A DNA stretch of 64,000 bases from a bacterium (GTDB lineage Bacteria; UBP14; UBA6098; JAFGQG01): NCBI GenBank assembly GCA_016935765.1, contig JAFGQG010000066.1, forward strand, positions 1 through 64,000, read 5' to 3'. The notes beneath the pieces were generated by a model, which was given only the letters and a program-made list of their open reading frames with translations, searched no databases and was not told the origin of the DNA. Position numbers and translations under genes: made by a program. Shown here in pieces: positions 1 through 64,000 of this stretch. Every line of letters begins with the position of its first letter. Within the stretch, counting starts at the first letter, position 1.

Positions 1-6
1 AGGAGG

Positions 7-31
7 TTTCCTCCTCATTTTGAGGAGGAAA
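7..31 (-). terminator. Hairpin at the 3' end of the methionine/folate gene
   Basis: A perfect 10-bp stem (TTTCCTCCTC, 7-16, against GAGGAGGAAA, 22-31) with a 5-nt ATTTT loop begins one base after the stop codon of the minus-strand gene. A second, competing AGGAGG/CCTCCT pairing overlaps it (1-15). There is no U-run after the stem within the window, so it may act as an mRNA 3' stabiliser rather than a classical intrinsic terminator. Confidence 0.5.
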
Positions 32-1867
32 TTATAATGAGGAGGTAAATGAGGACAATATTCTTTCTGCCATGAAATATTTTTTAAAAGGTGGCATAAT
101 ACAAACGCCGTTAACGAGTTCCTTGAGTCCATTCATTATTTGTAATGAAATATCTATCCCTATCTCTTCGTCGCTTTCATTAGCATTTTCAAATTTATTT
201 CTGATCCAGTCAGGAATAGAAATACCGGGTACTTCATTATGCAGAAATTCAGCGTGTCGAGAGTTGGCAATAGGTAACAAGCTGACTATTACAGGAATGC
301 CTAGATCATCTAAACGAGGTTTTATCTTCTCAATAACTGACGGTTCATAGATAGGTTGGGTTTGCAGGAAATGCGCTCCTTTTTTTATCTTGTCATTAAG
401 GTTGGCGAATTGCTTGTCAATATCATGGGCAGTGGGATTGAATGCCACACCTACGAAGAAGGATGTGCAACCTGGAAGTGGTATGCCTAACCTGTTTTTC
501 CCGTTATTTAAAGCTGTAATTATCTCCACAAGTCCTTTCGAAGTAATTTCAAATACCGCAGTCGCGAAGGGGTAATCGCCTACTGAAGGAGGGTCGCCAT
601 GGAGAGCAAGAATGTTGTCGATACCAAGTGAATATGCGCCGATTAAATCGGAAGTGATAGCGAGAGTGTTCCTATCCCTGCAAGTGAAATGCAGTATGAC
701 ATCGATACCAACTTCGGAATTGATTATATGAGCGAGTGGGAGAGGGCTCATGCGCAACCGGGCGAGAGGAGCGTCTGCAATATTAATGGCATCACCACCT
801 AGTTCCTTGAACCTCCTTGCAGCCTCCACCTCTTTGGATGGATCTGTACCCCTGGGAGGGTCGATTTCCATAGTCAGCACAAATTTGTCGTGCAGTTTTC
901 GCCTTAACGATGATGGCGGATGAAGAGGAGGCGCAGGCTTTTTAGCTTCGACTTTGGGGACTTTGATTACCTTCCGTGGTTGAGGTTTCAGCGATCTGAC
1001 AGCCTTAGCAATAGCAGCGATGTGCGCTGGGGTAGTTCCACAGCAGCCGCCGACTATTGATACACCCGCTTTCACCAGCTTGATGGAGTATTTTGCCATA
1101 TATTCAGGTGATGAAGGATACATGAATTTCGCATTGCTGAAAGTAGGCAAACCAGCGTTCGGCATTGCTGAGAGTTTCTTTTCGGTAATATTGTTCATTT
1201 TGACTATCGCGTCAAAAACCTCCTGGGCACCCTGACCACAATTAGCGCCAATTATTGGAACATCAAACTCATTCAGTTTCGTGGTAGTCTCGAACGGATC
1301 GTAGCCGAGTAAGGTTTTTCCCTCCTGAACGAAAGAAAGTTGGCATATACAGGGGAATTTAGAGTCAACTTCTTTTAGAGCTTTTATCCCTTCGATCAAC
1401 TCGTCAAGGTCTGCTATGGTTTCAAAAATAATGATATCAACGCCGCCTTCAATTAGAGTGGAAACCTGTTCCTTGAAATAAGCACGAATATCATTATCTT
1501 CAAGTATTTCAGTGGATTCAAAAGGTCTGGTTATTGGTCCCACTGAACCCCCAACAAGAGCTTTGTTTCCGGCAATTTCCCTCGCTAATTTTGCGCCAAG
1601 GTGGTTGAGTTCCATGGTCTTGGAACCAAGATCGAAATATTTTTCGAGAATGTACCTGTTAGCCCCAAAAGTGTTGGTCTCGATCAACTCAGCGCCAGCA
1701 TTTATATAGTCAGTATGTATATTTTTTATCACTTCGGGATGAGAAGAATTCAGTTCATCGTAACAGTGTCCTTTTGGAATGCCCATGGAATAGAGCATTG
1801 TACCCATCGCCCCATCAGCAACCAGTATCTTTTCTTCGATGATTTCTAAAATATCCCTGTAAGCCAT
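32..1867 (-). CDS. Bifunctional homocysteine S-methyltransferase / methylenetetrahydrofolate reductase
   Basis: Two fused enzymes, 611 residues, of the Bacillus YitJ type. The N-terminal part (about 1-290) is a homocysteine S-methyltransferase barrel: it opens with the glycine-rich ADGAMGTML and carries the zinc ligands in GANCGQG (about residue 210) and GGCCGT (about 273-279). A proline- and lysine-rich linker (about 295-325) leads to a C-terminal 5,10-methylenetetrahydrofolate reductase barrel (about 325-600) with the MEIDPPRGTDPS start and the ALHGDPP flavin/folate loop. Together they would make methyl-THF and use a methyl donor to convert homocysteine to methionine in the cytoplasm. The ATG at 1867 is preceded by a weak AGGT. 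It lies 11 bp downstream of lpxH on the same strand. Domain assignment is by family resemblance; which methyl donor is used is not visible. Confidence 0.9.
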   Translation of the reverse strand: MAYRDILEIIEEKILVADGAMGTMLYSMGIPKGHCYDELNSSHPEVIKNIHTDYINAGAELIETNTFGANRYILEKYFDLGSKTMELNHLGAKLAREIAGNKALVGGSVGPITRPFESTEILEDNDIRAYFKEQVSTLIEGGVDIIIFETIADLDELIEGIKALKEVDSKFPCICQLSFVQEGKTLLGYDPFETTTKLNEFDVPIIGANCGQGAQEVFDAIVKMNNITEKKLSAMPNAGLPTFSNAKFMYPSSPEYMAKYSIKLVKAGVSIVGGCCGTTPAHIAAIAKAVRSLKPQPRKVIKVPKVEAKKPAPPLHPPSSLRRKLHDKFVLTMEIDPPRGTDPSKEVEAARRFKELGGDAINIADAPLARLRMSPLPLAHIINSEVGIDVILHFTCRDRNTLAITSDLIGAYSLGIDNILALHGDPPSVGDYPFATAVFEITSKGLVEIITALNNGKNRLGIPLPGCTSFFVGVAFNPTAHDIDKQFANLNDKIKKGAHFLQTQPIYEPSVIEKIKPRLDDLGIPVIVSLLPIANSRHAEFLHNEVPGISIPDWIRNKFENANESDEEIGIDISLQIMNGLKELVNGVCIMPPFKKYFMAERILSSFTSSL

Positions 1868-1878
1868 TTTACCTTTGT

Positions 1879-2619
1879 TTATTTAAAAAATTCAAGCTTC
1901 ATCGAGTTGTTTTCAAGTACACCGTAAGAAAAATCATAGTACCAATTGCCAACGTTCAAATAGGTGCCATATTCAGTGTTTATCAGCGTTGGAACGTGAA
2001 GATGACCGAGTACAACGAAATCGACATTGCCCTTGAGATGCCTTAGCGCGAAGTCAGTGTAGGCCTTCTCGATTTTCTCGTTACTTTTTCTCGTATAAAG
2101 GCGGGAGTTGTTTGAAACTAAGCGCGCGAGTAGGCACCCAAGATCAGGATGTATCATTTTAAATGCGAATGAGCAAATTTTGCTGTTAAGTATGGGTTTT
2201 GTGAAATAACGGTAATGCCAATTCCTTTTTAAAATGCCGTCTCCATGTGAAATATAAAATTTCTTATCATATAAAATGGTTAGAAACGGTGACTTTATAA
2301 TTGACAACCCTACCTGGTCTCTTAAGTAATTTCCGCCCCATAGATCATGATTGCCGCCCAGGAAATATACTTTTGTTCCTGATTGAACTAATTCGTTAAG
2401 CGCCTTCAAGATAGGGAAGAATCTCTTGGGTATGGTGTTGAAATATTCGAACCAGAAATCAAAAATATCTCCCGTAAGGAATAGCATGTTGGCATCAACT
2501 TTGATCGAATCAACAAATCGGATGAACTTTTCAGTTTTAACTCGCTCTATTTCCGGAGTCTGAGCTCCAAAATGCGCGTCTCCAAGAAAATAAATTTTAT
2601 TTTTAGTGTTTACATTCAT
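1879..2619 (-). CDS. lpxH: UDP-2,3-diacylglucosamine diphosphatase-like metallophosphoesterase
   Basis: Calcineurin-like phosphoesterase of about 246 residues with the LpxH pattern: GDAHFG near the N-terminus (DxH metal ligands), TGDIFDFWFE (GD plus LpxH-type aromatic stretch), GGNHDLW (GNHD), YISHGDG, and GHLHVP near the C-terminus. LpxH hydrolyses UDP-2,3-diacylglucosamine to lipid X in lipid A synthesis at the inner face of the cytoplasmic membrane, so it supports an outer membrane with lipid A. I chose the ATG at 2619 (MNVNTK) rather than the longer frame starting at 2715, because the upstream 32 residues are hydrophobic and unlike the family and would overlap the divergent mtaB start. 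Bacteroidetes-type UDP-DAGDP hydrolases and generic YfcE-type phosphatases are the alternatives; the FDFWFE stretch favours LpxH. Confidence 0.8.
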   Translation of the reverse strand: MNVNTKNKIYFLGDAHFGAQTPEIERVKTEKFIRFVDSIKVDANMLFLTGDIFDFWFEYFNTIPKRFFPILKALNELVQSGTKVYFLGGNHDLWGGNYLRDQVGLSIIKSPFLTILYDKKFYISHGDGILKRNWHYRYFTKPILNSKICSFAFKMIHPDLGCLLARLVSNNSRLYTRKSNEKIEKAYTDFALRHLKGNVDFVVLGHLHVPTLINTEYGTYLNVGNWYYDFSYGVLENNSMKLEFFK

Positions 2620-2693
2620 AGTATAAATCGATAATATTATTTGTAAAACAAAGAATAATAGTAAATAATAAATGGTTTCATAAAACAAGCAAG

Positions 2694-3986
2694 ATGAAAA
2701 TTGGGATAAAGACATTTGGCTGCAAGTTGAACCAGTATGAAGGCGAAGGGATACGGGAAGTCCTGATAGAAAACGGCAACCAGATAATACCAGACGATGA
2801 ACTGGCGGATTTTTATATCATTAATGGGTGCTCTGTAACAAAACGCGCGGAACAAAAAGCTTTCCAATTTATCAGGAAGATCAAGCGTAAGTTTCCTTCA
2901 TCGCGGGTCATACTGACCGGTTGTCTTGGAACTCAGGCTCAGAGAGGGATTATTGAAGCGCATGAAGTCGATTACGTGATTCCCAATTCAAAAAAGTACC
3001 TTATCGATACTGTGATTTCAGGCGGGGAAGAGAGTATAGCTGGGACTGATGATATTAAATGGTACGATATTAAAAATTTTTCTGAGCATACCAGGGCTTT
3101 CGTGAAGATACAGGATGGATGCGATAACCGCTGCGCTTATTGCATAGTTCCAATAATCAGGGGCGATAGCCGCTCAAGACCTATTGATGAAATAATAAAG
3201 CAGGTTCAGAAGCTGCACAAAGCTGGATTCAAAGAAGTGGTATTAACGGGGGTTAACATAGGTTCATACAGGCATAAGCAGGCTGGAAATGTCTTTAGGC
3301 TGGAGGACTTACTGCAAAAACTGCTGGCTGAAACAGAAATCCAGAGAATTCGCCTGAGTTCGATGGAGATCGATGAGATTACTGAAAACCTGGTGAAGGT
3401 GATTGAGAGCGGAGGAACGAGAATAATGCACCATTTTCACCTGCCTCTTCAGAGCGGAAGCGATGAGATACTTAGACGAATGAAAAGGAAATATGATTCT
3501 ACTCAATACGCTGCAGTGATCGAAAGGATGAGGAGCTCTTTTCCGGAGGCTATGTTCGGCGCTGATGTTATAGTAGGGTTTCCCGGTGAGAAGGACATTC
3601 ATTTCAGAGAGACTTATAATTTGATAGAGAAGCTTGGGATTCAGCATCTTCACGTGTTCAGGTATTCATCCCGACCGGGAGTTGCTGCTGAGAGGCTGAA
3701 AGATGATGTGCCTGGGGATTTAAAGAGAACGCGAAGCAGGCAGCTTTACCAACTTGGGGAAAAGAACAAGGGGAAGTTTATCTCCTCATTTGTGGGGAAG
3801 AGGTTACGAGTGCTATTTGAGGAGGAGATTGAGAAGGGAGTATGGCGTGGTTTTTCCGGTAATTTTATCAATTGTTTTATAAATTGTCAAGAGAATTTGA
3901 AGAACCAGGTTTGGGAAGTGGAAGGATTGAAAAGTTTAAAAAACAAGCTAAAGGTCAGTATGGAGAGTGATGAATGCATTTCTTGA
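2694..3986 (+). CDS. mtaB: tRNA (N6-L-threonylcarbamoyladenosine(37)-C2)-methylthiotransferase
   Basis: Radical-SAM methylthiotransferase of 430 residues. The N-terminal UPF0004 domain has three cluster cysteines in FGCKLNQYE, NGCSVTKRA and TGCLGTQAQ; the radical-SAM cysteines are C143, C147 and C150 (GCDNRCAYC). FGCKLNQ is the MtaB-type opening, in contrast to the YGCQMN of MiaB found 4 kb downstream. It would convert t6A37 to ms2t6A37 in ANN-decoding tRNAs using SAM and two Fe-S clusters. The C-terminal TRAM-like part (about 370-430) is short. It is divergent from lpxH, and its 3' end overlaps the antiporter gene by 13 bp, suggesting translational coupling. No clear Shine-Dalgarno precedes the ATG. 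Confidence 0.9.
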   Translation: MKIGIKTFGCKLNQYEGEGIREVLIENGNQIIPDDELADFYIINGCSVTKRAEQKAFQFIRKIKRKFPSSRVILTGCLGTQAQRGIIEAHEVDYVIPNSKKYLIDTVISGGEESIAGTDDIKWYDIKNFSEHTRAFVKIQDGCDNRCAYCIVPIIRGDSRSRPIDEIIKQVQKLHKAGFKEVVLTGVNIGSYRHKQAGNVFRLEDLLQKLLAETEIQRIRLSSMEIDEITENLVKVIESGGTRIMHHFHLPLQSGSDEILRRMKRKYDSTQYAAVIERMRSSFPEAMFGADVIVGFPGEKDIHFRETYNLIEKLGIQHLHVFRYSSRPGVAAERLKDDVPGDLKRTRSRQLYQLGEKNKGKFISSFVGKRLRVLFEEEIEKGVWRGFSGNFINCFINCQENLKNQVWEVEGLKSLKNKLKVSMESDECIS

Positions 3987-5698
3987 GTGAGCAAAACATC
4001 TACATTTTCTTAGTCCAGATATTTGTTTTATTAGCGCTTGCGAGAGGCTTGGGTGAACTGTTTCGCAAATGGAAGCAACCGGCTTTCACAGCGGAAATAC
4101 TTGTGGGGATAATTTTAGGACCTACAATTTTAGGTCGCTTTCTTCCAGGTTTGTATAACGCAATATTTCCCGATAATATAATTCAGCAGAATATGCTGGA
4201 GACAATTGCTTGGTTAGGATTGCTGTTTTTTTTACTGAATATCGGATTAGAAGTTGATTTCTCGAGCGCATGGAGACAACGTGGAGATGCTTTAAAAATT
4301 GCATTAACCGATATTATAGTACCGATCTCCATTTCATTTGCCGCGTGTATGTTTTTACCTGAACACTACTTGATAGATCCTAACCAGAGGATTGCATTCG
4401 CATTATTTATGGCGACTGCTATGACCATCAGCGCTATGCCTATAGCTGCAAGGGCACTGCATGACCTAAAGTTATCCAAAACCGATCTTGGATTCCTTAT
4501 TGTGTCAGCGCTATCAGTTAACGATATCATTGGCTGGTTGGTTTTTACGCTAGTATTAGGCTTTTTTACACAGACTTCATTAGATATCCCACGGATACTT
4601 GTGATAATGGCTTCAACGTTCGCCTTCACAGTTGTCTGTTTAACGGTAGGAAGAAACTTGATTGATTGGGTAATTTCCAAAATTGAAAAAATGCAATTAC
4701 CCCAACCTGCTACAACTCTTACTTTCGTAAGTCTTCTTGGCCTTCTATGTGGTGCGATTACACAGAAAATTGGAATTCACGCGCTTTTTGGTTTTTTCAT
4801 AGCAGGCATAATGGCAGGAGAAGCAAAAGCTTTATCCGAGAGAACGCGCCAGGTGATATCCCAGATGGTTTATGCTATATTCATTCCGCTATTTTTTGCC
4901 GGTATTGGGCTTAAGATAGATGTTTTAAGGAATTTTGATATCTTTCTTGTACTGTTTGTCAGTATTATCAGCATGTTCGGGAAATTTCTCGGAGCTTGGA
5001 TTGGGGTGAAATTCACAAAATTATCCAGGGCAAATCGCCTTACTGTTGCCATTTGCCATGTCCCTGGTGGTTCGATGGAGATAGTTGTCGGTTTGCTTGC
5101 TTATGAATACGATCTTATTTCTGAACCAGTGTTCGTTGCCATTGTCTTTGGCGCAATCGCATCCTCTGTTCTACTCGGTCCAATACTGAGTTTTTCGAAT
5201 AAAAGAAGAAAAGCCAGAAGCATTTTAGAATTCTTTATGAGAAGAGGGATCGAGGCTGAACTTGAAGCAAACAGTAGAGATGATGCAATTCGTGAACTGA
5301 GCAGAATAGCGGCAGAGCAAGAGGAAATTCCCGACCCAAGCGGTATCAGCAACCCAGTATTAAAACGCGAAAATGCCATGGGAACAGCAATTGAAGAAGG
5401 AATTGCATTGCCGCACGCGCGATTATCACTTTTGAAAAGACCAATTATTATTTTCGGAAGGTCATCGTCAGGGATCGAATGGAATTCCCCCGATGGAAAA
5501 CCAACAAAATACATCTTCCTTGTATTAACTCCATCCGATGATGATGATATTCAGCTTCAAATATTCTCTATAATTGCTAAAGTGATGAGTATTCCGGAAA
5601 ACAGGGATAGGATTATTAAAGCTGACGATAGTATTGAGATATGGACTGCTTTTCAAAATATGTTTACCAGTAGTCAAATAATCAGGAAAAACATGTAG
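3974..5698 (+). CDS. Kef-type cation:proton antiporter fused to a PTS EIIA-like domain
   Basis: 574 residues. Residues about 10-400 form a CPA2 (Na_H_exchanger) membrane domain of about 12 hydrophobic segments, including an AFALFMATAMTISAMPIAARAL stretch typical of Kef/NapA carriers and SVNDIIGW, where ND sits at the position expected for ion-binding acidic residues. Residues about 420-560 form a cytoplasmic EIIA (fructose/nitrogen, PTS_EIIA_2) domain with the conserved IALPHARL motif; His481 would be the phosphorylatable residue. The protein would exchange monovalent cations for protons, gated by phosphorylation. The ATG at 3974 overlaps the end of mtaB and has GGAGAG six bases upstream. The next gene also carries an EIIA domain, so the two may share one phosphate-donor signal. 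Substrate ion and donor are not deducible. Confidence 0.85.
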   Translation: MHFLSEQNIYIFLVQIFVLLALARGLGELFRKWKQPAFTAEILVGIILGPTILGRFLPGLYNAIFPDNIIQQNMLETIAWLGLLFFLLNIGLEVDFSSAWRQRGDALKIALTDIIVPISISFAACMFLPEHYLIDPNQRIAFALFMATAMTISAMPIAARALHDLKLSKTDLGFLIVSALSVNDIIGWLVFTLVLGFFTQTSLDIPRILVIMASTFAFTVVCLTVGRNLIDWVISKIEKMQLPQPATTLTFVSLLGLLCGAITQKIGIHALFGFFIAGIMAGEAKALSERTRQVISQMVYAIFIPLFFAGIGLKIDVLRNFDIFLVLFVSIISMFGKFLGAWIGVKFTKLSRANRLTVAICHVPGGSMEIVVGLLAYEYDLISEPVFVAIVFGAIASSVLLGPILSFSNKRRKARSILEFFMRRGIEAELEANSRDDAIRELSRIAAEQEEIPDPSGISNPVLKRENAMGTAIEEGIALPHARLSLLKRPIIIFGRSSSGIEWNSPDGKPTKYIFLVLTPSDDDDIQLQIFSIIAKVMSIPENRDRIIKADDSIEIWTAFQNMFTSSQIIRKNM

Positions 5699-5706
5699 CT
5701 TTTTTG

Positions 5707-5735
5707 TTGACATGAGTACTGTTTTTTTATATATT
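5707..5735 (+). promoter_or_regulatory. Sigma-70-type promoter of the HTH-EIIA gene
   Basis: TTGACA at 5707-5712 and TATATT at 5730-5735, 17 bp apart, 75 bp upstream of the ATG at 5811. It would start transcription near 5742 and give a leader of about 70 nt that contains the inverted repeat at 5751-5778. Confidence 0.6.
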
Positions 5736-5750
5736 CTAAGTTAGAATAAG

Positions 5751-5778
5751 TAACATTGCGTCACTTAAGGTAATGTTA
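5751..5778 (+). promoter_or_regulatory. Inverted repeat in the 5' leader of the HTH-EIIA gene
   Basis: TAACATT (5751-5757) and AATGTTA (5772-5778) are perfect inverted copies separated by 14 bp, just downstream of the predicted transcription start. It could be an operator for the DNA-binding product of this gene, or a leader hairpin. The role is inference. Confidence 0.4.
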
Positions 5779-5810
5779 TAGACAATATTCGTCAAACAAT
5801 AGGAGGCAAA

Positions 5811-6521
5811 ATGGAAAGAAATCCCGTTATGACTACCAGGGAACTTGCTCGTTATATTAAACTTAACGAGAAAACCGTGCTCCGTATGGCGCAGAATGGA
5901 CAAATCCCGGGAGTTAAAATAGGAAACCAGTGGCGATTTCATTTGGCATCCATAGACAGATATCTGCAAACTGATTTGATGGAATCGTCAAATGCTGATT
6001 TGGATTTGATAATAAGCACAAAGGAAAATGTCATTCCTTTGTCTAGGTTGACAGACCTTCCTTTCATGGAATTGACTTCCCCTGCAAAAACTTCGGACGA
6101 CGCACTTGCTGAATTGAGTAAGATAGCTTATGATAGCGGATTGACTCCTTCAGACGGTAAGCTTGTAAAGCTGCTAAAACAGCGTGAAAGAATGTTAAGT
6201 ACTGCCGTATGCAATGGAGTTGCATTTCCTCATCCCAGGCATCCTTCTCCTGAGTTGTTCAAAGAATCCAGGATAATTATTCTTCGTTCTGAAAAAGGCA
6301 TTGATTTTAAGGCTCCTGATGGTAAATTAGTGAGACTATTTTTTATGCCATGTACTCCAAATGAATTTGACCATGTCAGATTGTTAGCAAAAATTTCCAG
6401 ACTACTTCATACCCCAGGTATGGTGGATAAGATCATGAATCTGGAGACCAGGGAACAGGTTATGCAGCTTCTTCTGGAATTTGATAGAGAGCATTTTTTT
6501 ATTAATAATAAATCTCTATAA
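5811..6521 (+). CDS. Helix-turn-helix DNA-binding protein with a PTS EIIA-like domain
   Basis: 236 residues. The N-terminus (about 6-55) is an excisionase/MerR-type HTH (HTH_17): TTRELARYIKLNEKTVLRMA followed by the wing GVKIGNQWRF. Residues about 90-230 resemble PTS EIIA of the mannitol/fructose/Ntr class, with VAFPHPRHPS giving a conserved His141 where EIIA is phosphorylated. No EI, HPr, EIIB or EIIC gene is in the window, so this looks like a phosphorylation-sensing transcription regulator rather than a sugar permease part. It has a strong AGGAGG ribosome-binding site and its own promoter, directly after the EIIA-fused antiporter, which is the obvious candidate target or partner. Family members of this HTH plus EIIA build are known mainly from genome annotation. 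Confidence 0.8.
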   Translation: MERNPVMTTRELARYIKLNEKTVLRMAQNGQIPGVKIGNQWRFHLASIDRYLQTDLMESSNADLDLIISTKENVIPLSRLTDLPFMELTSPAKTSDDALAELSKIAYDSGLTPSDGKLVKLLKQRERMLSTAVCNGVAFPHPRHPSPELFKESRIIILRSEKGIDFKAPDGKLVRLFFMPCTPNEFDHVRLLAKISRLLHTPGMVDKIMNLETREQVMQLLLEFDREHFFINNKSL

Positions 6522-6589
6522 TATTCAGAGAATTAAAGGCGGTTTTTTATAGTCAGACCTACATGGTAAAATTCTGGAAGTAAATGTTA

Positions 6590-7936
6590 ATGGAATTAAG
6601 AGAAAATTACCAAAAGGGCGCTAGAGTACTCATTAGAACTTATGGCTGCCAGATGAACAAGTACGATTCTGAGTTGCTGATGGGTATTCTGGTCGATAAT
6701 GGATACCGGCTGGTCGATTGCGAGAGGGATGCTGATGTTATCCTGGTGAACACATGTTCGGTTCGGGAACATGCTGAAAAGAGGGCGTTAGGCAGGCTGA
6801 GGCAATTCGTGGGGATGAAGAGCAATAAGCCGGGTCTGATAGTGGGTGTGTATGGCTGCATGGCTCAGAGGTATGGCGATGAAATGCTGAAGGAAGTCCC
6901 GGGTATCGACATTGTCGCAGGTCCCGATTCCTTCCCACGAATACTGGAAGCTGTTCGGAACGCTGAAAGCTCTGCGCAGATCTGCACTACCCTGGGGGAT
7001 TTCGATGGTGAAGGATGGCGGCCATACCGTAAGACAAACTCACTATCCGGTTGGTGCGCGATTACCAGGGGCTGCAATAATTACTGTTCATACTGTATCG
7101 TACCTTATGTCCGCGGTCACGAGAGAAGCCGCCCTCTCGACGATATCATTCGGGAAGTAGAATCCGCAGTTCAACAAGGCGTGCGGGAGATCACACTTCT
7201 CGGACAGAACGTGAACTCGTATTTCGATGGCGAACACGACTTTGCCGACCTTCTTAAAGCTGCGAATGATATCGAAGGTCTCTGGCGTATCAGATTCGCG
7301 ACCAGTCACCCGAAGGACTTCTCCGACAAACTAATTTCAGCGATGAGAGAATTGCCTAAAGTCTGTGAACATGTTCATCTGCCAGTTCAAGCGGGATCCA
7401 ATAGAATATTAAAGTTGATGAACCGTGGCTATTCCCGGGAAGATTACCTGGAACTTGTTGATAAGATCAAGGACAACGTCAATGGAGTGGCTTTGACTAC
7501 TGACCTTCTCACGGGATTCCCTACTGAAAATGAGGAGGATTTCGAGCAGACACTCGATTTAATGAAAAGTGTTAAGTATTCAGGAGCTTTTACGTTCAAG
7601 TATTCGCCTCGACCGGGGACAAAGGCTGCGGAAATGGAAAATGATGTTCCAGAAAAGACCAAGATCAGCCGGTTGGAGCAAATGATAAAAGTACAGCAGG
7701 AGTCAGCTGCAGAATTCAGCCGGAATCTGGTGGGAACTACCCAGGAAGTGATGTTTGAAGAGAATTCACCGAAAAATCCACGGAACATGAGGGGGAGAGC
7801 GAGAAACGGAAAGATAGTGGAAGTCACCGGTGAAGGGATTAAAAAGGGTGATGTATGGACGGTGAAGATAAATGACGCTCAAACATGGGTGCTATTTGGT
7901 GAGAAGATAGATAAGCTAATTGATAATCGCCAATAG
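6590..7936 (+). CDS. miaB: tRNA-2-methylthio-N6-dimethylallyladenosine synthase
   Basis: Radical-SAM methylthiotransferase of 448 residues from the start chosen here. It shows the MiaB-type opening RTYGCQMNKYDSE, the further UPF0004 cysteines in NTCSVREHA and YGCMAQR, the radical-SAM triad in GCNNYCSYCIVP, and a C-terminal TRAM domain (about 375-445) ending GDVWTVKI. It would methylthiolate i6A37 of UNN-reading tRNAs. Two ATGs are available, at 6584 and 6590; the GGAAG at 6576-6580 is three bases from the first but nine from the second, so I prefer 6590. It is the second methylthiotransferase in 4 kb. The following ParB-like gene starts 13 bp after its stop and is probably in the same transcript. 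Confidence 0.92.
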   Translation: MELRENYQKGARVLIRTYGCQMNKYDSELLMGILVDNGYRLVDCERDADVILVNTCSVREHAEKRALGRLRQFVGMKSNKPGLIVGVYGCMAQRYGDEMLKEVPGIDIVAGPDSFPRILEAVRNAESSAQICTTLGDFDGEGWRPYRKTNSLSGWCAITRGCNNYCSYCIVPYVRGHERSRPLDDIIREVESAVQQGVREITLLGQNVNSYFDGEHDFADLLKAANDIEGLWRIRFATSHPKDFSDKLISAMRELPKVCEHVHLPVQAGSNRILKLMNRGYSREDYLELVDKIKDNVNGVALTTDLLTGFPTENEEDFEQTLDLMKSVKYSGAFTFKYSPRPGTKAAEMENDVPEKTKISRLEQMIKVQQESAAEFSRNLVGTTQEVMFEENSPKNPRNMRGRARNGKIVEVTGEGIKKGDVWTVKINDAQTWVLFGEKIDKLIDNRQ

Positions 7937-7949
7937 AGAGGTATATGAA

Positions 7950-8924
7950 ATGAAATATGAACATGAATTAAGAGCACTGAAAATTACAGAGATAAACCTT
8001 GCTGATCAAAGATTCAATTTCAACTATCAGCCTAACCTGGAAACATTGAAAAACTCGATACGAAATATCGGTATGCTTCAACCGCTTCTTGTCTATGAAA
8101 GTGAAAATAAAGAGTCTCTTATTTTGGTTGATGGATGGAGAAGATTGAATGTACTCCAGGAGTTAAAAATAAAAGAATTTATGTGTATAATAATCAAGAA
8201 TTGTGATTTCCCGGATCTATTGTCTATTTATTTTAACATTAATACTAATAATCGTCAATATAATATTATCGAACTAAATATAATAATTAAAAAACTTAAG
8301 ACCGATTTTGCTTTAGGCAATAATGATATTATAACAAATTATTTTAATTATGTCAATATAAATAAGTCCAGCGAACTTTTTAGCCAGATAGAGAGACTGA
8401 ATGGACTTATCGACCCGATGAAGCCCATCATCCTGAATAACGGGATAAACCTCGCAAATGCCGTTGCAATTTCCAGCCTTGCGCAGGCAGACCAGGAAGC
8501 TATACTCACTTTGCTTTCGACCCTGAAATTAAACGCCAATAAATTGAAAATTATGCTTCTTAATCTTGATGAAATTTCTAAAAGGGATAATATTACTATT
8601 GCAGAAATCGTTGAAAGTATTGGATTAAAAGGTATCTTAAAGGAACCAGACCTGACGGAGAACCAGAAAATCGAGAGAATTCTGAATAGTATTGATAGTC
8701 TTAGGTATCCTGAATATACGGAGTTGAAAGGGAAGTTGAAATCGTTAAATAAAGCTTTAAGCATTCCACCGGGGATGAAATTTGAAACTCCAGAATTCTT
8801 TGAAGGGGACAAGTTTAAAATAGAATTTGGTTTCAAGGATAAAAAGGACTTGAAAGAATCGGTCGAGAAACTCAAGGAAATGCTGAATAAAGAGGAGTTG
8901 GATAGGATATTGGATATGTTCTAA
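7950..8924 (+). CDS. ParB/Srx-like N-terminal domain protein
   Basis: 324 residues. Residues about 8-95 look like a ParB/sulfiredoxin-fold nucleotide-binding domain: a short strand followed by LKNSIRNIGMLQPLLV, then ILVDGWRRLNVLQEL, where plasmid and chromosomal ParB have the GxRR-type box. The remaining two thirds are helical and AT-rich in coding, with IGLKGIL and a lysine/glutamate-rich tail, and show no ParB centromere-binding HTH that I recognise. I chose the ATG at 7950 because GAGAGG lies eight bases before it; an upstream in-frame start at 7920 would overlap miaB. It is followed after 14 bp by a radical-SAM SPL-family gene, and no ParA is present, so partitioning is unlikely. Function unknown; nucleic-acid or CTP binding is inference from the fold. 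Confidence 0.65.
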   Translation: MKYEHELRALKITEINLADQRFNFNYQPNLETLKNSIRNIGMLQPLLVYESENKESLILVDGWRRLNVLQELKIKEFMCIIIKNCDFPDLLSIYFNINTNNRQYNIIELNIIIKKLKTDFALGNNDIITNYFNYVNINKSSELFSQIERLNGLIDPMKPIILNNGINLANAVAISSLAQADQEAILTLLSTLKLNANKLKIMLLNLDEISKRDNITIAEIVESIGLKGILKEPDLTENQKIERILNSIDSLRYPEYTELKGKLKSLNKALSIPPGMKFETPEFFEGDKFKIEFGFKDKKDLKESVEKLKEMLNKEELDRILDMF

Positions 8925-8938
8925 CTCTGGATTGCTGA

Positions 8939-10030
8939 ATGAAAACACCACGAGTAAGTAAGATCATTGTCAGGAATGATGTCGCGGAGAATACCCAGGT
9001 GAAGTTGATTCTGAACAAATTTAATGAATCAACAATTATTCCTGGGGATGATTTTATCCTGCCGGAACATGTGGAGGAAAATGGAACTGGTCTATCCCTG
9101 CATCTTCAGCAGTATAAGGGAGATTTTCTTACAAAATGCCCTGGAACGCAAAATTATATATGCTGCGGGTACAAGGTGCTTTCTACAGTTCTGAATTGCA
9201 ATCTGGGTTGCAGCTATTGTGTGCTTCAGGGCTACTACAAAACTCCAGTTGTAACAGTAAACGTAAATGTCGATGACCTTATTGCGGAGTTGAGTAGAAA
9301 GTTAAGCACAAGCAGCACGGTCTTTTACAGAATTGGAACCGGGGAGTTCAGTGATAGCCTCGCTTACGAGGAGGTATTAGGTTTTGCGGAGTTACTCGTT
9401 CCTTATTTTTCAAAGAGAAGCAACGTGATATTCGAATTGAAGACTAAGACTGACAACATACAGAGATTACTGGAGACCGAGCATGGCAGCAATATAATGG
9501 TATCCTGGTCAGTCGCGCCGGAGAGGATAGTAAAATCGGAGGAGAGAATAACAGCTGCTCTGGAATCGAGACTAAAAGCAGCCAGAAGATGCCAGGAAGC
9601 GGGTTATCTCCTGGGATTGCACTTTGATCCGATGATCTATTACCCGGAATGGGAAATCGAATACAAGAACCTGGTAGATAGGATATTTTCATACATAGAT
9701 CCGCGCAAAGTAGTCTGGATAAGCCTGGGCGCGTTCAGGTTTCCCGCAAAATGGAAGGAGATAATGCTCCAAAATTATCCGGATAGCAAAATATTCTACG
9801 GTGAATTCTTCCCGGGTCTGGATGACAAATTGCGCTACCTGAAACCGATCAGGGTAAACATGTTCAGGAAGATGTATGAATGGTTGAAAAGTATAGATAA
9901 GAACCTTTTCATATACCTATGTATGGAATCGGATAGCGTATGGAAAAAATCGTTCGGGTGGTCGCCCGGAAATACTGCGGGATTAAGTAAAATGCTTGAC
10001 GAAAGATCAAAAATCATGATAAAAACATGA
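8939..10030 (+). CDS. Radical-SAM protein of the spore photoproduct lyase (SPL) family
   Basis: 363 residues with the radical-SAM triad C87, C91, C94 (CNLGCSYC) and the flanking pattern KCPGTQNYICCGY, which supplies three further cysteines (C67, C75, C76). The downstream motif YRIGTGEFSDSLA is characteristic of SPL-like proteins found in non-sporulating bacteria. Spore photoproduct lyase repairs the thymine dimer of UV-exposed spores; the wider family is assumed to act on nucleic acids but mostly lacks an assigned substrate. The start has only a weak CTGG upstream. It sits 14 bp behind the ParB-like gene and in front of a terminator-like hairpin, so these two genes form the end of a transcript. 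No sporulation genes are in view. Confidence 0.8.
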   Translation: MKTPRVSKIIVRNDVAENTQVKLILNKFNESTIIPGDDFILPEHVEENGTGLSLHLQQYKGDFLTKCPGTQNYICCGYKVLSTVLNCNLGCSYCVLQGYYKTPVVTVNVNVDDLIAELSRKLSTSSTVFYRIGTGEFSDSLAYEEVLGFAELLVPYFSKRSNVIFELKTKTDNIQRLLETEHGSNIMVSWSVAPERIVKSEERITAALESRLKAARRCQEAGYLLGLHFDPMIYYPEWEIEYKNLVDRIFSYIDPRKVVWISLGAFRFPAKWKEIMLQNYPDSKIFYGEFFPGLDDKLRYLKPIRVNMFRKMYEWLKSIDKNLFIYLCMESDSVWKKSFGWSPGNTAGLSKMLDERSKIMIKT

Positions 10031-10034
10031 TTTT
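10010..10034 (+). terminator. Hairpin terminator after the SPL-family gene
   Basis: AAAATCATG (10010-10018) pairs with CATGATTTT (10026-10034) over a 7-nt loop; the second arm spans the stop codon and is followed by AATTTG. The stem is AT-rich, so termination strength is uncertain. Confidence 0.5.
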
Positions 10035-10078
10035 AATTTGTATGACTATTAGTAGTGAAATAAGTAAGGATAATAAAG

Positions 10079-10287
10079 TGGATGAATGAATGGGTGGATG
10101 CCTGGATGACTGAAAAAAATAAAAACTATAAGGTCAACCTTTTAAATATTAAATTGACTCGATCATACAAAGGAAAACTGGATATATAAACTTATTAAAA
10201 CATATAGTTTCAATTAAAATTAGACTAAAGAGGTACTTTAATATAAAACCCCCAAAAAACAAAGAATAACAACCATCCATTCATCCA
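10079..10287. repeat. MITE-like intergenic element with GGATGAATG ends
   Basis: The left end (10079 on) is built from GGATGAATGAATGGGTGGATG and a further GGATG; the right end (10273-10287) is CCATCCATTCATCCA, the inverted counterpart. The roughly 170 bp between them are very AT-rich and have no open reading frame with coding character. A similar pair of motifs flanks 12324-12543. The rest of the 335-bp gap up to the nucleosidase gene holds only the small TAAGAAT/ATTCTTA hairpin at 10323-10340. Confidence 0.45.
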
Positions 10288-10365
10288 AGTGCGGTTGTGA
10301 TAAGCTATGCAACAGGACTTTATAAGAATCGAAATTCTTAAATAAAGCTCGATTAGAGGACAAAA

Positions 10366-10995
10366 ATGATTTTAATAGTATTACCCTTAAAAACCGAATT
10401 TAATACCTGGATTAAATTCCTTGATAAAGTGGAGCCTGCTGAAATCAAGCGCTTCTATAAAGCCAGGTTGGGGGAGAGTACGGTCCTGACAACGTATGGA
10501 GGACTGGGTTACAGGATATTGAGAAGAATAAAGGAAGGGATTGACAATTTCGATATTGACAGGATCGTGCATATCGGTTCAGCAGGCAGCTTGAATCCCG
10601 AATTGAAGGTCGGCTCGGTGGTCCTGGCAAAGGATGTATTGATTAAATCCGAAAGGATCGCCATGGACTTCAATAATTTCGAGGAGCTAGATTTCGAAGA
10701 TAGAATAAGTAACAGTATCCATCTGGTTCCGGGCAGGATTTTAACCCTGAAGACACCCGTGTTTTCTAAAGCAAAGGCGGAAGAACTTCATAAAGAATAT
10801 GGTGCGGATTGCGTGGATATGGAAAGCTACTATGTTGCAAAATTTTGCAAAGGGAAAGAAATTCCCTGCTTGATTTTAAGGGGGATATCCGATTTCTCAG
10901 ACCACAAAACCCCTGGGACCTGGAAAAAGAATCTGAAATTGGCTATTGGAAATTGTTTTAAAGTGGTAAAGAATCAGTTGAATAGTGTAAATTGA
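10366..10995 (+). CDS. Nucleoside phosphorylase / MTA-SAH nucleosidase-like protein
   Basis: 209 residues of the PNP_UDP_1 fold. It shows the glycine pattern TYGGLGYR and IGSAGSLNPELKVGSVV typical of the nucleoside-binding pocket, a VDMESYYVAKFC helix equivalent to the ribose-binding MEG/MES motif of MTA/SAH nucleosidase and futalosine hydrolase, and LRGISDFSD with the catalytic aspartate at the usual place. It would cleave or phosphorolyse the glycosidic bond of a purine nucleoside. Which one (methylthioadenosine, S-adenosylhomocysteine, futalosine or another) cannot be read from the sequence. The ATG has AGAGGA six bases upstream and a small hairpin (10323-10340, CGAA loop) lies in its leader. 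It stands alone, converging on a decayed gene; proximity to radical-SAM enzymes, which release deoxyadenosine, is suggestive only. Confidence 0.75.
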   Translation: MILIVLPLKTEFNTWIKFLDKVEPAEIKRFYKARLGESTVLTTYGGLGYRILRRIKEGIDNFDIDRIVHIGSAGSLNPELKVGSVVLAKDVLIKSERIAMDFNNFEELDFEDRISNSIHLVPGRILTLKTPVFSKAKAEELHKEYGADCVDMESYYVAKFCKGKEIPCLILRGISDFSDHKTPGTWKKNLKLAIGNCFKVVKNQLNSVN

Positions 10996-11500
10996 AAGAA
11001 TACTTCTTCTCGTATTTTGCTAATTCTTTTCTGGGGATAATCAAAAACCCTATACCTGAAATTACTATACTAAATGCAATTATCTGGAGAAAACTGGTAA
11101 TATAATCTTTGAATGTGACTACACAAAAAAAGCAGCCGATCTCATGCAATTTGATGTCTGGCAAAAATATATAATCGCCAATTTTATCCAATGCGATTAT
11201 TATGAAAATGTTCGTAATTTTTGTGATCGGGACCATTTGATAGAAAGGATCCTGAATGAAAATCTCGCAGTAAACTAGAGAAATGAAGAAATATGTTATT
11301 GTAAGAATTACATCGTTGTACTGTAATGCTGAAAATAGGAAGATTAATGCTATAATTGAAAAATTATATGCAAAGTAGAAGCCGGCTGCTTTAAACAGTG
11401 AATATGAAATCTCAAATATTGAATTAATAAACGGAGTCGAAATGATTTTAATATAAAGTCAAAGTCGGTAATGATAATATTGAGGCTAGAAAGAACAAAA
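10958..11500 (-). pseudogene. Frame-shifted multi-pass membrane protein remnant
   Basis: Reading the minus strand gives one long open stretch (about 11455 down to 10958) that begins without a start codon just after a TGA. It encodes at least three hydrophobic segments, e.g. AYNFSIIALIFLF, ILTITYFFISLVY and FLQIIAFSIVISGIGFLII, and ends with a charged KKYSFN tail. Upstream, a second frame continues the hydrophobic sequence (SFVLSSLNIIIT), so at least one indel near 11450 and another near 11505 are needed to join it to an ATG at 11557 or 11539. The natural explanation is a dead gene for a membrane protein of roughly 190 residues. A permease is possible given the ABC ATPase stub directly upstream, but no permease family motif is recognised. 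The 3' end overlaps the nucleosidase gene by 38 bp. Confidence 0.55.
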
Positions 11501-11626
11501 CTAATTCCGTATACCTTTGGATAATTCACCCATTCTCATGTTAGCTTTATCAAACATATCAACTGCAAGGATTTTGGATTTGAAGCCTTGTTTGTAGCTT
11601 TTTGATAAGTTTTGAATTCTGATCAT
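11501..11626 (-). pseudogene. 5' stub of an ABC transporter ATPase gene
   Basis: A 41-codon frame starts at 11626. Its first 23 residues contain IRIQNLSKSYKQGF followed by ILAVD, which match the opening beta strands of ABC-2 type exporter ATPases, where a GEIFGLLGPNGAGKT Walker A would follow. Here the ATPase sequence stops and runs instead into MFDKANMRMGELSKGIR and a TAG, so everything from Walker A onward is missing. This looks like an internal deletion joining the ATPase start to the following membrane gene. Not expected to be functional. Confidence 0.55.
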
Positions 11627-11717
11627 TTATTTTTGGCTCTATGACATAGATAATAGTATCATTAAAAAAATTCCATCATTAGCACAAATCCATTTTATTT
11701 AGCGAGGTTACGATGGC

Positions 11718-12173
11718 TTATAGAGCACCTATTTTTCCTAATAAGTAGTGTACTTTATCTATTTGCCCAATAAGATTTCCGAATTTAATAGGCCTCCAAT
11801 GGCTTTGATATAATCTATACTTTTTTTCTTCGGGATCAATAAACAATATTCCTTGAAGGATAACGCTTCGGGCTCCGTGCCAATCAGGTTTTGCTTCATT
11901 TACTCGATGTTCCCAATCAGAATATTTACCAATAAATACTTGTAAGACGCCGATATTAATAAAAAAGTAAGTATTGTAATATTTTTTTAATTTAATTCTT
12001 TTGCGTTTTATTAATTGCTTCAAATCTTCTTCAGCATTGAAATTATTAACTAATAAAACATATTGACTTCCGAAAATACTATTTCTCGATAGGTGCAATA
12101 TAGATTCTTCTATAATGCTTTCGATCTTAGAATAAGGCTCAGGATAAAAAGTTTTTTTTATTAGATCAATCAT
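11718..12173 (-). CDS. Hypothetical protein, 151 residues
   Basis: A small soluble protein I do not recognise. It starts with an amphipathic stretch (MIDLIKKTFYPEP), has a basic KRKRIKLKKYY patch in the middle, and ends with a run of aromatic-rich strands (DWHGARSVILQGI, YRLYQSHWRPIKFG). No signal peptide or membrane segment is evident. Codon use is AT-rich, like the surrounding accessory stretch. The ATG has no clear Shine-Dalgarno. It lies between a decayed gene and the 20-bp tandem array, so it may be part of an acquired or decaying block; the intact 151-codon frame argues it is or recently was expressed. No function is proposed. Confidence 0.45.
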   Translation of the reverse strand: MIDLIKKTFYPEPYSKIESIIEESILHLSRNSIFGSQYVLLVNNFNAEEDLKQLIKRKRIKLKKYYNTYFFINIGVLQVFIGKYSDWEHRVNEAKPDWHGARSVILQGILFIDPEEKKYRLYQSHWRPIKFGNLIGQIDKVHYLLGKIGAL

Positions 12174-12323
12174 TCAATTAATTTTTTTCTATTTTACGCA
12201 CAATCAATTTTTTTTACTTTCAAAACACCTAATTATTCCCAATATAATCTTACGGATAAAAAATGTCAATTATGAATTAGAAAACCCTAGCATATTTTCA
12301 AAATCTATGAACTGCAGCTTTTT

Positions 12324-12543
12324 GGAATGAATGGCATTATTTCAGAATGAATGGCAATATATGAGAATGAGTGGATATATATTGGAATGAATGGAAATCA
12401 ATAGTAGTTGACTATTGACTAATGGAAAATGGTTAATACACTCAAAAACATAATCAAGAAAATAGAAAATAGGAAAATTGGTGAAGTAGGATAATAGAAA
12501 CCATACAATATCAAACAGGGTGGACACCCATCCATCCATCCAG
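12324..12543. repeat. 20-bp tandem array and adjoining ATCC tetranucleotide repeats
   Basis: GAATGAATGG, or GAATGAGTGG in the third unit, recurs at 12325, 12345, 12365 and 12385, exactly 20 bp apart; the other half of each unit is AT-rich and more variable. A weaker fifth unit may precede it at 12305. The far end of the gap carries a small GGGTG/CACCC hairpin (12518-12529) followed by four CATC-type tetranucleotides (12528-12543). Nothing else is recognisable in this 374-bp gap. Confidence 0.6.
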
Positions 12544-12547
12544 CTCC

Positions 12548-13510
12548 CTAAAATTCAATATAATAAGTATCCCTGAATATCCCCTTCGCTCCGAAGCTCT
12601 CCTTGAACTTTGCCAGTCCATAATTCGGCTCCATATCGACAGTATAGATACCATAATCGAGAAATGCAAATCCCTTTTCTATACCCCACTTGATTATCTC
12701 GTAAAATAGGAGATTAACCGGTCTGAATGCCTGGTATTTTTCTGCGTGGCTAATATAAAATGCTAAAATTACTTTAGGATTGCATATAAAAATAACTACA
12801 CCAGCCAGCATAGTGTCCCCCTTAAAAGCCCCGAAAAGCAGTACGTCATTCGGGAAGAGTTTTTTCAGCCTGATCAGTTCTTCAAGGGTATGTGTTGGAG
12901 TGACGTTATGCCGCATTCCCAGGTTCTTTTCGAGAATTCGATAATACGCTTCCCAGTCTTCGGATAATCTCACCTCAGCGCCCTTTTTCATGCTCTTTCT
13001 CGTTGCGGTTCTTGCTTCTGCCTTAAAGCGCTCAAAATTCTGTTCGATATTTTCGTCGAACTGCAGCACACTGCTCATTTCGCGCTTCCTGGTTTTAAAC
13101 CCAGCTAGCGTTAATGCGAAATCCACGTGATTATTCGGGTAATTGTAGTAGATTTGCGGAGTCTGTGTGAGTTGTATGCCTTTGAATTTATTTTTCCTGG
13201 CATATTTGACAAGCGCATCGACAATGTTGACACTATCCTTTATCCCCAGTTTTTTATGGATAGCTAAACCACCGTAGGAAGCGCCGCTATAGGAAAACAG
13301 CCATTTCTCTCCTTCGATCTCTTTAATATTGCCAGTGAATATCGCGTAAATGTTGTTCCTGTATTCGAAGAGTAAATGGTTATTCTGAAATCTGCCTTTC
13401 GGATGGTAGTCCAAAAATTGCTGGCTGTGAAAGATTGTACCGTTATTCGATTCTTTGACGAATCTCTCCCATTCTGCTCGCATACTTGGTTTATATTCGA
13501 TCGGAACCAT
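12548..13510 (-). CDS. FemAB-like GNAT acyltransferase
   Basis: 320 residues with the double-GNAT build of the FemAB/peptidoglycan bridge family. The N-terminal half has the usual WERFVKESNNGTIFHS opening and YSGASYGGL loop; the C-terminal half has ARTATRKSMKKGAEVRLS, the GAFKGDTMLAGVVIF strand-loop and PNYGLAKFKESFGAKG near the end, which is the most conserved signature of the family. Members transfer amino acids from aminoacyl-tRNA to lipid II precursors, or acyl groups in exopolysaccharide and protein modification. Without the tRNA-binding coiled-coil arms of FemA, this shorter form is more likely an acetyltransferase of cell-envelope metabolism. The ATG at 13510 has AAGGAAA upstream. It stands alone between repeat-rich gaps. 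Confidence 0.75.
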   Translation of the reverse strand: MVPIEYKPSMRAEWERFVKESNNGTIFHSQQFLDYHPKGRFQNNHLLFEYRNNIYAIFTGNIKEIEGEKWLFSYSGASYGGLAIHKKLGIKDSVNIVDALVKYARKNKFKGIQLTQTPQIYYNYPNNHVDFALTLAGFKTRKREMSSVLQFDENIEQNFERFKAEARTATRKSMKKGAEVRLSEDWEAYYRILEKNLGMRHNVTPTHTLEELIRLKKLFPNDVLLFGAFKGDTMLAGVVIFICNPKVILAFYISHAEKYQAFRPVNLLFYEIIKWGIEKGFAFLDYGIYTVDMEPNYGLAKFKESFGAKGIFRDTYYIEF

Positions 13511-13710
13511 GAGTATTTTCCTTTACATCTGCAGTTTTTATTAAATCACTCACCAAATTATTCGTAGCAAAGGTATATGTCAAGGTGAAAATCGTGAACG
13601 GTTTTTTAATATGGTTCATGTACGAATTATTTGCTAATATTTGATTCTTATTGAGTATAACTGGTTTAAAACTAATGAGTTGCCATGATTGAGTTGAAAC
13701 GACTGAATTG

Positions 13711-13824
13711 CACGACTTTCAAGTCGTGGACCTATTTTCCAGGACCCTTCTGGGTTTTAATCAAGGATTAGGGGGGAGGGAATCCTTAATTGAAGTGATC
13801 ATTGTTCTACGAACTAAAGTTCGT
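13711..13824. repeat. Cluster of four consecutive palindromes
   Basis: Within 114 bp there are four inverted repeats: CACGACTT-TC-AAGTCGTG (13711-13728, perfect 8-bp stem), CCAG...CTGG (13739-13753), AAGGATT (13763-13769) against AATCCTT (13781-13787) with a G-rich loop, and ACGAACT-AA-AGTTCGT (13809-13824, perfect 7-bp stem). The arrangement resembles clustered extragenic palindromes (REP/BIME-like) or a structured RNA. The rest of the 475-bp gap between the acyltransferase and the VWA gene (13511-13985) shows only the terminator at 13945-13966. Confidence 0.55.
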
Positions 13825-13944
13825 GGCAACTCAGATTTAAAATTAATTTGTCGTGTGGAAAAGAGAACCAACATCCATAATTTCAAGTATATACTAAATT
13901 TCACTACTATTCTGGAGAAATACAACCGGCTGTTCGATTAAAAT

Positions 13945-13966
13945 GGGGAGGTTCAATAACCTCCCC
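13945..13966 (-). terminator. Terminator of the VWA/dockerin gene
   Basis: GGGGAGGTT and AACCTCCCC form a perfect 9-bp stem with a CAAT loop. On the minus strand it lies 20 bp beyond the stop codon at 13986 and is followed by ATTTTA. Confidence 0.8.
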
Positions 13967-13985
13967 ACCTTAAATTTTGTACATT

Positions 13986-16900
13986 TTATTTAATCAGAAT
14001 CGCTTTGCGTACTGAAATGTTGTTATCGTAAACTGCCTTGATGTAGTAAATTCCGCTCGAATGCTCCGAACCATCCCACGATAATGAATGCGTTCCAACT
14101 GTGAAATCCTCATTAACTATCGTATTTATTTTATGCCCTGCTATATCATAGACCTCAACGGTGAGGTTGCCTTCCGCGGGAATTGTTACCGTGAAATTGG
14201 TGGTGGGATTGAACGGGTTTGGAATGATCTCCGATAAAGAAAATGAAGGTATTATCGCATTGGAAGAGGTCGTTACTTTCACAGCTTCTCCGTTCGCATC
14301 TCTTAAATCGACTTCAGCGATCTGGAATGTATTTGCGCCAGTATAGTTGATCACAGCGAAGGTGGCATTTCCAGAGACCTGCGCGTTTTCGGAATCCGTG
14401 CCTAATTTGATAGCTGAGATGTCGATGACGCCATTTTCGTTAGAAGTGAATCCCATGGGGAGGTCTGAGAGTGTTATGCTTGATATGCGGGTTCTTGCTG
14501 GGTCGTAGGAAATGATGAAATGTCCCATTGCAGTTAGGGGAAGGCTTTCGGCAACCAGGTTTATGTGGTTTTGAGATTGGGTTAACATCAGGATTCCTTC
14601 TACATAACCTGTTTTGGGGTAGCCTAATACGGTTGCATGGTACCAGTTCCACATTCTACCGAAGATGAAGAGGTCCTCATAATTGACCGAGCCATCAGGA
14701 TTTGGCGTAATAGTGGGCGCCGCCCCGGTGCCCGGGCCAACATCCCCTCTCGAGTCATTGTCAGGCTGCCAGTATTTGCCCAATAGTGAGAAATCACGCA
14801 TATCAATGTCTCCATCGCAGTCGAAATCGCAAATAATGCAGTCGGTCGTATCGCCAGGTGTTCCTGAACCCGAGCCGGAAAGGTATCGAATGTATCCGAA
14901 AGTGTCAACTTCAGTTGGTGTATCTACATAATCCGGGTCACGCAGGACAACATCAGAGAAATATACTTCACTGGTGGGATCGGTTGCAATAGCGGTAAAA
15001 TTAAGAGCAGCGAGGATACCGCTTCCTGTCACGCCTGCTGAGCTGCCGTTCCTGGTGAGAGAAATATCTACGTACCCGCTTGCGGAAGTTACTACCTGAA
15101 GAGGGGTGTTAGCTTCTCTTGCGAGAAACTCTCCGGTCTCCATTGAATTGTACACTAATTTAGCTGGATCGTAATGTACTATGAAGTGTACATCATACAA
15201 GTTAACTATCACTTTTGCCCGAACGTCTATATTGAAACTATATCCATCTCTGGTATAAGTTGTTTCGGGATCGAAGTATAAGCCTGAATTTGATGGGGAA
15301 TAGTAACCGCTTTCATCATTATCAGTTAGAGTATCTTGAACAGTAACCCCGATCTCCAGGCTTCGCCAGGCGCCATCAGGGGTAGGATCAGGGGTCGTAT
15401 AAGTGATCTCATATTGCCCTATACTGCCTTCACCTAAAACCACGCCCATACTGTCAACAATTTGGCTAAGTAACCCGATAGGTGCCCAGTTCCCTTCGGT
15501 ACTATCCGCGATCATGTGCATGTCTGCGTTATCGATCCCCAATACTACAACCCTTACATTTAGATCACGCAGTTGATTAACCGCATCCATTGTTGTGTAT
15601 GCGCCGCCAGTTGCGAAAGGAGCACCAGTAATCAAGAATAGAAGCCGTGCGGATCCTTCTCGCCAGGAAAACCCGAATGTCCTGTATATAGCTTCCAGCC
15701 CGTTAGTCGTAGAGGGGGAGTTGCTCCTGTACTCGAACGCGGTTTCTGTCCAACCGAGTAGCTCATCGTAGCTTGTCGAGAAGTCATAAAGCTCCTCGAT
15801 ATGGTCAGTAAAACTGATAAGGGAAACTGCCAGATCGATATCGGTCGATTCGGCAATCATTGGAATAATATTCAAAAGGTTGTCTTTGACCTCGCTATAT
15901 TCAGTCATATAATTCGAAACATCGTTTACAACCGCGATATCAAAGGAACCTATAAGAGAATCGAAGTCGTCTTTTGTCGCCGCATCAACTCCATTATATA
16001 ACACATCAAACGGTGAAACAGCCGCCCTGTTTTCGAATACTTCGAAGTTCGATTCATCCAATCCCGGTATTGAAATGAAAGGATTGGTCTCAGGATCAAC
16101 AACCTTGCATAAAGCTTTGATTACTGGGAAGTTTGAGGTTTCAATCTCCATTATTGCAAGCTCGACATCCAGAATACCAGAAGTAGCTCCGGAAGTAGCG
16201 GGGACTACAATTGTCCGTTCACTTGAGTTAGTGTACTCGGTACTATTAACTTCGATAGTGTATGTAAGCTCGGTTTCTGTAGCTTGGGGATCAACTTCTA
16301 CGTTCCATGATGCACTGCCCGTTTGTCCAGGGGTAAGGTCACCCGGGGTAAGGGATTGTGTTGCGCTTTCTCCCGAGACCAGGTGCAGACCTGGAGGAAG
16401 GTTGATAGTCACCGTGACATCAGTTATATCGACAGTAATGGTATTAGTAATAAGTACAACAACCTCGAAAGGGTTTGGGCTGTATTCGCCATTTGGAAGT
16501 ACCGTTAGTGTTATTGGGGCAGTAAGATTAATAGCCAATTCGCCAAGTGACACACTACCCGCGCCTAAACCATAAAAAGTTGAGACTTCGTTGGAATGAC
16601 CGGTCGAGATAGCAACGGGGTACCACCATAACAGAACAGCGCTATCACCAAAAGTACCACCAGTCGAAGTATAATCCCATGTTACGCTGTAATATGTTCC
16701 CCATTGCCCGAGACAGAATCTATCCGGCGCTACGGCTCCACCACCAACCAAAGTGCCTTGGCCTACAAGGAGCGATTCAGGCTGGGTTGGAGATTGTTCA
16801 AAAGCTTGCCAGGATTGTGGAATATTAGGGTAACTGAAGTCCTGTTCAACACCAGCGTAACCGAAACTGGTTGAAATAGGTGCGGAATCATTGTAGTTGA

Positions 16901-17390
16901 TCTGTGTGTCCATTTCCAGGAGGACTCCAACATTTTTTGTAGAACCACTGTTGTTCGTAATAATGTAACGTATCCAAACGGTATCAAAATTGCCGGTCGA
17001 AGCGCCCCGGGTTACAGTCAAAACCTGCGTTACATCAATGTCTGCGGACCTCCACGTGCAGCTAATGCTGTTGCCCTCGATATATGGCGCAGTAACCATC
17101 GTGCCATAACTTGAACCAAACATGTAACTCAGTGAATCGAACCTGACGTAAGTATGAGAAGTGCTGCCTTCACTGGGAAATCCGAAAAGCAGTTTTCTGC
17201 TATCAGCAGTTCCAATCGTAAAACGACCATCTGTGTTGTTGACCGCAATTGTTATGTATTCATAAGTTAAAGATACCTTGTTATCATGATTCCAACCAAG
17301 CTGGGCTATTCGTTCCTTTTCGCTGCTTGAGAATGAGAGAGAAGCAATCGCTATTAATATAATGAGGTTTATTAAGACAATTTTTTTCAT
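13986..17390 (-). CDS. Secreted VWA/cohesin/dockerin protein with T9SS sorting domain
   Basis: 1134 residues from the ATG at 17390, chosen because AAGGAG lies seven bases upstream and a clean signal peptide follows (MKKIVLINLIILIAIASLSF). Going along: an N-terminal beta-rich domain (about 30-290); a DUF11-like domain on polymer-type secretion proteins with PNGEYSPNPFEVVV and NLPPGLHLV (about 295-400); a von Willebrand A-like domain (about 480-640); a cohesin-like domain (about 700-815); a dockerin-like pair of calcium loops, DFDCDGDIDMRDFSLLGKYW (about 852) and NPDGSVNYEDLFIFG (about 897); a second cohesin-like domain (about 930-1040); and a C-terminal T9SS sorting domain (IIPNPFNPTTNF ... 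SSGIYYIKA). It would be exported through Sec, then T9SS, to the cell surface. The gene follows a cohesin-like lipoprotein after 16 bp, in the same operon. Confidence 0.85.
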   Translation of the reverse strand: MKKIVLINLIILIAIASLSFSSSEKERIAQLGWNHDNKVSLTYEYITIAVNNTDGRFTIGTADSRKLLFGFPSEGSTSHTYVRFDSLSYMFGSSYGTMVTAPYIEGNSISCTWRSADIDVTQVLTVTRGASTGNFDTVWIRYIITNNSGSTKNVGVLLEMDTQINYNDSAPISTSFGYAGVEQDFSYPNIPQSWQAFEQSPTQPESLLVGQGTLVGGGAVAPDRFCLGQWGTYYSVTWDYTSTGGTFGDSAVLLWWYPVAISTGHSNEVSTFYGLGAGSVSLGELAINLTAPITLTVLPNGEYSPNPFEVVVLITNTITVDITDVTVTINLPPGLHLVSGESATQSLTPGDLTPGQTGSASWNVEVDPQATETELTYTIEVNSTEYTNSSERTIVVPATSGATSGILDVELAIMEIETSNFPVIKALCKVVDPETNPFISIPGLDESNFEVFENRAAVSPFDVLYNGVDAATKDDFDSLIGSFDIAVVNDVSNYMTEYSEVKDNLLNIIPMIAESTDIDLAVSLISFTDHIEELYDFSTSYDELLGWTETAFEYRSNSPSTTNGLEAIYRTFGFSWREGSARLLFLITGAPFATGGAYTTMDAVNQLRDLNVRVVVLGIDNADMHMIADSTEGNWAPIGLLSQIVDSMGVVLGEGSIGQYEITYTTPDPTPDGAWRSLEIGVTVQDTLTDNDESGYYSPSNSGLYFDPETTYTRDGYSFNIDVRAKVIVNLYDVHFIVHYDPAKLVYNSMETGEFLAREANTPLQVVTSASGYVDISLTRNGSSAGVTGSGILAALNFTAIATDPTSEVYFSDVVLRDPDYVDTPTEVDTFGYIRYLSGSGSGTPGDTTDCIICDFDCDGDIDMRDFSLLGKYWQPDNDSRGDVGPGTGAAPTITPNPDGSVNYEDLFIFGRMWNWYHATVLGYPKTGYVEGILMLTQSQNHINLVAESLPLTAMGHFIISYDPARTRISSITLSDLPMGFTSNENGVIDISAIKLGTDSENAQVSGNATFAVINYTGANTFQIAEVDLRDANGEAVKVTTSSNAIIPSFSLSEIIPNPFNPTTNFTVTIPAEGNLTVEVYDIAGHKINTIVNEDFTVGTHSLSWDGSEHSSGIYYIKAVYDNNISVRKAILIK

Positions 17391-17406
17391 TTTGATTCTC
17401 CTTAAA

Positions 17407-17964
17407 TTAGTTAGAAATTGTGAAAGCTGCATTTTCTACTGTAACATCCTCGATCAGATCAGCGTTACTATTGAATAAACCAACATCACCATCGCTTTCA
17501 TGGTCGATGTCAACCGTAGCTGTGCAGGAACCAGGTGAAATGGCTTTGAATACCACCTTGCAAATATCCTGCCATTCATCATTCATTCCGGAACTGACCG
17601 AGTAACTGGCAGCAACCTGTAGCCCGATTGAAATGTATCCTTCATCATTGTTTACATTGAAGACCAATTGTATCACTGTTCCGCCATTACTGACCAGGAA
17701 ATCATCGATCCGTTCTAATTCGAAAACTTCGAGTTTGTATTTGTCGAAATAAATCTTCGCTCCTACTGTCATGAGATCCTCAATGTTCTTTACTTTTAGG
17801 TAGGTTTCAAAGACTTCATTGACCATTACCTCGTTTGAAGATGGAGTCAGGGCAATAGTAGTAATGAATTCGGGTTCCGGTTCTTCCTCTTCTCCACATT
17901 GAACCAGAAGCAATCCCAATGAAAGCATTATTGTTAGTATTAGGAATCTGTTTTTAAATAGCAT
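17407..17964 (-). CDS. Lipoprotein with a cohesin-like domain
   Basis: 185 residues. A lipoprotein signal peptide ends in LLLVQC, with Cys23 as the lipid-anchored residue, followed by the acidic EEEEPEPE linker. The rest is one beta-sandwich resembling the cohesin/carbohydrate-binding fold: VMVNEVFETYLKVKNIEDL, then VGAKIYFDKYKLEVF, a G.I.I strand, and an ICKVVFKAISPGS strand near the end. Cohesins bind dockerins, and the next gene encodes a dockerin-bearing secreted protein, so this may be its surface receptor. The predicted promoter and an AGGAGG ribosome-binding site precede it, making it the first gene of the operon. The cohesin assignment is by strand pattern, not by a search; some cohesin-like modules bind no dockerin. 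Confidence 0.75.
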   Translation of the reverse strand: MLFKNRFLILTIMLSLGLLLVQCGEEEEPEPEFITTIALTPSSNEVMVNEVFETYLKVKNIEDLMTVGAKIYFDKYKLEVFELERIDDFLVSNGGTVIQLVFNVNNDEGYISIGLQVAASYSVSSGMNDEWQDICKVVFKAISPGSCTATVDIDHESDGDVGLFNSNADLIEDVTVENAAFTISN

Positions 17965-17997
17965 AATTATACCTCCTTATAATTTATTAATCTGTAA

Positions 17998-18025
17998 ATA
18001 ATACACAAATCAAACAGATTGTCAA
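17998..18025 (-). promoter_or_regulatory. Promoter of the cohesin lipoprotein operon
   Basis: On the minus strand TTGACA (18025-18020), a 16-bp spacer, and TATTAT (18003-17998). It lies 34 bp upstream of the lipoprotein ATG and just beyond the stop of the preceding gene, so the operon is separately transcribed. Confidence 0.65.
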
Positions 18026-18026
18026 C

Positions 18027-19922
18027 TTATTTATTCGATTTAAGAAGTGGTGTTTTCTTCTTGGAAGGTGTTCCCGGTGGATTATAATCGCTAAACGTAC
18101 CGGCAGGCATTGTAATGGTGGTTGCGTACCAATATTCATCATCAGATAGCATGGGTCCTACTATGGTCCGCTCAACTTGATTGGGTTCTTCCTCGTTCAA
18201 CAATATTCGAAGGGTAGGAGTAGTGGGACCGCTGCCAGCATCGGAAAAGTAGTGTATTTTGACGTTGTATTCTCCTGGATAAGCGTTGGCAGAATCTTTA
18301 GGCATATAGAAGTTTTCAGGACCCCATCCTTCAGTATCATCCACATCCAGTGAGCCTCCAATTGCAGTATTAAGCGTTTCATACATACACCAATGACCGC
18401 TTGGATCCTGGACATACAGGTCAACGTCGTTATATGGGCTTCCGTCCCATGTCAAAGTGATCTTCACACCAACAGGCTCGAACGTTGCGTTTACGGAAAC
18501 CTCGTCAAAACCTACTCCATTTTCATTGTAAGCTTCCACCCTGATAGTGTTTACGCCAGTTTTTAGGATAAGTGAAGTTGAATCAAGAGACTCATTATCT
18601 ACCCCGATAGTCTGAGTTGAGCCATTTAAAATAAGCCTCGCATTTTCAATCGAGTTGTCGCTAACAGTCCCCCTGAGCGCGAGCACCCTTGAAGAAGTCT
18701 CCAAACCCTCCGTAGGATAGGTTATATGAACTACCGGAGCGCTTTCTCCGGAAGTAACTATCAAACCTGCAGTAGGTTCATTATAGGGATCAATATTATC
18801 GAGGAAATCGGTCCCTACATCGTATGTTCCATTCCGGTTCAGATCAACGACTACATCGTACGCTCCTTCTGTCAATGGGCTGGGCCATATCAACACAGTG
18901 CTTTGATTCGTGCAGCCATATTGTGGAGTATCCATTTCAAAACCCTGGGTTACATCCTGAAGCTCATCTCCATCTTCCCAAATATCCTTGTGCGGGACTA
19001 AGTATTTATGCACTGTTCTGTATGTAAGCTGTTGGATTTCCGGATTTACCCTCGCAAAGACATTCTCATCTACATTGAAAATATACTTGTAGTTGCCCTC
19101 GCTGTCACACGCAATCTGGACTCGTATTTCATCCCTTCCATCATGATGTCTCTGCACCATGAAACCGGTAGGGAGGTAACCATCAACGAGGTCGCCTTCA
19201 GAGTAGTATCCATTGCGGTCCAGGTCGGCAACCATGTCATAAGCCGCGACCAGGTTTGGCACAAGCCACACAAGTTCATGAAATTCGCCATGTTCGTCAA
19301 TCATTATTTCCTCGAAACCACCGGAAACATCGATCAAATTCGTTCCGAATTCCCAGTTCACGATATCATCAACAATGTAAAGGTGTAACAGGGTACCGGG
19401 TGTAAGGTTTTTACCGCTCGCGTAAACAGACTCACTTCCCCGAATATAGGAATTCGAAGCATTCCCTGAAGCAGCAGCGGAATAGATAAAGGGAACTGTA
19501 TGGTCAACGGTGAAATCGAAAGTTGAAGGTGTTCCACCTACTTGAGTAATTTCCATTGTGTAAGTTTCTTCACCCTGAAAAATGCCCTTTACTCTCTGCT
19601 GCTCATCATAGTCCAATCCCAGGTCATATCCCATTGCTGTAGCTGGAATTTCGCCGTTGCCATCTGAAGTCAATAAATTAATACTGAGCTGTTCATCGGA
19701 TTCATCAAGAATATTAATTTCATATTGTTGTCTTTGTTCCAGGTCAGAGATTTTCCAGTAAGCTGTTTCACCTCCTCTAAGCGCATTGACCTCTTCACCA
19801 GCTGAGTTATATATTGTAACCGTTTCATGAACCTCAGGTTCATCATCGTCTGATGAAGTGCACATTATTAAAAGGAAGGAAAATAACAAAATTAATATAG
19901 TCAGGTTTTTGATACTTCTCAT
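18027..19922 (-). CDS. Lipoprotein with a DUF2135 (YfaP-like) domain
   Basis: 631 residues from the ATG at 19922. This start puts the lipobox Cys at position 21 (SFLLIMC), followed by an acidic SSDDDEPE linker; the longer frame from 19970 would place it at 37 and has no ribosome-binding site. The body is beta-rich: two copies of a segment built around DLDRNGYY/DLNRNGTYD (about 225 and 390), an Ig-like domain (about 430-520, VHITYPTEGLETSS), and a C-terminal DUF2135 domain beginning LTWDGSPYNDVDLYVQDPSG with DDTEGWGPENFY. DUF2135 proteins are secreted or periplasmic and of unclear function. The EF-hand-like DLDRNGYY loops may bind calcium. It lies upstream of the cohesin operon and seems monocistronic. 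Confidence 0.75.
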   Translation of the reverse strand: MRSIKNLTILILLFSFLLIMCTSSDDDEPEVHETVTIYNSAGEEVNALRGGETAYWKISDLEQRQQYEINILDESDEQLSINLLTSDGNGEIPATAMGYDLGLDYDEQQRVKGIFQGEETYTMEITQVGGTPSTFDFTVDHTVPFIYSAAASGNASNSYIRGSESVYASGKNLTPGTLLHLYIVDDIVNWEFGTNLIDVSGGFEEIMIDEHGEFHELVWLVPNLVAAYDMVADLDRNGYYSEGDLVDGYLPTGFMVQRHHDGRDEIRVQIACDSEGNYKYIFNVDENVFARVNPEIQQLTYRTVHKYLVPHKDIWEDGDELQDVTQGFEMDTPQYGCTNQSTVLIWPSPLTEGAYDVVVDLNRNGTYDVGTDFLDNIDPYNEPTAGLIVTSGESAPVVHITYPTEGLETSSRVLALRGTVSDNSIENARLILNGSTQTIGVDNESLDSTSLILKTGVNTIRVEAYNENGVGFDEVSVNATFEPVGVKITLTWDGSPYNDVDLYVQDPSGHWCMYETLNTAIGGSLDVDDTEGWGPENFYMPKDSANAYPGEYNVKIHYFSDAGSGPTTPTLRILLNEEEPNQVERTIVGPMLSDDEYWYATTITMPAGTFSDYNPPGTPSKKKTPLLKSNK

Positions 19923-20005
19923 GTTTCCTCGAATGTTTGAGGGTTTTTGAGTAGACTGACTTAAAGACATATCAACCAGAATGCCTTATTATTCTTTTTT
20001 AAACA

Positions 20006-20272
20006 TCAAGCTTGAGTTTTTGTTTTTTCTTGTATGAGCCTAGCAATTCTTGATTTATGCCGCGCGGCAGTATTTTTATGGTATATTCCCTTCTTAACAC
20101 TCTTGTCTAATGCTGAATTGAGTTGGTTTAAGAGCAGTTTCATTTTATCTGTGTCTTTTTCGATCTGTATTTGTTTTATCAGAGACCTGATATGTCCTTT
20201 AAGAATACGATGTCTCTCACGGATCTTAATATTCTGTCTTGCGCGTTTCTCTGCTGATTTGTGGGTTGCCAA
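20006..20272 (-). CDS. rpsT: 30S ribosomal protein S20 (TTG start)
   Basis: 88 residues, all-helical and lysine/arginine-rich, with the S20 opening ATHKSAEKRARQNIK and the KGIYHKNTAARHKSRIARL tail. It binds 16S rRNA early in 30S assembly. The initiation codon is TTG at 20272, placed by a strong AGGAGG five bases upstream; there is no ATG in a suitable place. In Escherichia coli rpsT also starts with UUG, and that codon is part of its autogenous translational control, so the rare start may be functional here too. It is separated by 100 bp from the YtfJ-like gene. Confidence 0.93.
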   Translation of the reverse strand: MATHKSAEKRARQNIKIRERHRILKGHIRSLIKQIQIEKDTDKMKLLLNQLNSALDKSVKKGIYHKNTAARHKSRIARLIQEKTKTQA

Positions 20273-20372
20273 ACTTACCTCCTGATTAAACTGATTTTTT
20301 GTTTTCTGTAATTCAATTAAAAGAAAAATTCCTTTATACTTATTTTAGATATAATAAGTAATTACAGCGGAT

Positions 20373-20747
20373 TTATTCTTTGTTTTCTTTTTTCTTATCC
20401 TTAAGTTCTTTCATTTTTTCGAGAACATCAGGTATTGCTTCGACTATTCCGGCGAGCGCTTTGGGTTTTACAGGGAGAAGTACTACATCGTCTTTTTTGA
20501 TTACTATAAACGCAACCGGCGTAATGGACGCGCCGCCTCCGCCGCCGCCCCCGCTGCCTGAACCCTTTTTCTCTTCGGGAATATTGCCCTCGCCTCCACC
20601 CGCTCCAAAACCAAAGGATATCTTTGAAACAGGTAAGACGGTCATATCCTTTACTGTTATCGGATCGCCTAAAATAGTCTTCGTTTTAGCTATACCTTCT
20701 AGTTTGTCAAGAATGGTCGCTATTATTTCATTTACTACGTTAGCCAT
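20373..20747 (-). CDS. YtfJ/GerW-family protein
   Basis: 124 residues of the GerW/YtfJ family. It has an N-terminal amphipathic helix, then TILGDPITVKDMTVLPVSKISFGFGAGGG, which is the family signature, a glycine-rich low-complexity tract (GSGSGGGGGGGAS, about 65-75) and a C-terminal IKKDDVVLLPV strand followed by a lysine-rich tail. In Bacillus YtfJ (GerW) is a forespore protein needed for normal germination; outside spore formers the role is unknown. It has a strong AGGAGG site and lies 11 bp after a DUF2953 gene, the same order as ytfI-ytfJ in Bacillus. The poly-Gly stretch is encoded by a GC-rich patch unlike the rest of the gene. Confidence 0.8.
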   Translation of the reverse strand: MANVVNEIIATILDKLEGIAKTKTILGDPITVKDMTVLPVSKISFGFGAGGGEGNIPEEKKGSGSGGGGGGGASITPVAFIVIKKDDVVLLPVKPKALAGIVEAIPDVLEKMKELKDKKKENKE

Positions 20748-20758
20748 TTGTATGCCTC

Positions 20759-21412
20759 CTATTTTTTAATTTTCCTAATAAACTTTATTAATTTAATCCA
20801 TCTTATATGAAAAATCAACCAAAATATTACAAAAAATATCTTATATAGCCTTGTACTTATTTCTAATTCAAGGTTTATTTCGGGTATTTCATTCTCAAAG
20901 TCAGTATTAACGGTGATTTTCGTGAACAGCTTAACGAGAAGAAACTTGGCGGATTGATAGTAACCATAAATCAAACCTGTTATATATGGATCGGGTGTTG
21001 CAAGGCGGATTTCCAGTTCAGCTTTGTTGATTTTTATGCATTTTATTAGCTTGTATAAGGATATAAGTATATTTTTCAGTGTCGAAAAGATGAAATCCCG
21101 TTCTTCCCACATAGCCATTATATCATTAATACTTCTCTTTTTCTTACTCTTTTTCTCCTTTTCCTTGGTTTTCTTTCCTTTTTTCTTATCGGGTTTCTCT
21201 TCCTTTTGCTTCTCGTTTTTTTTCTGTTTTTCTCTTAGCTTTAAGCCTTTCCAATAGATATAGCTTCTTTCGTTTTTTTCGATTGTAAATCCAAGGTATC
21301 TGAAGCGTTTAACTGATAAAACTCCTTTTTTTATATAAAAGAACGATATTTTAGAAAATAAAAGAATAAAAGAAATAATTAATAAAACGGCAATTATAAT
21401 TAACAATATCAT
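20759..21412 (-). CDS. DUF2953 (YtfI-like) membrane protein
   Basis: 217 residues from the ATG at 21412. One N-terminal membrane segment (MILLIIIAVLLIISFILLF) is followed by a very lysine/glutamate-rich segment (about 55-95) and a C-terminal half with LATPDPYITGLIYGYY, which resembles the conserved region of DUF2953 proteins, and a final hydrophobic segment. The start is supported by GAAGG eleven bases upstream and by a promoter whose -10 lies at 21442-21447; the longer frame from 21472 would begin upstream of that promoter. It precedes the YtfJ-like gene by 11 bp. In Bacillus the orthologous pair is linked to sporulation; here, in a Gram-negative-type envelope, the function is unknown. Confidence 0.7.
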   Translation of the reverse strand: MILLIIIAVLLIISFILLFSKISFFYIKKGVLSVKRFRYLGFTIEKNERSYIYWKGLKLREKQKKNEKQKEEKPDKKKGKKTKEKEKKSKKKRSINDIMAMWEERDFIFSTLKNILISLYKLIKCIKINKAELEIRLATPDPYITGLIYGYYQSAKFLLVKLFTKITVNTDFENEIPEINLELEISTRLYKIFFVIFWLIFHIRWIKLIKFIRKIKK

Positions 21413-21441
21413 AATTAAACAAACCTTCTTTAAACGCCAGA

Positions 21442-21469
21442 AAATTAGCTGCTTATATAAATTTGTCAA
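21442..21469 (-). promoter_or_regulatory. Promoter of the YtfI/YtfJ-like genes
   Basis: On the minus strand TTGACA (21469-21464), a 16-bp spacer and TAATTT (21447-21442), 30 bp upstream of the DUF2953 ATG. Confidence 0.5.
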
Positions 21470-21499
21470 CACAAAATAAAAAACTTGCGTTGTATGAAA

Positions 21500-21516
21500 T
21501 AGTAATTAAATTACTA
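21500..21516 (+). promoter_or_regulatory. Perfect palindrome over the C25 gene's ribosome-binding region
   Basis: TAGTAATT and AATTACTA flank a single A, ending four bases before the ATG at 21520. No Shine-Dalgarno is visible at this gene, so the palindrome occupies exactly the initiation region. It could be an operator or a translational control hairpin; with a one-base centre it suits a protein dimer better than an RNA loop. Confidence 0.4.
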
Positions 21517-21519
21517 CCC

Positions 21520-24500
21520 ATGAAAAAAATTGTGTTTCTTACGTTCTGCTTTTTACTTTTATTCTTATTTTCATCTTCGGTTTTCCCAGTAGACAAGGGA
21601 GTTTTGGATGCGTTAAAAGATATGCCAAAAGGTATAGCGCTTTCAGGGGAGGGAGCCCGTTACCTGATTATTGTACCTGATGCACTTTACGAAGCAGTAT
21701 TGCCTCTTGCTGAATGGAAAAACCAGAAGGGTATGCAAACCAAAGTGGTAAAATTATCCGAGACTGGTGCCTCCGCGTATAATATCAGGGAATACATTTC
21801 GGAGGCTTATAGGAGTTGGGAAGTACCCCCCGAATATGTTCTACTCGCAGGTGGATTTAGCTATATACCATACGGGGAAGTGGAATATACAAGCACGGAC
21901 AATTACTATACAAATGTTGATGGCGACCTGTTTAATGAAATAATTCCCGGAAGACTTCCTGCAGATAATTATTCCCAAATGCAGACGATGGTTTCTAAGA
22001 TTCTTCATTATGAAAAAGAGCCATATATGGATGATACACTATGGTATCATAAAGCAATGGCGATCGTCAGGGAAGACGGGGATGAAGACGATGATCTTTA
22101 CTGGAGTGATGCTTTTCTTCTCTTTGGTTTTTTGGAAGCTGAAGGAGCAATAGAATTTGATTCCCTGTCAAGGTACACTAATGATGACGATGACGTTGCT
22201 GATGGAGTTGATGATGGAAGAAGTTATATTATATTCAGAGGTCAAACAACAACGAACTGGTGGACCCCATTCGATTATGATCCATATACTTCGAATAATG
22301 GTTTTATGTTGCCCGTTGTGATTTCTCCATCATGTCACCTGGCTTTACCATACGATGTTGCTCATGATTGGTTAAGAGCGGGAAGTGCAGCCAATCCAAA
22401 AGGTGGGATCGCTTTTTGCGCTACTACAACTACGCTCGGGGATGCAGCCGCACTCAGAAGCGCATTAGCAAAGGGATTTATTCGAACCCTGTTTGAGGAC
22501 AGCGTTTTTACATTTGGAGGAGCATGCGAAGGCGGCAGGTTGGAGGTCTATGAAGTTCCTGACTACCGAAATGAATCTGAGTACATGGGTTTTTCAGCAG
22601 TGGGGGATCCGGAACTTAACATGTGGACTCATGTGCCTAAACCTATGGATGTCAGCCACGCGCCCGTAGCGCCGTTCGGTTCCAGTAATTTCAATGTGAA
22701 TGTGAGTTATGAGGGCGAACCCGTTAAAAATGCCCTTGTATGTGTTATCATGGATTCTACTGTTTATGAATATGGATATACAGATTTAGCAGGGACAATT
22801 CCATTACCTATTCATGTTGTTTCCGCAGGATCCCTGTTGCTGACCGTCACAGCACCCAACTTTATTCCATACCAGGCATACATCAATGTATATTCTGAAG
22901 GACCATTCGTTATTTATCATGATCATGAAATAGACGATAGTACAGGGGGCAACGGTGACGGGTATGTAAATCCGGGTGAGATCATCTACTTGAAGATGGA
23001 GTTGATAAATTATGGACTGGATACAGCTTATGAAGTGAATGCAATACTTAATTCGGAACGATCCGGAGTTACAGTTCTCGATTCAATTTGTTACTATGGC
23101 TCGATAATCCCATTCGATACTGTGACTACGACCTGCTGGTATAGTGTATCAGTATCTTCGGGGCTTAGAAACGGTGACTATCTTCAATTAAGCCTGGAGA
23201 CTTATGATACTTTGGATGGAAGTTGGATCAGTAGCATTCCGCAAATAACAGTAGTAACTGGTTTATTGGAATTTCACTCTTATGCTATCAATGACCTTCC
23301 TCCCAGGGGTAATGGAAACGGACAATTAGACCCGGGTGAAGAGATCATGTTCGTGGTCAGGCTTTTTAACTCGGGTTTGAGCTCTTTTAATGACGTTAAT
23401 AGTATATTAAGTGAGACAAGCGATTTTATAATGGTTACCGATTCATCGGTAGCTTACGGGGAGGCAATAACAGGAGGATATTGTATCAATGAGGGACATC
23501 CTTTTATCGTACACGTAAATCCAGATGTACCACCGGGATACAATACCGAGTTTTTGATGTGTATCGATGCTGACGGAGGTTCTTATGAGTACGAGGATAC
23601 TATCATCTTCTCGATCATGATCCCTCTCTCAGACAGTTGTGATCCTACCGGACCTGACGAGTATGGCTATTGGGCTTATGATGATTCCGATACCAGCACC
23701 GGAAGGGCGCCTTCTTTCTACTGGTTAGAATTAGATGATGGAGGCGGTCCGGGTACTATTCTGTCCAGTATCACGGATGAAGATGCCGATACGGTTACTG
23801 TGGAATTGCCTTTTGTCTTTACATATTATGGAATAGAGTATGAAACAGTTGGAATTTGTTCAAACGGGTTTTTAGAATTTGGTTCGTCAACTCACCGATT
23901 CGGCACACCATCTGAGATCCCCAGCACGAGCCGTCCCAATAATGCGCTCTATCCGTTCTGGGATGACCTGGACCCAAGCAGGGCAGGGGACATTTACCAA
24001 TATTTTGATACAACTCGAAACAGGTGGATCCTGGAATTCAAGGAGGTTAGACATTGGTCAGATTCCAGGCAAGAAACGTTTCAGTTGATCCTGTTCGATC
24101 CCGATTATTATCCCACACCAACAGGAGACGGTGAAATCGTATTTCAATATTATTCAGTAGGTGTGTTATCAAATGCGGGTATAGGAATTGAGAATAGAAC
24201 GGGTACTGATGGCATACAATATGTTTTCATGAATGATTATTGCTTAGGCGCTTCCCCGATCGAAGATTACAGAGCCATAAAATTTACAACATTTCCACCG
24301 AGTTTATCGGAAAAACCATGGATACACTATGTTGCCTATGCTATCAACGATGAAGCCGGGGGTGATGGAGACGGCATCGCTGAAAATGGGGAGGAAATAT
24401 TGATATCCATTACTTTGATAAACCATGGTAATGTAAACGGCTTGAATACTATAGCTAAATTGAACACACCTTCAACCTATCTTGATATTGAGGATTCGAT

Positions 24501-25002
24501 TTCAGTTTTTGGAGATCTTTTTATCGATAGTACAAGAGATAACGGTACAAATCCATACATGGTTTATATCGATAGCATGGTACCGGATACCATTCTTTAT
24601 CTACCATTGAACGTTTATTCTAACGACAGCGCTTATACGAATATAACTTACGTTCCATTTCAAATTCAATCGACATCAGGTATTGGAGAAATGGTTCTAC
24701 CAGCCAGATTTGAGGTCTCACCAAATTATCCAAATCCCTTCAATTCGATGACTACTTTTACAGTACTTATGGGAAAGGGAGCAGCACAAATATCAGAGGT
24801 AAGCAATATTAGTTTTGATGTTTATGATATTACGGGTAAACATGTAACGTCGCGTAAAGTAAATCCCCAGAATCGATCCGGGTTTGAAATACTGTGGGAT
24901 GGGACTTCTGATAGTGGAGAATCTCTTTCAAGCGGGGTTTATTTTTACAAGATTTCATGGGGGGAATTTTCTATCAGGGATAAAATGATATTGATTAAAT
25001 AA
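21520..25002 (+). CDS. Gingipain-like (peptidase C25 fold) T9SS-secreted protein
   Basis: 1160 residues. The signal peptide (MKKIVFLTFCFLLLFLF) sets the start at 21520. Residues about 45-385 resemble the C25 cysteine-peptidase domain: YLIIVPDALYEAVLPLAEWK, then YVLLAGGFSYIPYGEVEY and IIPGRLPADN, and ISPSCHLA with Cys272 at the expected nucleophile position. The usual His motif (GHG) is replaced by RGQTTTNWW (Q242), so activity is uncertain. Next come three CARDB/APHP-like modules, each opening with a G-D/N-G repeat (GNGDGYVNPGEIIY, GNGNGQLDPGEEIM, GDGDGIAENGEEIL), with a beta-sandwich domain (about 707-925) between the second and third, and a C-terminal T9SS sorting domain (NYPNPFNSMTTF ... 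SSGVYFYKI). It would be exported to the surface. It is divergent from the YtfI-like gene. Confidence 0.82.
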   Translation: MKKIVFLTFCFLLLFLFSSSVFPVDKGVLDALKDMPKGIALSGEGARYLIIVPDALYEAVLPLAEWKNQKGMQTKVVKLSETGASAYNIREYISEAYRSWEVPPEYVLLAGGFSYIPYGEVEYTSTDNYYTNVDGDLFNEIIPGRLPADNYSQMQTMVSKILHYEKEPYMDDTLWYHKAMAIVREDGDEDDDLYWSDAFLLFGFLEAEGAIEFDSLSRYTNDDDDVADGVDDGRSYIIFRGQTTTNWWTPFDYDPYTSNNGFMLPVVISPSCHLALPYDVAHDWLRAGSAANPKGGIAFCATTTTLGDAAALRSALAKGFIRTLFEDSVFTFGGACEGGRLEVYEVPDYRNESEYMGFSAVGDPELNMWTHVPKPMDVSHAPVAPFGSSNFNVNVSYEGEPVKNALVCVIMDSTVYEYGYTDLAGTIPLPIHVVSAGSLLLTVTAPNFIPYQAYINVYSEGPFVIYHDHEIDDSTGGNGDGYVNPGEIIYLKMELINYGLDTAYEVNAILNSERSGVTVLDSICYYGSIIPFDTVTTTCWYSVSVSSGLRNGDYLQLSLETYDTLDGSWISSIPQITVVTGLLEFHSYAINDLPPRGNGNGQLDPGEEIMFVVRLFNSGLSSFNDVNSILSETSDFIMVTDSSVAYGEAITGGYCINEGHPFIVHVNPDVPPGYNTEFLMCIDADGGSYEYEDTIIFSIMIPLSDSCDPTGPDEYGYWAYDDSDTSTGRAPSFYWLELDDGGGPGTILSSITDEDADTVTVELPFVFTYYGIEYETVGICSNGFLEFGSSTHRFGTPSEIPSTSRPNNALYPFWDDLDPSRAGDIYQYFDTTRNRWILEFKEVRHWSDSRQETFQLILFDPDYYPTPTGDGEIVFQYYSVGVLSNAGIGIENRTGTDGIQYVFMNDYCLGASPIEDYRAIKFTTFPPSLSEKPWIHYVAYAINDEAGGDGDGIAENGEEILISITLINHGNVNGLNTIAKLNTPSTYLDIEDSISVFGDLFIDSTRDNGTNPYMVYIDSMVPDTILYLPLNVYSNDSAYTNITYVPFQIQSTSGIGEMVLPARFEVSPNYPNPFNSMTTFTVLMGKGAAQISEVSNISFDVYDITGKHVTSRKVNPQNRSGFEILWDGTSDSGESLSSGVYFYKISWGEFSIRDKMILIK

Positions 25003-25146
25003 GCCTTCCAAAATCCTTTGAAGTATTCAATTAATTTTTTTTCATTTTTTTCTTTACAAATTATTTAATAATTATAGTTTTTTTATTCAAGATTTTAAGA
25101 ACGCTATTTGATAGATTATTGATGTTTGTTTTGAAAGGAGGAAAGA

Positions 25147-25341
25147 ATGAAGATTAGAATTGATGACGATCTATGTATTTCTTGCGGAGTTTGCGTAGAG
25201 ATCTGTCCGGACGTTTTTGAAACAACAGATGATGGTCGTACTATTGTTGCCCATCCGGAAAATTGTGATGATAACGACTGCTGTGAAGAAGCTGCTGAAT
25301 CTTGTCCAACCGAAGCGATCATTATAGAGGAGGATGAATAA
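25147..25341 (+). CDS. Small [4Fe-4S] ferredoxin
   Basis: 64 residues, acidic. The CxxCxxCxxxCP opening (C10, C13, C16, C20) and a distant Cys-Pro (C53-P54) give the ligands of a single [4Fe-4S] cluster (C10, C13, C16, C53), while C20 and one of C45/C46 are placed to form the disulfide known from single-cluster ferredoxins such as those of Thermotoga. It is a cytoplasmic electron carrier. AAAGGAGG precedes the ATG. Its last 8 bp overlap the start of dnaG, so the ferredoxin is the first gene of a dnaG-rpoD operon; no redox enzyme is adjacent to show its partner. Confidence 0.9.
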   Translation: MKIRIDDDLCISCGVCVEICPDVFETTDDGRTIVAHPENCDDNDCCEEAAESCPTEAIIIEEDE

Positions 25342-27139
25342 GAGCAGAAAATCAGAAGGGGTTTTAACCGGCGGATTTTCTCAAGTTTTTATACAAAAAG
25401 TACAGGATGCTGTTAATTTTGAGGAGATTGTTAGCAGGTATACTTCATTACGAAGGAGGGGTTCACGGCTTTTAGGACTGTGCCCTTTTCATGCTGAGAA
25501 AACTCCCAGCTTTTCGGTTGATCCCGACCGTGGTCTGTTTTACTGTTTTGGCTGCGGCAAGGGGGGTAATATTTTTACATTTCTTATGGAAAAAGAATCT
25601 ATCAGTTTTCCAGAAGCTGTTGCGCAGTTAGCAAAGGAAGCTGGAATTCCAATCCCGCGCAGAGAAATTTCCTCATCTAAGGAACAGTACCTGGATGAAT
25701 TATATAAGGCTAACGAATTCGCTCTAAAACTCTTTAGGAGTTACTTAGATAAAGGTGTAGGAGAAAAAGCCAGGAAATACCTAAAAGAAAGGGGTTTATC
25801 TGATACAACAATAAAGGAATTCTATCTCGGTTACGTTCCACAAAGATGGGATAGTCTGTATTCAGCCGTTTCAAAAGCTGGTTTGAAATTAGACCCGTTT
25901 CTAAAGACTGGTTTACTTAGAAAAAAGGAATCGGGAGGGTGCTACGATAGCTACCGTGGCAGAATTATGTTCCCTATTTTGAATCCTTCAAAGAGAGTGG
26001 TAGCTTTTGCGGGAAGGGAATTCGATAAGCAAGAAGAGGGCGCTAAATATATTAATTCCCCTGAAAGCCCCATTTATCAAAAAAATAGGGTAGTCTATGG
26101 AATATGGTCAACGATGAACCACATCAGAAAGGATAAAAACGTTATACTTGTTGAGGGTTATACCGACCTTCTGGCTTTATGGCAGGCAGGTATAAAAAAC
26201 GTCACAGCTTCTTGTGGGACTGCATTTACTGAACAACAAGCAAATTTCATAAGAAGGTATTCAACTGATGCAATTATATTGTTTGATGGGGATGAAGCAG
26301 GATTGAACGCAACTATGAGAACAATACCGATCCTGCTTTCTGCAGGTATCAATGTGAAATGTTTGAGATTGCCTCCCGAAGAAGATCCTGCGTCTTTTAT
26401 AGCGAATGAGGGAGTAGAAAAGCTCAACGGGATACTGGAAACAGCTCCAGGCTGGTTCGAGCTCGTGTATGATATGACTTGCCAGAAGTATGAACCGACT
26501 AACCCCGACGATAAAGTGAGAATTGTATATGAACTAACGAAGTATTTTACAAGCATTAGCGACAACCTGAAACTCCGTGTTTATGTTCACAAGCTGAGTT
26601 CTAGCTTATTATTGCCTGAAGAATTGATTGTAAATGAAATTGAAAAGAAGAAGAAGAAATCGATTAGCCCTATGACAATTGAGGATTCCCAGGAAAAGTT
26701 TGCCTTCAATCAGCAACAGAAAAATGAACTTGAGTTTATCTCATTATTGATCCATGAAAATGCATATATAAAGAAACTTGATTTAAGGGAGTGCAGGGTA
26801 CTATTTATAAATTATCCGGGAATATTGATCAATATCGAAGACCTTTTCGGTGAAAGAGGTAAAATTGAGTTCTCAGACCTTTCAAATTCAATTATCGATT
26901 CAAAGGTTCGTGGTTTTATAACAGAGAAGATGTTCAAATTTAAGAATATGTCAACTGACGAATATTTCAAGGGTCTTATCAATAAATTATTTTCATTAAA
27001 ACTTAAAAGAGAAATTTCCAGACTCACCGAAAAACTAAGGATTGCGGAGAAGAATAGCGATAATAGCGAAGCGGCTGAGTTGAATAAACAGATCGTAAAC
27101 CTTCAGCAAAAACGGAGGGAATCCTTTAATGTTAATTGA
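25334..27139 (+). CDS. dnaG: DNA primase
   Basis: 601 residues with the three DnaG domains. The zinc finger has C50, H53, C71 and C74 (LCPFHAEKTPSF ... FYCFGCGKGG); the catalytic core follows, with YRGRIMFPI and the TOPRIM motif (VILVEGYTDLLALWQAG, then ILFDGDEAG) at about 275-335; the C-terminal helicase-binding region (about 440-601) is poorly conserved and ends in a coiled coil. It makes RNA primers for replication. The ATG lies within the ferredoxin stop region, immediately behind GAGGAGG, an unusually short spacing. The 3' end overlaps rpoD by 11 bp, so translation of the two is probably coupled. Confidence 0.95.
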   Translation: MNKSRKSEGVLTGGFSQVFIQKVQDAVNFEEIVSRYTSLRRRGSRLLGLCPFHAEKTPSFSVDPDRGLFYCFGCGKGGNIFTFLMEKESISFPEAVAQLAKEAGIPIPRREISSSKEQYLDELYKANEFALKLFRSYLDKGVGEKARKYLKERGLSDTTIKEFYLGYVPQRWDSLYSAVSKAGLKLDPFLKTGLLRKKESGGCYDSYRGRIMFPILNPSKRVVAFAGREFDKQEEGAKYINSPESPIYQKNRVVYGIWSTMNHIRKDKNVILVEGYTDLLALWQAGIKNVTASCGTAFTEQQANFIRRYSTDAIILFDGDEAGLNATMRTIPILLSAGINVKCLRLPPEEDPASFIANEGVEKLNGILETAPGWFELVYDMTCQKYEPTNPDDKVRIVYELTKYFTSISDNLKLRVYVHKLSSSLLLPEELIVNEIEKKKKKSISPMTIEDSQEKFAFNQQQKNELEFISLLIHENAYIKKLDLRECRVLFINYPGILINIEDLFGERGKIEFSDLSNSIIDSKVRGFITEKMFKFKNMSTDEYFKGLINKLFSLKLKREISRLTEKLRIAEKNSDNSEAAELNKQIVNLQQKRRESFNVN

Positions 27140-28781
27140 AGATAAAGATTCAGCATTCGAACACTTGCTTAACCTTGCTGGAGATAACAATAGCATTGAA
27201 ATTGAACGTGTTAAGGAATTCACAAGGCAATACAGTGGTATTATTAATTATAATGAAGCGCTTGCTTTTCTGAAAGCTTCGAGTGTAAACGTGATAACTC
27301 CGAGGAGAAGGGTATCGAAGAGCAGCGATCCTCTGAAGCTTTATTTAAATGATATCAAAGCAGCAAAAATATTGGACAGGACCGAGGAACATAAAATCGC
27401 TGTGGATATGTTCGAGGCGATCGCCAAGATAAAAGACTTGATACCTTTATCAACACTTACACTTGAGATGCTCATTTCATTCAGCAAGGGTTTTGTTGAT
27501 CAAAATGTTCGTTTAGGTGGGGAATTCGGGGAAGAATTCATGCTGGATCATATGGATGAGTCGGTTAAAGGGATAGTAGTTGAGCAGAGAAAACAAGTAC
27601 ACATGATTTTAGACAAAATAAGGGAGGATTTCAAGAAAATCATGGAGATTTCCTCACCGAACCAGACTTCTTTTGAGGAGACTGAAGCCCTTGAACTCAA
27701 ATATAAATACAGGGAGAATATCGAGATTGAATTAGATAAACTTGAGTTCTTTCTACCTTGCCTTGTAAGGTTTGTTACCCCGATCAAGGAGATATTGTTC
27801 ACTTATTATACTGTTATCAGCCAATCCTCCTCCATCCCGATATTAATAGACAGTCCAAATGAAGATACTGTGATTAATTTACTGGATGAAATGGATGAAG
27901 GAGATACGGATAAGGAGACATTTAAGGCATTTCATAAGACGGTCAAGAACCTTCTGGCTGATTCAAAAAATAGAGTGCAGGATTTGGAGAAGGCGAAGAG
28001 ACAACTAGAAATACTGTCACTGGTTCCGTTGAATGTATTAATAAATGAATATAAGAAGATTGATGAATACTGGGATGACTTTATAAGGGGTAGAAAGCAG
28101 TTAGTTGAGAGTAATATTAAGCTTGTGGTAAGAATTGCGAAAAATTTCGTTGGGATGGGTGTTGAATTTTTAGACCTGATACAGGAGGGGAACAAGGGTC
28201 TCGTTGAGGCGGTGGAAAGGTTTGATCCGCAACGCGGTTTCAGATTCGGAAGTTACGCGGTGTGGTGGATCAGGCAGGCAATCAGAGAGTTGATCTCAGG
28301 GAAGTCAAGGACTATCAGGATCCCGAAGCACCAGGCTAACTTAATAAACAAGGTCGTTGCAGAGAAAAAACGGCTTACACAAGAACTTGGAAGGGTACCT
28401 TCTCTGGAAAAAATTGCGCAATCAATGGAGCTTTCTAAAAAACAATTAAAGGAGTTAAGGGGAGCAATGTTAACCAAGACTTCACTGGATAGAAATTTAG
28501 GCGGTTCAGAGGGTTTTTCTTTAATTGATGTAATTGAAGATGAAGGCGCTGAGGAAACTTTGAGAAGTGTAAATAAATACTTACTTCAAAAGGAAATAAA
28601 TAAAGCTCTGGAAAAGCTTCCACCTCAGGAAAAACAAATAATTATCCTGAGGTATGGTCTGCTTGACGGCAAAGCCAGAACACTTGCGGAAATCGGTAAG
28701 ATTATGGGCGTGTCGCGAGAAAGAATTCGCCAAATTGAATCCAATGCACTCCAGAGATTGAGATCGCCGTTACTTAGATAA
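27129..28781 (+). CDS. rpoD: Primary RNA polymerase sigma factor
   Basis: 550 residues. Region 1.2 starts at SDPLKLYLNDIKAAKIL (about 60); a long non-conserved region (about 95-330) follows; regions 2.1-2.4 contain NIKLVVRIAKNFVGMGVEFLDLIQEGN and FGSYAVWWIRQAI; region 3 (about 395-460) and region 4 (LPPQEKQIIILRYGL ... SRERIRQIESNALQRLR) complete it. The region 2.4 and 4.2 motifs are those of sigma-70 group 1, consistent with the TTGACA/TATAAT promoters seen in this window. It is co-transcribed with dnaG, a widely conserved linkage; the companion rpsU gene of Escherichia coli is replaced here by a ferredoxin. GGAGGGA precedes the ATG within dnaG. Confidence 0.95.
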   Translation: MLIEDKDSAFEHLLNLAGDNNSIEIERVKEFTRQYSGIINYNEALAFLKASSVNVITPRRRVSKSSDPLKLYLNDIKAAKILDRTEEHKIAVDMFEAIAKIKDLIPLSTLTLEMLISFSKGFVDQNVRLGGEFGEEFMLDHMDESVKGIVVEQRKQVHMILDKIREDFKKIMEISSPNQTSFEETEALELKYKYRENIEIELDKLEFFLPCLVRFVTPIKEILFTYYTVISQSSSIPILIDSPNEDTVINLLDEMDEGDTDKETFKAFHKTVKNLLADSKNRVQDLEKAKRQLEILSLVPLNVLINEYKKIDEYWDDFIRGRKQLVESNIKLVVRIAKNFVGMGVEFLDLIQEGNKGLVEAVERFDPQRGFRFGSYAVWWIRQAIRELISGKSRTIRIPKHQANLINKVVAEKKRLTQELGRVPSLEKIAQSMELSKKQLKELRGAMLTKTSLDRNLGGSEGFSLIDVIEDEGAEETLRSVNKYLLQKEINKALEKLPPQEKQIIILRYGLLDGKARTLAEIGKIMGVSRERIRQIESNALQRLRSPLLR

Positions 28782-28795
28782 AAGAGAGGATGGAT

Positions 28796-29077
28796 ATGAT
28801 ATTGAAGAGAAAATCAAAAGCCGGGAGATTGAGCAAAGGTGACATCTTTGTTGAAATAGCACCTAGCAAAAAAGGTGATGGTATTAAGTTGGATATTCAA
28901 AGTTCACAAAAAAAACTCTATGGCAAAGCAATTGAAAAAACTATAAAAGGTATAATAAGAGAATTTGATATCAAGGACGCTCTGATTTCAGTTACTGATG
29001 ATGGCGCTTTGGATTTTGTTGTGAGAGCGCGAACCGAAGCCGCAATTTTAGAGGCGATGGGGGTAAACCAGAAATGA
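28796..29077 (+). CDS. citD: Citrate lyase acyl carrier protein homologue (CitD-like)
   Basis: 93 residues matching CitD along its length: KAGRLSKGDIFVEIAP at the N-terminus, LDIQSSQKKLYGKAIEKTI in the middle and a VTDDGALDFVVRARTEAAI end. CitD carries the phosphoribosyl-dephospho-CoA cofactor of citrate lyase on Ser14 (AGTLESSD in Klebsiella). Here the aligned residue is Lys14 and the only nearby serine is Ser13, so cofactor attachment is uncertain. I start at the ATG at 28796, six bases after GAGAGG; the ATG at 28790 touches that site. It follows rpoD after 14 bp and overlaps the CitE-like gene by 4 bp (ATGA). No citF, citC, citG or citX is in the window. Confidence 0.85.
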   Translation: MILKRKSKAGRLSKGDIFVEIAPSKKGDGIKLDIQSSQKKLYGKAIEKTIKGIIREFDIKDALISVTDDGALDFVVRARTEAAILEAMGVNQK

Positions 29078-29943
29078 AAAATAGAATTAGACGATCTAGA
29101 TTGTATTTACCGGGAAATAATCCAAATCTTATGGAGAACGCGTTTCTGTTCGGAGCTGATTGTTTGATACTGGACCTTGAGGATTCAGTGCCATTGGCTG
29201 AGAAACTTAGCGCGCGAGTCCTTGTGAAATACGCTTTAAAGTATTTGAATTTCGGTTCATCTGAGAAGATAGTGCGCATAAATCCTCTGGAGTCCCCCTT
29301 TGGTAAATTTGACCTTGAAATGATAATACCAATGGAGCCGGATACGATATTGATACCAAAACGCAACTTGAAGGAAGATGTTATCAACGTTGATGAAATT
29401 ATCCAGGAAATACGAAGTAGATATGGAATTAAAAAGGAGATTTTCTTGATGCCATTAATTGAAACTGCGAAAGGGATATGGCATTCTTATGATATTGCTA
29501 TGGCGTCCCCAAATGTATGCGCTTTATGTTTCGGAGCGGAAGATTTTACTGCGGATATTGGAGCGGAAAGGACCCGGGAAGGACATGAATCGTTTGTTGC
29601 AAGGTCGATGATAGTTCTCGGCGCTAAAGCTGCCGGTGTCCAGGCAATAGACACAGTATGGTCAGATATCCAGGATGAAGAAGGTTTGGTGGCTAGCGCT
29701 AAGGAGGCAAAAATGATGGGTTTCGAAGGAAAAGGGATCATCCATCCTGCTCAAATCGAACCAGTTAACAGAGTGTTCACACCATCACAAGAAGAAATAG
29801 AATACGCTCATCAGGTTTTAAAAGCGATTGAAGAAGCAAAGAAAAAGGGTCTAGCGGTTGCTTCGGTAGGGAGGAAGATGATCGATCCACCTGTTGTTGA
29901 AAGAGCTAAACGAGTATTAAACCTTGCGAAAATAACTACATAA
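29074..29943 (+). CDS. CitE-like HpcH/HpaI-family lyase
   Basis: 289 residues of the CitE branch of the HpcH/HpaI aldolase family. It opens with RRSRLYLPGNNPNLMENA, then GADCLILDLEDSVPLAEK (metal and acyl-CoA binding), VRINPLESPFG, LMPLIETAKGI, CFGAEDFTADIGAER and ends with KGIIHPAQIEPVNRVF, as in citryl-CoA lyase beta subunits and related malyl-CoA/methylmalyl-CoA lyases. Coupling to a CitD gene by an ATGA overlap suggests it works on a citryl-ACP-like thioester. Lacking the alpha (transferase) subunit nearby, it could alternatively be a stand-alone acyl-CoA lyase. It lies between rpoD-citD and glyA on the plus strand. Confidence 0.8.
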   Translation: MKNRIRRSRLYLPGNNPNLMENAFLFGADCLILDLEDSVPLAEKLSARVLVKYALKYLNFGSSEKIVRINPLESPFGKFDLEMIIPMEPDTILIPKRNLKEDVINVDEIIQEIRSRYGIKKEIFLMPLIETAKGIWHSYDIAMASPNVCALCFGAEDFTADIGAERTREGHESFVARSMIVLGAKAAGVQAIDTVWSDIQDEEGLVASAKEAKMMGFEGKGIIHPAQIEPVNRVFTPSQEEIEYAHQVLKAIEEAKKKGLAVASVGRKMIDPPVVERAKRVLNLAKITT

Positions 29944-29984
29944 GAGTATTTTATGATTGATAGCATTTAAAAAGGAGACCAAAT

Positions 29985-31253
29985 ATGCCAAACGTAAATG
30001 AACATTTAAAGGAAACTGATCCTGAGGTTTATAATGCGATTCAACTTGAAACTCACAGGCAGTTTGATGGTTTGGAATTGATTGCTTCAGAGAATTATCC
30101 ATCGGAATCAGTGCTCGAAGCATGCGGTTCTGTCATGACAAATAAATATGCGGAAGGATACCCCGGTAAAAGATATTATGGAGGATGTGAATATGTTGAC
30201 ATAGCTGAAAACCTCGCCCGGGACAGAGCGAAAGAACTTTTTGGATGTGACCATGTAAATGTTCAGCCCCATTCCGGGTCACAGGCAAATATGGCAGTTT
30301 ATATGTCTGAATTAGAACCCGGTGACACATTCATGGGATTGAATCTTTCGCACGGTGGACATCTGACACACGGTCATAAAGTAAATTTTTCAGGCATACT
30401 GTATAATGTGGTTCATTATGGCGTTCAACAGGAAACGGAAGTTGTAGATTACGACGAGGTTCTTAAATTAGCAAGGGAGCATAAGCCCAAATTGATAATG
30501 ACTGGAGCAAGCGCGTATCCCCGGACTATTCATTTTGACCGGTTCAAGGATATAGCTGATCAAGTTGGCGCGAAATTAGTGGCTGACATAGCCCATATTG
30601 CGGGTTTAGTTGCGGCGGGTCTGCACCCTTCACCGATACCATACGCTGATTATGTTACATCTACAACTCATAAAACACTGCGAGGTCCAAGATCAGGAAT
30701 GATCATGTGTAAAGAGGAATACGCGAAGAAACTGGATAAGACCGTAATGCCGGGAATGCAGGGGGGACCATTGATGCATATTATTGCGGCTAAAGCAGTT
30801 GCATTCGGCGAGGCATTAAAACCTGATTTCAAGGATTATCAAAGCCGTATAATAAAAAATGCTCAGGCGATGGCGGACGAATTTCTAAAGCTTGGATTGA
30901 AACTGGTATCCAATGGGACCGATAATCATCTCATACTGGTAAACCTTATGGATACTGGATTTACAGGGAAACAGATAGAAGAAGCTCTTGATCAAGCAAG
31001 AATCACGGTAAATAAAAATACCATACCTTTTGATCCTCAAAAACCATTTATTACAAGCGGTATCAGAATTGGCACGCCAGCCATAACCACCAGAGGAATG
31101 GGTGAGTCGCAAATGCGCCAGATAGCGAATTGGATAGTCAAAGTCATTCAAAATTTCGGTGATGAAAAAGTGTACAGGGAGATTGGCGAGGATGTAACCC
31201 AGATGTGCAGACAATTTCCAATATATGAAGATAGACTGGATACAATAGACTAG
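29985..31253 (+). CDS. glyA: Serine hydroxymethyltransferase
   Basis: 422 residues, the usual length. [18 protein letters not shown] and [17 protein letters not shown] open the enzyme; the pyridoxal-phosphate lysine is Lys230 in [14 protein letters not shown]; the C-terminal [12 protein letters not shown] is also intact. It interconverts serine and glycine with transfer of the one-carbon unit to tetrahydrofolate, feeding the methylene-THF used by the reductase at the start of the window. AAAGGAG lies six bases before the ATG. It stands 41 bp after the CitE-like gene, probably in the same transcript. Confidence 0.96.
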
Positions 31254-31295
31254 ATTCCCAATTAGTCAAGTCCGAATGAAAGGATTGAGATCGAA

Positions 31296-31802
31296 TTGTT
31301 CTCGAAAAAGAAATCCAAAATCTTTGAATACCCTACCGTTCTGAAAGATATCCAGAGGATACTAATTATATTACCGTACAATGCAAAAATTGATGATTTC
31401 AATTTCATAGAGAGTTCTGATTTTTCTCAACAGTTATTATTAATGAAATTCGTTTTTTTATTAAAAGGCAATGGGGATCAGAACTCAGGGGAACTGAACA
31501 TAGACAAGATTACAGTCACAAAAACCGATTTTAATCCTTTCCATAGACCCAAAAACCGATTATTGAAGTCGATAAGGGACATGGAATTTGATGTTTCCGT
31601 TGATTTAAATTCAAAAATGCATTTACCATTCGCCTTTATTCCCTATAAATGCGAGATTCCAATCAGAATTAGTTTTTCGCGTGAAGGGACTGATTTATAC
31701 AATAATCTGAAATTAATAGTTAAAGAAGACTTGACAATTGAAGAAAAAATTAGATTTTTATTTAGCTTTCTTAATGAATTTAGGAAAAGTAGTAAAAATT
31801 GA
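31296..31802 (+). CDS. Hypothetical protein resembling DUF6913 (TTG start)
   Basis: 168 residues, starting at a TTG (31296) with AAGGA about 15 bases and GAGAT about 6 bases upstream. No signal peptide or membrane segment. An IQRILIILPYN strand, a middle VTKTDFNPFHRP segment, then FDVSVDLNSKMHLPFAFIPY followed by CEIPIRISFSREG give a Rossmann-like alternation resembling half of a GT9-type glycosyltransferase, the pattern seen in the Bacteroidetes DUF6913 family. That family has no established function. It lies between glyA and ugd with the same orientation, so it may belong to either neighbour's transcript. Confidence 0.6.
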   Translation: MFSKKKSKIFEYPTVLKDIQRILIILPYNAKIDDFNFIESSDFSQQLLLMKFVFLLKGNGDQNSGELNIDKITVTKTDFNPFHRPKNRLLKSIRDMEFDVSVDLNSKMHLPFAFIPYKCEIPIRISFSREGTDLYNNLKLIVKEDLTIEEKIRFLFSFLNEFRKSSKN

Positions 31803-31823
31803 ACATAAACTTTGTGAGGTAAA

Positions 31824-33134
31824 ATGAAAGTAGGAATAATTGGTACAGGATACGTAGGTTTGGTGGCAGGTGTTTGTTTCGCTGATAAAGGAAACCATGT
31901 AATATGTGTAGATAATGTTCAAGAAAAGATCGAATCTTTAAGAAACGCTAAAGTTCCCTTTTATGAGCCTGGAGTGAATGAGTTACTCAGCAAAAATATT
32001 GAGCGGGGCACGTTAGAATTCTCTATGGATATAAAATATGCCGTTCAAAATTCGGATGTAATCTTCATAGCTGTTGGTACCCCTTCCAGGGAGGATGGTT
32101 CTCCGGAATTGAAATATGTACTGGCTGTTGCGAACCAAATAGGTGAATCCCTTAACGGATACAAGATAATTATTAACAAGAGTACCGCGCCTGTTGGCAC
32201 ACTTGATAAGATCAGAGCCACTATAAAGGAAAAAACCACCCACAATTTCGATGTAGCTTCAAATCCAGAGTGGCTTGAAGAAGGAAGAGCACTGGATACT
32301 TTCATATATTCATCAAGAGTAGTGATCGGCACTGATAATCAGGAAGTTGCCGAGACTCTTAGCAAGTTATACGAACCTTTTGTCGATGATCAAAGACCGA
32401 TTATAGTTATGTCGATAAGATCTGCTGAGATGACAAAATATGTGGCAAATACTTTCTTAGCGGTAAAACTATCTTTCATAAATGAAATGGCTAATTTATC
32501 TGAGCTTCTTGGTGCAAATATTGATTCAGTCAGGAAGGGGATCGGATTTGATCCGAGAATAGGCAATCTTTACTTAGCTCCCGGAATTGGTTATGGCGGT
32601 TCTTGTCTTCCCAAAGATGTAAAAGGGATCATCCACACAGCACAAATGAAAGGTTACAATCTTGAATTGACCAATGCGGTACACCAGGTGAACGAACTGC
32701 AAAAATTGATGCTCTTCAAAAAAATCCATGAATATTATAGTGGTGATCTAAGAGATAAAAAAATCGCTGTTTGGGGTCTGTCATTTAAGCCTGAAACAGA
32801 TGATATGCGTGAAGCCCCTTCAATTGCTTACATTAATGAATTTCTTAATTATGACGTTGAGATAAAAGCGTATGATCCTGAAGCTGCTGAAAACGCGAAA
32901 CAAATATTTGGCGATTCCATTGAATACTTCCCTGATAAATATCAAGCAGTTCAGGATGCTGATGTATTAGTTATTTCTACCGAATGGAAAGAATTTAAAG
33001 AAGCTGATCTGGACAAAGTCAAGCAAATGATGAAAAAACCACTTATCTTTGATGGCAGAAATCTTTTCGCCCCACAAAAAATGAGAGATATGGGGTTCGA
33101 ATATTTTTGCATTGGGTATAGAGAGAATGGATAA
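31824..33134 (+). CDS. UDP-glucose 6-dehydrogenase family protein
   Basis: 436 residues. The N-terminal NAD-binding domain begins GIIGTGYVGLVAGVCFADKG; the central helical dimer domain has the GVGFDPRIG-type segment; the catalytic cysteine is Cys261 in GGSCLPKDVKG; the C-terminal UDP-sugar domain has AVWGLSFKPETDDMREAPS. This family oxidises the C6 alcohol of UDP-glucose (or GDP-mannose or UDP-GlcNAc/ManNAc) to the uronate in two NAD-dependent steps for envelope polysaccharides. The nucleotide sugar is not certain from sequence; UDP-glucose is most usual for a protein with this motif set. GAGGT precedes the ATG. It opens a four-gene envelope-sugar cluster. Confidence 0.9.
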   Translation: MKVGIIGTGYVGLVAGVCFADKGNHVICVDNVQEKIESLRNAKVPFYEPGVNELLSKNIERGTLEFSMDIKYAVQNSDVIFIAVGTPSREDGSPELKYVLAVANQIGESLNGYKIIINKSTAPVGTLDKIRATIKEKTTHNFDVASNPEWLEEGRALDTFIYSSRVVIGTDNQEVAETLSKLYEPFVDDQRPIIVMSIRSAEMTKYVANTFLAVKLSFINEMANLSELLGANIDSVRKGIGFDPRIGNLYLAPGIGYGGSCLPKDVKGIIHTAQMKGYNLELTNAVHQVNELQKLMLFKKIHEYYSGDLRDKKIAVWGLSFKPETDDMREAPSIAYINEFLNYDVEIKAYDPEAAENAKQIFGDSIEYFPDKYQAVQDADVLVISTEWKEFKEADLDKVKQMMKKPLIFDGRNLFAPQKMRDMGFEYFCIGYRENG

Positions 33135-33229
33135 GGACGGCTTTGCAGGAGAGATAGGACATAAGTATTGGATTGGTTGTTGTTAAATCAACGGCATTAA
33201 CCGATTATTGATTATAGAATTCCTGAAGA

Positions 33230-34096
33230 ATGAAATTAAAGCAAATACTTAAATTACTTAGAGTCCATCAGTGGAGTAAAAACCTGTTAGTATTTGCGGG
33301 GATTATTTTTGCCAAACACTTGTTCATAATTGATGAATTGGTTATGGTTATCCTTAGCTTTTTCTGTTTTTGCGTTGTGGCGAGCAGCGTTTATGTTTTC
33401 AACGATTTGGTTGATATAAAATATGATAAGAACCATCCTGTAAAAAGGGAGAGACCTCTTGCTTCAGGAAAAATATCAAGGGCTACTGCGATTTTTTTGT
33501 TTATATTCTTATTGGCAGTAGGAGTGGTCACTTCATTTTTTATTAGCCTGAATTTCGGTTTGTTGATAATATTGTATGTTGTGATTCACTATTCTTACTC
33601 ATTATGGCTAAAGAACATAGTAATTCTCGATATACTGTCTGTCGCAAGTGGGTATGTCATCAGGGCTGTGGCTGGAGCGTTAGTCATTGATGTTGAAATA
33701 TCATCCTGGCTGTTGGTTTGCAGCGCTTTATTAGCTCTCCTGCTTGTACTGGGGAAGCGCAGACAAGAACTTGTCGGTTTAAAGAAAGGAAATGTCACTA
33801 GACCAATACTTGATAATTATTCCCTCAGTTTCGTTGACCAGATGATCAATGCAGTTGCAGCTTCCGTCATTACAGCTTATTTTCTATATAGTTTTTCCGA
33901 TGTTACGGTTAGTAAAATGGGCACTAAGAACATTGGTTTAACCACGATATTTGTTCTTTATGGCATATTCAGGTACTTATTTTTAATCCATCATAAGGGA
34001 TTAGGTGAAGCTCCGGAAAAAATTGCTTTGACAGACGCTCCTTTTTTAATTAATTTAGCACTATGGATAATTAGTGTTCTAATAATAGTGTATTAA
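33230..34096 (+). CDS. UbiA-type polyprenyl-phosphate phosphoribosyltransferase
   Basis: 288 residues, eight to nine membrane segments. The N-terminus RVHQWSKNLLVFAGI and the catalytic FNDLVDIKYDKNHPVKRERPLASG (NDxxDxxxD plus HPxKRxRP) match decaprenyl-phosphate 5-phosphoribosyltransferase rather than quinone prenyltransferases. It would transfer phosphoribose from PRPP to a polyprenyl phosphate at the inner membrane, the first step to decaprenyl-phosphoryl-arabinose or a ribosylated lipid carrier. The partner DprE1/E2 epimerase is not in the window. The start has a poor GAAG site. It lies 95 bp after ugd, and the DUF362 gene follows after 13 bp. Confidence 0.85.
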   Translation: MKLKQILKLLRVHQWSKNLLVFAGIIFAKHLFIIDELVMVILSFFCFCVVASSVYVFNDLVDIKYDKNHPVKRERPLASGKISRATAIFLFIFLLAVGVVTSFFISLNFGLLIILYVVIHYSYSLWLKNIVILDILSVASGYVIRAVAGALVIDVEISSWLLVCSALLALLLVLGKRRQELVGLKKGNVTRPILDNYSLSFVDQMINAVAASVITAYFLYSFSDVTVSKMGTKNIGLTTIFVLYGIFRYLFLIHHKGLGEAPEKIALTDAPFLINLALWIISVLIIVY

Positions 34097-34109
34097 ACAG
34101 GAAATAATT

Positions 34110-35186
34110 ATGATAAAATCAAAAGTTGCAGTACTTAAAACAAAACCAGGTACAGTAGTAGAGGATTACAGCAGACTACTTGATCTATTGGATTATACGA
34201 AAGTGTTGTCTCCGGAAAGTGATACACTGCTTAAGCTGAACTTATCCTGGACAAAATACTATCCTGCTTGCTCAAGCCAACCCTGGCAAGTACATGGTGT
34301 CATTAGGAAGCTTCTGAAAGATGGTTTTGCAGCAGACCGGCTCCTTGCTGTAGAGAATAAAACAGTGGTTACGGACCCGATGAAAGGGGCTAGGAATAAT
34401 AAGTGGTTGCCGATTTTGCAGAGATATGAGGTCAAGTATATTCCACTTCCGGGTGTTAATTGGATAAAGTATGATTTCAAATCCAAATTGACCATTTTAC
34501 CAAAGATTTTCCCGGAAGGGATAGTAATCCCTGAAATGTTTATAGGAAAGAACATTATACATTTTCCTACAGTAAAGACACACGGGCACAGTACTACTAC
34601 AGGTTCAATAAAGAATTCATTTGGAGGTTTACTCAGGGAGGTCAGGCATTACTGTCATAAGTATATACATGAGACCCTATTGGATTTAATGATAATTCAA
34701 AAAGAAATACACCCGGTTGTATTTGCCGTTATGGACGGAACGGTGGCTGGGGATGGTGCCGGACCAAGGACTATGGAACCTAAAGTTAAAAACTATATAC
34801 TAGCCAGTTTTGACCAGGTAGCTATCGATGCGGTTGCGGCGAAAATGATGGGTTTCAATCCCATGAACATAGGATATATAAGAATGTGTCATGACCGGAA
34901 ATTAGGTGTTGGTGATCCATCAGAAATTGGAATTGTCGGTGAGGATATTTCTAATGTTAATTTCGGGTTTAAAACGAAAAGGAGCTTTGTAATATGGGGT
35001 GACCAAATGTTAAGAAAAGGATGCCTTAAATTCCTTGAAAAAGCAGCGTTGCATTCACCGTTGGTGTTCTGGGCTCCCCTTGCTTCTAACATATATCATG
35101 ACTTTATATGGTATCCGATTATTGGATATCCTAAGATTGAAAAATTCTTTGACACCGAATGGGGTAAGTTGTTTTTAAAGTATTGA
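34110..35186 (+). CDS. DUF362 domain protein
   Basis: 358 residues of the DUF362 family: KLNLSWTKYYPACSSQPW near the N-terminus, then NIIHFPTVKTHGHSTTTGSIKN and GGLLREVRHYCH, and AVMDGTVAGDGAGPRTM with AIDAVAAKMMGF, the signature of the family's putative iron-sulfur or metal-binding core. It lacks the C-terminal ferredoxin domain that many members carry. Biochemical function is unestablished; members are often found beside envelope-sugar or cofactor genes. Here it is flanked by a phosphoribosyltransferase and a polyprenyl-phosphate mannosyltransferase-like gene, suggesting a role in the same lipid-linked sugar pathway. CAGGA precedes the ATG. Confidence 0.78.
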   Translation: MIKSKVAVLKTKPGTVVEDYSRLLDLLDYTKVLSPESDTLLKLNLSWTKYYPACSSQPWQVHGVIRKLLKDGFAADRLLAVENKTVVTDPMKGARNNKWLPILQRYEVKYIPLPGVNWIKYDFKSKLTILPKIFPEGIVIPEMFIGKNIIHFPTVKTHGHSTTTGSIKNSFGGLLREVRHYCHKYIHETLLDLMIIQKEIHPVVFAVMDGTVAGDGAGPRTMEPKVKNYILASFDQVAIDAVAAKMMGFNPMNIGYIRMCHDRKLGVGDPSEIGIVGEDISNVNFGFKTKRSFVIWGDQMLRKGCLKFLEKAALHSPLVFWAPLASNIYHDFIWYPIIGYPKIEKFFDTEWGKLFLKY

Positions 35187-35211
35187 ACCAAGGATAATTC
35201 AAAGGATAAAC

Positions 35212-35925
35212 ATGAGAGTTCTTGTTATTATGCCTACCTATAACGAAGCGGAGAATCTGGAGTCAATTGCTAGCGTGGTTCTTGAAAAGGATCAGAATAT
35301 CGATTTACTCATTGTGGATGATGGGTCTCCGGATGGCACTGGTGATATTGCTGATACGCTGGCTGAAAAAAACCAGAGGATCAAAGTAATTCACAGGGAA
35401 GGAAAACTAGGTTTGGGTTCAGCTTACGTTACAGGATTTAAATACGCTCTTAAGAATGAATATGATCGAGTAATTGAAATGGATGCCGATTTTTCACATA
35501 ATCCTGAATATTTGCCAGAGATGATCAGACTGTCAAAGGAATACGATGTGATTATTGGTTCGAGGTATATCAATGGGGTCAATGTTGTTAATTGGCCAAT
35601 GAAGCGTCTTCTGTTGAGCTTTTATGCAAACGTGTATTCGAGAATTGTAACGGGGCTTCCCGTAAAGGATTGTACCGCTGGTTTTCAGTGTTTCAGGAAA
35701 GAAGTGCTCTCCAGTATTGATCTCGATAAAATCAGGTCGGACGGATACTCTTTTCAGATCGAAATGAAATATAAAAGCTGGAAAAAAGGATTTAAATTAC
35801 GTGAATTCCCAATTGTGTTTGCGGATAGAGAAAAAGGGCAGTCGAAAATGTCCAGGAAAATAGTAAGGGAAGCAATTTTGATGGTCTGGCGATTACGTCT
35901 TATGAGTATTTTGGGTAAAATCTAG
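35212..35925 (+). CDS. DPM1-like polyprenol-phosphate glycosyltransferase
   Basis: 237 residues, GT-A fold of GT2. MPTYNEAENLESI, DDGSPDGTGDIAD (the nucleotide-sugar DDGSxDGT), GLGSAYVTGFKYAL and MDADFSHNPEYLPEM (DxDxSH) are the classical dolichol-phosphate mannose synthase motifs, followed by GSRYINGV and DCTAGFQCFRKEVL. It has no C-terminal membrane domain, like bacterial Ppm1-type catalytic domains and archaeal soluble DPMS. It would load mannose or another hexose from a nucleotide sugar onto a polyprenyl phosphate at the inner face of the membrane. AAAGGA precedes the ATG. It closes the plus-strand cluster, converging on the DUF1858 gene. Confidence 0.88.
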   Translation: MRVLVIMPTYNEAENLESIASVVLEKDQNIDLLIVDDGSPDGTGDIADTLAEKNQRIKVIHREGKLGLGSAYVTGFKYALKNEYDRVIEMDADFSHNPEYLPEMIRLSKEYDVIIGSRYINGVNVVNWPMKRLLLSFYANVYSRIVTGLPVKDCTAGFQCFRKEVLSSIDLDKIRSDGYSFQIEMKYKSWKKGFKLREFPIVFADREKGQSKMSRKIVREAILMVWRLRLMSILGKI

Positions 35926-35944
35926 CCAGCGGGGGATTTCCATA

Positions 35945-36148
35945 CTATTCAATTGATGCTTTCCTTAAAGCATTAATAAAATCGTTGACATCCACCCCAT
36001 GCTCATCGCATATTTCTTCAATAGTACCCCATACAGGTTCTCCACATTGGATACAGGGAAGCTTGTATCTAATAAATATGCGGCTGGTTTCCGGGTGAAA
36101 TTCTAAAAGCTTCTCAACAGTCCATTCTTTGGTTATTTCTGGTTTCAT
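35945..36148 (-). CDS. DUF1858 small protein
   Basis: 67 residues: EWTVEKLLEFHPETSRIF, then CIQCGEPVWGTIEEIC with a CxxC pair, and an acidic C-terminus. This is the DUF1858 (hybrid-cluster-associated redox disulfide) fold; members are thought to be involved in redox sensing or sulfur transfer, but the function is not established. The start is supported by GTGGAG six bases upstream and lies two bases after the OsmC stop, so the two are cotranscribed from the promoter at 36615-36642. The linkage to an OsmC-type protein fits an oxidative or thiol-stress role (inference). Confidence 0.8.
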   Translation of the reverse strand: MKPEITKEWTVEKLLEFHPETSRIFIRYKLPCIQCGEPVWGTIEEICDEHGVDVNDFINALRKASIE

Positions 36149-36150
36149 TA

Positions 36151-36567
36151 TTATGGCTCCACGATATTATATGAAAAGGTTATTGGGCAAGCTTTTCTGA
36201 GCATAGCCGAAACCCCGCAATACCTATCCTGTGATAAGTTAATGGCTTTCAATAACTTGTCCTCAGGTACATTTTCTCCAGTTATCGTATATGTTATGTG
36301 TATTTTCGTTAAGACTTTTGGGTGTTCGTCCGCAACCTCAGCTTCTGCGGCTACTTTGAAATTTGAAAAACTTACTCTCATTTTATAGAGAATACTTACA
36401 ACGTCCATTCCAGTACAAGTTGTCAAGCTGTGTAATAGTAACTCTTTTGGCCGTGGTGCTGTATCATGACCGCCTACATCCTTGTAGGCGTCAGTTAGTA
36501 TGGCGTGTCCGGAGTCACCCAGGACAGTAAATTGCAAACCCTCAACTAAAGTTGCTGTTGCTTTCAT
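36151..36567 (-). CDS. OsmC family protein
   Basis: 138 residues from the ATG at 36567, which has GGAGGT six bases upstream; the longer frame from 36642 runs across the predicted promoter and is rejected. The OsmC/Ohr pattern is clear: PRPKELLLHSLTTCTGMDVVSIL with one catalytic cysteine (about 59) and a second cysteine in DRYCGVSAML near the end (about 118). OsmC-type peroxidases reduce organic hydroperoxides through this cysteine pair. It is cytoplasmic and shares an operon with a DUF1858 protein. It may equally be a YhfA-like member of unknown substrate, given its short length and sequence. Confidence 0.87.
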   Translation of the reverse strand: MKATATLVEGLQFTVLGDSGHAILTDAYKDVGGHDTAPRPKELLLHSLTTCTGMDVVSILYKMRVSFSNFKVAAEAEVADEHPKVLTKIHITYTITGENVPEDKLLKAINLSQDRYCGVSAMLRKACPITFSYNIVEP

Positions 36568-36614
36568 AAATCTACCTCCATAATATAGTATTCGTTTTAA
36601 AGTAACGATTTGTG

Positions 36615-36642
36615 AAAATAACATAGATGATTTGTTTGTCAA
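36615..36642 (-). promoter_or_regulatory. Promoter of the OsmC/DUF1858 operon
   Basis: On the minus strand TTGACA (36642-36637), 16-bp spacer, TATTTT (36620-36615), about 48 bp before the OsmC ATG. It supports the shorter OsmC start. Confidence 0.55.
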
Positions 36643-36810
36643 GGGTATTTTAGCCTATATTTCCCATATAAACAAAGAGGTTGAGTATATGTTTTAGTAT
36701 TGTTAAAATATATGTGTTTCTTTAACATAAAAAATACTGACTAAGCAAACAAATTATTACTATATTTTTCAATTATCCGGTAAATTTTGTTATATATTGT
36801 AATTTTTTTC

Positions 36811-36838
36811 TTGACAAATCTCGAAATCTATTTATAAT
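36811..36838 (+). promoter_or_regulatory. Promoter of the outer-membrane barrel gene
   Basis: TTGACA (36811-36816), 16-bp spacer, TATAAT (36833-36838): both hexamers are consensus. The ATG is 72 bp further on, with GGGAGGA before it. Confidence 0.75.
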
Positions 36839-36910
36839 AAAAGAAATAATTTCATTTATGGACTTTGTAAAGAAATTAAAATGTGAAAACATCAACACGG
36901 GAGGAAGACA

Positions 36911-38062
36911 ATGAGAAAAGTGCTGTTAGTCTGTTTTATGGTGTTGCTTCTAACGGGAGGATTGTTTGCGAATGACGCTCGCTTGCTGGGGTTAGGCAGC
37001 CCCAGGCCCTATGTTAAAGACTACTACGATATGTTCTATAATCCAGCAGTTGTAGCTGCTTACTCTGATCTGGCATACGTTGAATTCGGCACTCCAGGCG
37101 GAATGAGTCAATATGGCGGTGTGAATTACGAAGTAATCGAGAACCTGGTCATTGGCGTTGCAGTAAATAGAAAATATGGTGAGATCTTTGATATGCTCGA
37201 TATTGCCGGCGCGAGTGGAATCCCAACGCCTCTTAACGGTCTCGATATAATGGGTGCTTATAACCTCGGTAATGTTAAACTTGGAATGGGCTTCTACACA
37301 ATAGGTGCAAAGGCAACATCAAAAGTGGGTGATGACGAGAGTACCGCAAAGGCAGGAAATACTGGTATTAACTTCGGAGCTTGCCTTAATATGGGTGAAA
37401 CTGTTGTTTCTGCTGCTGCAAATATCAGAATGAATAAGTTCAAAACTGAAGATGCAAGCGATAATGTACATGAGAGTACAGGTGGAATGGGCATGGGTTT
37501 CAGTGGCCGGGCCTTTATCCCTATTACAAGTAAACTAAAAGCCGTACCAGCCCTCTGGTTCCGTAACCATAGTTTCGGTGAAGAATATAGTAATGGAACC
37601 TCCTCAGAGATCGGTGATTACTCGACAATGGTATTAGGTGTAGGTATCGGTGGAAATTATGAACTCGATAACACGCTTTTAGTAATGTCCGCATCCTTTA
37701 TAATGGATAATTGCACGAACGAAAGAACCGAGGGTGTTAAAGTAACTGAATCTGATATGTATTTCCCAGCTTTGAACCTTGGAGTTGAACATAACTTCTG
37801 GAAAGGCGTAACCGGAAGGTTTGGATTAAGAAAGAATATTGGGTCTAACAAAGTAAAAACTGAACCCGATGAGGGTGATGAATCTGAAAGTACAAGTACC
37901 CTTGGAACATCTACAGTTGCATCTGTTGGTCTCGGTTTCGTCTTTGGTAATTTTTCACTGGACTGGTTTATGAGTTCTTCAATTCTCTTTAATGGACCTT
38001 ATCTTTTTACTGGGAGTGCATCAGCATTTTCATCTAATGTTACCGCAACTTATGATTGGTGA
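36911..38062 (+). CDS. Predicted outer-membrane beta-barrel protein
   Basis: 383 residues. A Sec signal peptide (MRKVLLVCFMVLLLTGGLFA) is followed by alternating strands, many glycine/aromatic-rich, e.g. YGGVNYEVIENLVIGVAV, LDIMGAYNLGNVKLGMGFYT, VASVGLGFVFGNFSLDWFMS, and the chain ends in TATYDW with a C-terminal aromatic residue, as expected for BamA-inserted barrels. It has about 16 candidate strands. The opening (RLLGLGSPRPYVKDYYDMFYNPAVVA) recalls the PorV/UPF0164 and plug-less FadL-like families. Consensus promoter hexamers, an excellent ribosome-binding site and a strong terminator suggest an abundant single-gene product. Function unknown; a porin or surface scaffold is plausible. Confidence 0.75.
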   Translation: MRKVLLVCFMVLLLTGGLFANDARLLGLGSPRPYVKDYYDMFYNPAVVAAYSDLAYVEFGTPGGMSQYGGVNYEVIENLVIGVAVNRKYGEIFDMLDIAGASGIPTPLNGLDIMGAYNLGNVKLGMGFYTIGAKATSKVGDDESTAKAGNTGINFGACLNMGETVVSAAANIRMNKFKTEDASDNVHESTGGMGMGFSGRAFIPITSKLKAVPALWFRNHSFGEEYSNGTSSEIGDYSTMVLGVGIGGNYELDNTLLVMSASFIMDNCTNERTEGVKVTESDMYFPALNLGVEHNFWKGVTGRFGLRKNIGSNKVKTEPDEGDESESTSTLGTSTVASVGLGFVFGNFSLDWFMSSSILFNGPYLFTGSASAFSSNVTATYDW

Positions 38063-38100
38063 ACCCTTCTTTATTAATTATATATAACCCTTCATCAAAT

Positions 38101-38134
38101 GGGAATTGCTGCCCTAGCAATTCCCATTTTTTTT
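38101..38134 (+). terminator. Strong intrinsic terminator
   Basis: GGGAATTGCT (38101-38110), GCCCT loop, AGCAATTCCC (38116-38125), then A and eight Ts: a perfect 10-bp stem with U-run, 38 bp after the barrel gene's stop. Confidence 0.93.
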
Positions 38135-38166
38135 GTTCAATTAACATGTTTTAACAATAAAAAAAA

Positions 38167-39345
38167 ATGAAAGAATACCCTGAGAAAAAAGAGCTAGGAT
38201 TGTATATACACATTCCATTCTGTGAAAGAAAATGCAGATACTGCTCATTCTATTCGATCCCCTATGATGAGCGATTGGTTTTAGAATATTGTGACTCCAT
38301 TGTAGAAGAAATACGTTTACACAAGAATACTATCAAGAAATACAAATTAATCTCTTTATACATTGGTGGGGGTACTCCCTCAGTTATCCCTTTGAATATT
38401 TTAACAGAGTTTATAGTCAGAATTAAAAAAAATATCAACATATTGAACAAATCGGAGTTTACTATTGAAGTTAATCCTAATACATTGACTGAAAGAAAAA
38501 TTAAAACATACCGGGAACTCGGTGTTAACAGGATCAGCGTAGGTGTGCAAAGTTTTAATGATACTGAACTAAAGTTTCTTGGCAGAATTCATACGGCATC
38601 GCAAGCTGTGGATTGTTTGAAAAGGTTAATTAAATCAGGAATTGACAACGTATCAATTGATTTGATCTATGGTATACCAGAACAAAAGCTTGAGAATTGG
38701 GCTAATACTATACGGGAAGCGATTTCATATAATGTAAAACATATATCGGTTTATAATCTAAGTTATGACAAAGGAACCAAGTTATTTGAAGATCTAACGA
38801 AAAACAAGTTTAAGAAAGTAAATTTCATAAAAGAAGAATTCATGTTTTTCTTTATGCTTGCTTTCTTTAAAGAAAAGGGATTTCTTCATTATGAAATATC
38901 ATCCTTAGCAAAAAGTGAAAAATACAGGTCAAAACATAACTTGAATTATTGGCAAGACGGGGAGTATCTTGGATTTGGCGCGTCAGCTCATTCTTATTTA
39001 ATTGACAACAAAAATTGTCACCAGCGCTGGGGGAACATAAGTAACGTGGATAAATATATTGATAGAATAAAAAATAATGAGTCACCAAAATGCTTTGCGG
39101 AAACATTGAATAATGATGAATTATTAAGAGAATATCTGATGTTAAGACTTAGATTAATAGAGGGTTTTTCTTTGAGGGAATTTGATAGGATATTCGGTGC
39201 AGAGATTAAACGTAAACTAATAAGTAAGCTTGATTTTTTTATTGACAATTGTCTTCTTCAAGAAAGCGGGGGGATGTTGAGCATTCCAAATAACAGGTTG
39301 TTCGTTTCAAATGAAATAATTGCGTTATTATTATCCAAGTTATAA
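38167..39345 (+). CDS. hemW: Radical-SAM heme chaperone HemW-like protein
   Basis: 392 residues. LYIHIPFCERKCRYCSF gives the radical-SAM cysteines C19, C23, C26 in the HemW arrangement, followed by YIGGGTPS, FTIEVNPNT, GVNRISVGVQSF and GIPEQKLENW, all standard in HemW/HemN. The fourth cysteine (CxxxCxxCxC) of true coproporphyrinogen III dehydrogenase is absent (CSFY), which points to HemW, a heme-binding chaperone for respiratory enzymes. No Shine-Dalgarno is seen before the ATG; transcription may begin inside the preceding terminator region. A bidirectional terminator follows its stop by six bases. Confidence 0.88.
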   Translation: MKEYPEKKELGLYIHIPFCERKCRYCSFYSIPYDERLVLEYCDSIVEEIRLHKNTIKKYKLISLYIGGGTPSVIPLNILTEFIVRIKKNINILNKSEFTIEVNPNTLTERKIKTYRELGVNRISVGVQSFNDTELKFLGRIHTASQAVDCLKRLIKSGIDNVSIDLIYGIPEQKLENWANTIREAISYNVKHISVYNLSYDKGTKLFEDLTKNKFKKVNFIKEEFMFFFMLAFFKEKGFLHYEISSLAKSEKYRSKHNLNYWQDGEYLGFGASAHSYLIDNKNCHQRWGNISNVDKYIDRIKNNESPKCFAETLNNDELLREYLMLRLRLIEGFSLREFDRIFGAEIKRKLISKLDFFIDNCLLQESGGMLSIPNNRLFVSNEIIALLLSKL

Positions 39346-39379
39346 AAAAAGCCCTCTTCAGGATAGAAGAGGGCTTTTT
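39345..39379. terminator. Bidirectional intrinsic terminator
   Basis: An A-run, GCCCTCTTC (39351-39359), a 6-nt loop, GAAGAGGGC (39366-39374) and a T-run. It serves hemW on the plus strand and the giant repeat gene on the minus strand. Confidence 0.93.
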
Positions 39380-39402
39380 CATTTCCTTATATGAATTGAT
39401 GT

Positions 39403-42400
39403 TTATTTCATCAATATCATTTTCTTAACGAAGTTAGTCTTGCTGGTTTCAAGCCTGTAGAAGTAAACGCCAGTATGTACTGGATCACCATTGTCATTTT
39501 TGCCATTCCATGTAATGGTCTTGGTACCGGGAGTCTGAATCCCATCAACAAGAGTGGTAACTTTATGTCCGAGAATATTGTGGATTTCCAGTTTAACACG
39601 GCTTTCTTCAGGAACGTCATAGCTAATGGTAGTGGTCGCGTTGAATGGGTTAGGAACATTTTGGTAAAGTGCGTAATCAGCAGGAACATTGGGGGAGGCG
39701 CTTACTAATTTAAGCATGTAAGAACCTGGTAGCAATTCGGTTTCAGTGCCATTAGTAAGATCAATAATGTTTGAATTGTTTTCGAGAGTGAGTGTTTGAC
39801 CTTCAAGTTCCAGTTTATCAGTGCTAATTGTAACTACGTCATTTGCGTTTACGTTAAGAATCCAGCAGTTATCTTCCATTCCTCTAATGTCTGTGGTCAG
39901 CCTTCCGATTTCGGTATCGACAAGGTATGCGTCGAGTTGAGCGTTAGGAGTAGCAGGAGGGGTACCAATGTCTATACCGGCATCATAGGCAGCGGATGCA
40001 TTATCATCTCTGCCGATAGTCAATGTAGCGCTGTTATCACCTGACGTAAGGGTAATTGTGTGAGTCCATTCTATTTCTTCTTCAGGCAGTTTTTTCACTA
40101 TAGGAGGAAGTGGTCCGAAGCCGGCGTCGAGGGTCATTTCACAAAGTGGCCATGGTGCAGGCACTCTGGCATATACGAAGTAGCCCATACCAGCCTTGAC
40201 CGCGGTAGCGAGCGTGTAGGTTCTGAGAACAGCGTCATAGCCGAACAGCAGGTAGTCATAAACGCATCCAGCAGGATTTTCAACACGTGTTGAGAAATCT
40301 ATGCCACCGAAGTTGTAGATGCCACCAAAGGTGTTCCATCCGGTTATAAGGTCGATTACGATATTAGTGACCGGTGTTCCTGGTACAGTGATATAAACAG
40401 GGTCTGGATCAGGATTAAGCACGAAATATGCATGACCGGGTTCGATGGCAAATGGTGAGACATACCCGTCGGGAGTAAATTCGAACACGAGGTCTGGATC
40501 GGGGAATATAGCCCCTGGAGCTGCATCGAAAGGAATGACCGGTATTGATACGAAGTTCCAGCCTTCGTACAGAATGATCATAGTCATCGATACTCCTATA
40601 TCGATTATCTCGTCCATATCGAACGCGAAACGGTCGATCTCTCTCATATCCAAATAACCATTGATTACGAAGCTGTATCCATTGGGAAGTGTTGCTGGAT
40701 CCCACAACATTACTCCCATATTGCCGCTTGTCCAAACTTCCCATAGCGGATCCATATCAGTTAAGTTTCTGAGGTCTTGCAGCAGTTTCCTTCCATCAAG
40801 CACGAATGTGGGTAGTATAGCCGCGGGAACTTCAACGTCAATGCCGAAGTCATAGGCTGCTGTGGCTTCCAGGTTAGCTCCCATTGTGAGAACCTGGCGC
40901 AAGGTATCGATGACCATTACGCCGAGTGTATCATAAGTAGTATCATACATCTCGAAAACCAACTCGACTTCCCAGCCCGGATTGATGAAGAAACTGAAGG
41001 TATAGTCGAGAAAATTAGGATCGGGGCAAGCAAAGCCTACGCCATCACCAACAACTACGTTCACCCATACTTCAACGCCACCAACAAATAAGCCAGCAAA
41101 TGGAGCGGTGTCGAGGTACATAGTGCCATCATCCCATGTAACTTGAGGATCAGCAGCATCGAAGTTGAACGTATCAGCGCCAATGATAACCATGACGGCT
41201 ACAGTTGTCCAATCGATCCCGGAAGCGTCATCAAGAGCAATTTCAATTTCATCGAGGAAATATGCGACATCGCCGTCAGCAGGAGGAACAGTGTAGGCAA
41301 CTGCAGGTGGAGTAAGATCAACATAGAAATAGGCGATGAGCGGACTATCAGTAATGAGGTTGCCCAGGACATCAGCAACTTGAACAACGCTATAGTGAAC
41401 GATTTCTCCATCCATAAATGGAGTTGAAGGTGTGAATATAAGATTACCGGTACCTGGATCATAGTCGAGTTCCGGGGAATCGATATCATAGAGATGTCCC
41501 TGGCAAATGAACAATATGGATGAAAGGTCGATGTCGTTCAGATCAAAAAGCTGGACAACAATCTGCTGAAAAGCGCAGGCAGAATAGGTGGCATAACCAG
41601 GTTCTACTATACTGGGGTTCGGTGGTGAACCGTCAATTGTAAATGTCCAGCAGAACGGTGCATCAACAAATGGATTTGAATGGATGGTGCATTGGTAATC
41701 AGGATCATCATAAGCCCACATCAAACAAGCCTCGATAACCTGACCATCTTCAAATGGTACGCCGATAAGGTCGCCATGAAAGACCATCTGATCACCCCAG
41801 CCATAATCAATAAGTTCGACTGCCGGGTAGTCCCCATAAGCTGAATAATTGATGCCATCGACTCTCAGATTTGTCAGTGTATTATCTATATCACCGCAAA
41901 TCTCATCGACGATATCGATGGAAATTTCAGGGTAAGGTCCCTTGGCATATCCGCCATCGGGCGGCATTGGGTTTACCGGGTAAGGACCAGAAAGGTCAAC
42001 TATATAAGACCATTCTATTGGAGAATGTTCTAAAGGATTTCCGAGAAGGTCCTCGGCAGCCCATAGAACGATATTAACTTCCTGACCATCAAAGTAAGGT
42101 GGTAGGGCTCCAAGAGATGGATCGAAGAATACTTCATTATCAACCACATAGAGTTCAGGATCAGCGGCAGTATAGGGGACACCTTCAACTTCCAGAATAA
42201 TAGAGTTAGGTTGAATGTCATCTGGGTCCTGAAGATAGAAATGGATTATTTGCTGAGAACATGCGGAATAAGTGTTATGCTGTGGATAGTCCATTTCAAA
42301 AAATGGTCCATTTGTTACGTAGAACTGCCAGTTCACTCTCTCGACGAGGTGATTCGGGCTGCAATAGTCAATAATATCAGCGGCATCCCAGACAGTTACA

Positions 42401-43746
42401 TAAATGGTATCACCCTGGTTATAGGTGTATCCGATTTCCTCAGGAATGAACTCATATACTCCCAAGCCTTCATACCATACGATCTCCGGCATGAATGGAT
42501 CGATACCAAGGTATTCCATTCTATCTCCGTTTGAATTTTCTATTATCAAGAAGATCGATAATGGATCCACGTATCCAAAATCATCGAATATCGAGAACCA
42601 AATATGTTCTTCAGGATCAATAGTTGTATATTCATCCGGGGGATAAAAATCCACAACGTAAGGACCGCTTTTATCCACTACGAATGTCCATTCCAGGGAA
42701 TACATTGAGCTGAATGCGTTGTCCCAAACATCGATAACTTCAATAAGTTCAACATCCACATGTTGTCCATTGAAGAAAGGAGGATTAGGTACGAACACAA
42801 GGTCACCAGTAAAGCCGTTGTAGGTGAGTTCGGGAGCAGTAGTGTCATATATGACCCCTTCGACTCTGAGAAGTATTGAGGTTGGAACAATACCATTAGC
42901 ATCCCATAAATTAATTACTATTATCTGGTCAAAGCAGGATGTGTAAACAGTTTCATCCCACACGAAATAGGGTTCAATTGGCACAGCCATAGGTGATTGC
43001 GCATCGACGAGGAAAAACCAATTGTTTATGGGAAGACCTTGAAGTGAACTGGGCATGCCGTAATCGGGTAAATCATCAGCGGATAGCAAATCTACATTAA
43101 CGACATCCATAAGGTCCCAGGCGGTTCCTTCCAGATCAGGGTAAAAACTGATCAAACCAAATATCAGGGTGTCGCCGGTTATGGGATCGACATATTCAGC
43201 TGCTGGATCAAAAGAGAGACCAGGGCTTGTAATGTCATAAACCATCCCTTTGATTTCTACCATAATCGTATTTGGATTTATTTCTCCCCAATCATCAGTA
43301 ATATAGATGAAAATAGGTTCAAGCACATCAGTAGTAGTGTAAGGGAATGCTTCTCCTACTTCCCCGGGTCGGCGGTCTATCATGTATGGTCCAGTTAGGT
43401 CAACAGTAAAAGAAGCGCTTACAGTTGTATCTGAACCATCGTAATTGACACTAAGTGCGTGAGCAATTACATCACCGTCAGCGAATGGTAAACTGGGAGT
43501 GAAAAACAGGTTAGGAGCAATCCATGTTAATTCAGGATCAGCAAGTGTAAATACTGTACCATTTACATCCAGATTAATAGTGCCTCCATCAACGAGTCCA
43601 GGCGAATCAAAATTATATGTGATTCCCTGAAAAGCTTCAGAAGTAACGGAGTTGTCAAATGGTAGCACAAGGTTTATCCCCTGAGCTGTAACAATAGAGA
43701 ACAGAACACCGATAAATAGTAGAACAGCGATGCATTTTTGGGTCAT
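39403..43746 (-). CDS. Giant Ig-like repeat surface protein with T9SS sorting domain
   Basis: About 1447 residues. The signal peptide MTQKCIAVLLFIGVLF follows ATG-ATG (43749, 43746); AGGAGG lies one and four bases before them, so 43746 is the likelier start. Most of the chain is roughly seven diverged modules of about 100-110 residues, each with a VDLTGP / VDLSGP / VDKSGP turn and a TSILLRVEG / NSIILEVEG / SSILFICQG strand (the pattern of bacterial Ig-like domains), alternating with segments bearing YTSC, YSACSQQI or YSACAFQQ. From about residue 950, two domains each with an AAYDFGIDVE/AAYDAGIDIG strand follow. The C-terminus (about 1350-1447) is a T9SS sorting domain (NVPNPFNATTTI ... HTGVYFYRL). 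It would be a filamentous or stalk-like surface protein. Confidence 0.85.
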   Translation of the reverse strand: MTQKCIAVLLFIGVLFSIVTAQGINLVLPFDNSVTSEAFQGITYNFDSPGLVDGGTINLDVNGTVFTLADPELTWIAPNLFFTPSLPFADGDVIAHALSVNYDGSDTTVSASFTVDLTGPYMIDRRPGEVGEAFPYTTTDVLEPIFIYITDDWGEINPNTIMVEIKGMVYDITSPGLSFDPAAEYVDPITGDTLIFGLISFYPDLEGTAWDLMDVVNVDLLSADDLPDYGMPSSLQGLPINNWFFLVDAQSPMAVPIEPYFVWDETVYTSCFDQIIVINLWDANGIVPTSILLRVEGVIYDTTAPELTYNGFTGDLVFVPNPPFFNGQHVDVELIEVIDVWDNAFSSMYSLEWTFVVDKSGPYVVDFYPPDEYTTIDPEEHIWFSIFDDFGYVDPLSIFLIIENSNGDRMEYLGIDPFMPEIVWYEGLGVYEFIPEEIGYTYNQGDTIYVTVWDAADIIDYCSPNHLVERVNWQFYVTNGPFFEMDYPQHNTYSACSQQIIHFYLQDPDDIQPNSIILEVEGVPYTAADPELYVVDNEVFFDPSLGALPPYFDGQEVNIVLWAAEDLLGNPLEHSPIEWSYIVDLSGPYPVNPMPPDGGYAKGPYPEISIDIVDEICGDIDNTLTNLRVDGINYSAYGDYPAVELIDYGWGDQMVFHGDLIGVPFEDGQVIEACLMWAYDDPDYQCTIHSNPFVDAPFCWTFTIDGSPPNPSIVEPGYATYSACAFQQIVVQLFDLNDIDLSSILFICQGHLYDIDSPELDYDPGTGNLIFTPSTPFMDGEIVHYSVVQVADVLGNLITDSPLIAYFYVDLTPPAVAYTVPPADGDVAYFLDEIEIALDDASGIDWTTVAVMVIIGADTFNFDAADPQVTWDDGTMYLDTAPFAGLFVGGVEVWVNVVVGDGVGFACPDPNFLDYTFSFFINPGWEVELVFEMYDTTYDTLGVMVIDTLRQVLTMGANLEATAAYDFGIDVEVPAAILPTFVLDGRKLLQDLRNLTDMDPLWEVWTSGNMGVMLWDPATLPNGYSFVINGYLDMREIDRFAFDMDEIIDIGVSMTMIILYEGWNFVSIPVIPFDAAPGAIFPDPDLVFEFTPDGYVSPFAIEPGHAYFVLNPDPDPVYITVPGTPVTNIVIDLITGWNTFGGIYNFGGIDFSTRVENPAGCVYDYLLFGYDAVLRTYTLATAVKAGMGYFVYARVPAPWPLCEMTLDAGFGPLPPIVKKLPEEEIEWTHTITLTSGDNSATLTIGRDDNASAAYDAGIDIGTPPATPNAQLDAYLVDTEIGRLTTDIRGMEDNCWILNVNANDVVTISTDKLELEGQTLTLENNSNIIDLTNGTETELLPGSYMLKLVSASPNVPADYALYQNVPNPFNATTTISYDVPEESRVKLEIHNILGHKVTTLVDGIQTPGTKTITWNGKNDNGDPVHTGVYFYRLETSKTNFVKKMILMK

Positions 43747-43889
43747 CATTCCTCCTTTTGTCAATTAGATTTTAAATAATTTTTACGGTAATCTCTCTCT
43801 GTAAAATTATTGTGTCAACTTAATTATTTTTTTAATTATTGTCAAGTAAAAATTATTACTATTTTATATTTTGTATTTATCATATAAAT

Positions 43890-43915
43890 ATAGGGCTCTA
43901 TAACGTGAGCCCTAT
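43890..43915 (-). terminator. Terminator of the PorV-OmpA gene
   Basis: ATAGGGCTC (43890-43898) pairs with GAGCCCTAT (43907-43915) across an 8-nt loop, 58 bp downstream of the stop on the minus strand. T-rich sequence flanks both sides. The remaining gap up to 43746 contains AT-rich sequence with two TTGACA hexamers on the minus strand but no clear -10. Confidence 0.6.
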
Positions 43916-43972
43916 ATTTTATTTTTCCATATCTGTTTTGATAAGCAAAACCAGAGCTAATTTTCGATATGT

Positions 43973-46945
43973 TTAAGGAGCTATTTTTTCAAGTTCTCCG
44001 GTACCCTCCTTGTCGAGGTAAAACTCTATGACCACACGTCTATTGATTGTCCTGCCTTCAGGAAGTGTATTATCTCCAATTTCAAGGGTTTTGAATTGAT
44101 TATCCTCCCATTTGTCTATTATATAAGGTTTATCATAAGAAAACCCTTTGGATGTCAAGGTTGTATTATGCTCTTTTAACCAGGCGTTAAGATCTGAATT
44201 ACTCTTTAATCCAAGTAAATATATAAGGTATCTGCGCAGGTTTTCCTCCTCTTTCTCCGCTCTGAATTTTGACAATTCAATATTTCGCCTGTCCATACCG
44301 ATTACGTCAGTGTGTCCACCAACAACCGCAACAAGTTTCTTCTTTGGTTGCTGCGCTTTCTCAATGAACTTTCGAGCAACGTACTCGATCCTGCTTTCAA
44401 GGAACTTTGATTCAGATACCGGTTCATCAAATGTGAACTGAACGATGATCAACGTCTCAGTTTGCTGCATCCGCTTGGTTACCATTGCCCTTAGTGTATC
44501 TGAATATGTAGTGAACCTTTGACCCAGTTTGTCCTTGATTTCAAGTTTACAGATATATTCCTGATTGGGGTCTATTAAATTGCCGTTATCATCTTTCCAA
44601 TCCCATGGTATTCCCGTAGGAATATCTCCAGTGCCTTCAGCCAGTTCCTTAAATACTTGTCCATCGGGTTCGATGATGGAAACTTTGTAACTATCAACTC
44701 CGGCTGGTACATCAGATGTTACAGTAAGGAAATTAGACTGCTCTTCGAACTCATATTGTTTGGCAGCCATAATACCTTCCATTGGTCTGTAAACAAGCCC
44801 TTCACCAGAAACGGATACTTCAACCTTGCCCTGTTCCGCAAGATTATCGGTATTACCTTTAATGAATATTTTATCGAAATATTTATCAGTAAAATCCTTA
44901 CCGAGGACCTTGCCAAGTTCTTGCTTAAAATTCAAAGCTCTATCGAACGCTAATTTCGTTTTATTGTTCTCAGTTTCAGTAACAAATCCTTCAATGAGAA
45001 GGATCACCTCGGGATTATTTTCAATAATTTTCTTATATTCCACCGCCTGTTCCTTCAATTGATTAAATGTGGATGGATCAAAATCATCGCTGTTGAAATC
45101 GAAATAAACAGTATGTTCTTTACTCGCGTAATCGGTAACATTAGCTCTTAATTCAACTCTCCTGTTCTCTGCTTCAGCTCTTGGAACATCTTCAGGGTCA
45201 ACTTTAGCGTGTTCTTCGGAGTCACCGGCTCTATTGAGTGAAGGATCGTAGGAATCAGTATCTACTATTTTGATTTGTCCTCTGGCAGAAGGGGCAAATT
45301 TCAAAAGGGCGGCTCTAACTGCTTGTGCCCTGTCTTCAGCAAGTCTTGCACCGAATAGATCGCTGCCTACTCCTTCAGATTCAGGATTAAAATATCCAAA
45401 AATATCTATTTCCACCTTTGGATTTTCAAGCAGTCTGTCCGCAACCGTTTTTAACAAGGGTTCGAATCTGGGATCGATTTCAGTATTTCCAGGTTCGAAA
45501 AACACTATAGGAACGAGGGGTTGTTCTTCCCTGACAAGCTGAATGGTTTCAATGTTCAGGACGGTCTCCCTGGGTTTGACTGTTCCCTTGGGAAATGGAA
45601 ATACATCCAATTCTACCGCGCCCTTGTTATTTTCTTCATCAAACTCATCGATCTCACCATCTAATTCAGGAATCAGCGTTCCTTTGTCATCAACCGCTGC
45701 AAATACTTGATAATGCCCTTTACCCGGGGGCGTCCATTGCCAGGATACTTCTTTGCGTTCTCCTGAAGCAATGTCTTTCTCATCCAATATTGAAGAAGCC
45801 AGGACCCAGCCTAACTCGGGATCCTCATAATACAATGAAACCTTGTAATCATCGATCTTCCGCTCACCCATGTTTTCAATGATAGCGGTGATAGTCACAG
45901 GTTCATTTAGAATTGCGTTTTTGGGATATACGGTCATATCGGCAGAGCGTAATGCTAAATCATGGAGGGGGAGTGGGGGAGGCAGGAACCGCAAGGATGC
46001 TGATAATTTGTGCGAAGTAGCGCCAACTTCTGTGCCAAGGTCTGATAGCGGATAAATAAACGCATAATCTATCTGAAGGTCTAAGCCTCTCTTCGAACGG
46101 TAAGTGAACCCGAAGGAATACTCCTCTGGATTGTAACCAGTTCTCGCTGCAAGAAGATTGTTCATAAACCACCATTCAACGCCTATGTGAGGTTTAAATT
46201 GGTTGCCTCCATCGAGTTCCTGATTGATATACCTAAAATCAATTGATGGAATTAGAAAATCTTGATATCGATAAGCAAAACCGAATCTAACCGTAAGTGG
46301 ATATGCTTTTCCAACATTTGATACCCCTGCTAGTGTCATGTTAGGTTCTGTAAGGTTCGAAACCTCTAATCCCGAAGTTAGGTTGCGGTTGATTTTGTAA
46401 AACATCCCCACATCAGCAGTGAATCCTATTTTGTTCCAACCGTTATCCAGGAAGAGCGGATCTTGCCTTGGATCAATTATATCAGTTGGATCAGTGTATG
46501 GCGGATTGTAATCTATATTGCCTTCAACTATTTCGTATCTCAACAATCTGCCATTCACGCCCAAAGAGAATTTTGGATGAAGAGCTTTACTGTAGGATAG
46601 TGTTACGTAGGTATCCCTTCTAAGGTTAGAAAATAACTGTCTCACTGTGACGCCAGCAGAACCTAATCTTCTGAAATGGTGAACATACCCTAGAAAACCT
46701 TCTCCAATGGCGTCGTTATTGACACCCCAGTACAAACGAGAGAACATCCCTGTAAGGACTCTTTCATTATAAAAGCTCATACCGGCAGGATTCCAGAGCG
46801 GAGCATTACCATCATCAGCAATAGCCACAAAAGTTCTACCCATTCCTAAGGGTCTAGCCCCAATATCGTCCTGTGAGAAAACAGAGGAAAACAACATACA
46901 GATGATAAACAAAATAATAACAAAATGTCCCAATGTTTTTGACAT
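43973..46945 (-). CDS. PorV-like barrel fused to CARDB and three OmpA-like domains
   Basis: 990 residues. The signal peptide (MSKTLGHFVIILFIICMLF) leads to a PorV/PorQ-like barrel (about 25-325) with the hallmark PLGMGRTFVAIADDGNAPLWNPAGMS. Residues about 335-440 form a CARDB-like domain (NEPVTITAIIENMGERKIDDYKVSL). Three OmpA/peptidoglycan-binding-like domains follow: FFEPGNTEIDPRFEP (about 478), YFDFNSDDFDPSTF (about 610) and VVGGHTDVIGMDRRNIELSKFRA (about 880). In the T9SS, PorV shuttles cargo on the outer membrane; here the same type of barrel carries its own periplasmic anchor. AGGAGGG precedes the ATG and a promoter lies at 46976-47004. It stands alone beside a T9SS cargo gene. Confidence 0.83.
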   Translation of the reverse strand: MSKTLGHFVIILFIICMLFSSVFSQDDIGARPLGMGRTFVAIADDGNAPLWNPAGMSFYNERVLTGMFSRLYWGVNNDAIGEGFLGYVHHFRRLGSAGVTVRQLFSNLRRDTYVTLSYSKALHPKFSLGVNGRLLRYEIVEGNIDYNPPYTDPTDIIDPRQDPLFLDNGWNKIGFTADVGMFYKINRNLTSGLEVSNLTEPNMTLAGVSNVGKAYPLTVRFGFAYRYQDFLIPSIDFRYINQELDGGNQFKPHIGVEWWFMNNLLAARTGYNPEEYSFGFTYRSKRGLDLQIDYAFIYPLSDLGTEVGATSHKLSASLRFLPPPLPLHDLALRSADMTVYPKNAILNEPVTITAIIENMGERKIDDYKVSLYYEDPELGWVLASSILDEKDIASGERKEVSWQWTPPGKGHYQVFAAVDDKGTLIPELDGEIDEFDEENNKGAVELDVFPFPKGTVKPRETVLNIETIQLVREEQPLVPIVFFEPGNTEIDPRFEPLLKTVADRLLENPKVEIDIFGYFNPESEGVGSDLFGARLAEDRAQAVRAALLKFAPSARGQIKIVDTDSYDPSLNRAGDSEEHAKVDPEDVPRAEAENRRVELRANVTDYASKEHTVYFDFNSDDFDPSTFNQLKEQAVEYKKIIENNPEVILLIEGFVTETENNKTKLAFDRALNFKQELGKVLGKDFTDKYFDKIFIKGNTDNLAEQGKVEVSVSGEGLVYRPMEGIMAAKQYEFEEQSNFLTVTSDVPAGVDSYKVSIIEPDGQVFKELAEGTGDIPTGIPWDWKDDNGNLIDPNQEYICKLEIKDKLGQRFTTYSDTLRAMVTKRMQQTETLIIVQFTFDEPVSESKFLESRIEYVARKFIEKAQQPKKKLVAVVGGHTDVIGMDRRNIELSKFRAEKEEENLRRYLIYLLGLKSNSDLNAWLKEHNTTLTSKGFSYDKPYIIDKWEDNQFKTLEIGDNTLPEGRTINRRVVIEFYLDKEGTGELEKIAP

Positions 46946-46975
46946 CCTTAATCCCTCCTATAAATCAAACTTTAC

Positions 46976-47004
46976 ATATTATCATAATTACACAATTTTC
47001 TCAA
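46976..47004 (-). promoter_or_regulatory. Promoter of the PorV-OmpA gene
   Basis: On the minus strand TTGAGA (47004-46999), 17-bp spacer, TAATAT (46981-46976), 31 bp upstream of the ATG. Confidence 0.45.
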
Positions 47005-47103
47005 CAATAAATTAATAATAAACATAAATATTAGCAAGTGTTTTTTTATATTTTTTTTTATTTTAGACTATTTCCAATCGTAACTATTAGTCAGTTCTTC
47101 TTT

Positions 47104-47532
47104 TTACTCCGAGATGATTTCTAATCTCACTTTAGCTGTGCCGTTTTTTATCATTCCAAGTTCTTTTGCTGCTTTTAAAGAGAGATCAATTATCCTGTTT
47201 TTAACAAAGGGTCCCCTGTCGTTAATTCTAACCACAACACTTCTACCATTTTCGAGATTTATCACCCTGATCTTTGTGTCAAATGGTAATGTTCTGTGAG
47301 CAGCAGTTAAGTCAAACATGTTGTAAGTTTCACCGTTACTGGTTTTTCGCCCATGAAATTTGTCAGCGTAATAAGAAGCGGTACCTTCCTGTATTCTGAA
47401 CGCGTTTGATACGTCAGTCGTTTCATTATCCTGATCCTTGATTAGCTGCTTATTAGTATACCGGGGTACAGATGAACAATTTATCGTAAAAATGATTGCA
47501 AAAGTGAAAAAAATAATAGCGATATTTTTCAT
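47104..47532 (-). CDS. rlpA: RlpA-family lipoprotein
   Basis: 142 residues. A lipoprotein signal peptide ends FTINC with Cys19 as the lipid anchor. The remainder is a double-psi beta-barrel: EGTASYYADKFHGRKTSNGE, FDLTAAHRTLPFDTKIRVINL, VVVRINDRGPF and RIIDLSLKAAKELGM are diagnostic of RlpA. RlpA-type proteins bind or cleave naked (peptide-free) peptidoglycan glycan strands at the septum; this one lacks a SPOR domain, so septal targeting must be by other means. Its ATG immediately follows the pyrD stop (TGAATG), making it the last gene of the glnA-to-rlpA operon. Confidence 0.9.
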   Translation of the reverse strand: MKNIAIIFFTFAIIFTINCSSVPRYTNKQLIKDQDNETTDVSNAFRIQEGTASYYADKFHGRKTSNGETYNMFDLTAAHRTLPFDTKIRVINLENGRSVVVRINDRGPFVKNRIIDLSLKAAKELGMIKNGTAKVRLEIISE

Positions 47533-48450
47533 TCATTCATTAATTTTAGTTTTTCCTACAATTTCTGAGATTGAAGAGTAATTATGAGACCTTAAAAAAT
47601 CAGAAAGTCCCGTTATTGCTTTTATAGGAAGCAAAGGATCGTTGAAGATAGAACTGCCGATCTGTACTATTTGAGCGCCAGCTATCAGGAATTCGACCAC
47701 ATCCTTCCAGGAAAAAATGCCCCCCATTCCAACTATTGGTATCTTTACGGTTTGAAATACCTCCCAAACTCTCTTGATAGCCATTGGTTTTATCGCGGGA
47801 CCTGATAATCCGCCTATTACGTTGCCTAATTTGGGTTTAAAAGTATTTATATCTATAGCCATTCCCTCAAAAGTATTGATGAGGGCTATAGCATCAGCTC
47901 CAGCCTCTTCAGCTATTGAAGCAATATTGCCTATATTGGTAACATTAGGAGTCAATTTAACCCAAAGGTTTTTTGTTGATACTTCTCTAACCCTACGCAC
48001 TACAGAACGGGTCAGATCTGGATTCTTGCCGAATAATATCCCGCCTTCCTTTACGTTAGGACAGGATATGTTGAGTTCCAGGATCTTAAATTCTTCAATG
48101 GGCTCCAAAACCTTTGCAATTTCGACAAAATCATCTATGCTGGATCCAGCAACACTAACGACCACATTTGTCTTTATCGTTTTAAGGAAATCCACTTTTT
48201 CGTTCAGGAACTTCTCTAATCCGGGGTTCTCCAATCCAATCGAATTCAGCATGCCGCAAGGAGTTTCAACGATCCGGGGAGGTTTGTTTCCGGCTCTTGG
48301 ATTCAGCGAGATAGATTTTGTTACTATACCCCCCAGGTTTTCAAAATCGATTATTTCCTGGTATTCTTCTCCAAAACCAATAATCCCAGAGGCAAGCAAT
48401 ATGGGATTTTTGAAATGAACAGAACCGATATTTACACCTAGGTCTATCAT
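47533..48450 (-). CDS. pyrD: Dihydroorotate dehydrogenase B, catalytic subunit
   Basis: 305 residues, class 1B. NPILLASGIIGFGEEY, GGIVTKSISLNPRAGN, CGMLNSIGLENPG and LELNISCPNVKEGG, where Cys130 is the catalytic base (class 2 has serine). FMN-binding VGMGGIFSWKDVVEFLIAGA is present. The subunit oxidises dihydroorotate to orotate and passes electrons through the PyrK subunit to NAD. The start overlaps pyrK by 4 bp, the usual PyrDK arrangement. It is cytoplasmic. Class 1B, needing PyrK, fits an anaerobic or quinone-independent lifestyle (inference). Confidence 0.95.
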   Translation of the reverse strand: MIDLGVNIGSVHFKNPILLASGIIGFGEEYQEIIDFENLGGIVTKSISLNPRAGNKPPRIVETPCGMLNSIGLENPGLEKFLNEKVDFLKTIKTNVVVSVAGSSIDDFVEIAKVLEPIEEFKILELNISCPNVKEGGILFGKNPDLTRSVVRRVREVSTKNLWVKLTPNVTNIGNIASIAEEAGADAIALINTFEGMAIDINTFKPKLGNVIGGLSGPAIKPMAIKRVWEVFQTVKIPIVGMGGIFSWKDVVEFLIAGAQIVQIGSSIFNDPLLPIKAITGLSDFLRSHNYSSISEIVGKTKINE

Positions 48451-49223
48451 AGGAATTCAAATACATCCTTTATGTTAAACACAGGACCATCGCGGCATAT
48501 TCTTTTGTAGCCGTCTTTCGTGAGAATTGAGCAGCCGTAACAAGCTCCGATTCCGCACCCGAAATTCTCCTCCAATGATACCTCGCATTCGAAGTTATTC
48601 TGGATTGCGAATTCACCGATTTTCTTCAGCATGGGTTTTGGTCCGCAAGAATAAAAATAATATTTCTCATTCACGTTAAAATCATGCTTCAAGAGTAAAT
48701 CCGAGACAAAACCTTCTTTAGCAAATGAACCATCTTCAGTTGCAAAATGCACGTTGCATGTGGATATTAGTTCTTTCTTTTTAATAATATCACCACTGGT
48801 TTTTGCGCCTAAAAAGAGGATTGGATCAAAATCTTCATTTACCAGCCTTTTTAAAAGAAAATATATAGGCGCGATCCCTATTCCTCCTGCAACAAGAACG
48901 GGTGTGCAGTCGATGTCTGGGATCGTGAAGGGCTTGCCAACGGGTCCAAGAAGCTCAAATTCATCCCCGAGAGAACAATCCTGTAGTTTGCGAGTTCCCG
49001 CACCAACCACTTTGATTAAAAGGCTGACTTTGCCATCTTCAGATACATCATGCAAACTGAATGGACGTCTCAGGAACGGATGGGGTAGATTATAGTTTAC
49101 TTTAACGTTAACGAATTCACCCGGTAAACCTTGGTCTGCGATGTAGGGGGCTGAGAAAACTAACTCAAAGATGTTATCAGAATGTTCGATTTTATCCACA
49201 ACTGGATACTTGTTATTTATCAT
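48447..49223 (-). CDS. pyrK: Dihydroorotate dehydrogenase B, electron-transfer subunit
   Basis: 258 residues. The N-terminal FAD domain has LRRPFSLHD; the NAD domain has VLVAGGIGIAPIYFLL; the C-terminal 2Fe-2S site lies in FGCGIGACYGCSIL with a fourth cysteine in YKRICRDGPVF. It shuttles electrons from PyrD to NAD. The ATG is two bases after the dus stop and its own stop overlaps pyrD. The sequence has all four cluster cysteines. There is no other NAD(P)-linked reductase nearby that would make it a sulfide dehydrogenase (SudB), so PyrK is the natural reading. Confidence 0.95.
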   Translation of the reverse strand: MINNKYPVVDKIEHSDNIFELVFSAPYIADQGLPGEFVNVKVNYNLPHPFLRRPFSLHDVSEDGKVSLLIKVVGAGTRKLQDCSLGDEFELLGPVGKPFTIPDIDCTPVLVAGGIGIAPIYFLLKRLVNEDFDPILFLGAKTSGDIIKKKELISTCNVHFATEDGSFAKEGFVSDLLLKHDFNVNEKYYFYSCGPKPMLKKIGEFAIQNNFECEVSLEENFGCGIGACYGCSILTKDGYKRICRDGPVFNIKDVFEFL

Positions 49224-49225
49224 AT

Positions 49226-50182
49226 TTACACTATCATTGGGTTTATCAGTTCTACGATTTCGTCGTATGAATCAATCCTCAATAGTTCCATTTTTAGTTT
49301 TTTCGCATGTGGAAAGGATTTGATGTACCACACAAAGTGTTTGCGCATCTTTTTTAATCCTCTTTTTTCACCATACTTTCCGATTGTCATTTTAGTATGC
49401 TGAAGCAGAATTGTCAATATTTCTTTTTTACCAGGCGCAATATAATCGCATGTTTTATCGAAATACCCGTGTATTTGCTTAATTTTCCATGGGTTACCAA
49501 GAATTGCCCTTCCAACCATGATGGCTTTACACTTAGTTTTTTCGAACATCGTCTTTGCGTCTTCTTCGGAAGCAATATCACCATTTCCGATTACAGGGAT
49601 GCTAACCTTATCCTGCGTTTCCCTGATGATTTCGAGGTCTGCTGTGTTTTTAAAGGAATCGACCCCGTATCTGGGATGAAGAGTAAAGGCTGCCAATCCG
49701 CAATTCTCAGCGATTTTTGCCAGTTCAGGAGCCACGGTAGAGTTTCTTTTCCAACCCGCCCGGGTCTTCACAGTTACTGGCAGGCTGGTCGATTTTACTA
49801 TCTCCTTAAAGATACTCTCGCATTTTTTCAAGTCATTAAGAAGGTAAGCCCCCGCTCCTCTCTTGGTGATCTTCGGAGCTGGACAGCCCATGTTGATATC
49901 GATAAAATCGAAACCAAGCTGTTCGATATATCTTGCTGATTCTCCCATTACGTCAGGTTCAGTACCGAAAATTTGCGCTCCTATCGGTCTTTCAGCATCA
50001 GTGAATTCGAGTAGTTCTAACGTTCTCTTCTGCATATTCAAGATGCCTCGGCTGCTAACCATCTCAGTATATACGACCACGCAGCCGTATTGCTTTGCAA
50101 TTTTTCGAAAAACGCTATCCGTAATCCCCGCCATTGGAGCTAAGAAAACCCCGTTATCTATGCAAATATTCCCAATATACAT
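49226..50182 (-). CDS. dusB: tRNA-dihydrouridine synthase, DusB type
   Basis: 318 residues. LAPMAGITDSVFRKIAKQYG opens the FMN barrel, then MGCPAPKITKRGAG with the catalytic cysteine at about 105, VTVKTRAGW, FTLHPRY, IPVIGNGDI and MVGRAILGNPW are all in place. It reduces uridines in the tRNA D-loop using NADPH and FMN. The motif set and length fit the bacterial DusB group, the ancestral Dus of most bacteria. It lies between the TPR protein and pyrK in the long minus-strand operon, spaced by 11 and 2 bp. Confidence 0.9.
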   Translation of the reverse strand: MYIGNICIDNGVFLAPMAGITDSVFRKIAKQYGCVVVYTEMVSSRGILNMQKRTLELLEFTDAERPIGAQIFGTEPDVMGESARYIEQLGFDFIDINMGCPAPKITKRGAGAYLLNDLKKCESIFKEIVKSTSLPVTVKTRAGWKRNSTVAPELAKIAENCGLAAFTLHPRYGVDSFKNTADLEIIRETQDKVSIPVIGNGDIASEEDAKTMFEKTKCKAIMVGRAILGNPWKIKQIHGYFDKTCDYIAPGKKEILTILLQHTKMTIGKYGEKRGLKKMRKHFVWYIKSFPHAKKLKMELLRIDSYDEIVELINPMIV

Positions 50183-50193
50183 ACCTAAAATGG

Positions 50194-52500
50194 CTACCCG
50201 GTTTCATCTTTTAGTTTTTCTTCCAGTTCCTTGACCTTGTTTTCGTACTTCTCTTTTTCATCCGGAGTAGATGTTTCAATCAGCTTTAGATAGACATCAA
50301 TAGCTTTTTGGTAATGCTTTTGATCAGTATAAATCTCTGCGAGAGTAGGTGTATTTATTTCATCCTCGTCGCTAGCAAATTCTTCCCTTTTTTCCAGACC
50401 ATTAATGCCCTCTACCTGTATATCCACAGGTTCAAATGATTCCCTTTGTGTGAGTCCTGTAAGATCGAAACTTGCATTGTCAGTTGAATCTTCACTTTCT
50501 GTGCTATCCTTGGCTTCTTCTTCGGGAGGAACGAACTCCTGCCTGGTTATTAAACCGTTAATATCAAAGCCCTCTTTTTCGCCGGTTTCAGGGGTTTGGT
50601 TCCCGGGTAACACAGGTTCTGGTTCCTCAAGTATGTCATCCTTCTTTTCCTCGGTTCCAAGGGTCTTTTCTTCATCAACATCATAATCATCTTTAATCGT
50701 GTATTCAGCGTTATCAGTTCCTTCCTTCCGGTCTGGAGAGAAAGCCTCAGGTATTTCGTCGGTATCTGCTTCACCTTCATCTTCAATACTTTCCTGAGAT
50801 TCATCGATTGTGTATTCGTCTTTGATCCGATACTCACCAATATCGTTAGTACTTTCATCTGTATCTTCCTCGACATTCTGCGCTATATCATCTTCTGATT
50901 CTTCCCCGAAAGCAAGAGGTGCAGCTTCCGGACCCATACCAAACTCTTTTTTGGGAGCTTTGTCCTTGTTCCATTCATCACTGTCGGAAAAAGCATCTGA
51001 ATCTTTATCTTCCTTCTTAAATTCGTCTCTTTCATCACTTTCTATTTCAGCTTTTTCAGCTATATCAACTGGCGCTTCCAATTCAGCCGGGATTTCTGCA
51101 TTAGAGCTTGGATCGGGGTTAATATCGTCTGAAACCATTTCGGGTTCAGAATCAACATCTTCGTCAAATGTATCAAGTGGAGTGCTTTTAGGTAATTTCT
51201 CAATCGGTTCATCTTCCAGCGATGAAGAGATTTTATCCTTCGTAATCTCATCAGGCAGCGTCAGTGAAGGGATATCTGAATCCATCGAAGATTTTAAACC
51301 AAGGTTATCCTCAATTGCGTCATCTATAGGTTCTGGCTCTTCTTTTGTTTCTCCCGGTAAAGTTAACGAAGGAACATCGACATCTTTTTTGGGTTTAAAA
51401 GCTTCATCTTCGTCGCTGGTAAAGACAACTTCTTTTTTTTCTTTCTTTTTTCCTGAATCGTCAACATCTTCAAAATCAGGAATAACATCATCAACATCAA
51501 TGGATTCAGCTTCATTTAACATCTCTTCAATAATATCTTTTGGTTGTTCTTTCTTAGGGATGTCTTCCTTGGCTTTTGATATTTCCTGTTCGGCTTTTGG
51601 TTGAATAGAAGTGATCTCGACATCCTCATCCGGGCTTATAATAAGATCGTTGCTTATCATGTATTTCGCTTCCCCGCTTTTCTCAATTCCTTGAGGGGGT
51701 TCTGGTTCAACTTTGTTCACTTCGTCTATTTCTACAGTTTCGGTCGGTTCTTCCGCCCCGGAGAAAATTACTGCCTCACCTGTTTTCTGAGCTTCCTGCA
51801 GCATATCCATAATTTCGTCATCTTTAATCTTGCTATCAGCTTCCTCAGTTTCCTCAGTTTCCTTTATTTCTTCCTTTGGAGGAATTGGAGGAACTTCAAA
51901 TTTTTGTTCTTCTTCTTGACTGATTATTTCCGTTTCTTCTTCTGGTTCAGTTGTTTCGACAGCGGAGGGTGGTGGAGTTAATGGAATCTCTTCAATGGTT
52001 GCTTCCGGTTGTGTTTCAGTCTTTTCGGATATCGTTTCTGGTGTTAAATTCTCCTCTTTTGTTTCTTTGATCACCTCGAGAGGAATGGCTCCTGCTTTTA
52101 TTTTTGTCAATGTTTCCTTGATATCCTTATAGAAAGGAGATACCATTTGTATATACTCCAGGTATTTTATTCCGCTCATTTTATCACCAGTTTTAAAAGC
52201 GATAGTACTGAGTCCTTTGAAGGCGACCACGTTCTGAGGGTCCAATTCAAGTGCTTTCTTATAGGCGATTTTTGCCTGGTCATATTTTTCGATTTTTGTG
52301 TATATCTCCCCCAGGATAATGTAGGCGGAAAGGTACTTCGGATGGGCTTTTATCCCATTGATCAATATTTTGAGAGCCTCATTGATCTCGTTCTTTTTAG
52401 CTAATGATGATGCTAATCGAGCAAAAACCTGAGAGTCCTGATCAGCAGCCCAGATCTGATTAAGCTGTTGAATATTTTCATTACTATCAAAATCGTTCAT
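50194..52500 (-). CDS. Acidic TPR protein
   Basis: 768 residues, no signal peptide. Residues about 10-130 contain three TPR repeats (ALKILINGIKAHPKYLSAYI, AKIAYKKALELDPQNVVAF). The following 550 residues are strongly acidic low-complexity sequence, with internal repeats: PSLTLPGET / PSLTLPDEI, EYRIKDEYTIDE / EYTIKDDYDVDE, and three copies of a linear motif (GLITRQEF, GLTQRESF, GLEKREEF). A last TPR-like helix pair (about 710-765, HYQKAIDVYLKLIE) ends it. The layout is that of an intracellular scaffold with a long flexible arm. GGAGGT precedes the ATG. It stands between a GWxTD protein and dus in the operon. Function unknown. Confidence 0.75.
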   Translation of the reverse strand: MNDFDSNENIQQLNQIWAADQDSQVFARLASSLAKKNEINEALKILINGIKAHPKYLSAYIILGEIYTKIEKYDQAKIAYKKALELDPQNVVAFKGLSTIAFKTGDKMSGIKYLEYIQMVSPFYKDIKETLTKIKAGAIPLEVIKETKEENLTPETISEKTETQPEATIEEIPLTPPPSAVETTEPEEETEIISQEEEQKFEVPPIPPKEEIKETEETEEADSKIKDDEIMDMLQEAQKTGEAVIFSGAEEPTETVEIDEVNKVEPEPPQGIEKSGEAKYMISNDLIISPDEDVEITSIQPKAEQEISKAKEDIPKKEQPKDIIEEMLNEAESIDVDDVIPDFEDVDDSGKKKEKKEVVFTSDEDEAFKPKKDVDVPSLTLPGETKEEPEPIDDAIEDNLGLKSSMDSDIPSLTLPDEITKDKISSSLEDEPIEKLPKSTPLDTFDEDVDSEPEMVSDDINPDPSSNAEIPAELEAPVDIAEKAEIESDERDEFKKEDKDSDAFSDSDEWNKDKAPKKEFGMGPEAAPLAFGEESEDDIAQNVEEDTDESTNDIGEYRIKDEYTIDESQESIEDEGEADTDEIPEAFSPDRKEGTDNAEYTIKDDYDVDEEKTLGTEEKKDDILEEPEPVLPGNQTPETGEKEGFDINGLITRQEFVPPEEEAKDSTESEDSTDNASFDLTGLTQRESFEPVDIQVEGINGLEKREEFASDEDEINTPTLAEIYTDQKHYQKAIDVYLKLIETSTPDEKEKYENKVKELEEKLKDETG

Positions 52501-52515
52501 GATATAACCTCCATA

Positions 52516-53904
52516 TTATTGGGTAAATTGCTCATCCAATTCCTGCATAATACCGAGTGGGTCATTTGTGATTTCGTATTGCCAATTTGGATTGTTTCTT
52601 TCCCCATCAACGGTTGAATGGAGTATTTTCATCTGCCCCAAACCCAATAGATCCGCGAATATAAAATAAGATCCGCCCTGTAAATTGAAATATTCCCATT
52701 TTTCCCACTCATTCCCATAAATTGTAATGGTATGTCTTTCAATATTATCGGGAGGTCCGTATTTAAGATAGGTTCTACCTCCGTCGGTTTCCCAGCCTTC
52801 GAGGTTAGCATTCTTCGAATCACTGAATGCGGATATGACATAATTCCACCGTAAAATAAAGGTATCCCTGTATTCATTCTCGGGAGTTTCAGGAATGGTG
52901 TCTTTGGTCTCCCAAAACTTCTTCATAAACTCGAATTTCCCCACATCGCTTAAAGAACCATAAAGATTCTGTTCTTTCCGGGTACCAACAAAGTTAAGCA
53001 TATTACCAAATTCGGTTATTTGCTCTTTGAAATCTTCACTTTCGGTAATATCCCTCGTGTGTTTTATTGTAAAACTTTTGTATTTTGTTCCCTGCTGCTG
53101 ATTGGAAGGATCATATACTTTTATTCCAAGCGCGTAATTTCCCTCATCGAAAGATGAAGATTCAATTCCATCAATGATAATGGATGTTTTACCGGGTTTT
53201 TTTACTTTCGTCTGAGGGAATATCTTGACAATATCGCCTTCCTTATCCATGATAAGATATTGTATCATAAATACATTATCCGTTTGACCTTTTGTGAACT
53301 CCAGATTGTAGATTTCAGCGTAAAAATACAAATTGAATCTGTCTAAACCGATAGTGTTTGAGCAGTTAGGGAGAAGCTTACGTCCGTATTTTGCAAACTT
53401 GCTTTCAGAAGAATCCATTATGATATCAGATAAAAGTGTAATATCGCTGATTTCAAGGAGTGAATCAGAATACCCTTCGATATTGTATTTTTCGGAAAAA
53501 CCGTCGCAATTATCTCCCTGACATACTTTTAAGCCGAGTGAATATTCTCCCGGAGGAATGAGAAGCGGAAATTTTTCAAAGACATAGTAATCTTGCGCCG
53601 CCTCTTCTTCATCCTGAACAAAAATCTCAGATTCGTAGTCTATTCTATCTATTTCTTCTCCGTTTCTGTCATGCATTTCAAAATGAACAGCTACTTCTGC
53701 CTGCCATGATTCTTTCACGAGCTTAAAATCAAGTTTGTTTCGGTTGAATTCATAGAATACTTCGACGTAAACTAATGAATCATAAGTAGATATGGTTTCT
53801 TCATTAACAGGTTTAAAAGAAGAAAGACTGACACTAAGTGATAAGTTTTCAGCAAAGCAGAAGGTGGCAAATATCAAAATCAAAATTATAGATATTTTTT
53901 CCAT
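52516..53904 (-). CDS. GWxTD-domain secreted protein
   Basis: 462 residues. An N-terminal hydrophobic signal (ISIILILIFATFCFA) precedes beta-rich sequence with VSLSSFKP, and the C-terminal GWxTD domain: LEGWETDGGRTYLKYGPPDNI, then WEKWEYF. GWxTD proteins are found in Bacteroidetes and related phyla, with unknown function, and are thought to be periplasmic or outer-membrane proteins. Start at 53904 without a strong ribosome-binding site. A second GWxTD gene lies directly upstream in the operon. The protein ends in a short tail after the domain, with no T9SS sorting signal. Confidence 0.83.
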   Translation of the reverse strand: MEKISIILILIFATFCFAENLSLSVSLSSFKPVNEETISTYDSLVYVEVFYEFNRNKLDFKLVKESWQAEVAVHFEMHDRNGEEIDRIDYESEIFVQDEEEAAQDYYVFEKFPLLIPPGEYSLGLKVCQGDNCDGFSEKYNIEGYSDSLLEISDITLLSDIIMDSSESKFAKYGRKLLPNCSNTIGLDRFNLYFYAEIYNLEFTKGQTDNVFMIQYLIMDKEGDIVKIFPQTKVKKPGKTSIIIDGIESSSFDEGNYALGIKVYDPSNQQQGTKYKSFTIKHTRDITESEDFKEQITEFGNMLNFVGTRKEQNLYGSLSDVGKFEFMKKFWETKDTIPETPENEYRDTFILRWNYVISAFSDSKNANLEGWETDGGRTYLKYGPPDNIERHTITIYGNEWEKWEYFNLQGGSYFIFADLLGLGQMKILHSTVDGERNNPNWQYEITNDPLGIMQELDEQFTQ

Positions 53905-53945
53905 TTATTATTGTCTCAAATCTAGGCTTTAAAGGGGTTAGGTTA

Positions 53946-55178
53946 CTACTCCTCGTAATATAAATAATACTCATTGGTCCCGTCTTTGTCAACGAAAATA
54001 AATTTCTTGTTGATTTGGAAGTAGTACCAGATTTCGTAAGGTTTAGAATCCATATCGAATGGGTGTGATTCGATTTCGTCCGGATGACCATAAATAATGT
54101 AAACTTTGCCGCGCGGTGTTTGCCAACCTTCCTTGAATCCCGAGAAATGCCTGTTAGCATAAGCGACCCTTCTGTAGAATTCATCCTTTACCTCGTTCCT
54201 GTCCGTATCAGGAGTGGGGTCTTTTTCCTTCCAGAACTGCTGAAATAATCCAAATTTCAGGCTGTCAGACGCTGATTCAAGTTTATCAAGCCATGTCTCT
54301 GAAGCGATATATCCTAATTGTTTTATTATAACCTCGAAATCGTCTTTGATCTGAAACATCGGGGACCACATTATCGTGAAGTTGTCCTTCTTAGTGTAAT
54401 GGAAATCCTTTCTATTCAATTGAATCACAAGATCAAATTCACCAGGTTCTAAATTGTTCATGGGTACTTTGTTCTCTATTTTATGAGCACCATGAATCTC
54501 AAGAGAATCAGAAAAAACGGTTTTGTTTTTCTTGTTGATTATAAGGTAGCTGACGTTCAAAGTATCGATTCCCATAGGTGGATATACTTCGAAATAAAGA
54601 TACAATGTAGTATCATGCGCGAAATATCTTTTCGAAATCACAGGCTCATAAGGCTCATTTTTAGATCCGGTTCCTTTTAAAAATTTAATCGAACTTATGT
54701 ATTCCTCTTCACCAAACATAGGCAGCTTGATTTCTTCGCTCAATCTTTTGGCTTTTTTTGAATCGAGATCAACAAATTTAGTTGTAATTATATAATCTCC
54801 TGGAGGGGCTTTTATTATTATTGGCTGCAAGATCACTGGTGAAGAAGCCCTGGTTGAACTGTAATTTGGAGCGACGATAGAGTCTTGAAATGCAATTCTC
54901 TTGTATAAACGGTTTTCTGTAAGAAGCGCTAATTCAACTTCGTACAAAGCTATGAAGTAATACTTCCGTTTCAGGAACTGCATGTGCTCGTTGCTGGTTT
55001 GAATATATATTTCGGTTCTTACCAGGGAATCTTCAGCAAAGAAGAGATAATTCATCATGAATATCGGATACCCGAGTTCGTAATACTCCGAACCGTAATA
55101 GATTTGGGACTCGGCATTACTGCAAATAACGCATAGAACCAGACACACTAAAAAGATTTTTATGATTATTTTCTCCAT
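53946..55178 (-). CDS. GWxTD-domain secreted protein (second copy)
   Basis: 410 residues from the ATG at 55178 (the frame's upstream TTG at 55199 overlaps the end of glnA and lacks a ribosome-binding site). A hydrophobic signal (IIIKIFLVCLVLCVIC) precedes a beta-rich region with a KAPPGDYIITTKFVDLD strand pair, and the C-terminal GWxTD domain has FKEGWQTPRGKVYIIYGHPDEI and YEIWYYF. It is clearly related to the downstream gene in overall layout: signal, two beta domains, GWxTD end. The two are probably an old tandem duplication. Confidence 0.82.
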   Translation of the reverse strand: MEKIIIKIFLVCLVLCVICSNAESQIYYGSEYYELGYPIFMMNYLFFAEDSLVRTEIYIQTSNEHMQFLKRKYYFIALYEVELALLTENRLYKRIAFQDSIVAPNYSSTRASSPVILQPIIIKAPPGDYIITTKFVDLDSKKAKRLSEEIKLPMFGEEEYISSIKFLKGTGSKNEPYEPVISKRYFAHDTTLYLYFEVYPPMGIDTLNVSYLIINKKNKTVFSDSLEIHGAHKIENKVPMNNLEPGEFDLVIQLNRKDFHYTKKDNFTIMWSPMFQIKDDFEVIIKQLGYIASETWLDKLESASDSLKFGLFQQFWKEKDPTPDTDRNEVKDEFYRRVAYANRHFSGFKEGWQTPRGKVYIIYGHPDEIESHPFDMDSKPYEIWYYFQINKKFIFVDKDGTNEYYLYYEE

Positions 55179-55188
55179 ATTACAATAA

Positions 55189-56595
55189 TTAATAATCAAA
55201 ATATAAAACCATTTCGTAAGGATGAGTTAACTTGTTTAATTCCAAAGCTTCTTTTGATTTAAGATCGACCCAGATCCTTATCAGCTCATTCGGGAAAATA
55301 CCATTTTCTGTTAGAAAAGAATGGTTATTTTGCAAAGTGAATAGAGCTTCTGTCAGGGAGGAAGGTATCTGGTTAAGTTTTGCTAATTCCTCGGGTTTCC
55401 ATTTATCGATATTGTCACTTATGGGTCCAAAGCCAAGCTCTTGAGGATCCATCTTGTTACTAATACCATTCAAACCTGCAAGCAACATAGCTGGGACGGC
55501 AAGGTAGGGATTAGAGGTAGCATCACTGGGGCGGTATTCGATCCTTTTTTTCAGCGAATTATCTGAGTATTTAGGTATTCTGATTGTAGCAGCTCTATGA
55601 GCTACTCCAAAGAATAAGGCAGTTGGCGCTTCGAATCCGGGAAGTAATCGCTTGTAGGAGTTCGTGGTAGGATTGGTCAAGGCTAATAATGCAGGTGTGT
55701 GTTTTAGCAAACCCGCAGTGTATTGCAAAGCGAGTTTACTAAGGTTAGCATATTCGTTGCCGAAAAAGAGGGATTTTCCATCCTTCTGCAGAAACTGGTG
55801 AAAATGCATGCCGTTTCCAGGTTCATCAGGGAACGGTTTCGGCATAAATGTTGCCGCCATCCCATTTTTATAGGCTACCATCTTAGTGAAATACTTTGCC
55901 AGCATTATGTTATCACAGGTTTTCAGCAGCGGGTGAAAATCGATTTCGATCTCCATTTGTCCCAGAACCCCAACTTCATGGTGATGATACTTCACGTTGA
56001 TCCCTGCTTCAACGAGTTTATCCGCTATTTGCTCTCTTAAGTTGAAGAAATTATCCTCAGGTGGAACAGCGTGGTAAGCTCTATGTTCCTTTGGTGTGAT
56101 AGTAGCGATACTGGGAGGGTGGTTCTTGCCGAGAGGTTTAATAAAAAAGTAGGAAGAGCACTTCTGAACAGCAAAATCGGCATCCTCGAAGACATAGAAT
56201 TCCAACTCTGGCAACCAGAGGCTTTCCCCTAAGTCCAATTTTTCAAGAAAAAGTTCGGTTTTCCTGGCAATGGTTCTTGGATCATAAATAAAAGGCTCGC
56301 CAGAATCAGCATCATGGATGTTGCATATAAAACTGAGTGTGCTGTTATCCCAGAAAGGGTCTATAAACGCGGAAGCGCAATCAGGAATTATGACCATATC
56401 ACCAGCTTCAACTCCCTTGAAACCGATACTTGAACCATCAACGCCAACGCCTTCTTCAAATAAAGCTTCATTAACTTGTTTACTTAGAATGGTCACATGA
56501 TGCCACTTACCCAGAAGGTCGACAAATTTAAGATCCACAGCACTAATATTCTTCGCTGAAATGTATTCCAATGCTTCTTTTTTATTTGCAAACAT
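55189..56595 (-). CDS. glnA: Glutamine synthetase type I
   Basis: 468 residues from the ATG at 56595, which has AGGAGG seven bases upstream; a 5'-extended frame to 56622 is rejected. GSIGFKG, HHHEVGVLGQMEIEIDF, GNGMHFHQFL and NPTTNSYKRLLPGFEAP are the expected motifs. It makes glutamine from glutamate, ammonia and ATP. The adenylylation loop reads NIDKWKPEE where GSI-beta enzymes have NLYDLPPEE, so the regulated tyrosine is an aspartate. This implies no GlnE control. It is the first gene of the minus-strand operon and has its own promoter. Confidence 0.93.
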   Translation of the reverse strand: MFANKKEALEYISAKNISAVDLKFVDLLGKWHHVTILSKQVNEALFEEGVGVDGSSIGFKGVEAGDMVIIPDCASAFIDPFWDNSTLSFICNIHDADSGEPFIYDPRTIARKTELFLEKLDLGESLWLPELEFYVFEDADFAVQKCSSYFFIKPLGKNHPPSIATITPKEHRAYHAVPPEDNFFNLREQIADKLVEAGINVKYHHHEVGVLGQMEIEIDFHPLLKTCDNIMLAKYFTKMVAYKNGMAATFMPKPFPDEPGNGMHFHQFLQKDGKSLFFGNEYANLSKLALQYTAGLLKHTPALLALTNPTTNSYKRLLPGFEAPTALFFGVAHRAATIRIPKYSDNSLKKRIEYRPSDATSNPYLAVPAMLLAGLNGISNKMDPQELGFGPISDNIDKWKPEELAKLNQIPSSLTEALFTLQNNHSFLTENGIFPNELIRIWVDLKSKEALELNKLTHPYEMVLYFDY

Positions 56596-56633
56596 GTTTA
56601 TTCCTCCTGAAAATAAAAACATACATTATATAT

Positions 56634-56661
56634 AATATAGGAATAAAAGAATATAAAGCAA
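56634..56661 (-). promoter_or_regulatory. Promoter of the glnA operon
   Basis: On the minus strand TTGCTT (56661-56656), 16-bp spacer and TATATT (56639-56634), 39 bp upstream of the glnA ATG. Confidence 0.45.
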
Positions 56662-56774
56662 CGATTATTTTATTTTCTGTAAACGAAATATGTCCTCGAT
56701 CAGAATATTTGGATTTGAATAACGTTAACTGGGAAAATTGGATTCAATTAATAATTATACCCAACAATAAATTC

Positions 56775-56802
56775 TTGACTAATTGAAATAAGACATTATA
56801 AT
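56775..56802 (+). promoter_or_regulatory. Promoter of the transport operon
   Basis: TTGACT (56775-56780), 16-bp spacer, TATAAT (56797-56802), 54 bp before the ATG of the 35-residue peptide. Divergent from the glnA promoter. Confidence 0.65.
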
Positions 56803-56855
56803 TTTTTATCTGATTTGTAATCAAATGTCATTGGATAAGACATAAGGAGGTAGTG

Positions 56856-56963
56856 ATGGATGATTTCAGCCTTTCAATAGGTTTTTGGATTCTTTATATT
56901 GGTTTTCCCATTGTTTTGTTTGGATTCACTTTGATAGTATATTTAATTGAGAAAGGAGATTAA
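56856..56963 (+). CDS. 35-residue membrane peptide preceding a sodium:solute symporter
   Basis: A 36-codon frame, MDDFSLSIGFWILYIGFPIV followed by a second hydrophobic stretch and IEKGD. It is preceded by AAGGAGG at good spacing and by a consensus-like promoter, and its TAA abuts the ATG of the symporter gene. Hydrophobic content suits one membrane segment. This is the arrangement of the small accessory proteins that accompany some sodium:solute symporters; I recognise the arrangement and size, not a specific family by residue. The short acidic N-terminus and the lysine-aspartate C-terminus would put the N-terminus outside. Translation is likely coupled to the symporter. Confidence 0.75.
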   Translation: MDDFSLSIGFWILYIGFPIVLFGFTLIVYLIEKGD

Positions 56964-58445
56964 ATGGCTCCCTCATTTTCTTTGATTTTTGTATTCATTT
57001 TATATATGATTGGTGTTTTGATAGTGGGTTTTGTAGCTTCCCGGTTGACCAAGACGGTTAAGGACTATTTTCTAGCCAACCGGGCTTTAGGTTTGTGGTC
57101 GACAGCGATTAGTTCAGTCGCAAGTTCAGAGAGTGGCTGGGTTGTCCTGGGTTTAGTCGGAGTAGCTTATAAAGAAGGAGCTTCAGCAGTCTGGATTGCC
57201 CCCGGATGCCTGTTTGGGTATTTGATCAATTGGTTTATTGTGGCGCGCAGATTAAGACGCCGCGCAGCAGAACTCGATTCTTTGACAATACCCGATTATC
57301 TTGAGGATAGGTTCAGGGATAGAAGCCACATTTTGAGGATCACTGCGACCGTCATAATTTTCTTCTGCATGTTGGGTTATGTGGGCGCTCAATTTAACTC
57401 TACGGGGAAGACGTTCGATGCGATCTTCCACATGCCTTATATTTGGGGCGTTATCCTGGGCGCAGCGATTACGATAGTATACACCCTGTTAGGTGGTTTT
57501 CGAGCGGTCTCCTGGACAGATGTATTACAGGGTTTGTTGATGGTGACGGGATTAGTGATCCTGCCTTTATACGGTATTATTAAACTTGGAGGATTCGGAG
57601 TACTTTTTCAACAATTATACCAGATAGATCCAAGCTTTCTTACAATTACAGGGAAGAGCACAGGTTTCGCGATGGCAGGGGTGGTTATAGGCTACCTGGG
57701 AATTGGTCTCGGGTATCCTGGGCAACCTCATGTTATCACCAGATATATGGCAGCAAGAGATGAAAAAGTCATCAAAACTGGAAAAGTAGTTGCGATATCA
57801 TGGGGTATTCTATCTTATTATGGCGCTATTTTCCTGGGTTTACTTGGAAGGGTGATATTGGGAGATATTTCGGATCCCGAATATACTTTCCCTTTTGTTG
57901 CTGTCAAACTGTTTCACCCCATCCTTGCCGGAGCTATGCTGGCAGCAATTCTATCCGCGATTATGTCAACAGCCGATTCCCAGCTATTGGTCGCAGCATC
58001 AGCGGTAGCCAGGGACGTTTATCAGAAGATATTCAAAAAGGATGCTTCTCGCAAAAACCTTGTTCTGGTAAGCAGACTTCTCGTGCTTGGTTTGGGTTTA
58101 TTGAGCATGGTTTTGGCTTTGACCAAATCACGAGTGATATTCTGGTTTGTCTTATTCGCCTGGTCAGGTCTTGGAGCAAGTTTTGGTCCACTGATAATAC
58201 TATCACTATTCTGGGATAGGATTACAAAATGGGGCGCGTTCGCTGGGATGATTGCAGGATTCGGCACAACGGTTATCTGGAAATTAACCGGATTATCGGA
58301 CCATATTTATGAACTCGTTCCTGCTTTCGTTGTGGCAGCGATAGCAATAGTGATTGTTAGTCTTTTCACAAAACCGCCCGACAAAGAGGAACTCTTCTTT
58401 AATGAACAATATAACCTTAACACGGAATACTCTGAGCAGCAGTAA
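56964..58445 (+). CDS. Sodium:solute symporter (SSS family)
   Basis: 493 residues, about 13 membrane segments. SSVASSESGWVVLGLVGVAYK near the N-terminus and ARFRDRSHILRI-type loop after LTIPDYLEDRF, GGFRAVSWTDVLQG, and SAIMSTADSQLLVAASAVARDVY with the sodium-site serines are typical of the PutP/proline-pantothenate branch of the SSS family. It would take up a small organic solute with sodium. The ATG is fused to the TAA of the 35-residue peptide. The substrate is unknown; the resemblance is closest to proline symporters. It is followed without gap by the EutN/CcmL-like gene. Confidence 0.88.
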   Translation: MAPSFSLIFVFILYMIGVLIVGFVASRLTKTVKDYFLANRALGLWSTAISSVASSESGWVVLGLVGVAYKEGASAVWIAPGCLFGYLINWFIVARRLRRRAAELDSLTIPDYLEDRFRDRSHILRITATVIIFFCMLGYVGAQFNSTGKTFDAIFHMPYIWGVILGAAITIVYTLLGGFRAVSWTDVLQGLLMVTGLVILPLYGIIKLGGFGVLFQQLYQIDPSFLTITGKSTGFAMAGVVIGYLGIGLGYPGQPHVITRYMAARDEKVIKTGKVVAISWGILSYYGAIFLGLLGRVILGDISDPEYTFPFVAVKLFHPILAGAMLAAILSAIMSTADSQLLVAASAVARDVYQKIFKKDASRKNLVLVSRLLVLGLGLLSMVLALTKSRVIFWFVLFAWSGLGASFGPLIILSLFWDRITKWGAFAGMIAGFGTTVIWKLTGLSDHIYELVPAFVVAAIAIVIVSLFTKPPDKEELFFNEQYNLNTEYSEQQ

Positions 58446-58724
58446 ATGTTAATTTGTAAAGTTATTGGTAACGTTATTTCAACGGTGAAGAATCCCGCTT
58501 ACGAGGGCAGGAAAATTCTATTGGTTAGTATTTTGGATACTGAAGGTAATCCTACAGGTGAAACTGAGATTGCTATTGACCTCGTTGACGCGGGTATTGG
58601 AGATATTATGTTATTAAGCAAGGAAGGCGGCGCCGCGCGAAGGATCTTAGAAGCTCCGGATGCGCCGGTGAGAGCTTTCATTGCAGGTGTGATTGATAAT
58701 TGGGAAGTCTATAGTAAGGAATGA
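58446..58724 (+). CDS. EutN/CcmL bacterial-microcompartment vertex protein
   Basis: 92 residues forming one EutN/CcmL domain: MLICKVIGNVISTVKNPAYEG, VDAGIGDIMLLSKEGGAAR and APVRAFIAGVIDNWEVY are diagnostic of these pentamer-forming shell proteins. Members cap the vertices of carboxysomes and metabolosomes. The window has no BMC hexamer (BMC-H), no encapsulated enzyme and no aldehyde dehydrogenase, so the protein is orphaned here. The ATG directly abuts the symporter stop (TAAATG), and the phosphate transporter gene starts seven bases after its stop. Single EutN-like proteins also occur outside microcompartments, in which case the role is unknown. Confidence 0.9.
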   Translation: MLICKVIGNVISTVKNPAYEGRKILLVSILDTEGNPTGETEIAIDLVDAGIGDIMLLSKEGGAARRILEAPDAPVRAFIAGVIDNWEVYSKE

Positions 58725-58731
58725 AGTTTGA

Positions 58732-59952
58732 ATGGTCAGTGTGATTAGTATTTTGGCGGTTGTTGTTGCGCTTTACATGGCATGGAATATCGGTTCTAAT
58801 GATGTTGCCAATTCGATGGCTTCCGCAGTGGGGGCAAAGGCTATTTCTTTGAGACAAGCGGTGTTTATCGCTTCAGTGCTTAACTTTGTCGGGGCTTATT
58901 TCATAGGGTCACACGTTACAGACACCGTCCGCAAAGGTATTGTGAACCCATCCCTGATAGGTGAGCCCAAATTATACATCGCCGGTGCTCTCGCTGCCCT
59001 TATCGCGGCTGGACTCTGGATAACAATAGCTACCTGGAAATCCTTACCTGTGTCAACTACCCATGCGGTCGTTGGCGCTCTGGTTGGTTTCGGTATGGTC
59101 GCTGGTGGCGCGAAAGCAGTCAATTGGGGCAAACTGGGTCAGGTCGTAGCAAGCTGGGTGATCTCACCACTATTCGCCGGTGTTTTAGCTTATATAATTT
59201 TCAGTATTATTGCTAAATTTATACTGAAAAAACAGGATTCACTCAGGGCTTTTCGAAAAGTCTCGCCATTTTTTATCTTCGCAACCTTCATGATAATATT
59301 TTCATCACTCCTTCTTAAAACTCATCTGGGTGAAAAACTAAGTTTTTCAACATCTAATAGCCTTATTATGTCAGGCGGGATTTCACTAACAATAGCATTT
59401 TTGTATTTCCTGTATATAAGAACCAGAGCCCTCGGTGAAGTGGCTGAGATCGAAAAAATGTTCAGAAAAATACAAATTTTGACTTCCTGTTACGTTGCAC
59501 TTTCTCAAGGCGCGAACGACGTCGCGAACGCTATTGGTCCTGTCGCAGGAATATTTTCAATACTCAAAACCAACAGGATTGAAATGCATGTCGAGGTTTC
59601 TTCTTTTCTTCTCGCGCTTGGGGGTGTGGGAATCATGCTGGGCATCCTCACATGGGGTTATAAAGTAATCGAAACCGTTGGTTCTAAAATAACTGAATTG
59701 AATAATTCAAGAGGTTTTACTATAGATTTTTCTGCTGCAACAAGTATATTGATTGCCTCGAAATTGGGGATGCCGGTTTCGACAACCCACGCAGTTGTAG
59801 GAGCGGTGATCGGTGTGGGATTAGCTCACGGATTGGAAGCTGTCGATCTTAGAGTAATCAAGAAGATTTTCAGCTCGTGGATCCTTACTGTACCTATTGC
59901 CGCTGTAGTTACGATACCAATTTATTATTTCATTATTTGGATTTGGAGGTGA
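58732..59952 (+). CDS. PiT-family inorganic phosphate transporter
   Basis: 406 residues with the duplicated PHO4 signature: AWNIGSNDVANSMASAVGAKAIS near the N-terminus and ALSQGANDVANAIGPVAG at about 255, each followed by a PVSTTHAVVGA motif (LPVSTTHAVVGALVGFG and MPVSTTHAVVGAVIGVG). About ten membrane segments. It imports phosphate with protons or sodium. The following DUF47 gene is its usual companion. The first in-frame ATG is used; the upstream ribosome-binding site (AAGTTTG) is weak. Confidence 0.92.
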   Translation: MVSVISILAVVVALYMAWNIGSNDVANSMASAVGAKAISLRQAVFIASVLNFVGAYFIGSHVTDTVRKGIVNPSLIGEPKLYIAGALAALIAAGLWITIATWKSLPVSTTHAVVGALVGFGMVAGGAKAVNWGKLGQVVASWVISPLFAGVLAYIIFSIIAKFILKKQDSLRAFRKVSPFFIFATFMIIFSSLLLKTHLGEKLSFSTSNSLIMSGGISLTIAFLYFLYIRTRALGEVAEIEKMFRKIQILTSCYVALSQGANDVANAIGPVAGIFSILKTNRIEMHVEVSSFLLALGGVGIMLGILTWGYKVIETVGSKITELNNSRGFTIDFSAATSILIASKLGMPVSTTHAVVGAVIGVGLAHGLEAVDLRVIKKIFSSWILTVPIAAVVTIPIYYFIIWIWR

Positions 59953-59959
59953 AAACATT

Positions 59960-60640
59960 ATGAGAATACATTTTAGAAGTCCTATCCTGATAACCTTTGG
60001 TAAATCTCCATTTGATAATCTCTTAAAGCATGCGTCAAAAGTAACGGAGTGTATAAAATTACTGAAAGACTCGATAGTAAGTTATTCTGACGGGGATTTT
60101 GACCGCTCGTGCGAGCTAGCAAAAGAGGTTTCAAGGACTGAACACGAAGCTGATTTGATCAAAGGGAACATCAGAGCTCATTTACCCAGGGGCTTGCTGA
60201 TGCCTGTGGATAAAGGCATATTTCTTATGCTGCTTAAAGAGCAGGATGCCATCCTTGATTATGCGGAGGATTCAGTGGAGTGGTTGAACATGAAAAGAGT
60301 AATTATTCCGGATGAAATAAAGCAGGATTTCCTGAACCATTTGATGAAAGTCCTGGAAGCAGTCGAAGCTTTGGAGAACGTAGTTAGCAATCTTAAGGAA
60401 ATTGTGGTTGCTTCCGTTCCAACAACCCTTAGGAATTCAATAAAACAAGCAATAAAGGATGTTCATAAGAAAGAATGGGAAGCGGATAATCTGGAAAGGG
60501 TATTATCCAAAAAGATATTCGAATTGAATATTAGCGCTATAGACGTGTTCTTCCTGCTTAAAGCAGTAGATCTTATCGACCAGATAGCCAATCATGCAGA
60601 GAACGCAGGGGATAGGGTTAGAGCTATGCTGGCAAGGTAA
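59960..60640 (+). CDS. DUF47 (PhoU-like) partner of the phosphate transporter
   Basis: 226 residues, all helical. The DUF47/TIGR00153 pattern is visible: LLKHASKVTECIKLLKDSIVSY, SRTEHEADLIKGNIRAHLP, KEWEADNLERVLSKKIFEL and DLIDQIANHAENAGDRVRAML with the ExxD metal-binding motif repeats. DUF47 proteins are PhoU homologues that regulate PiT-type transport or polyphosphate-linked phosphate balance. The gene lies seven bp behind the transporter, an almost universal linkage. It ends the plus-strand operon; a run of Ts follows the stop but no stem is visible. Confidence 0.9.
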   Translation: MRIHFRSPILITFGKSPFDNLLKHASKVTECIKLLKDSIVSYSDGDFDRSCELAKEVSRTEHEADLIKGNIRAHLPRGLLMPVDKGIFLMLLKEQDAILDYAEDSVEWLNMKRVIIPDEIKQDFLNHLMKVLEAVEALENVVSNLKEIVVASVPTTLRNSIKQAIKDVHKKEWEADNLERVLSKKIFELNISAIDVFFLLKAVDLIDQIANHAENAGDRVRAMLAR

Positions 60641-60651
60641 CAGTTTTTTTG

Positions 60652-60795
60652 TCAGGCTGTTTCCGGCGGTTTTTCTAAATCATCAACCTTCGGTATAGCG
60701 GGTTTCTTCTGTGAAGCGATTTTCAGACACCAGAAAAATCCACCATAAAGAACGATAGCGCCAAAAACCAGCATTATCCAGGCACCGATACCCAT
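60652..60795 (-). CDS. 47-residue MetS-like membrane peptide
   Basis: A 48-codon frame on the minus strand: MGIGAWIMLVFGAIVLYGGF, then FWCLKIASQKK and a charged proline-rich tail ending PPETA. GGAGGT lies six bases before the ATG. The single membrane segment with a GG pair resembles the small subunits of MetS-type transporters (methionine/alanine importers), which otherwise sit beside a large NSS permease. Here the preceding same-strand gene (stop 17 bp upstream) is a secreted T9SS protein and the symporter at 56964 is on the other strand. Assignment is by resemblance only. Confidence 0.7.
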   Translation of the reverse strand: MGIGAWIMLVFGAIVLYGGFFWCLKIASQKKPAIPKVDDLEKPPETA

Positions 60796-60811
60796 TTTTA
60801 AACCTCCATTT

Positions 60812-62809
60812 TTATCTTAAAACTAATAAAGTTTCTACAAAATTTCGACCGTCATGGTCTATCTTTACAAGATAAATTCCTGATGGAACTCTATTTCCTG
60901 AAAGGTTCAAGCCGTTCCAACGGAATTCTATTTTTTCTTCATTTATTAATGCTTTTGAAGCAGAATATACAAGCTTTCCTTTTATATCGAAGATGGAAAG
61001 CATAGTTTCCTCTTCACCTGAATATTTTGGAAAGTCGAATTCTATCGTGACCTCGGAATTAAAAGGATTTGGATAGCACATTACACACTCATAATCATTT
61101 GGAAGTCCAGGTGCATCCCATTCCTCGATCCCAATACTTGGAACCATCCAGTATATGACACGATATATCAAATCGTATTGGTCGTCCTCGTCCATCATAT
61201 TTTCAAGTCCGAAAGGAAGGAAGACTATTCTGTTACCTGATCTGTCGACTCTAATCCCACCGCATTTATCCTCATCGCCTCCGAACTTAAATATCGGAAT
61301 GGCATGTTCATCGAAGGGGTATATGATGTCCGGTGTACAGGTATTGTACAATCTTACGAAATTGAATATACCTGTAAGAGTGTCATAATCATAACCCCGA
61401 ACCCAGAATATATCGACAGTTTCACCCAAATAACTGGCGTGCAGGTAATTGTTGATGAAATCAGTTCGACCGACGCTGTATAGATCATCCGCGATATTCT
61501 CCCCGCTTACAAATAAATTACCGTCATCAATGAGATATTGCATTAATGTAATTTCGTCGTCCCTGTTTATTGTATTGTCGGTTGCGTCGCCAGTGAACCA
61601 CATTAGCAACTCATAGTTTTCAATCATATCAGCTCGGATTACTCCTTCATCCCTGTTTACAAGACCATAGTTGACGTCCATTTCATCGAGGATATTTCTA
61701 TAGATATAAACAGTTGAATCATTACCGGAATTATCAATGACAAGGACCGGACCGCCAGTACTTACAACGAACTCCGTCGTATCTGAATCTTCTCCAAGAA
61801 GCGCGTTAACGATCAGGTAGAATTTATTCGCGCTATAAGTTGAAGGTGAGTAAACGTTCAAAGTGATATCTTCGCCAAATCCAGCATCCAGCATCATAGT
61901 ATGAGATGTCTCATGCGTCTCGCTATCAATGACAAAATTGCCGTACCATCCATCTGAAGCATCATATTCAAGTACTATCTGGAAATTATCCTCCCGATAG
62001 CCGTTGTTCTCCAGGTCGATATGGAAGCTCTCAGAAGTGTCGGGAACCATTAGCGCTGTGGTTCTATCGGCACTGGTATAAAACCTTCTGTACATTGCGG
62101 GTAGAGTAGTTCTTGCAGCCTGGAACACTTCATGGGATGTGTATTCCTGGACGAAGACTACGACCTCCAATTCATCCTCGTTCCAATCGGGATTGGATTC
62201 ATACTCGGTTTTGAAAGTGTATTCACCCGGGGTTCCCAGGTTGATTGGTAATCCTTCGCAACCTGGAATTATATTCCTCATTGCATCAAAAAAAACGGTT
62301 TGACCGTTTGGTGCGTTGTACCGGATATTGTTCTCGATTATAACATTATATAACTTGAGGCTCGAGCTGGATATGCCGCTCTCTACCGTTATGTCAGCTA
62401 CGATGGTATCGTCAGCGATATAAATATCGAGGGTGATCGGTGATTCGACCTCCATCTCAGCAGTAATATATGTCTCATATTCGCTATAACTTGGGTTCAT
62501 TGTGCCATCAACCCACAGATCAGGAACCGCCGAACAGCTATAGTAATAAGTACGGCATGTGTTCTCGGGTTCGTTGGCGTGGTAGAAAGGGTCGGAACCG
62601 GGAGAAGGCCACCAGACATGATACCTTATTAATACCAGTCTGTCGGAGTACTCATCTCTTAAGTCATCTAATGCGTTATTCGCGTTTAAGCAAGGTCCGC
62701 AAGTTGTGCTTGTGATGAGTTCCCCAAGGACTACCCTCTCCGCCGCATTAAGCTGAAAAGATAAGACCAAACCTAATAAAAAAGTTAATATCATTATTTT
62801 CCTAAACAT
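60812..62809 (-). CDS. Secreted thioredoxin-like T9SS protein
   Basis: 665 residues from the ATG at 62809, chosen for the GGAGGT upstream and the signal peptide (MFRKIMILTFLLGLVLSF). Residues about 27-120 look thioredoxin-like with a TTCGPCLNANN active-site CxxC, followed by a beta domain, then a region (about 360-560) with VLVIDNSGNDSTVYIYRN and MWFTGDATDNTINRDDEI, and a C-terminal T9SS sorting domain (CYPNPFNSEVTI ... PSGIYLVKI). The middle segment is shared with the next gene. It would be a cell-surface protein, perhaps redox-active. It is followed by the MetS-like peptide. Confidence 0.8.
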   Translation of the reverse strand: MFRKIMILTFLLGLVLSFQLNAAERVVLGELITSTTCGPCLNANNALDDLRDEYSDRLVLIRYHVWWPSPGSDPFYHANEPENTCRTYYYSCSAVPDLWVDGTMNPSYSEYETYITAEMEVESPITLDIYIADDTIVADITVESGISSSSLKLYNVIIENNIRYNAPNGQTVFFDAMRNIIPGCEGLPINLGTPGEYTFKTEYESNPDWNEDELEVVVFVQEYTSHEVFQAARTTLPAMYRRFYTSADRTTALMVPDTSESFHIDLENNGYREDNFQIVLEYDASDGWYGNFVIDSETHETSHTMMLDAGFGEDITLNVYSPSTYSANKFYLIVNALLGEDSDTTEFVVSTGGPVLVIDNSGNDSTVYIYRNILDEMDVNYGLVNRDEGVIRADMIENYELLMWFTGDATDNTINRDDEITLMQYLIDDGNLFVSGENIADDLYSVGRTDFINNYLHASYLGETVDIFWVRGYDYDTLTGIFNFVRLYNTCTPDIIYPFDEHAIPIFKFGGDEDKCGGIRVDRSGNRIVFLPFGLENMMDEDDQYDLIYRVIYWMVPSIGIEEWDAPGLPNDYECVMCYPNPFNSEVTIEFDFPKYSGEEETMLSIFDIKGKLVYSASKALINEEKIEFRWNGLNLSGNRVPSGIYLVKIDHDGRNFVETLLVLR

Positions 62810-62845
62810 AAAAACCTCCATTTCCTCATTGATGTATTGAAAATA

Positions 62846-64000
62846 CTATTTAGCCAGTATCATTTTAACAATTATTGTATTTTTGGCAACACTTATTTTT
62901 GCGAAATAAATTCCGTTCGGTAGAAAGTGACCTCTCTGGTCAGTCGCATTCCACTCAAAATCATGAATTCCGGTGGTCAATTTGCCTAAATTTTGTGAAT
63001 TCAGGAGTTCCCCCGTAATGTTGTAAAATTCTACCGTTGCGGGTTCCATGGATTCATTTGCTACCGCAAACCTGATGGTTGTACTTGCATTGAAAGGATT
63101 AGGGTAATTATTAAAATCTTCGAAAGACACTGGATGTATATTATTTTCTGTGTCTATTCCGGTCTCGATTCCGAACCAGTTCAAAACCTGTCTCATCAAG
63201 TATGCCCTGTCGTCAAAATTATCTATAGCTTCAAAAGCAAAGGAAAGGTAAACGGTTTTATACATTTCGGTTTCTATTCTGATGCCGGCATCCCCGCACA
63301 ACGATTCGCCGTATGAATATTGGAAAATAGTTATTGCAGATTCATCAAAAGGGGCTATCTGGTCAGGGAAATTCATATTATCAGCCCCATCTCCGCCAAC
63401 GCAAAAAAGGTATATGTCATCAGATATTACATCATCAGGAATGCCTTCAATGTCCATCATTTCAGTAAAATCCAGATCATGATTCAAATATTCTGCATGA
63501 AGGTAATCCTGGTGGAAACTTAACCTGCCAAGTTCATCGAGCTCTTTTCCCAGATTGAAGCTGGATATGAATAATTTACCTCCATTATTCAGGAAGCTGG
63601 TTAAAGCTGTTTCATCTGCTGCTTCCAGGGTGTTATCAGTTGGTGTTCCAGTAAACCAGACTATCGCCTCGGAATAGCTTAATTCCTGTGGTGTCAGCTC
63701 CCTTTCTGTTCTATCAAAAACACCATAACATACATCCAGTGTATCGAGACATTGTATATAATAATATTCATAAGGGTCACCCTGATCGTCATCAACAAGG
63801 AGAACGGTAACTCCGGAGATGATTTTAAATACGGTAGTATCGGTTTCTGATTCGCTGGAGATTATCATTGATAGCAATGCTTGACCCCGGCTGCCGAGTG
63901 GATAAGCATCCACTGTGACCGTTTCAACCTCAGCAGGGGATAGGGTCACGTCGGCAGTGAAGGGGAAACACCCGGTTTCAGTGCAAAAACTGGCAACCCA
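62846..64000 (-). CDS. T9SS-secreted protein, 5' end beyond the window
   Basis: 384 residues are visible; the frame stays open to the window edge, so the N-terminus and signal peptide are missing. A GTG at 63949 is only an internal codon. The visible part matches the C-terminal half of the preceding gene: VTVLLVDDDQGDPYEYYY, then WFTGTPTDNTLEAADET and FNNYPNPFNASTTI with the T9SS end PNGIYFAKI. Cysteines near the visible N-terminus (FCTETGC) could belong to a missing domain. It is a diverged tandem paralogue of the neighbour, likely duplicated. A 36-bp gap separates it from the downstream gene. Confidence 0.8.
   Translation of the reverse strand, partial: WVASFCTETGCFPFTADVTLSPAEVETVTVDAYPLGSRGQALLSMIISSESETDTTVFKIISGVTVLLVDDDQGDPYEYYYIQCLDTLDVCYGVFDRTERELTPQELSYSEAIVWFTGTPTDNTLEAADETALTSFLNNGGKLFISSFNLGKELDELGRLSFHQDYLHAEYLNHDLDFTEMMDIEGIPDDVISDDIYLFCVGGDGADNMNFPDQIAPFDESAITIFQYSYGESLCGDAGIRIETEMYKTVYLSFAFEAIDNFDDRAYLMRQVLNWFGIETGIDTENNIHPVSFEDFNNYPNPFNASTTIRFAVANESMEPATVEFYNITGELLNSQNLGKLTTGIHDFEWNATDQRGHFLPNGIYFAKISVAKNTIIVKMILAK

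Follow-up and report, generated by a model that had tools for sequence, protein, structure and literature searches.

A ParB-derived orphan protein, a radical-SAM enzyme of the SPL family (rSAM), a GT2 glycosyltransferase and a purine nucleosidase are encoded by genes that recur together in many distant bacteria, being linked in chromosomes and co-occurring across genomes, with the nucleosidase and GT2 genes fused in two loci. We put at about even the chance that they form one conserved chromosomal module, in which a SAM-consuming radical modification would be coupled to glycosylation. The window, i.e., the whole stretch of 64,000 nucleotides that was analysed, is contig C130 of a host genome of 3.98 Mb in 200 contigs. 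No published description of such a module was found in the open-access literature searched, nor any open-access paper treating SPL, ParB and radical SAM together or an "SPL family radical SAM". Judged from that literature only, the four-gene set corresponds to no type of system known so far.

A recurrent gene pair and its surroundings

A reading of this DNA made from the sequence alone (the sequence-only reading) had placed a ParB/Srx-type gene 14 bp from an rSAM gene with the SPL signature. These coordinates were confirmed, the ParB-like frame having its first ATG at 7950, an upstream TTG at 7920 and a stop ending at 8924, and the rSAM its ATG at 8939; both Pfam ParB_N and SPL are matched above their cut-offs (Table 1).

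Table 1. Position of the genes, domains and residues discussed in the text, with the evidence for each.
Feature	Position	Strand	Evidence
MiaB tRNA methylthiotransferase	6584..7936	+	NCBIfam; directly 5' of ParB-like gene
ParB-derived orphan protein, 324 aa	7950..8924	+	Pfam ParB_N; profile-profile match, tree, Foldseek
ParB_N / CTPase-fold segment, residues 8-86	7971..8207	+	Pfam; motif comparison
C-terminal segment (PEFFEGDKFKIEFGF...), marker of ParB subfamily, weakly like ParB C-terminal domain	8760..8879	+	Profile hit extents
SPL-family radical-SAM enzyme, 363 aa, without SPL catalytic cysteine	8939..10030	+	Pfam SPL; NCBIfam; Foldseek
C67...C75C76 (KCPGTQNYICC), family-specific cysteines	9137..9166	+	Conservation in 76 relatives
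CX3CX2C (C87, C91, C94), SAM-binding [4Fe-4S] cluster motif	9197..9220	+	Invariant in 76 relatives
E136, position of SPL catalytic Cys141	9344..9346	+	Alignment to SplB C141
C328 in LCME motif, M329 and E330 invariant	9920..9922	+	Conservation in 76 relatives
Purine nucleosidase PF01048, nearest NCBIfam HpnG, probable fourth component	10366..10995	+	Pfam, NCBIfam

The pairing of the two genes is recurrent and real. Among relatives, which were drawn from whole genomes and named contigs (Desulfobacteraceae, a Pseudomonadales MAG and two marine MAGs), a first profile detected a ParB-like gene within the three genes 5' of the rSAM in 44 of 76 rSAM loci. Where exactly one of each is present, the ParB-like gene lies directly upstream and co-directional in 39 of 46 loci, so that the adjacency on which the sequence-only reading had staked itself is frequent. 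A 4-bp overlap is the commonest spacing (13 of the 39 adjacent pairs), and the distance matrices of the two proteins are correlated (Spearman 0.51, equalled in 0 of 2000 permutations), in a test which, like the Fisher tests given below, does not fully correct for shared ancestry. The pair is otherwise flanked by differing genes among relatives. Kinase/response-regulator-like and aldo/keto-reductase-like genes, which belong to common families, occur near a few rSAM loci.

In a sister genome of the same family (L021), the order is miaB-parB-rSAM-nucleosidase. The miaB gene found there at the same place is 69% identical; as a neighbour kept within the same family only, it is not considered part of the module. 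The nucleosidase gene of the window starts 335 bp past the rSAM gene and had been set aside as separate, behind a terminator-like hairpin. It is counted in despite this gap, because the nucleosidase and rSAM genes of L021 share a 4-bp overlap at the rSAM stop. Moreover, the hairpin found no backing in a terminator scan of 3.4 kb, which returned two terminator-like sites vs 2.2 expected, none of them in the gap. Most of that gap is spanned by an 18-nt inverted repeat (89%; arms at 10079-10096 and 10270-10287, with 173 nt between them). Elsewhere in the host genome, a second PF01048 nucleosidase is encoded on contig C177, and the rSAM profile has no second match at E<=1e-20. Further upstream in the window, Pfam identifies a sodium/hydrogen exchanger fused to PTS EIIA-2 (3974-5698) followed by an HTH_17 protein fused to EIIA-2 (5811-6521), i.e., tandem EIIA-2 proteins with no sugar transporter context.

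A lyase-like enzyme and a partition-like protein, both altered

The rSAM belongs to the SPL family (Pfam PF20903, 87.7 bits for a cut-off of 27, E=9e-25) and its predicted model, of moderate confidence (pLDDT 65), matches SPL in Foldseek (E=1e-14). With SplB (PF20903, TIGR04070) it shares the radical-SAM fold, the CX3CX2C motif and the Lys, Arg and Glu of the SAM site (K170, R211, E202). It differs by remaining under the equivalog cut-offs of NCBIfam (104.6 vs 400 bits for TIGR04070, photo_TT_lyase; 49.1 vs 437.55 for TIGR03886), by a non-sporulating host and other partners, and by several residues, as judged by alignment to the annotated SplB of Bacillus velezensis. At the position of SPL Cys141, the catalytic H donor, stands a Glu, E136 in the window, which is Glu in 75 of the 76 relatives and Gln in the remaining one; the position of Tyr99, a link in the radical-transfer chain, is V95 in the window and Tyr in about 15 of the 76; and the RRYKWGRYGIG stretch of SplB is six residues shorter. 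In B. subtilis SPL, loss of Cys141 or Tyr99 abolishes SAM regeneration, one SAM being used per turnover (PMC3742179). With the SPL cysteine gone, and the SAM-recycling tyrosine gone in most cases, the enzyme of the window would consume SAM and not recycle it.

The three extra cysteines listed by the sequence-only reading fared unequally, as conservation among the 76 relatives is high for C67 (96%) and C76 (93%) and lower for C75 (about 82%), while C328 (97%) had been missed. C67 and C76 are missing from SplB and from TIGR03886-type and TcmP-linked SPL relatives, and thus mark an rSAM subfamily; together with C328 they make up three cysteines that are extra relative to SplB, and these three could possibly form a second metal site.

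Other SPL-like proteins present different combinations of these residues. L034 (8417-10662) holds a different SPL-like rSAM, whose gene overlaps one for a protein identified by eye as TcmP-like; as in the window, a partner gene adjoins, the Cys141 position is Glu and C328 is kept, whereas the partner is of another family and C67 and C76 are missing. L032 (8448-10655) encodes a 735-aa protein, apparently a fusion of two radical-SAM halves, of which the second is SPL-like and has a Lys in place of Cys141. Distant SPL-like proteins are also found in two human-gut phage contigs (L126, i.e., MT835514, and MT835770) and in a Fusobacterium vincentii record (L125), those examined having Tyr at the Cys141 position.

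Taken as repair, the sequence-only reading amounts to a model in which the two proteins act on damaged DNA independently of light and the ParB-like one brings an SPL-type lyase to the lesions. That both predicted models bear the SPL and ParB folds agrees with it, but the repair chemistry of SPL, an enzyme acting on thymine dimers, fits poorly with the replacement of Cys141 by Glu, the widespread loss of Tyr99 and the shortened RRYKWGRY stretch, and lesion reversal has no place for a glycosyltransferase or a nucleosidase. Furthermore, the host genome (about 90% complete) has no match to Spo0A_C, on which ground a link with sporulation was rejected. We consider such repair very improbable.

ParB is known as a clamp in DNA segregation. 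The protein of the window matches ParB_N in Pfam (E=2.7e-7, 31 bits, cut-off 26.3), and this domain is followed by an HTH-derived helical domain and a ParB-like C-terminal domain. A profile-profile alignment of its subfamily with canonical ParB extends over 253 columns, the C-terminal domain among them (E=1.6e-27), although that domain alone gives a weak match (probability 33%, E 5e-4), and matches of canonical ParB end near profile position 205 whereas those of the subfamily reach 322. The ParB/Srx fold expected by the sequence-only reading was recovered by structure prediction, where a moderately confident model (pLDDT 68) has its best Foldseek matches in ParB and Noc (E about 1e-6). In a tree, 38 subfamily members split from 19 canonical ParBs of such genomes with a support of 100/100; branches within the subfamily are long and their internal order is poorly resolved.

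Compared with chromosomal ParB and Noc (TIGR00180, TIGR04285), the subfamily retains the N-terminal ParB fold, the helical domain in the middle and probably also the C-terminal one, but it evolves fast on its own branch and has lost many canonical residues. GERR reads GWRR in the window, where G62 and R65 are kept and the Glu is lost; across the subfamily, the canonical E82, R120, N159, R162 and QPR are not conserved, G81 and R84 are kept, and the ENxQR arginine is displaced by one position. Having lost N159 and R162, the recognition helix is deprived of most of its parS-recognition residues. The partner of the rSAM is a ParB paralogue of full length that stands well apart from the canonical ParBs and in which the CTP and parS-recognition signatures are eroded; with several CTP-motif residues also lost, the role of DNA-binding recruiting factor suggested by the sequence-only reading finds no support here. 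That reading was right in seeing no ParA gene beside the ParB-like gene. The canonical ParA-ParB pair of the host genome sits on contig C199, and a canonical partition system was therefore rejected. Orphan ParB-fold proteins are widespread and bind CTP, ATP or GTP, according to a 2025 survey (PNAS 2025, PMC12704722), and the subfamily resembles these proteins, whose nucleotide choice varies, in being a ParB homologue outside parAB. The main text of the survey names no radical-SAM, photoproduct or nucleosidase partner, and "glycosyl" occurs in its reference list only.

The DNA-related ancestry of both SPL and ParB also invites another explanation, the hypermodification of DNA or of another nucleic acid, in which the rSAM would functionalize a base, the GT2 glycosylate it and the ParB paralogue direct the enzymes to DNA. 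K297 (75/76), R299 (74/76) and Y300 (76/76), which occupy the place of the C-terminal segment of SPL, are indeed conserved, and GT2 enzymes are able to glycosylate varied acceptors. On the contrary, the lack of conservation of the ParB recognition helix, the lack of any PADLOC defence-family match, the lack of recurrent restriction or phage genes in the clustering of neighbours and the failure of the window rSAM query to find a viral contig make it fairly unlikely. Two other candidates were rejected. A viral or mobile origin was dismissed because the viral_contigs set yielded no match to the window rSAM, the two distant phage records were the only ones found otherwise, and the ParB protein had no phage match. 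A known defence system was dismissed because PADLOC has no model for the rSAM and the ParB matched only a generic MTase_II, weakly (E=6e-4).

Glycosyltransferase and nucleosidase as proposed further members

Clustering of the genes around the 76 rSAM loci brought out two more that recur. One GT2 subfamily of about 280 aa (motifs SVIIPTYNR, CEDYDLWLR and KxGGHxDQLS) is encoded immediately 5' of ParB in 17 loci, and a PF01048 nucleosidase lies at most six genes away in 18, where gene density predicts about 0.5-1.2 loci. Nucleosidase and GT2 form a single fused protein in L018 and L097. Operons apart from the rSAM also combine these genes, with GT2-ParB in L171 and L181 and nucleosidase-GT2 in L185. 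Several kinds of nucleosidase, HpnG/MTAN-like or MTAP-like, are represented in the operons, and phosphorylases of the MTAP type adjoin some members (L114, L116). In the host genome the GT2 is on another contig (C13, E=7e-120) and was thus outside the view of the sequence-only reading. In L173, L175 and L180 (family f8), the gene 3' of the unlinked GT2 gene encodes a protein of 373-382 aa with HEAT-like repeats.

Linkage is not required for co-occurrence, as the GT2, ParB-like and rSAM subfamilies are often found together while unlinked, the host genome included. Of 386 profiled genomes, 91 encode the rSAM (E<=1e-60), 72 the GT2 and 57 the ParB subfamily, which was called by full-length or C-terminal coverage, so that divergent or truncated copies are undercounted (e.g., G033/L031). 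In tests that leave shared ancestry out of account, on genomes that are mostly from different families, GT2 and rSAM coincide in 64 genomes vs 17.0 expected (p=5e-42), ParB subfamily and rSAM in 55 vs 13.4 (p=1e-39), and ParB and GT2 in 45 vs 10.6 (p=9e-29); all three are present in 44 genomes, including G000. As a control, flagellin and rSAM coincide in 39 of the 386 genomes vs 35.1 expected (p=0.39); with flagellin also absent from the host genome, flagellin glycosylation was rejected. The GT2 is missing from 27 of the 91 rSAM-positive genomes and a ParB-subfamily match from 36, some being missed through divergence or broken contigs; therefore, the rSAM can act alone or the set varies. The GT2 subfamily occurs in G205, G251, G112 and G344 with no rSAM match at E<=1e-20, and in G046, again with no rSAM match, the contig breaks inside the adjacent ParB-like gene.

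These counts also bear on a narrower explanation, in which the ParB-rSAM pair alone is functional and the other two genes are incidental or serve housekeeping, through 5'-deoxyadenosine clearance or surface glycosylation. It accommodates the minority of loci in which GT2 and nucleosidase are linked, as well as the ubiquity of PF01048 proteins (13 of 14 control genomes). It does not account for the co-occurrence, even unlinked, of one GT2 subfamily rather than GT2s generally, nor for the two nucleosidase-GT2 fusions and the separate GT2-ParB operons, and is quite unlikely.

A possible pathway and its meaning

In the proposed four-component module, the rSAM would consume SAM and either release 5'-deoxyadenosine or transfer a 5'-deoxyadenosyl group. 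The nucleosidase would then hydrolyse 5'-deoxyadenosine or the 5'-deoxyadenosyl product, thereby removing 5'-deoxyadenosine or adenine, and the GT2 may glycosylate what the radical step yields. As for the ParB paralogue, it would act as a nucleotide-controlled scaffold or substrate adaptor and not as a parS clamp.

Comparable partnerships are known from HpnH-HpnG-HpnI in hopanoid synthesis and MqnE-MqnB in the futalosine pathway, which join a radical-SAM enzyme to a PF01048 nucleosidase and, for hopanoids, also a GT2; the present module differs by its radical-SAM family and its ParB-derived partner. By analogy, the rSAM could attach 5'-deoxyadenosine to a small molecule or lipid, from which the nucleosidase would strip adenine to leave a ribosyl group that the GT2 extends. 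HpnG as the nearest NCBIfam of the window nucleosidase, the loss of the SAM-recycling residues and the nucleosidase-GT2 fusions, which suggest successive steps on one intermediate, are all in line with this adenosylation and deadenylation. We nevertheless think it unlikely, as the rSAM is related to MqnE and HpnH at the superfamily level only, no part is explained for ParB, and the MTAP-type phosphorylases better fit plain clearance of 5'-deoxyadenosine. Free 5'-deoxyadenosine acts as an inhibitor of radical-SAM enzymes, and MTA nucleosidases or phosphorylases dispose of it (PMC8102628), which makes sense of the several nucleosidase kinds found beside the rSAM.

The sequence-only interpretation is thus partly supported and shifts from a repair pair to a proposed four-component module; instead of DNA repair, its genes probably encode a biochemical pathway that has yet to be described. 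We would give slightly less than an even chance to the fuller proposal of a widespread pathway that has co-opted a ParB paralogue to serve rSAM and GT2 as a scaffold under nucleotide control. The product of that pathway would be a new compound, macromolecule or nucleic-acid base that is both radically modified and glycosylated. All four components look soluble and suited to expression and assay. As roughly one in four of the bacterial genomes sampled encodes the rSAM, an unassigned pathway of such breadth would represent a sizeable gap in bacterial biochemistry. If true, ParB would enter enzymology and an SPL-type enzyme would gain a new reaction, and "spore photoproduct lyase" annotations in non-spore-formers may be misnomers.
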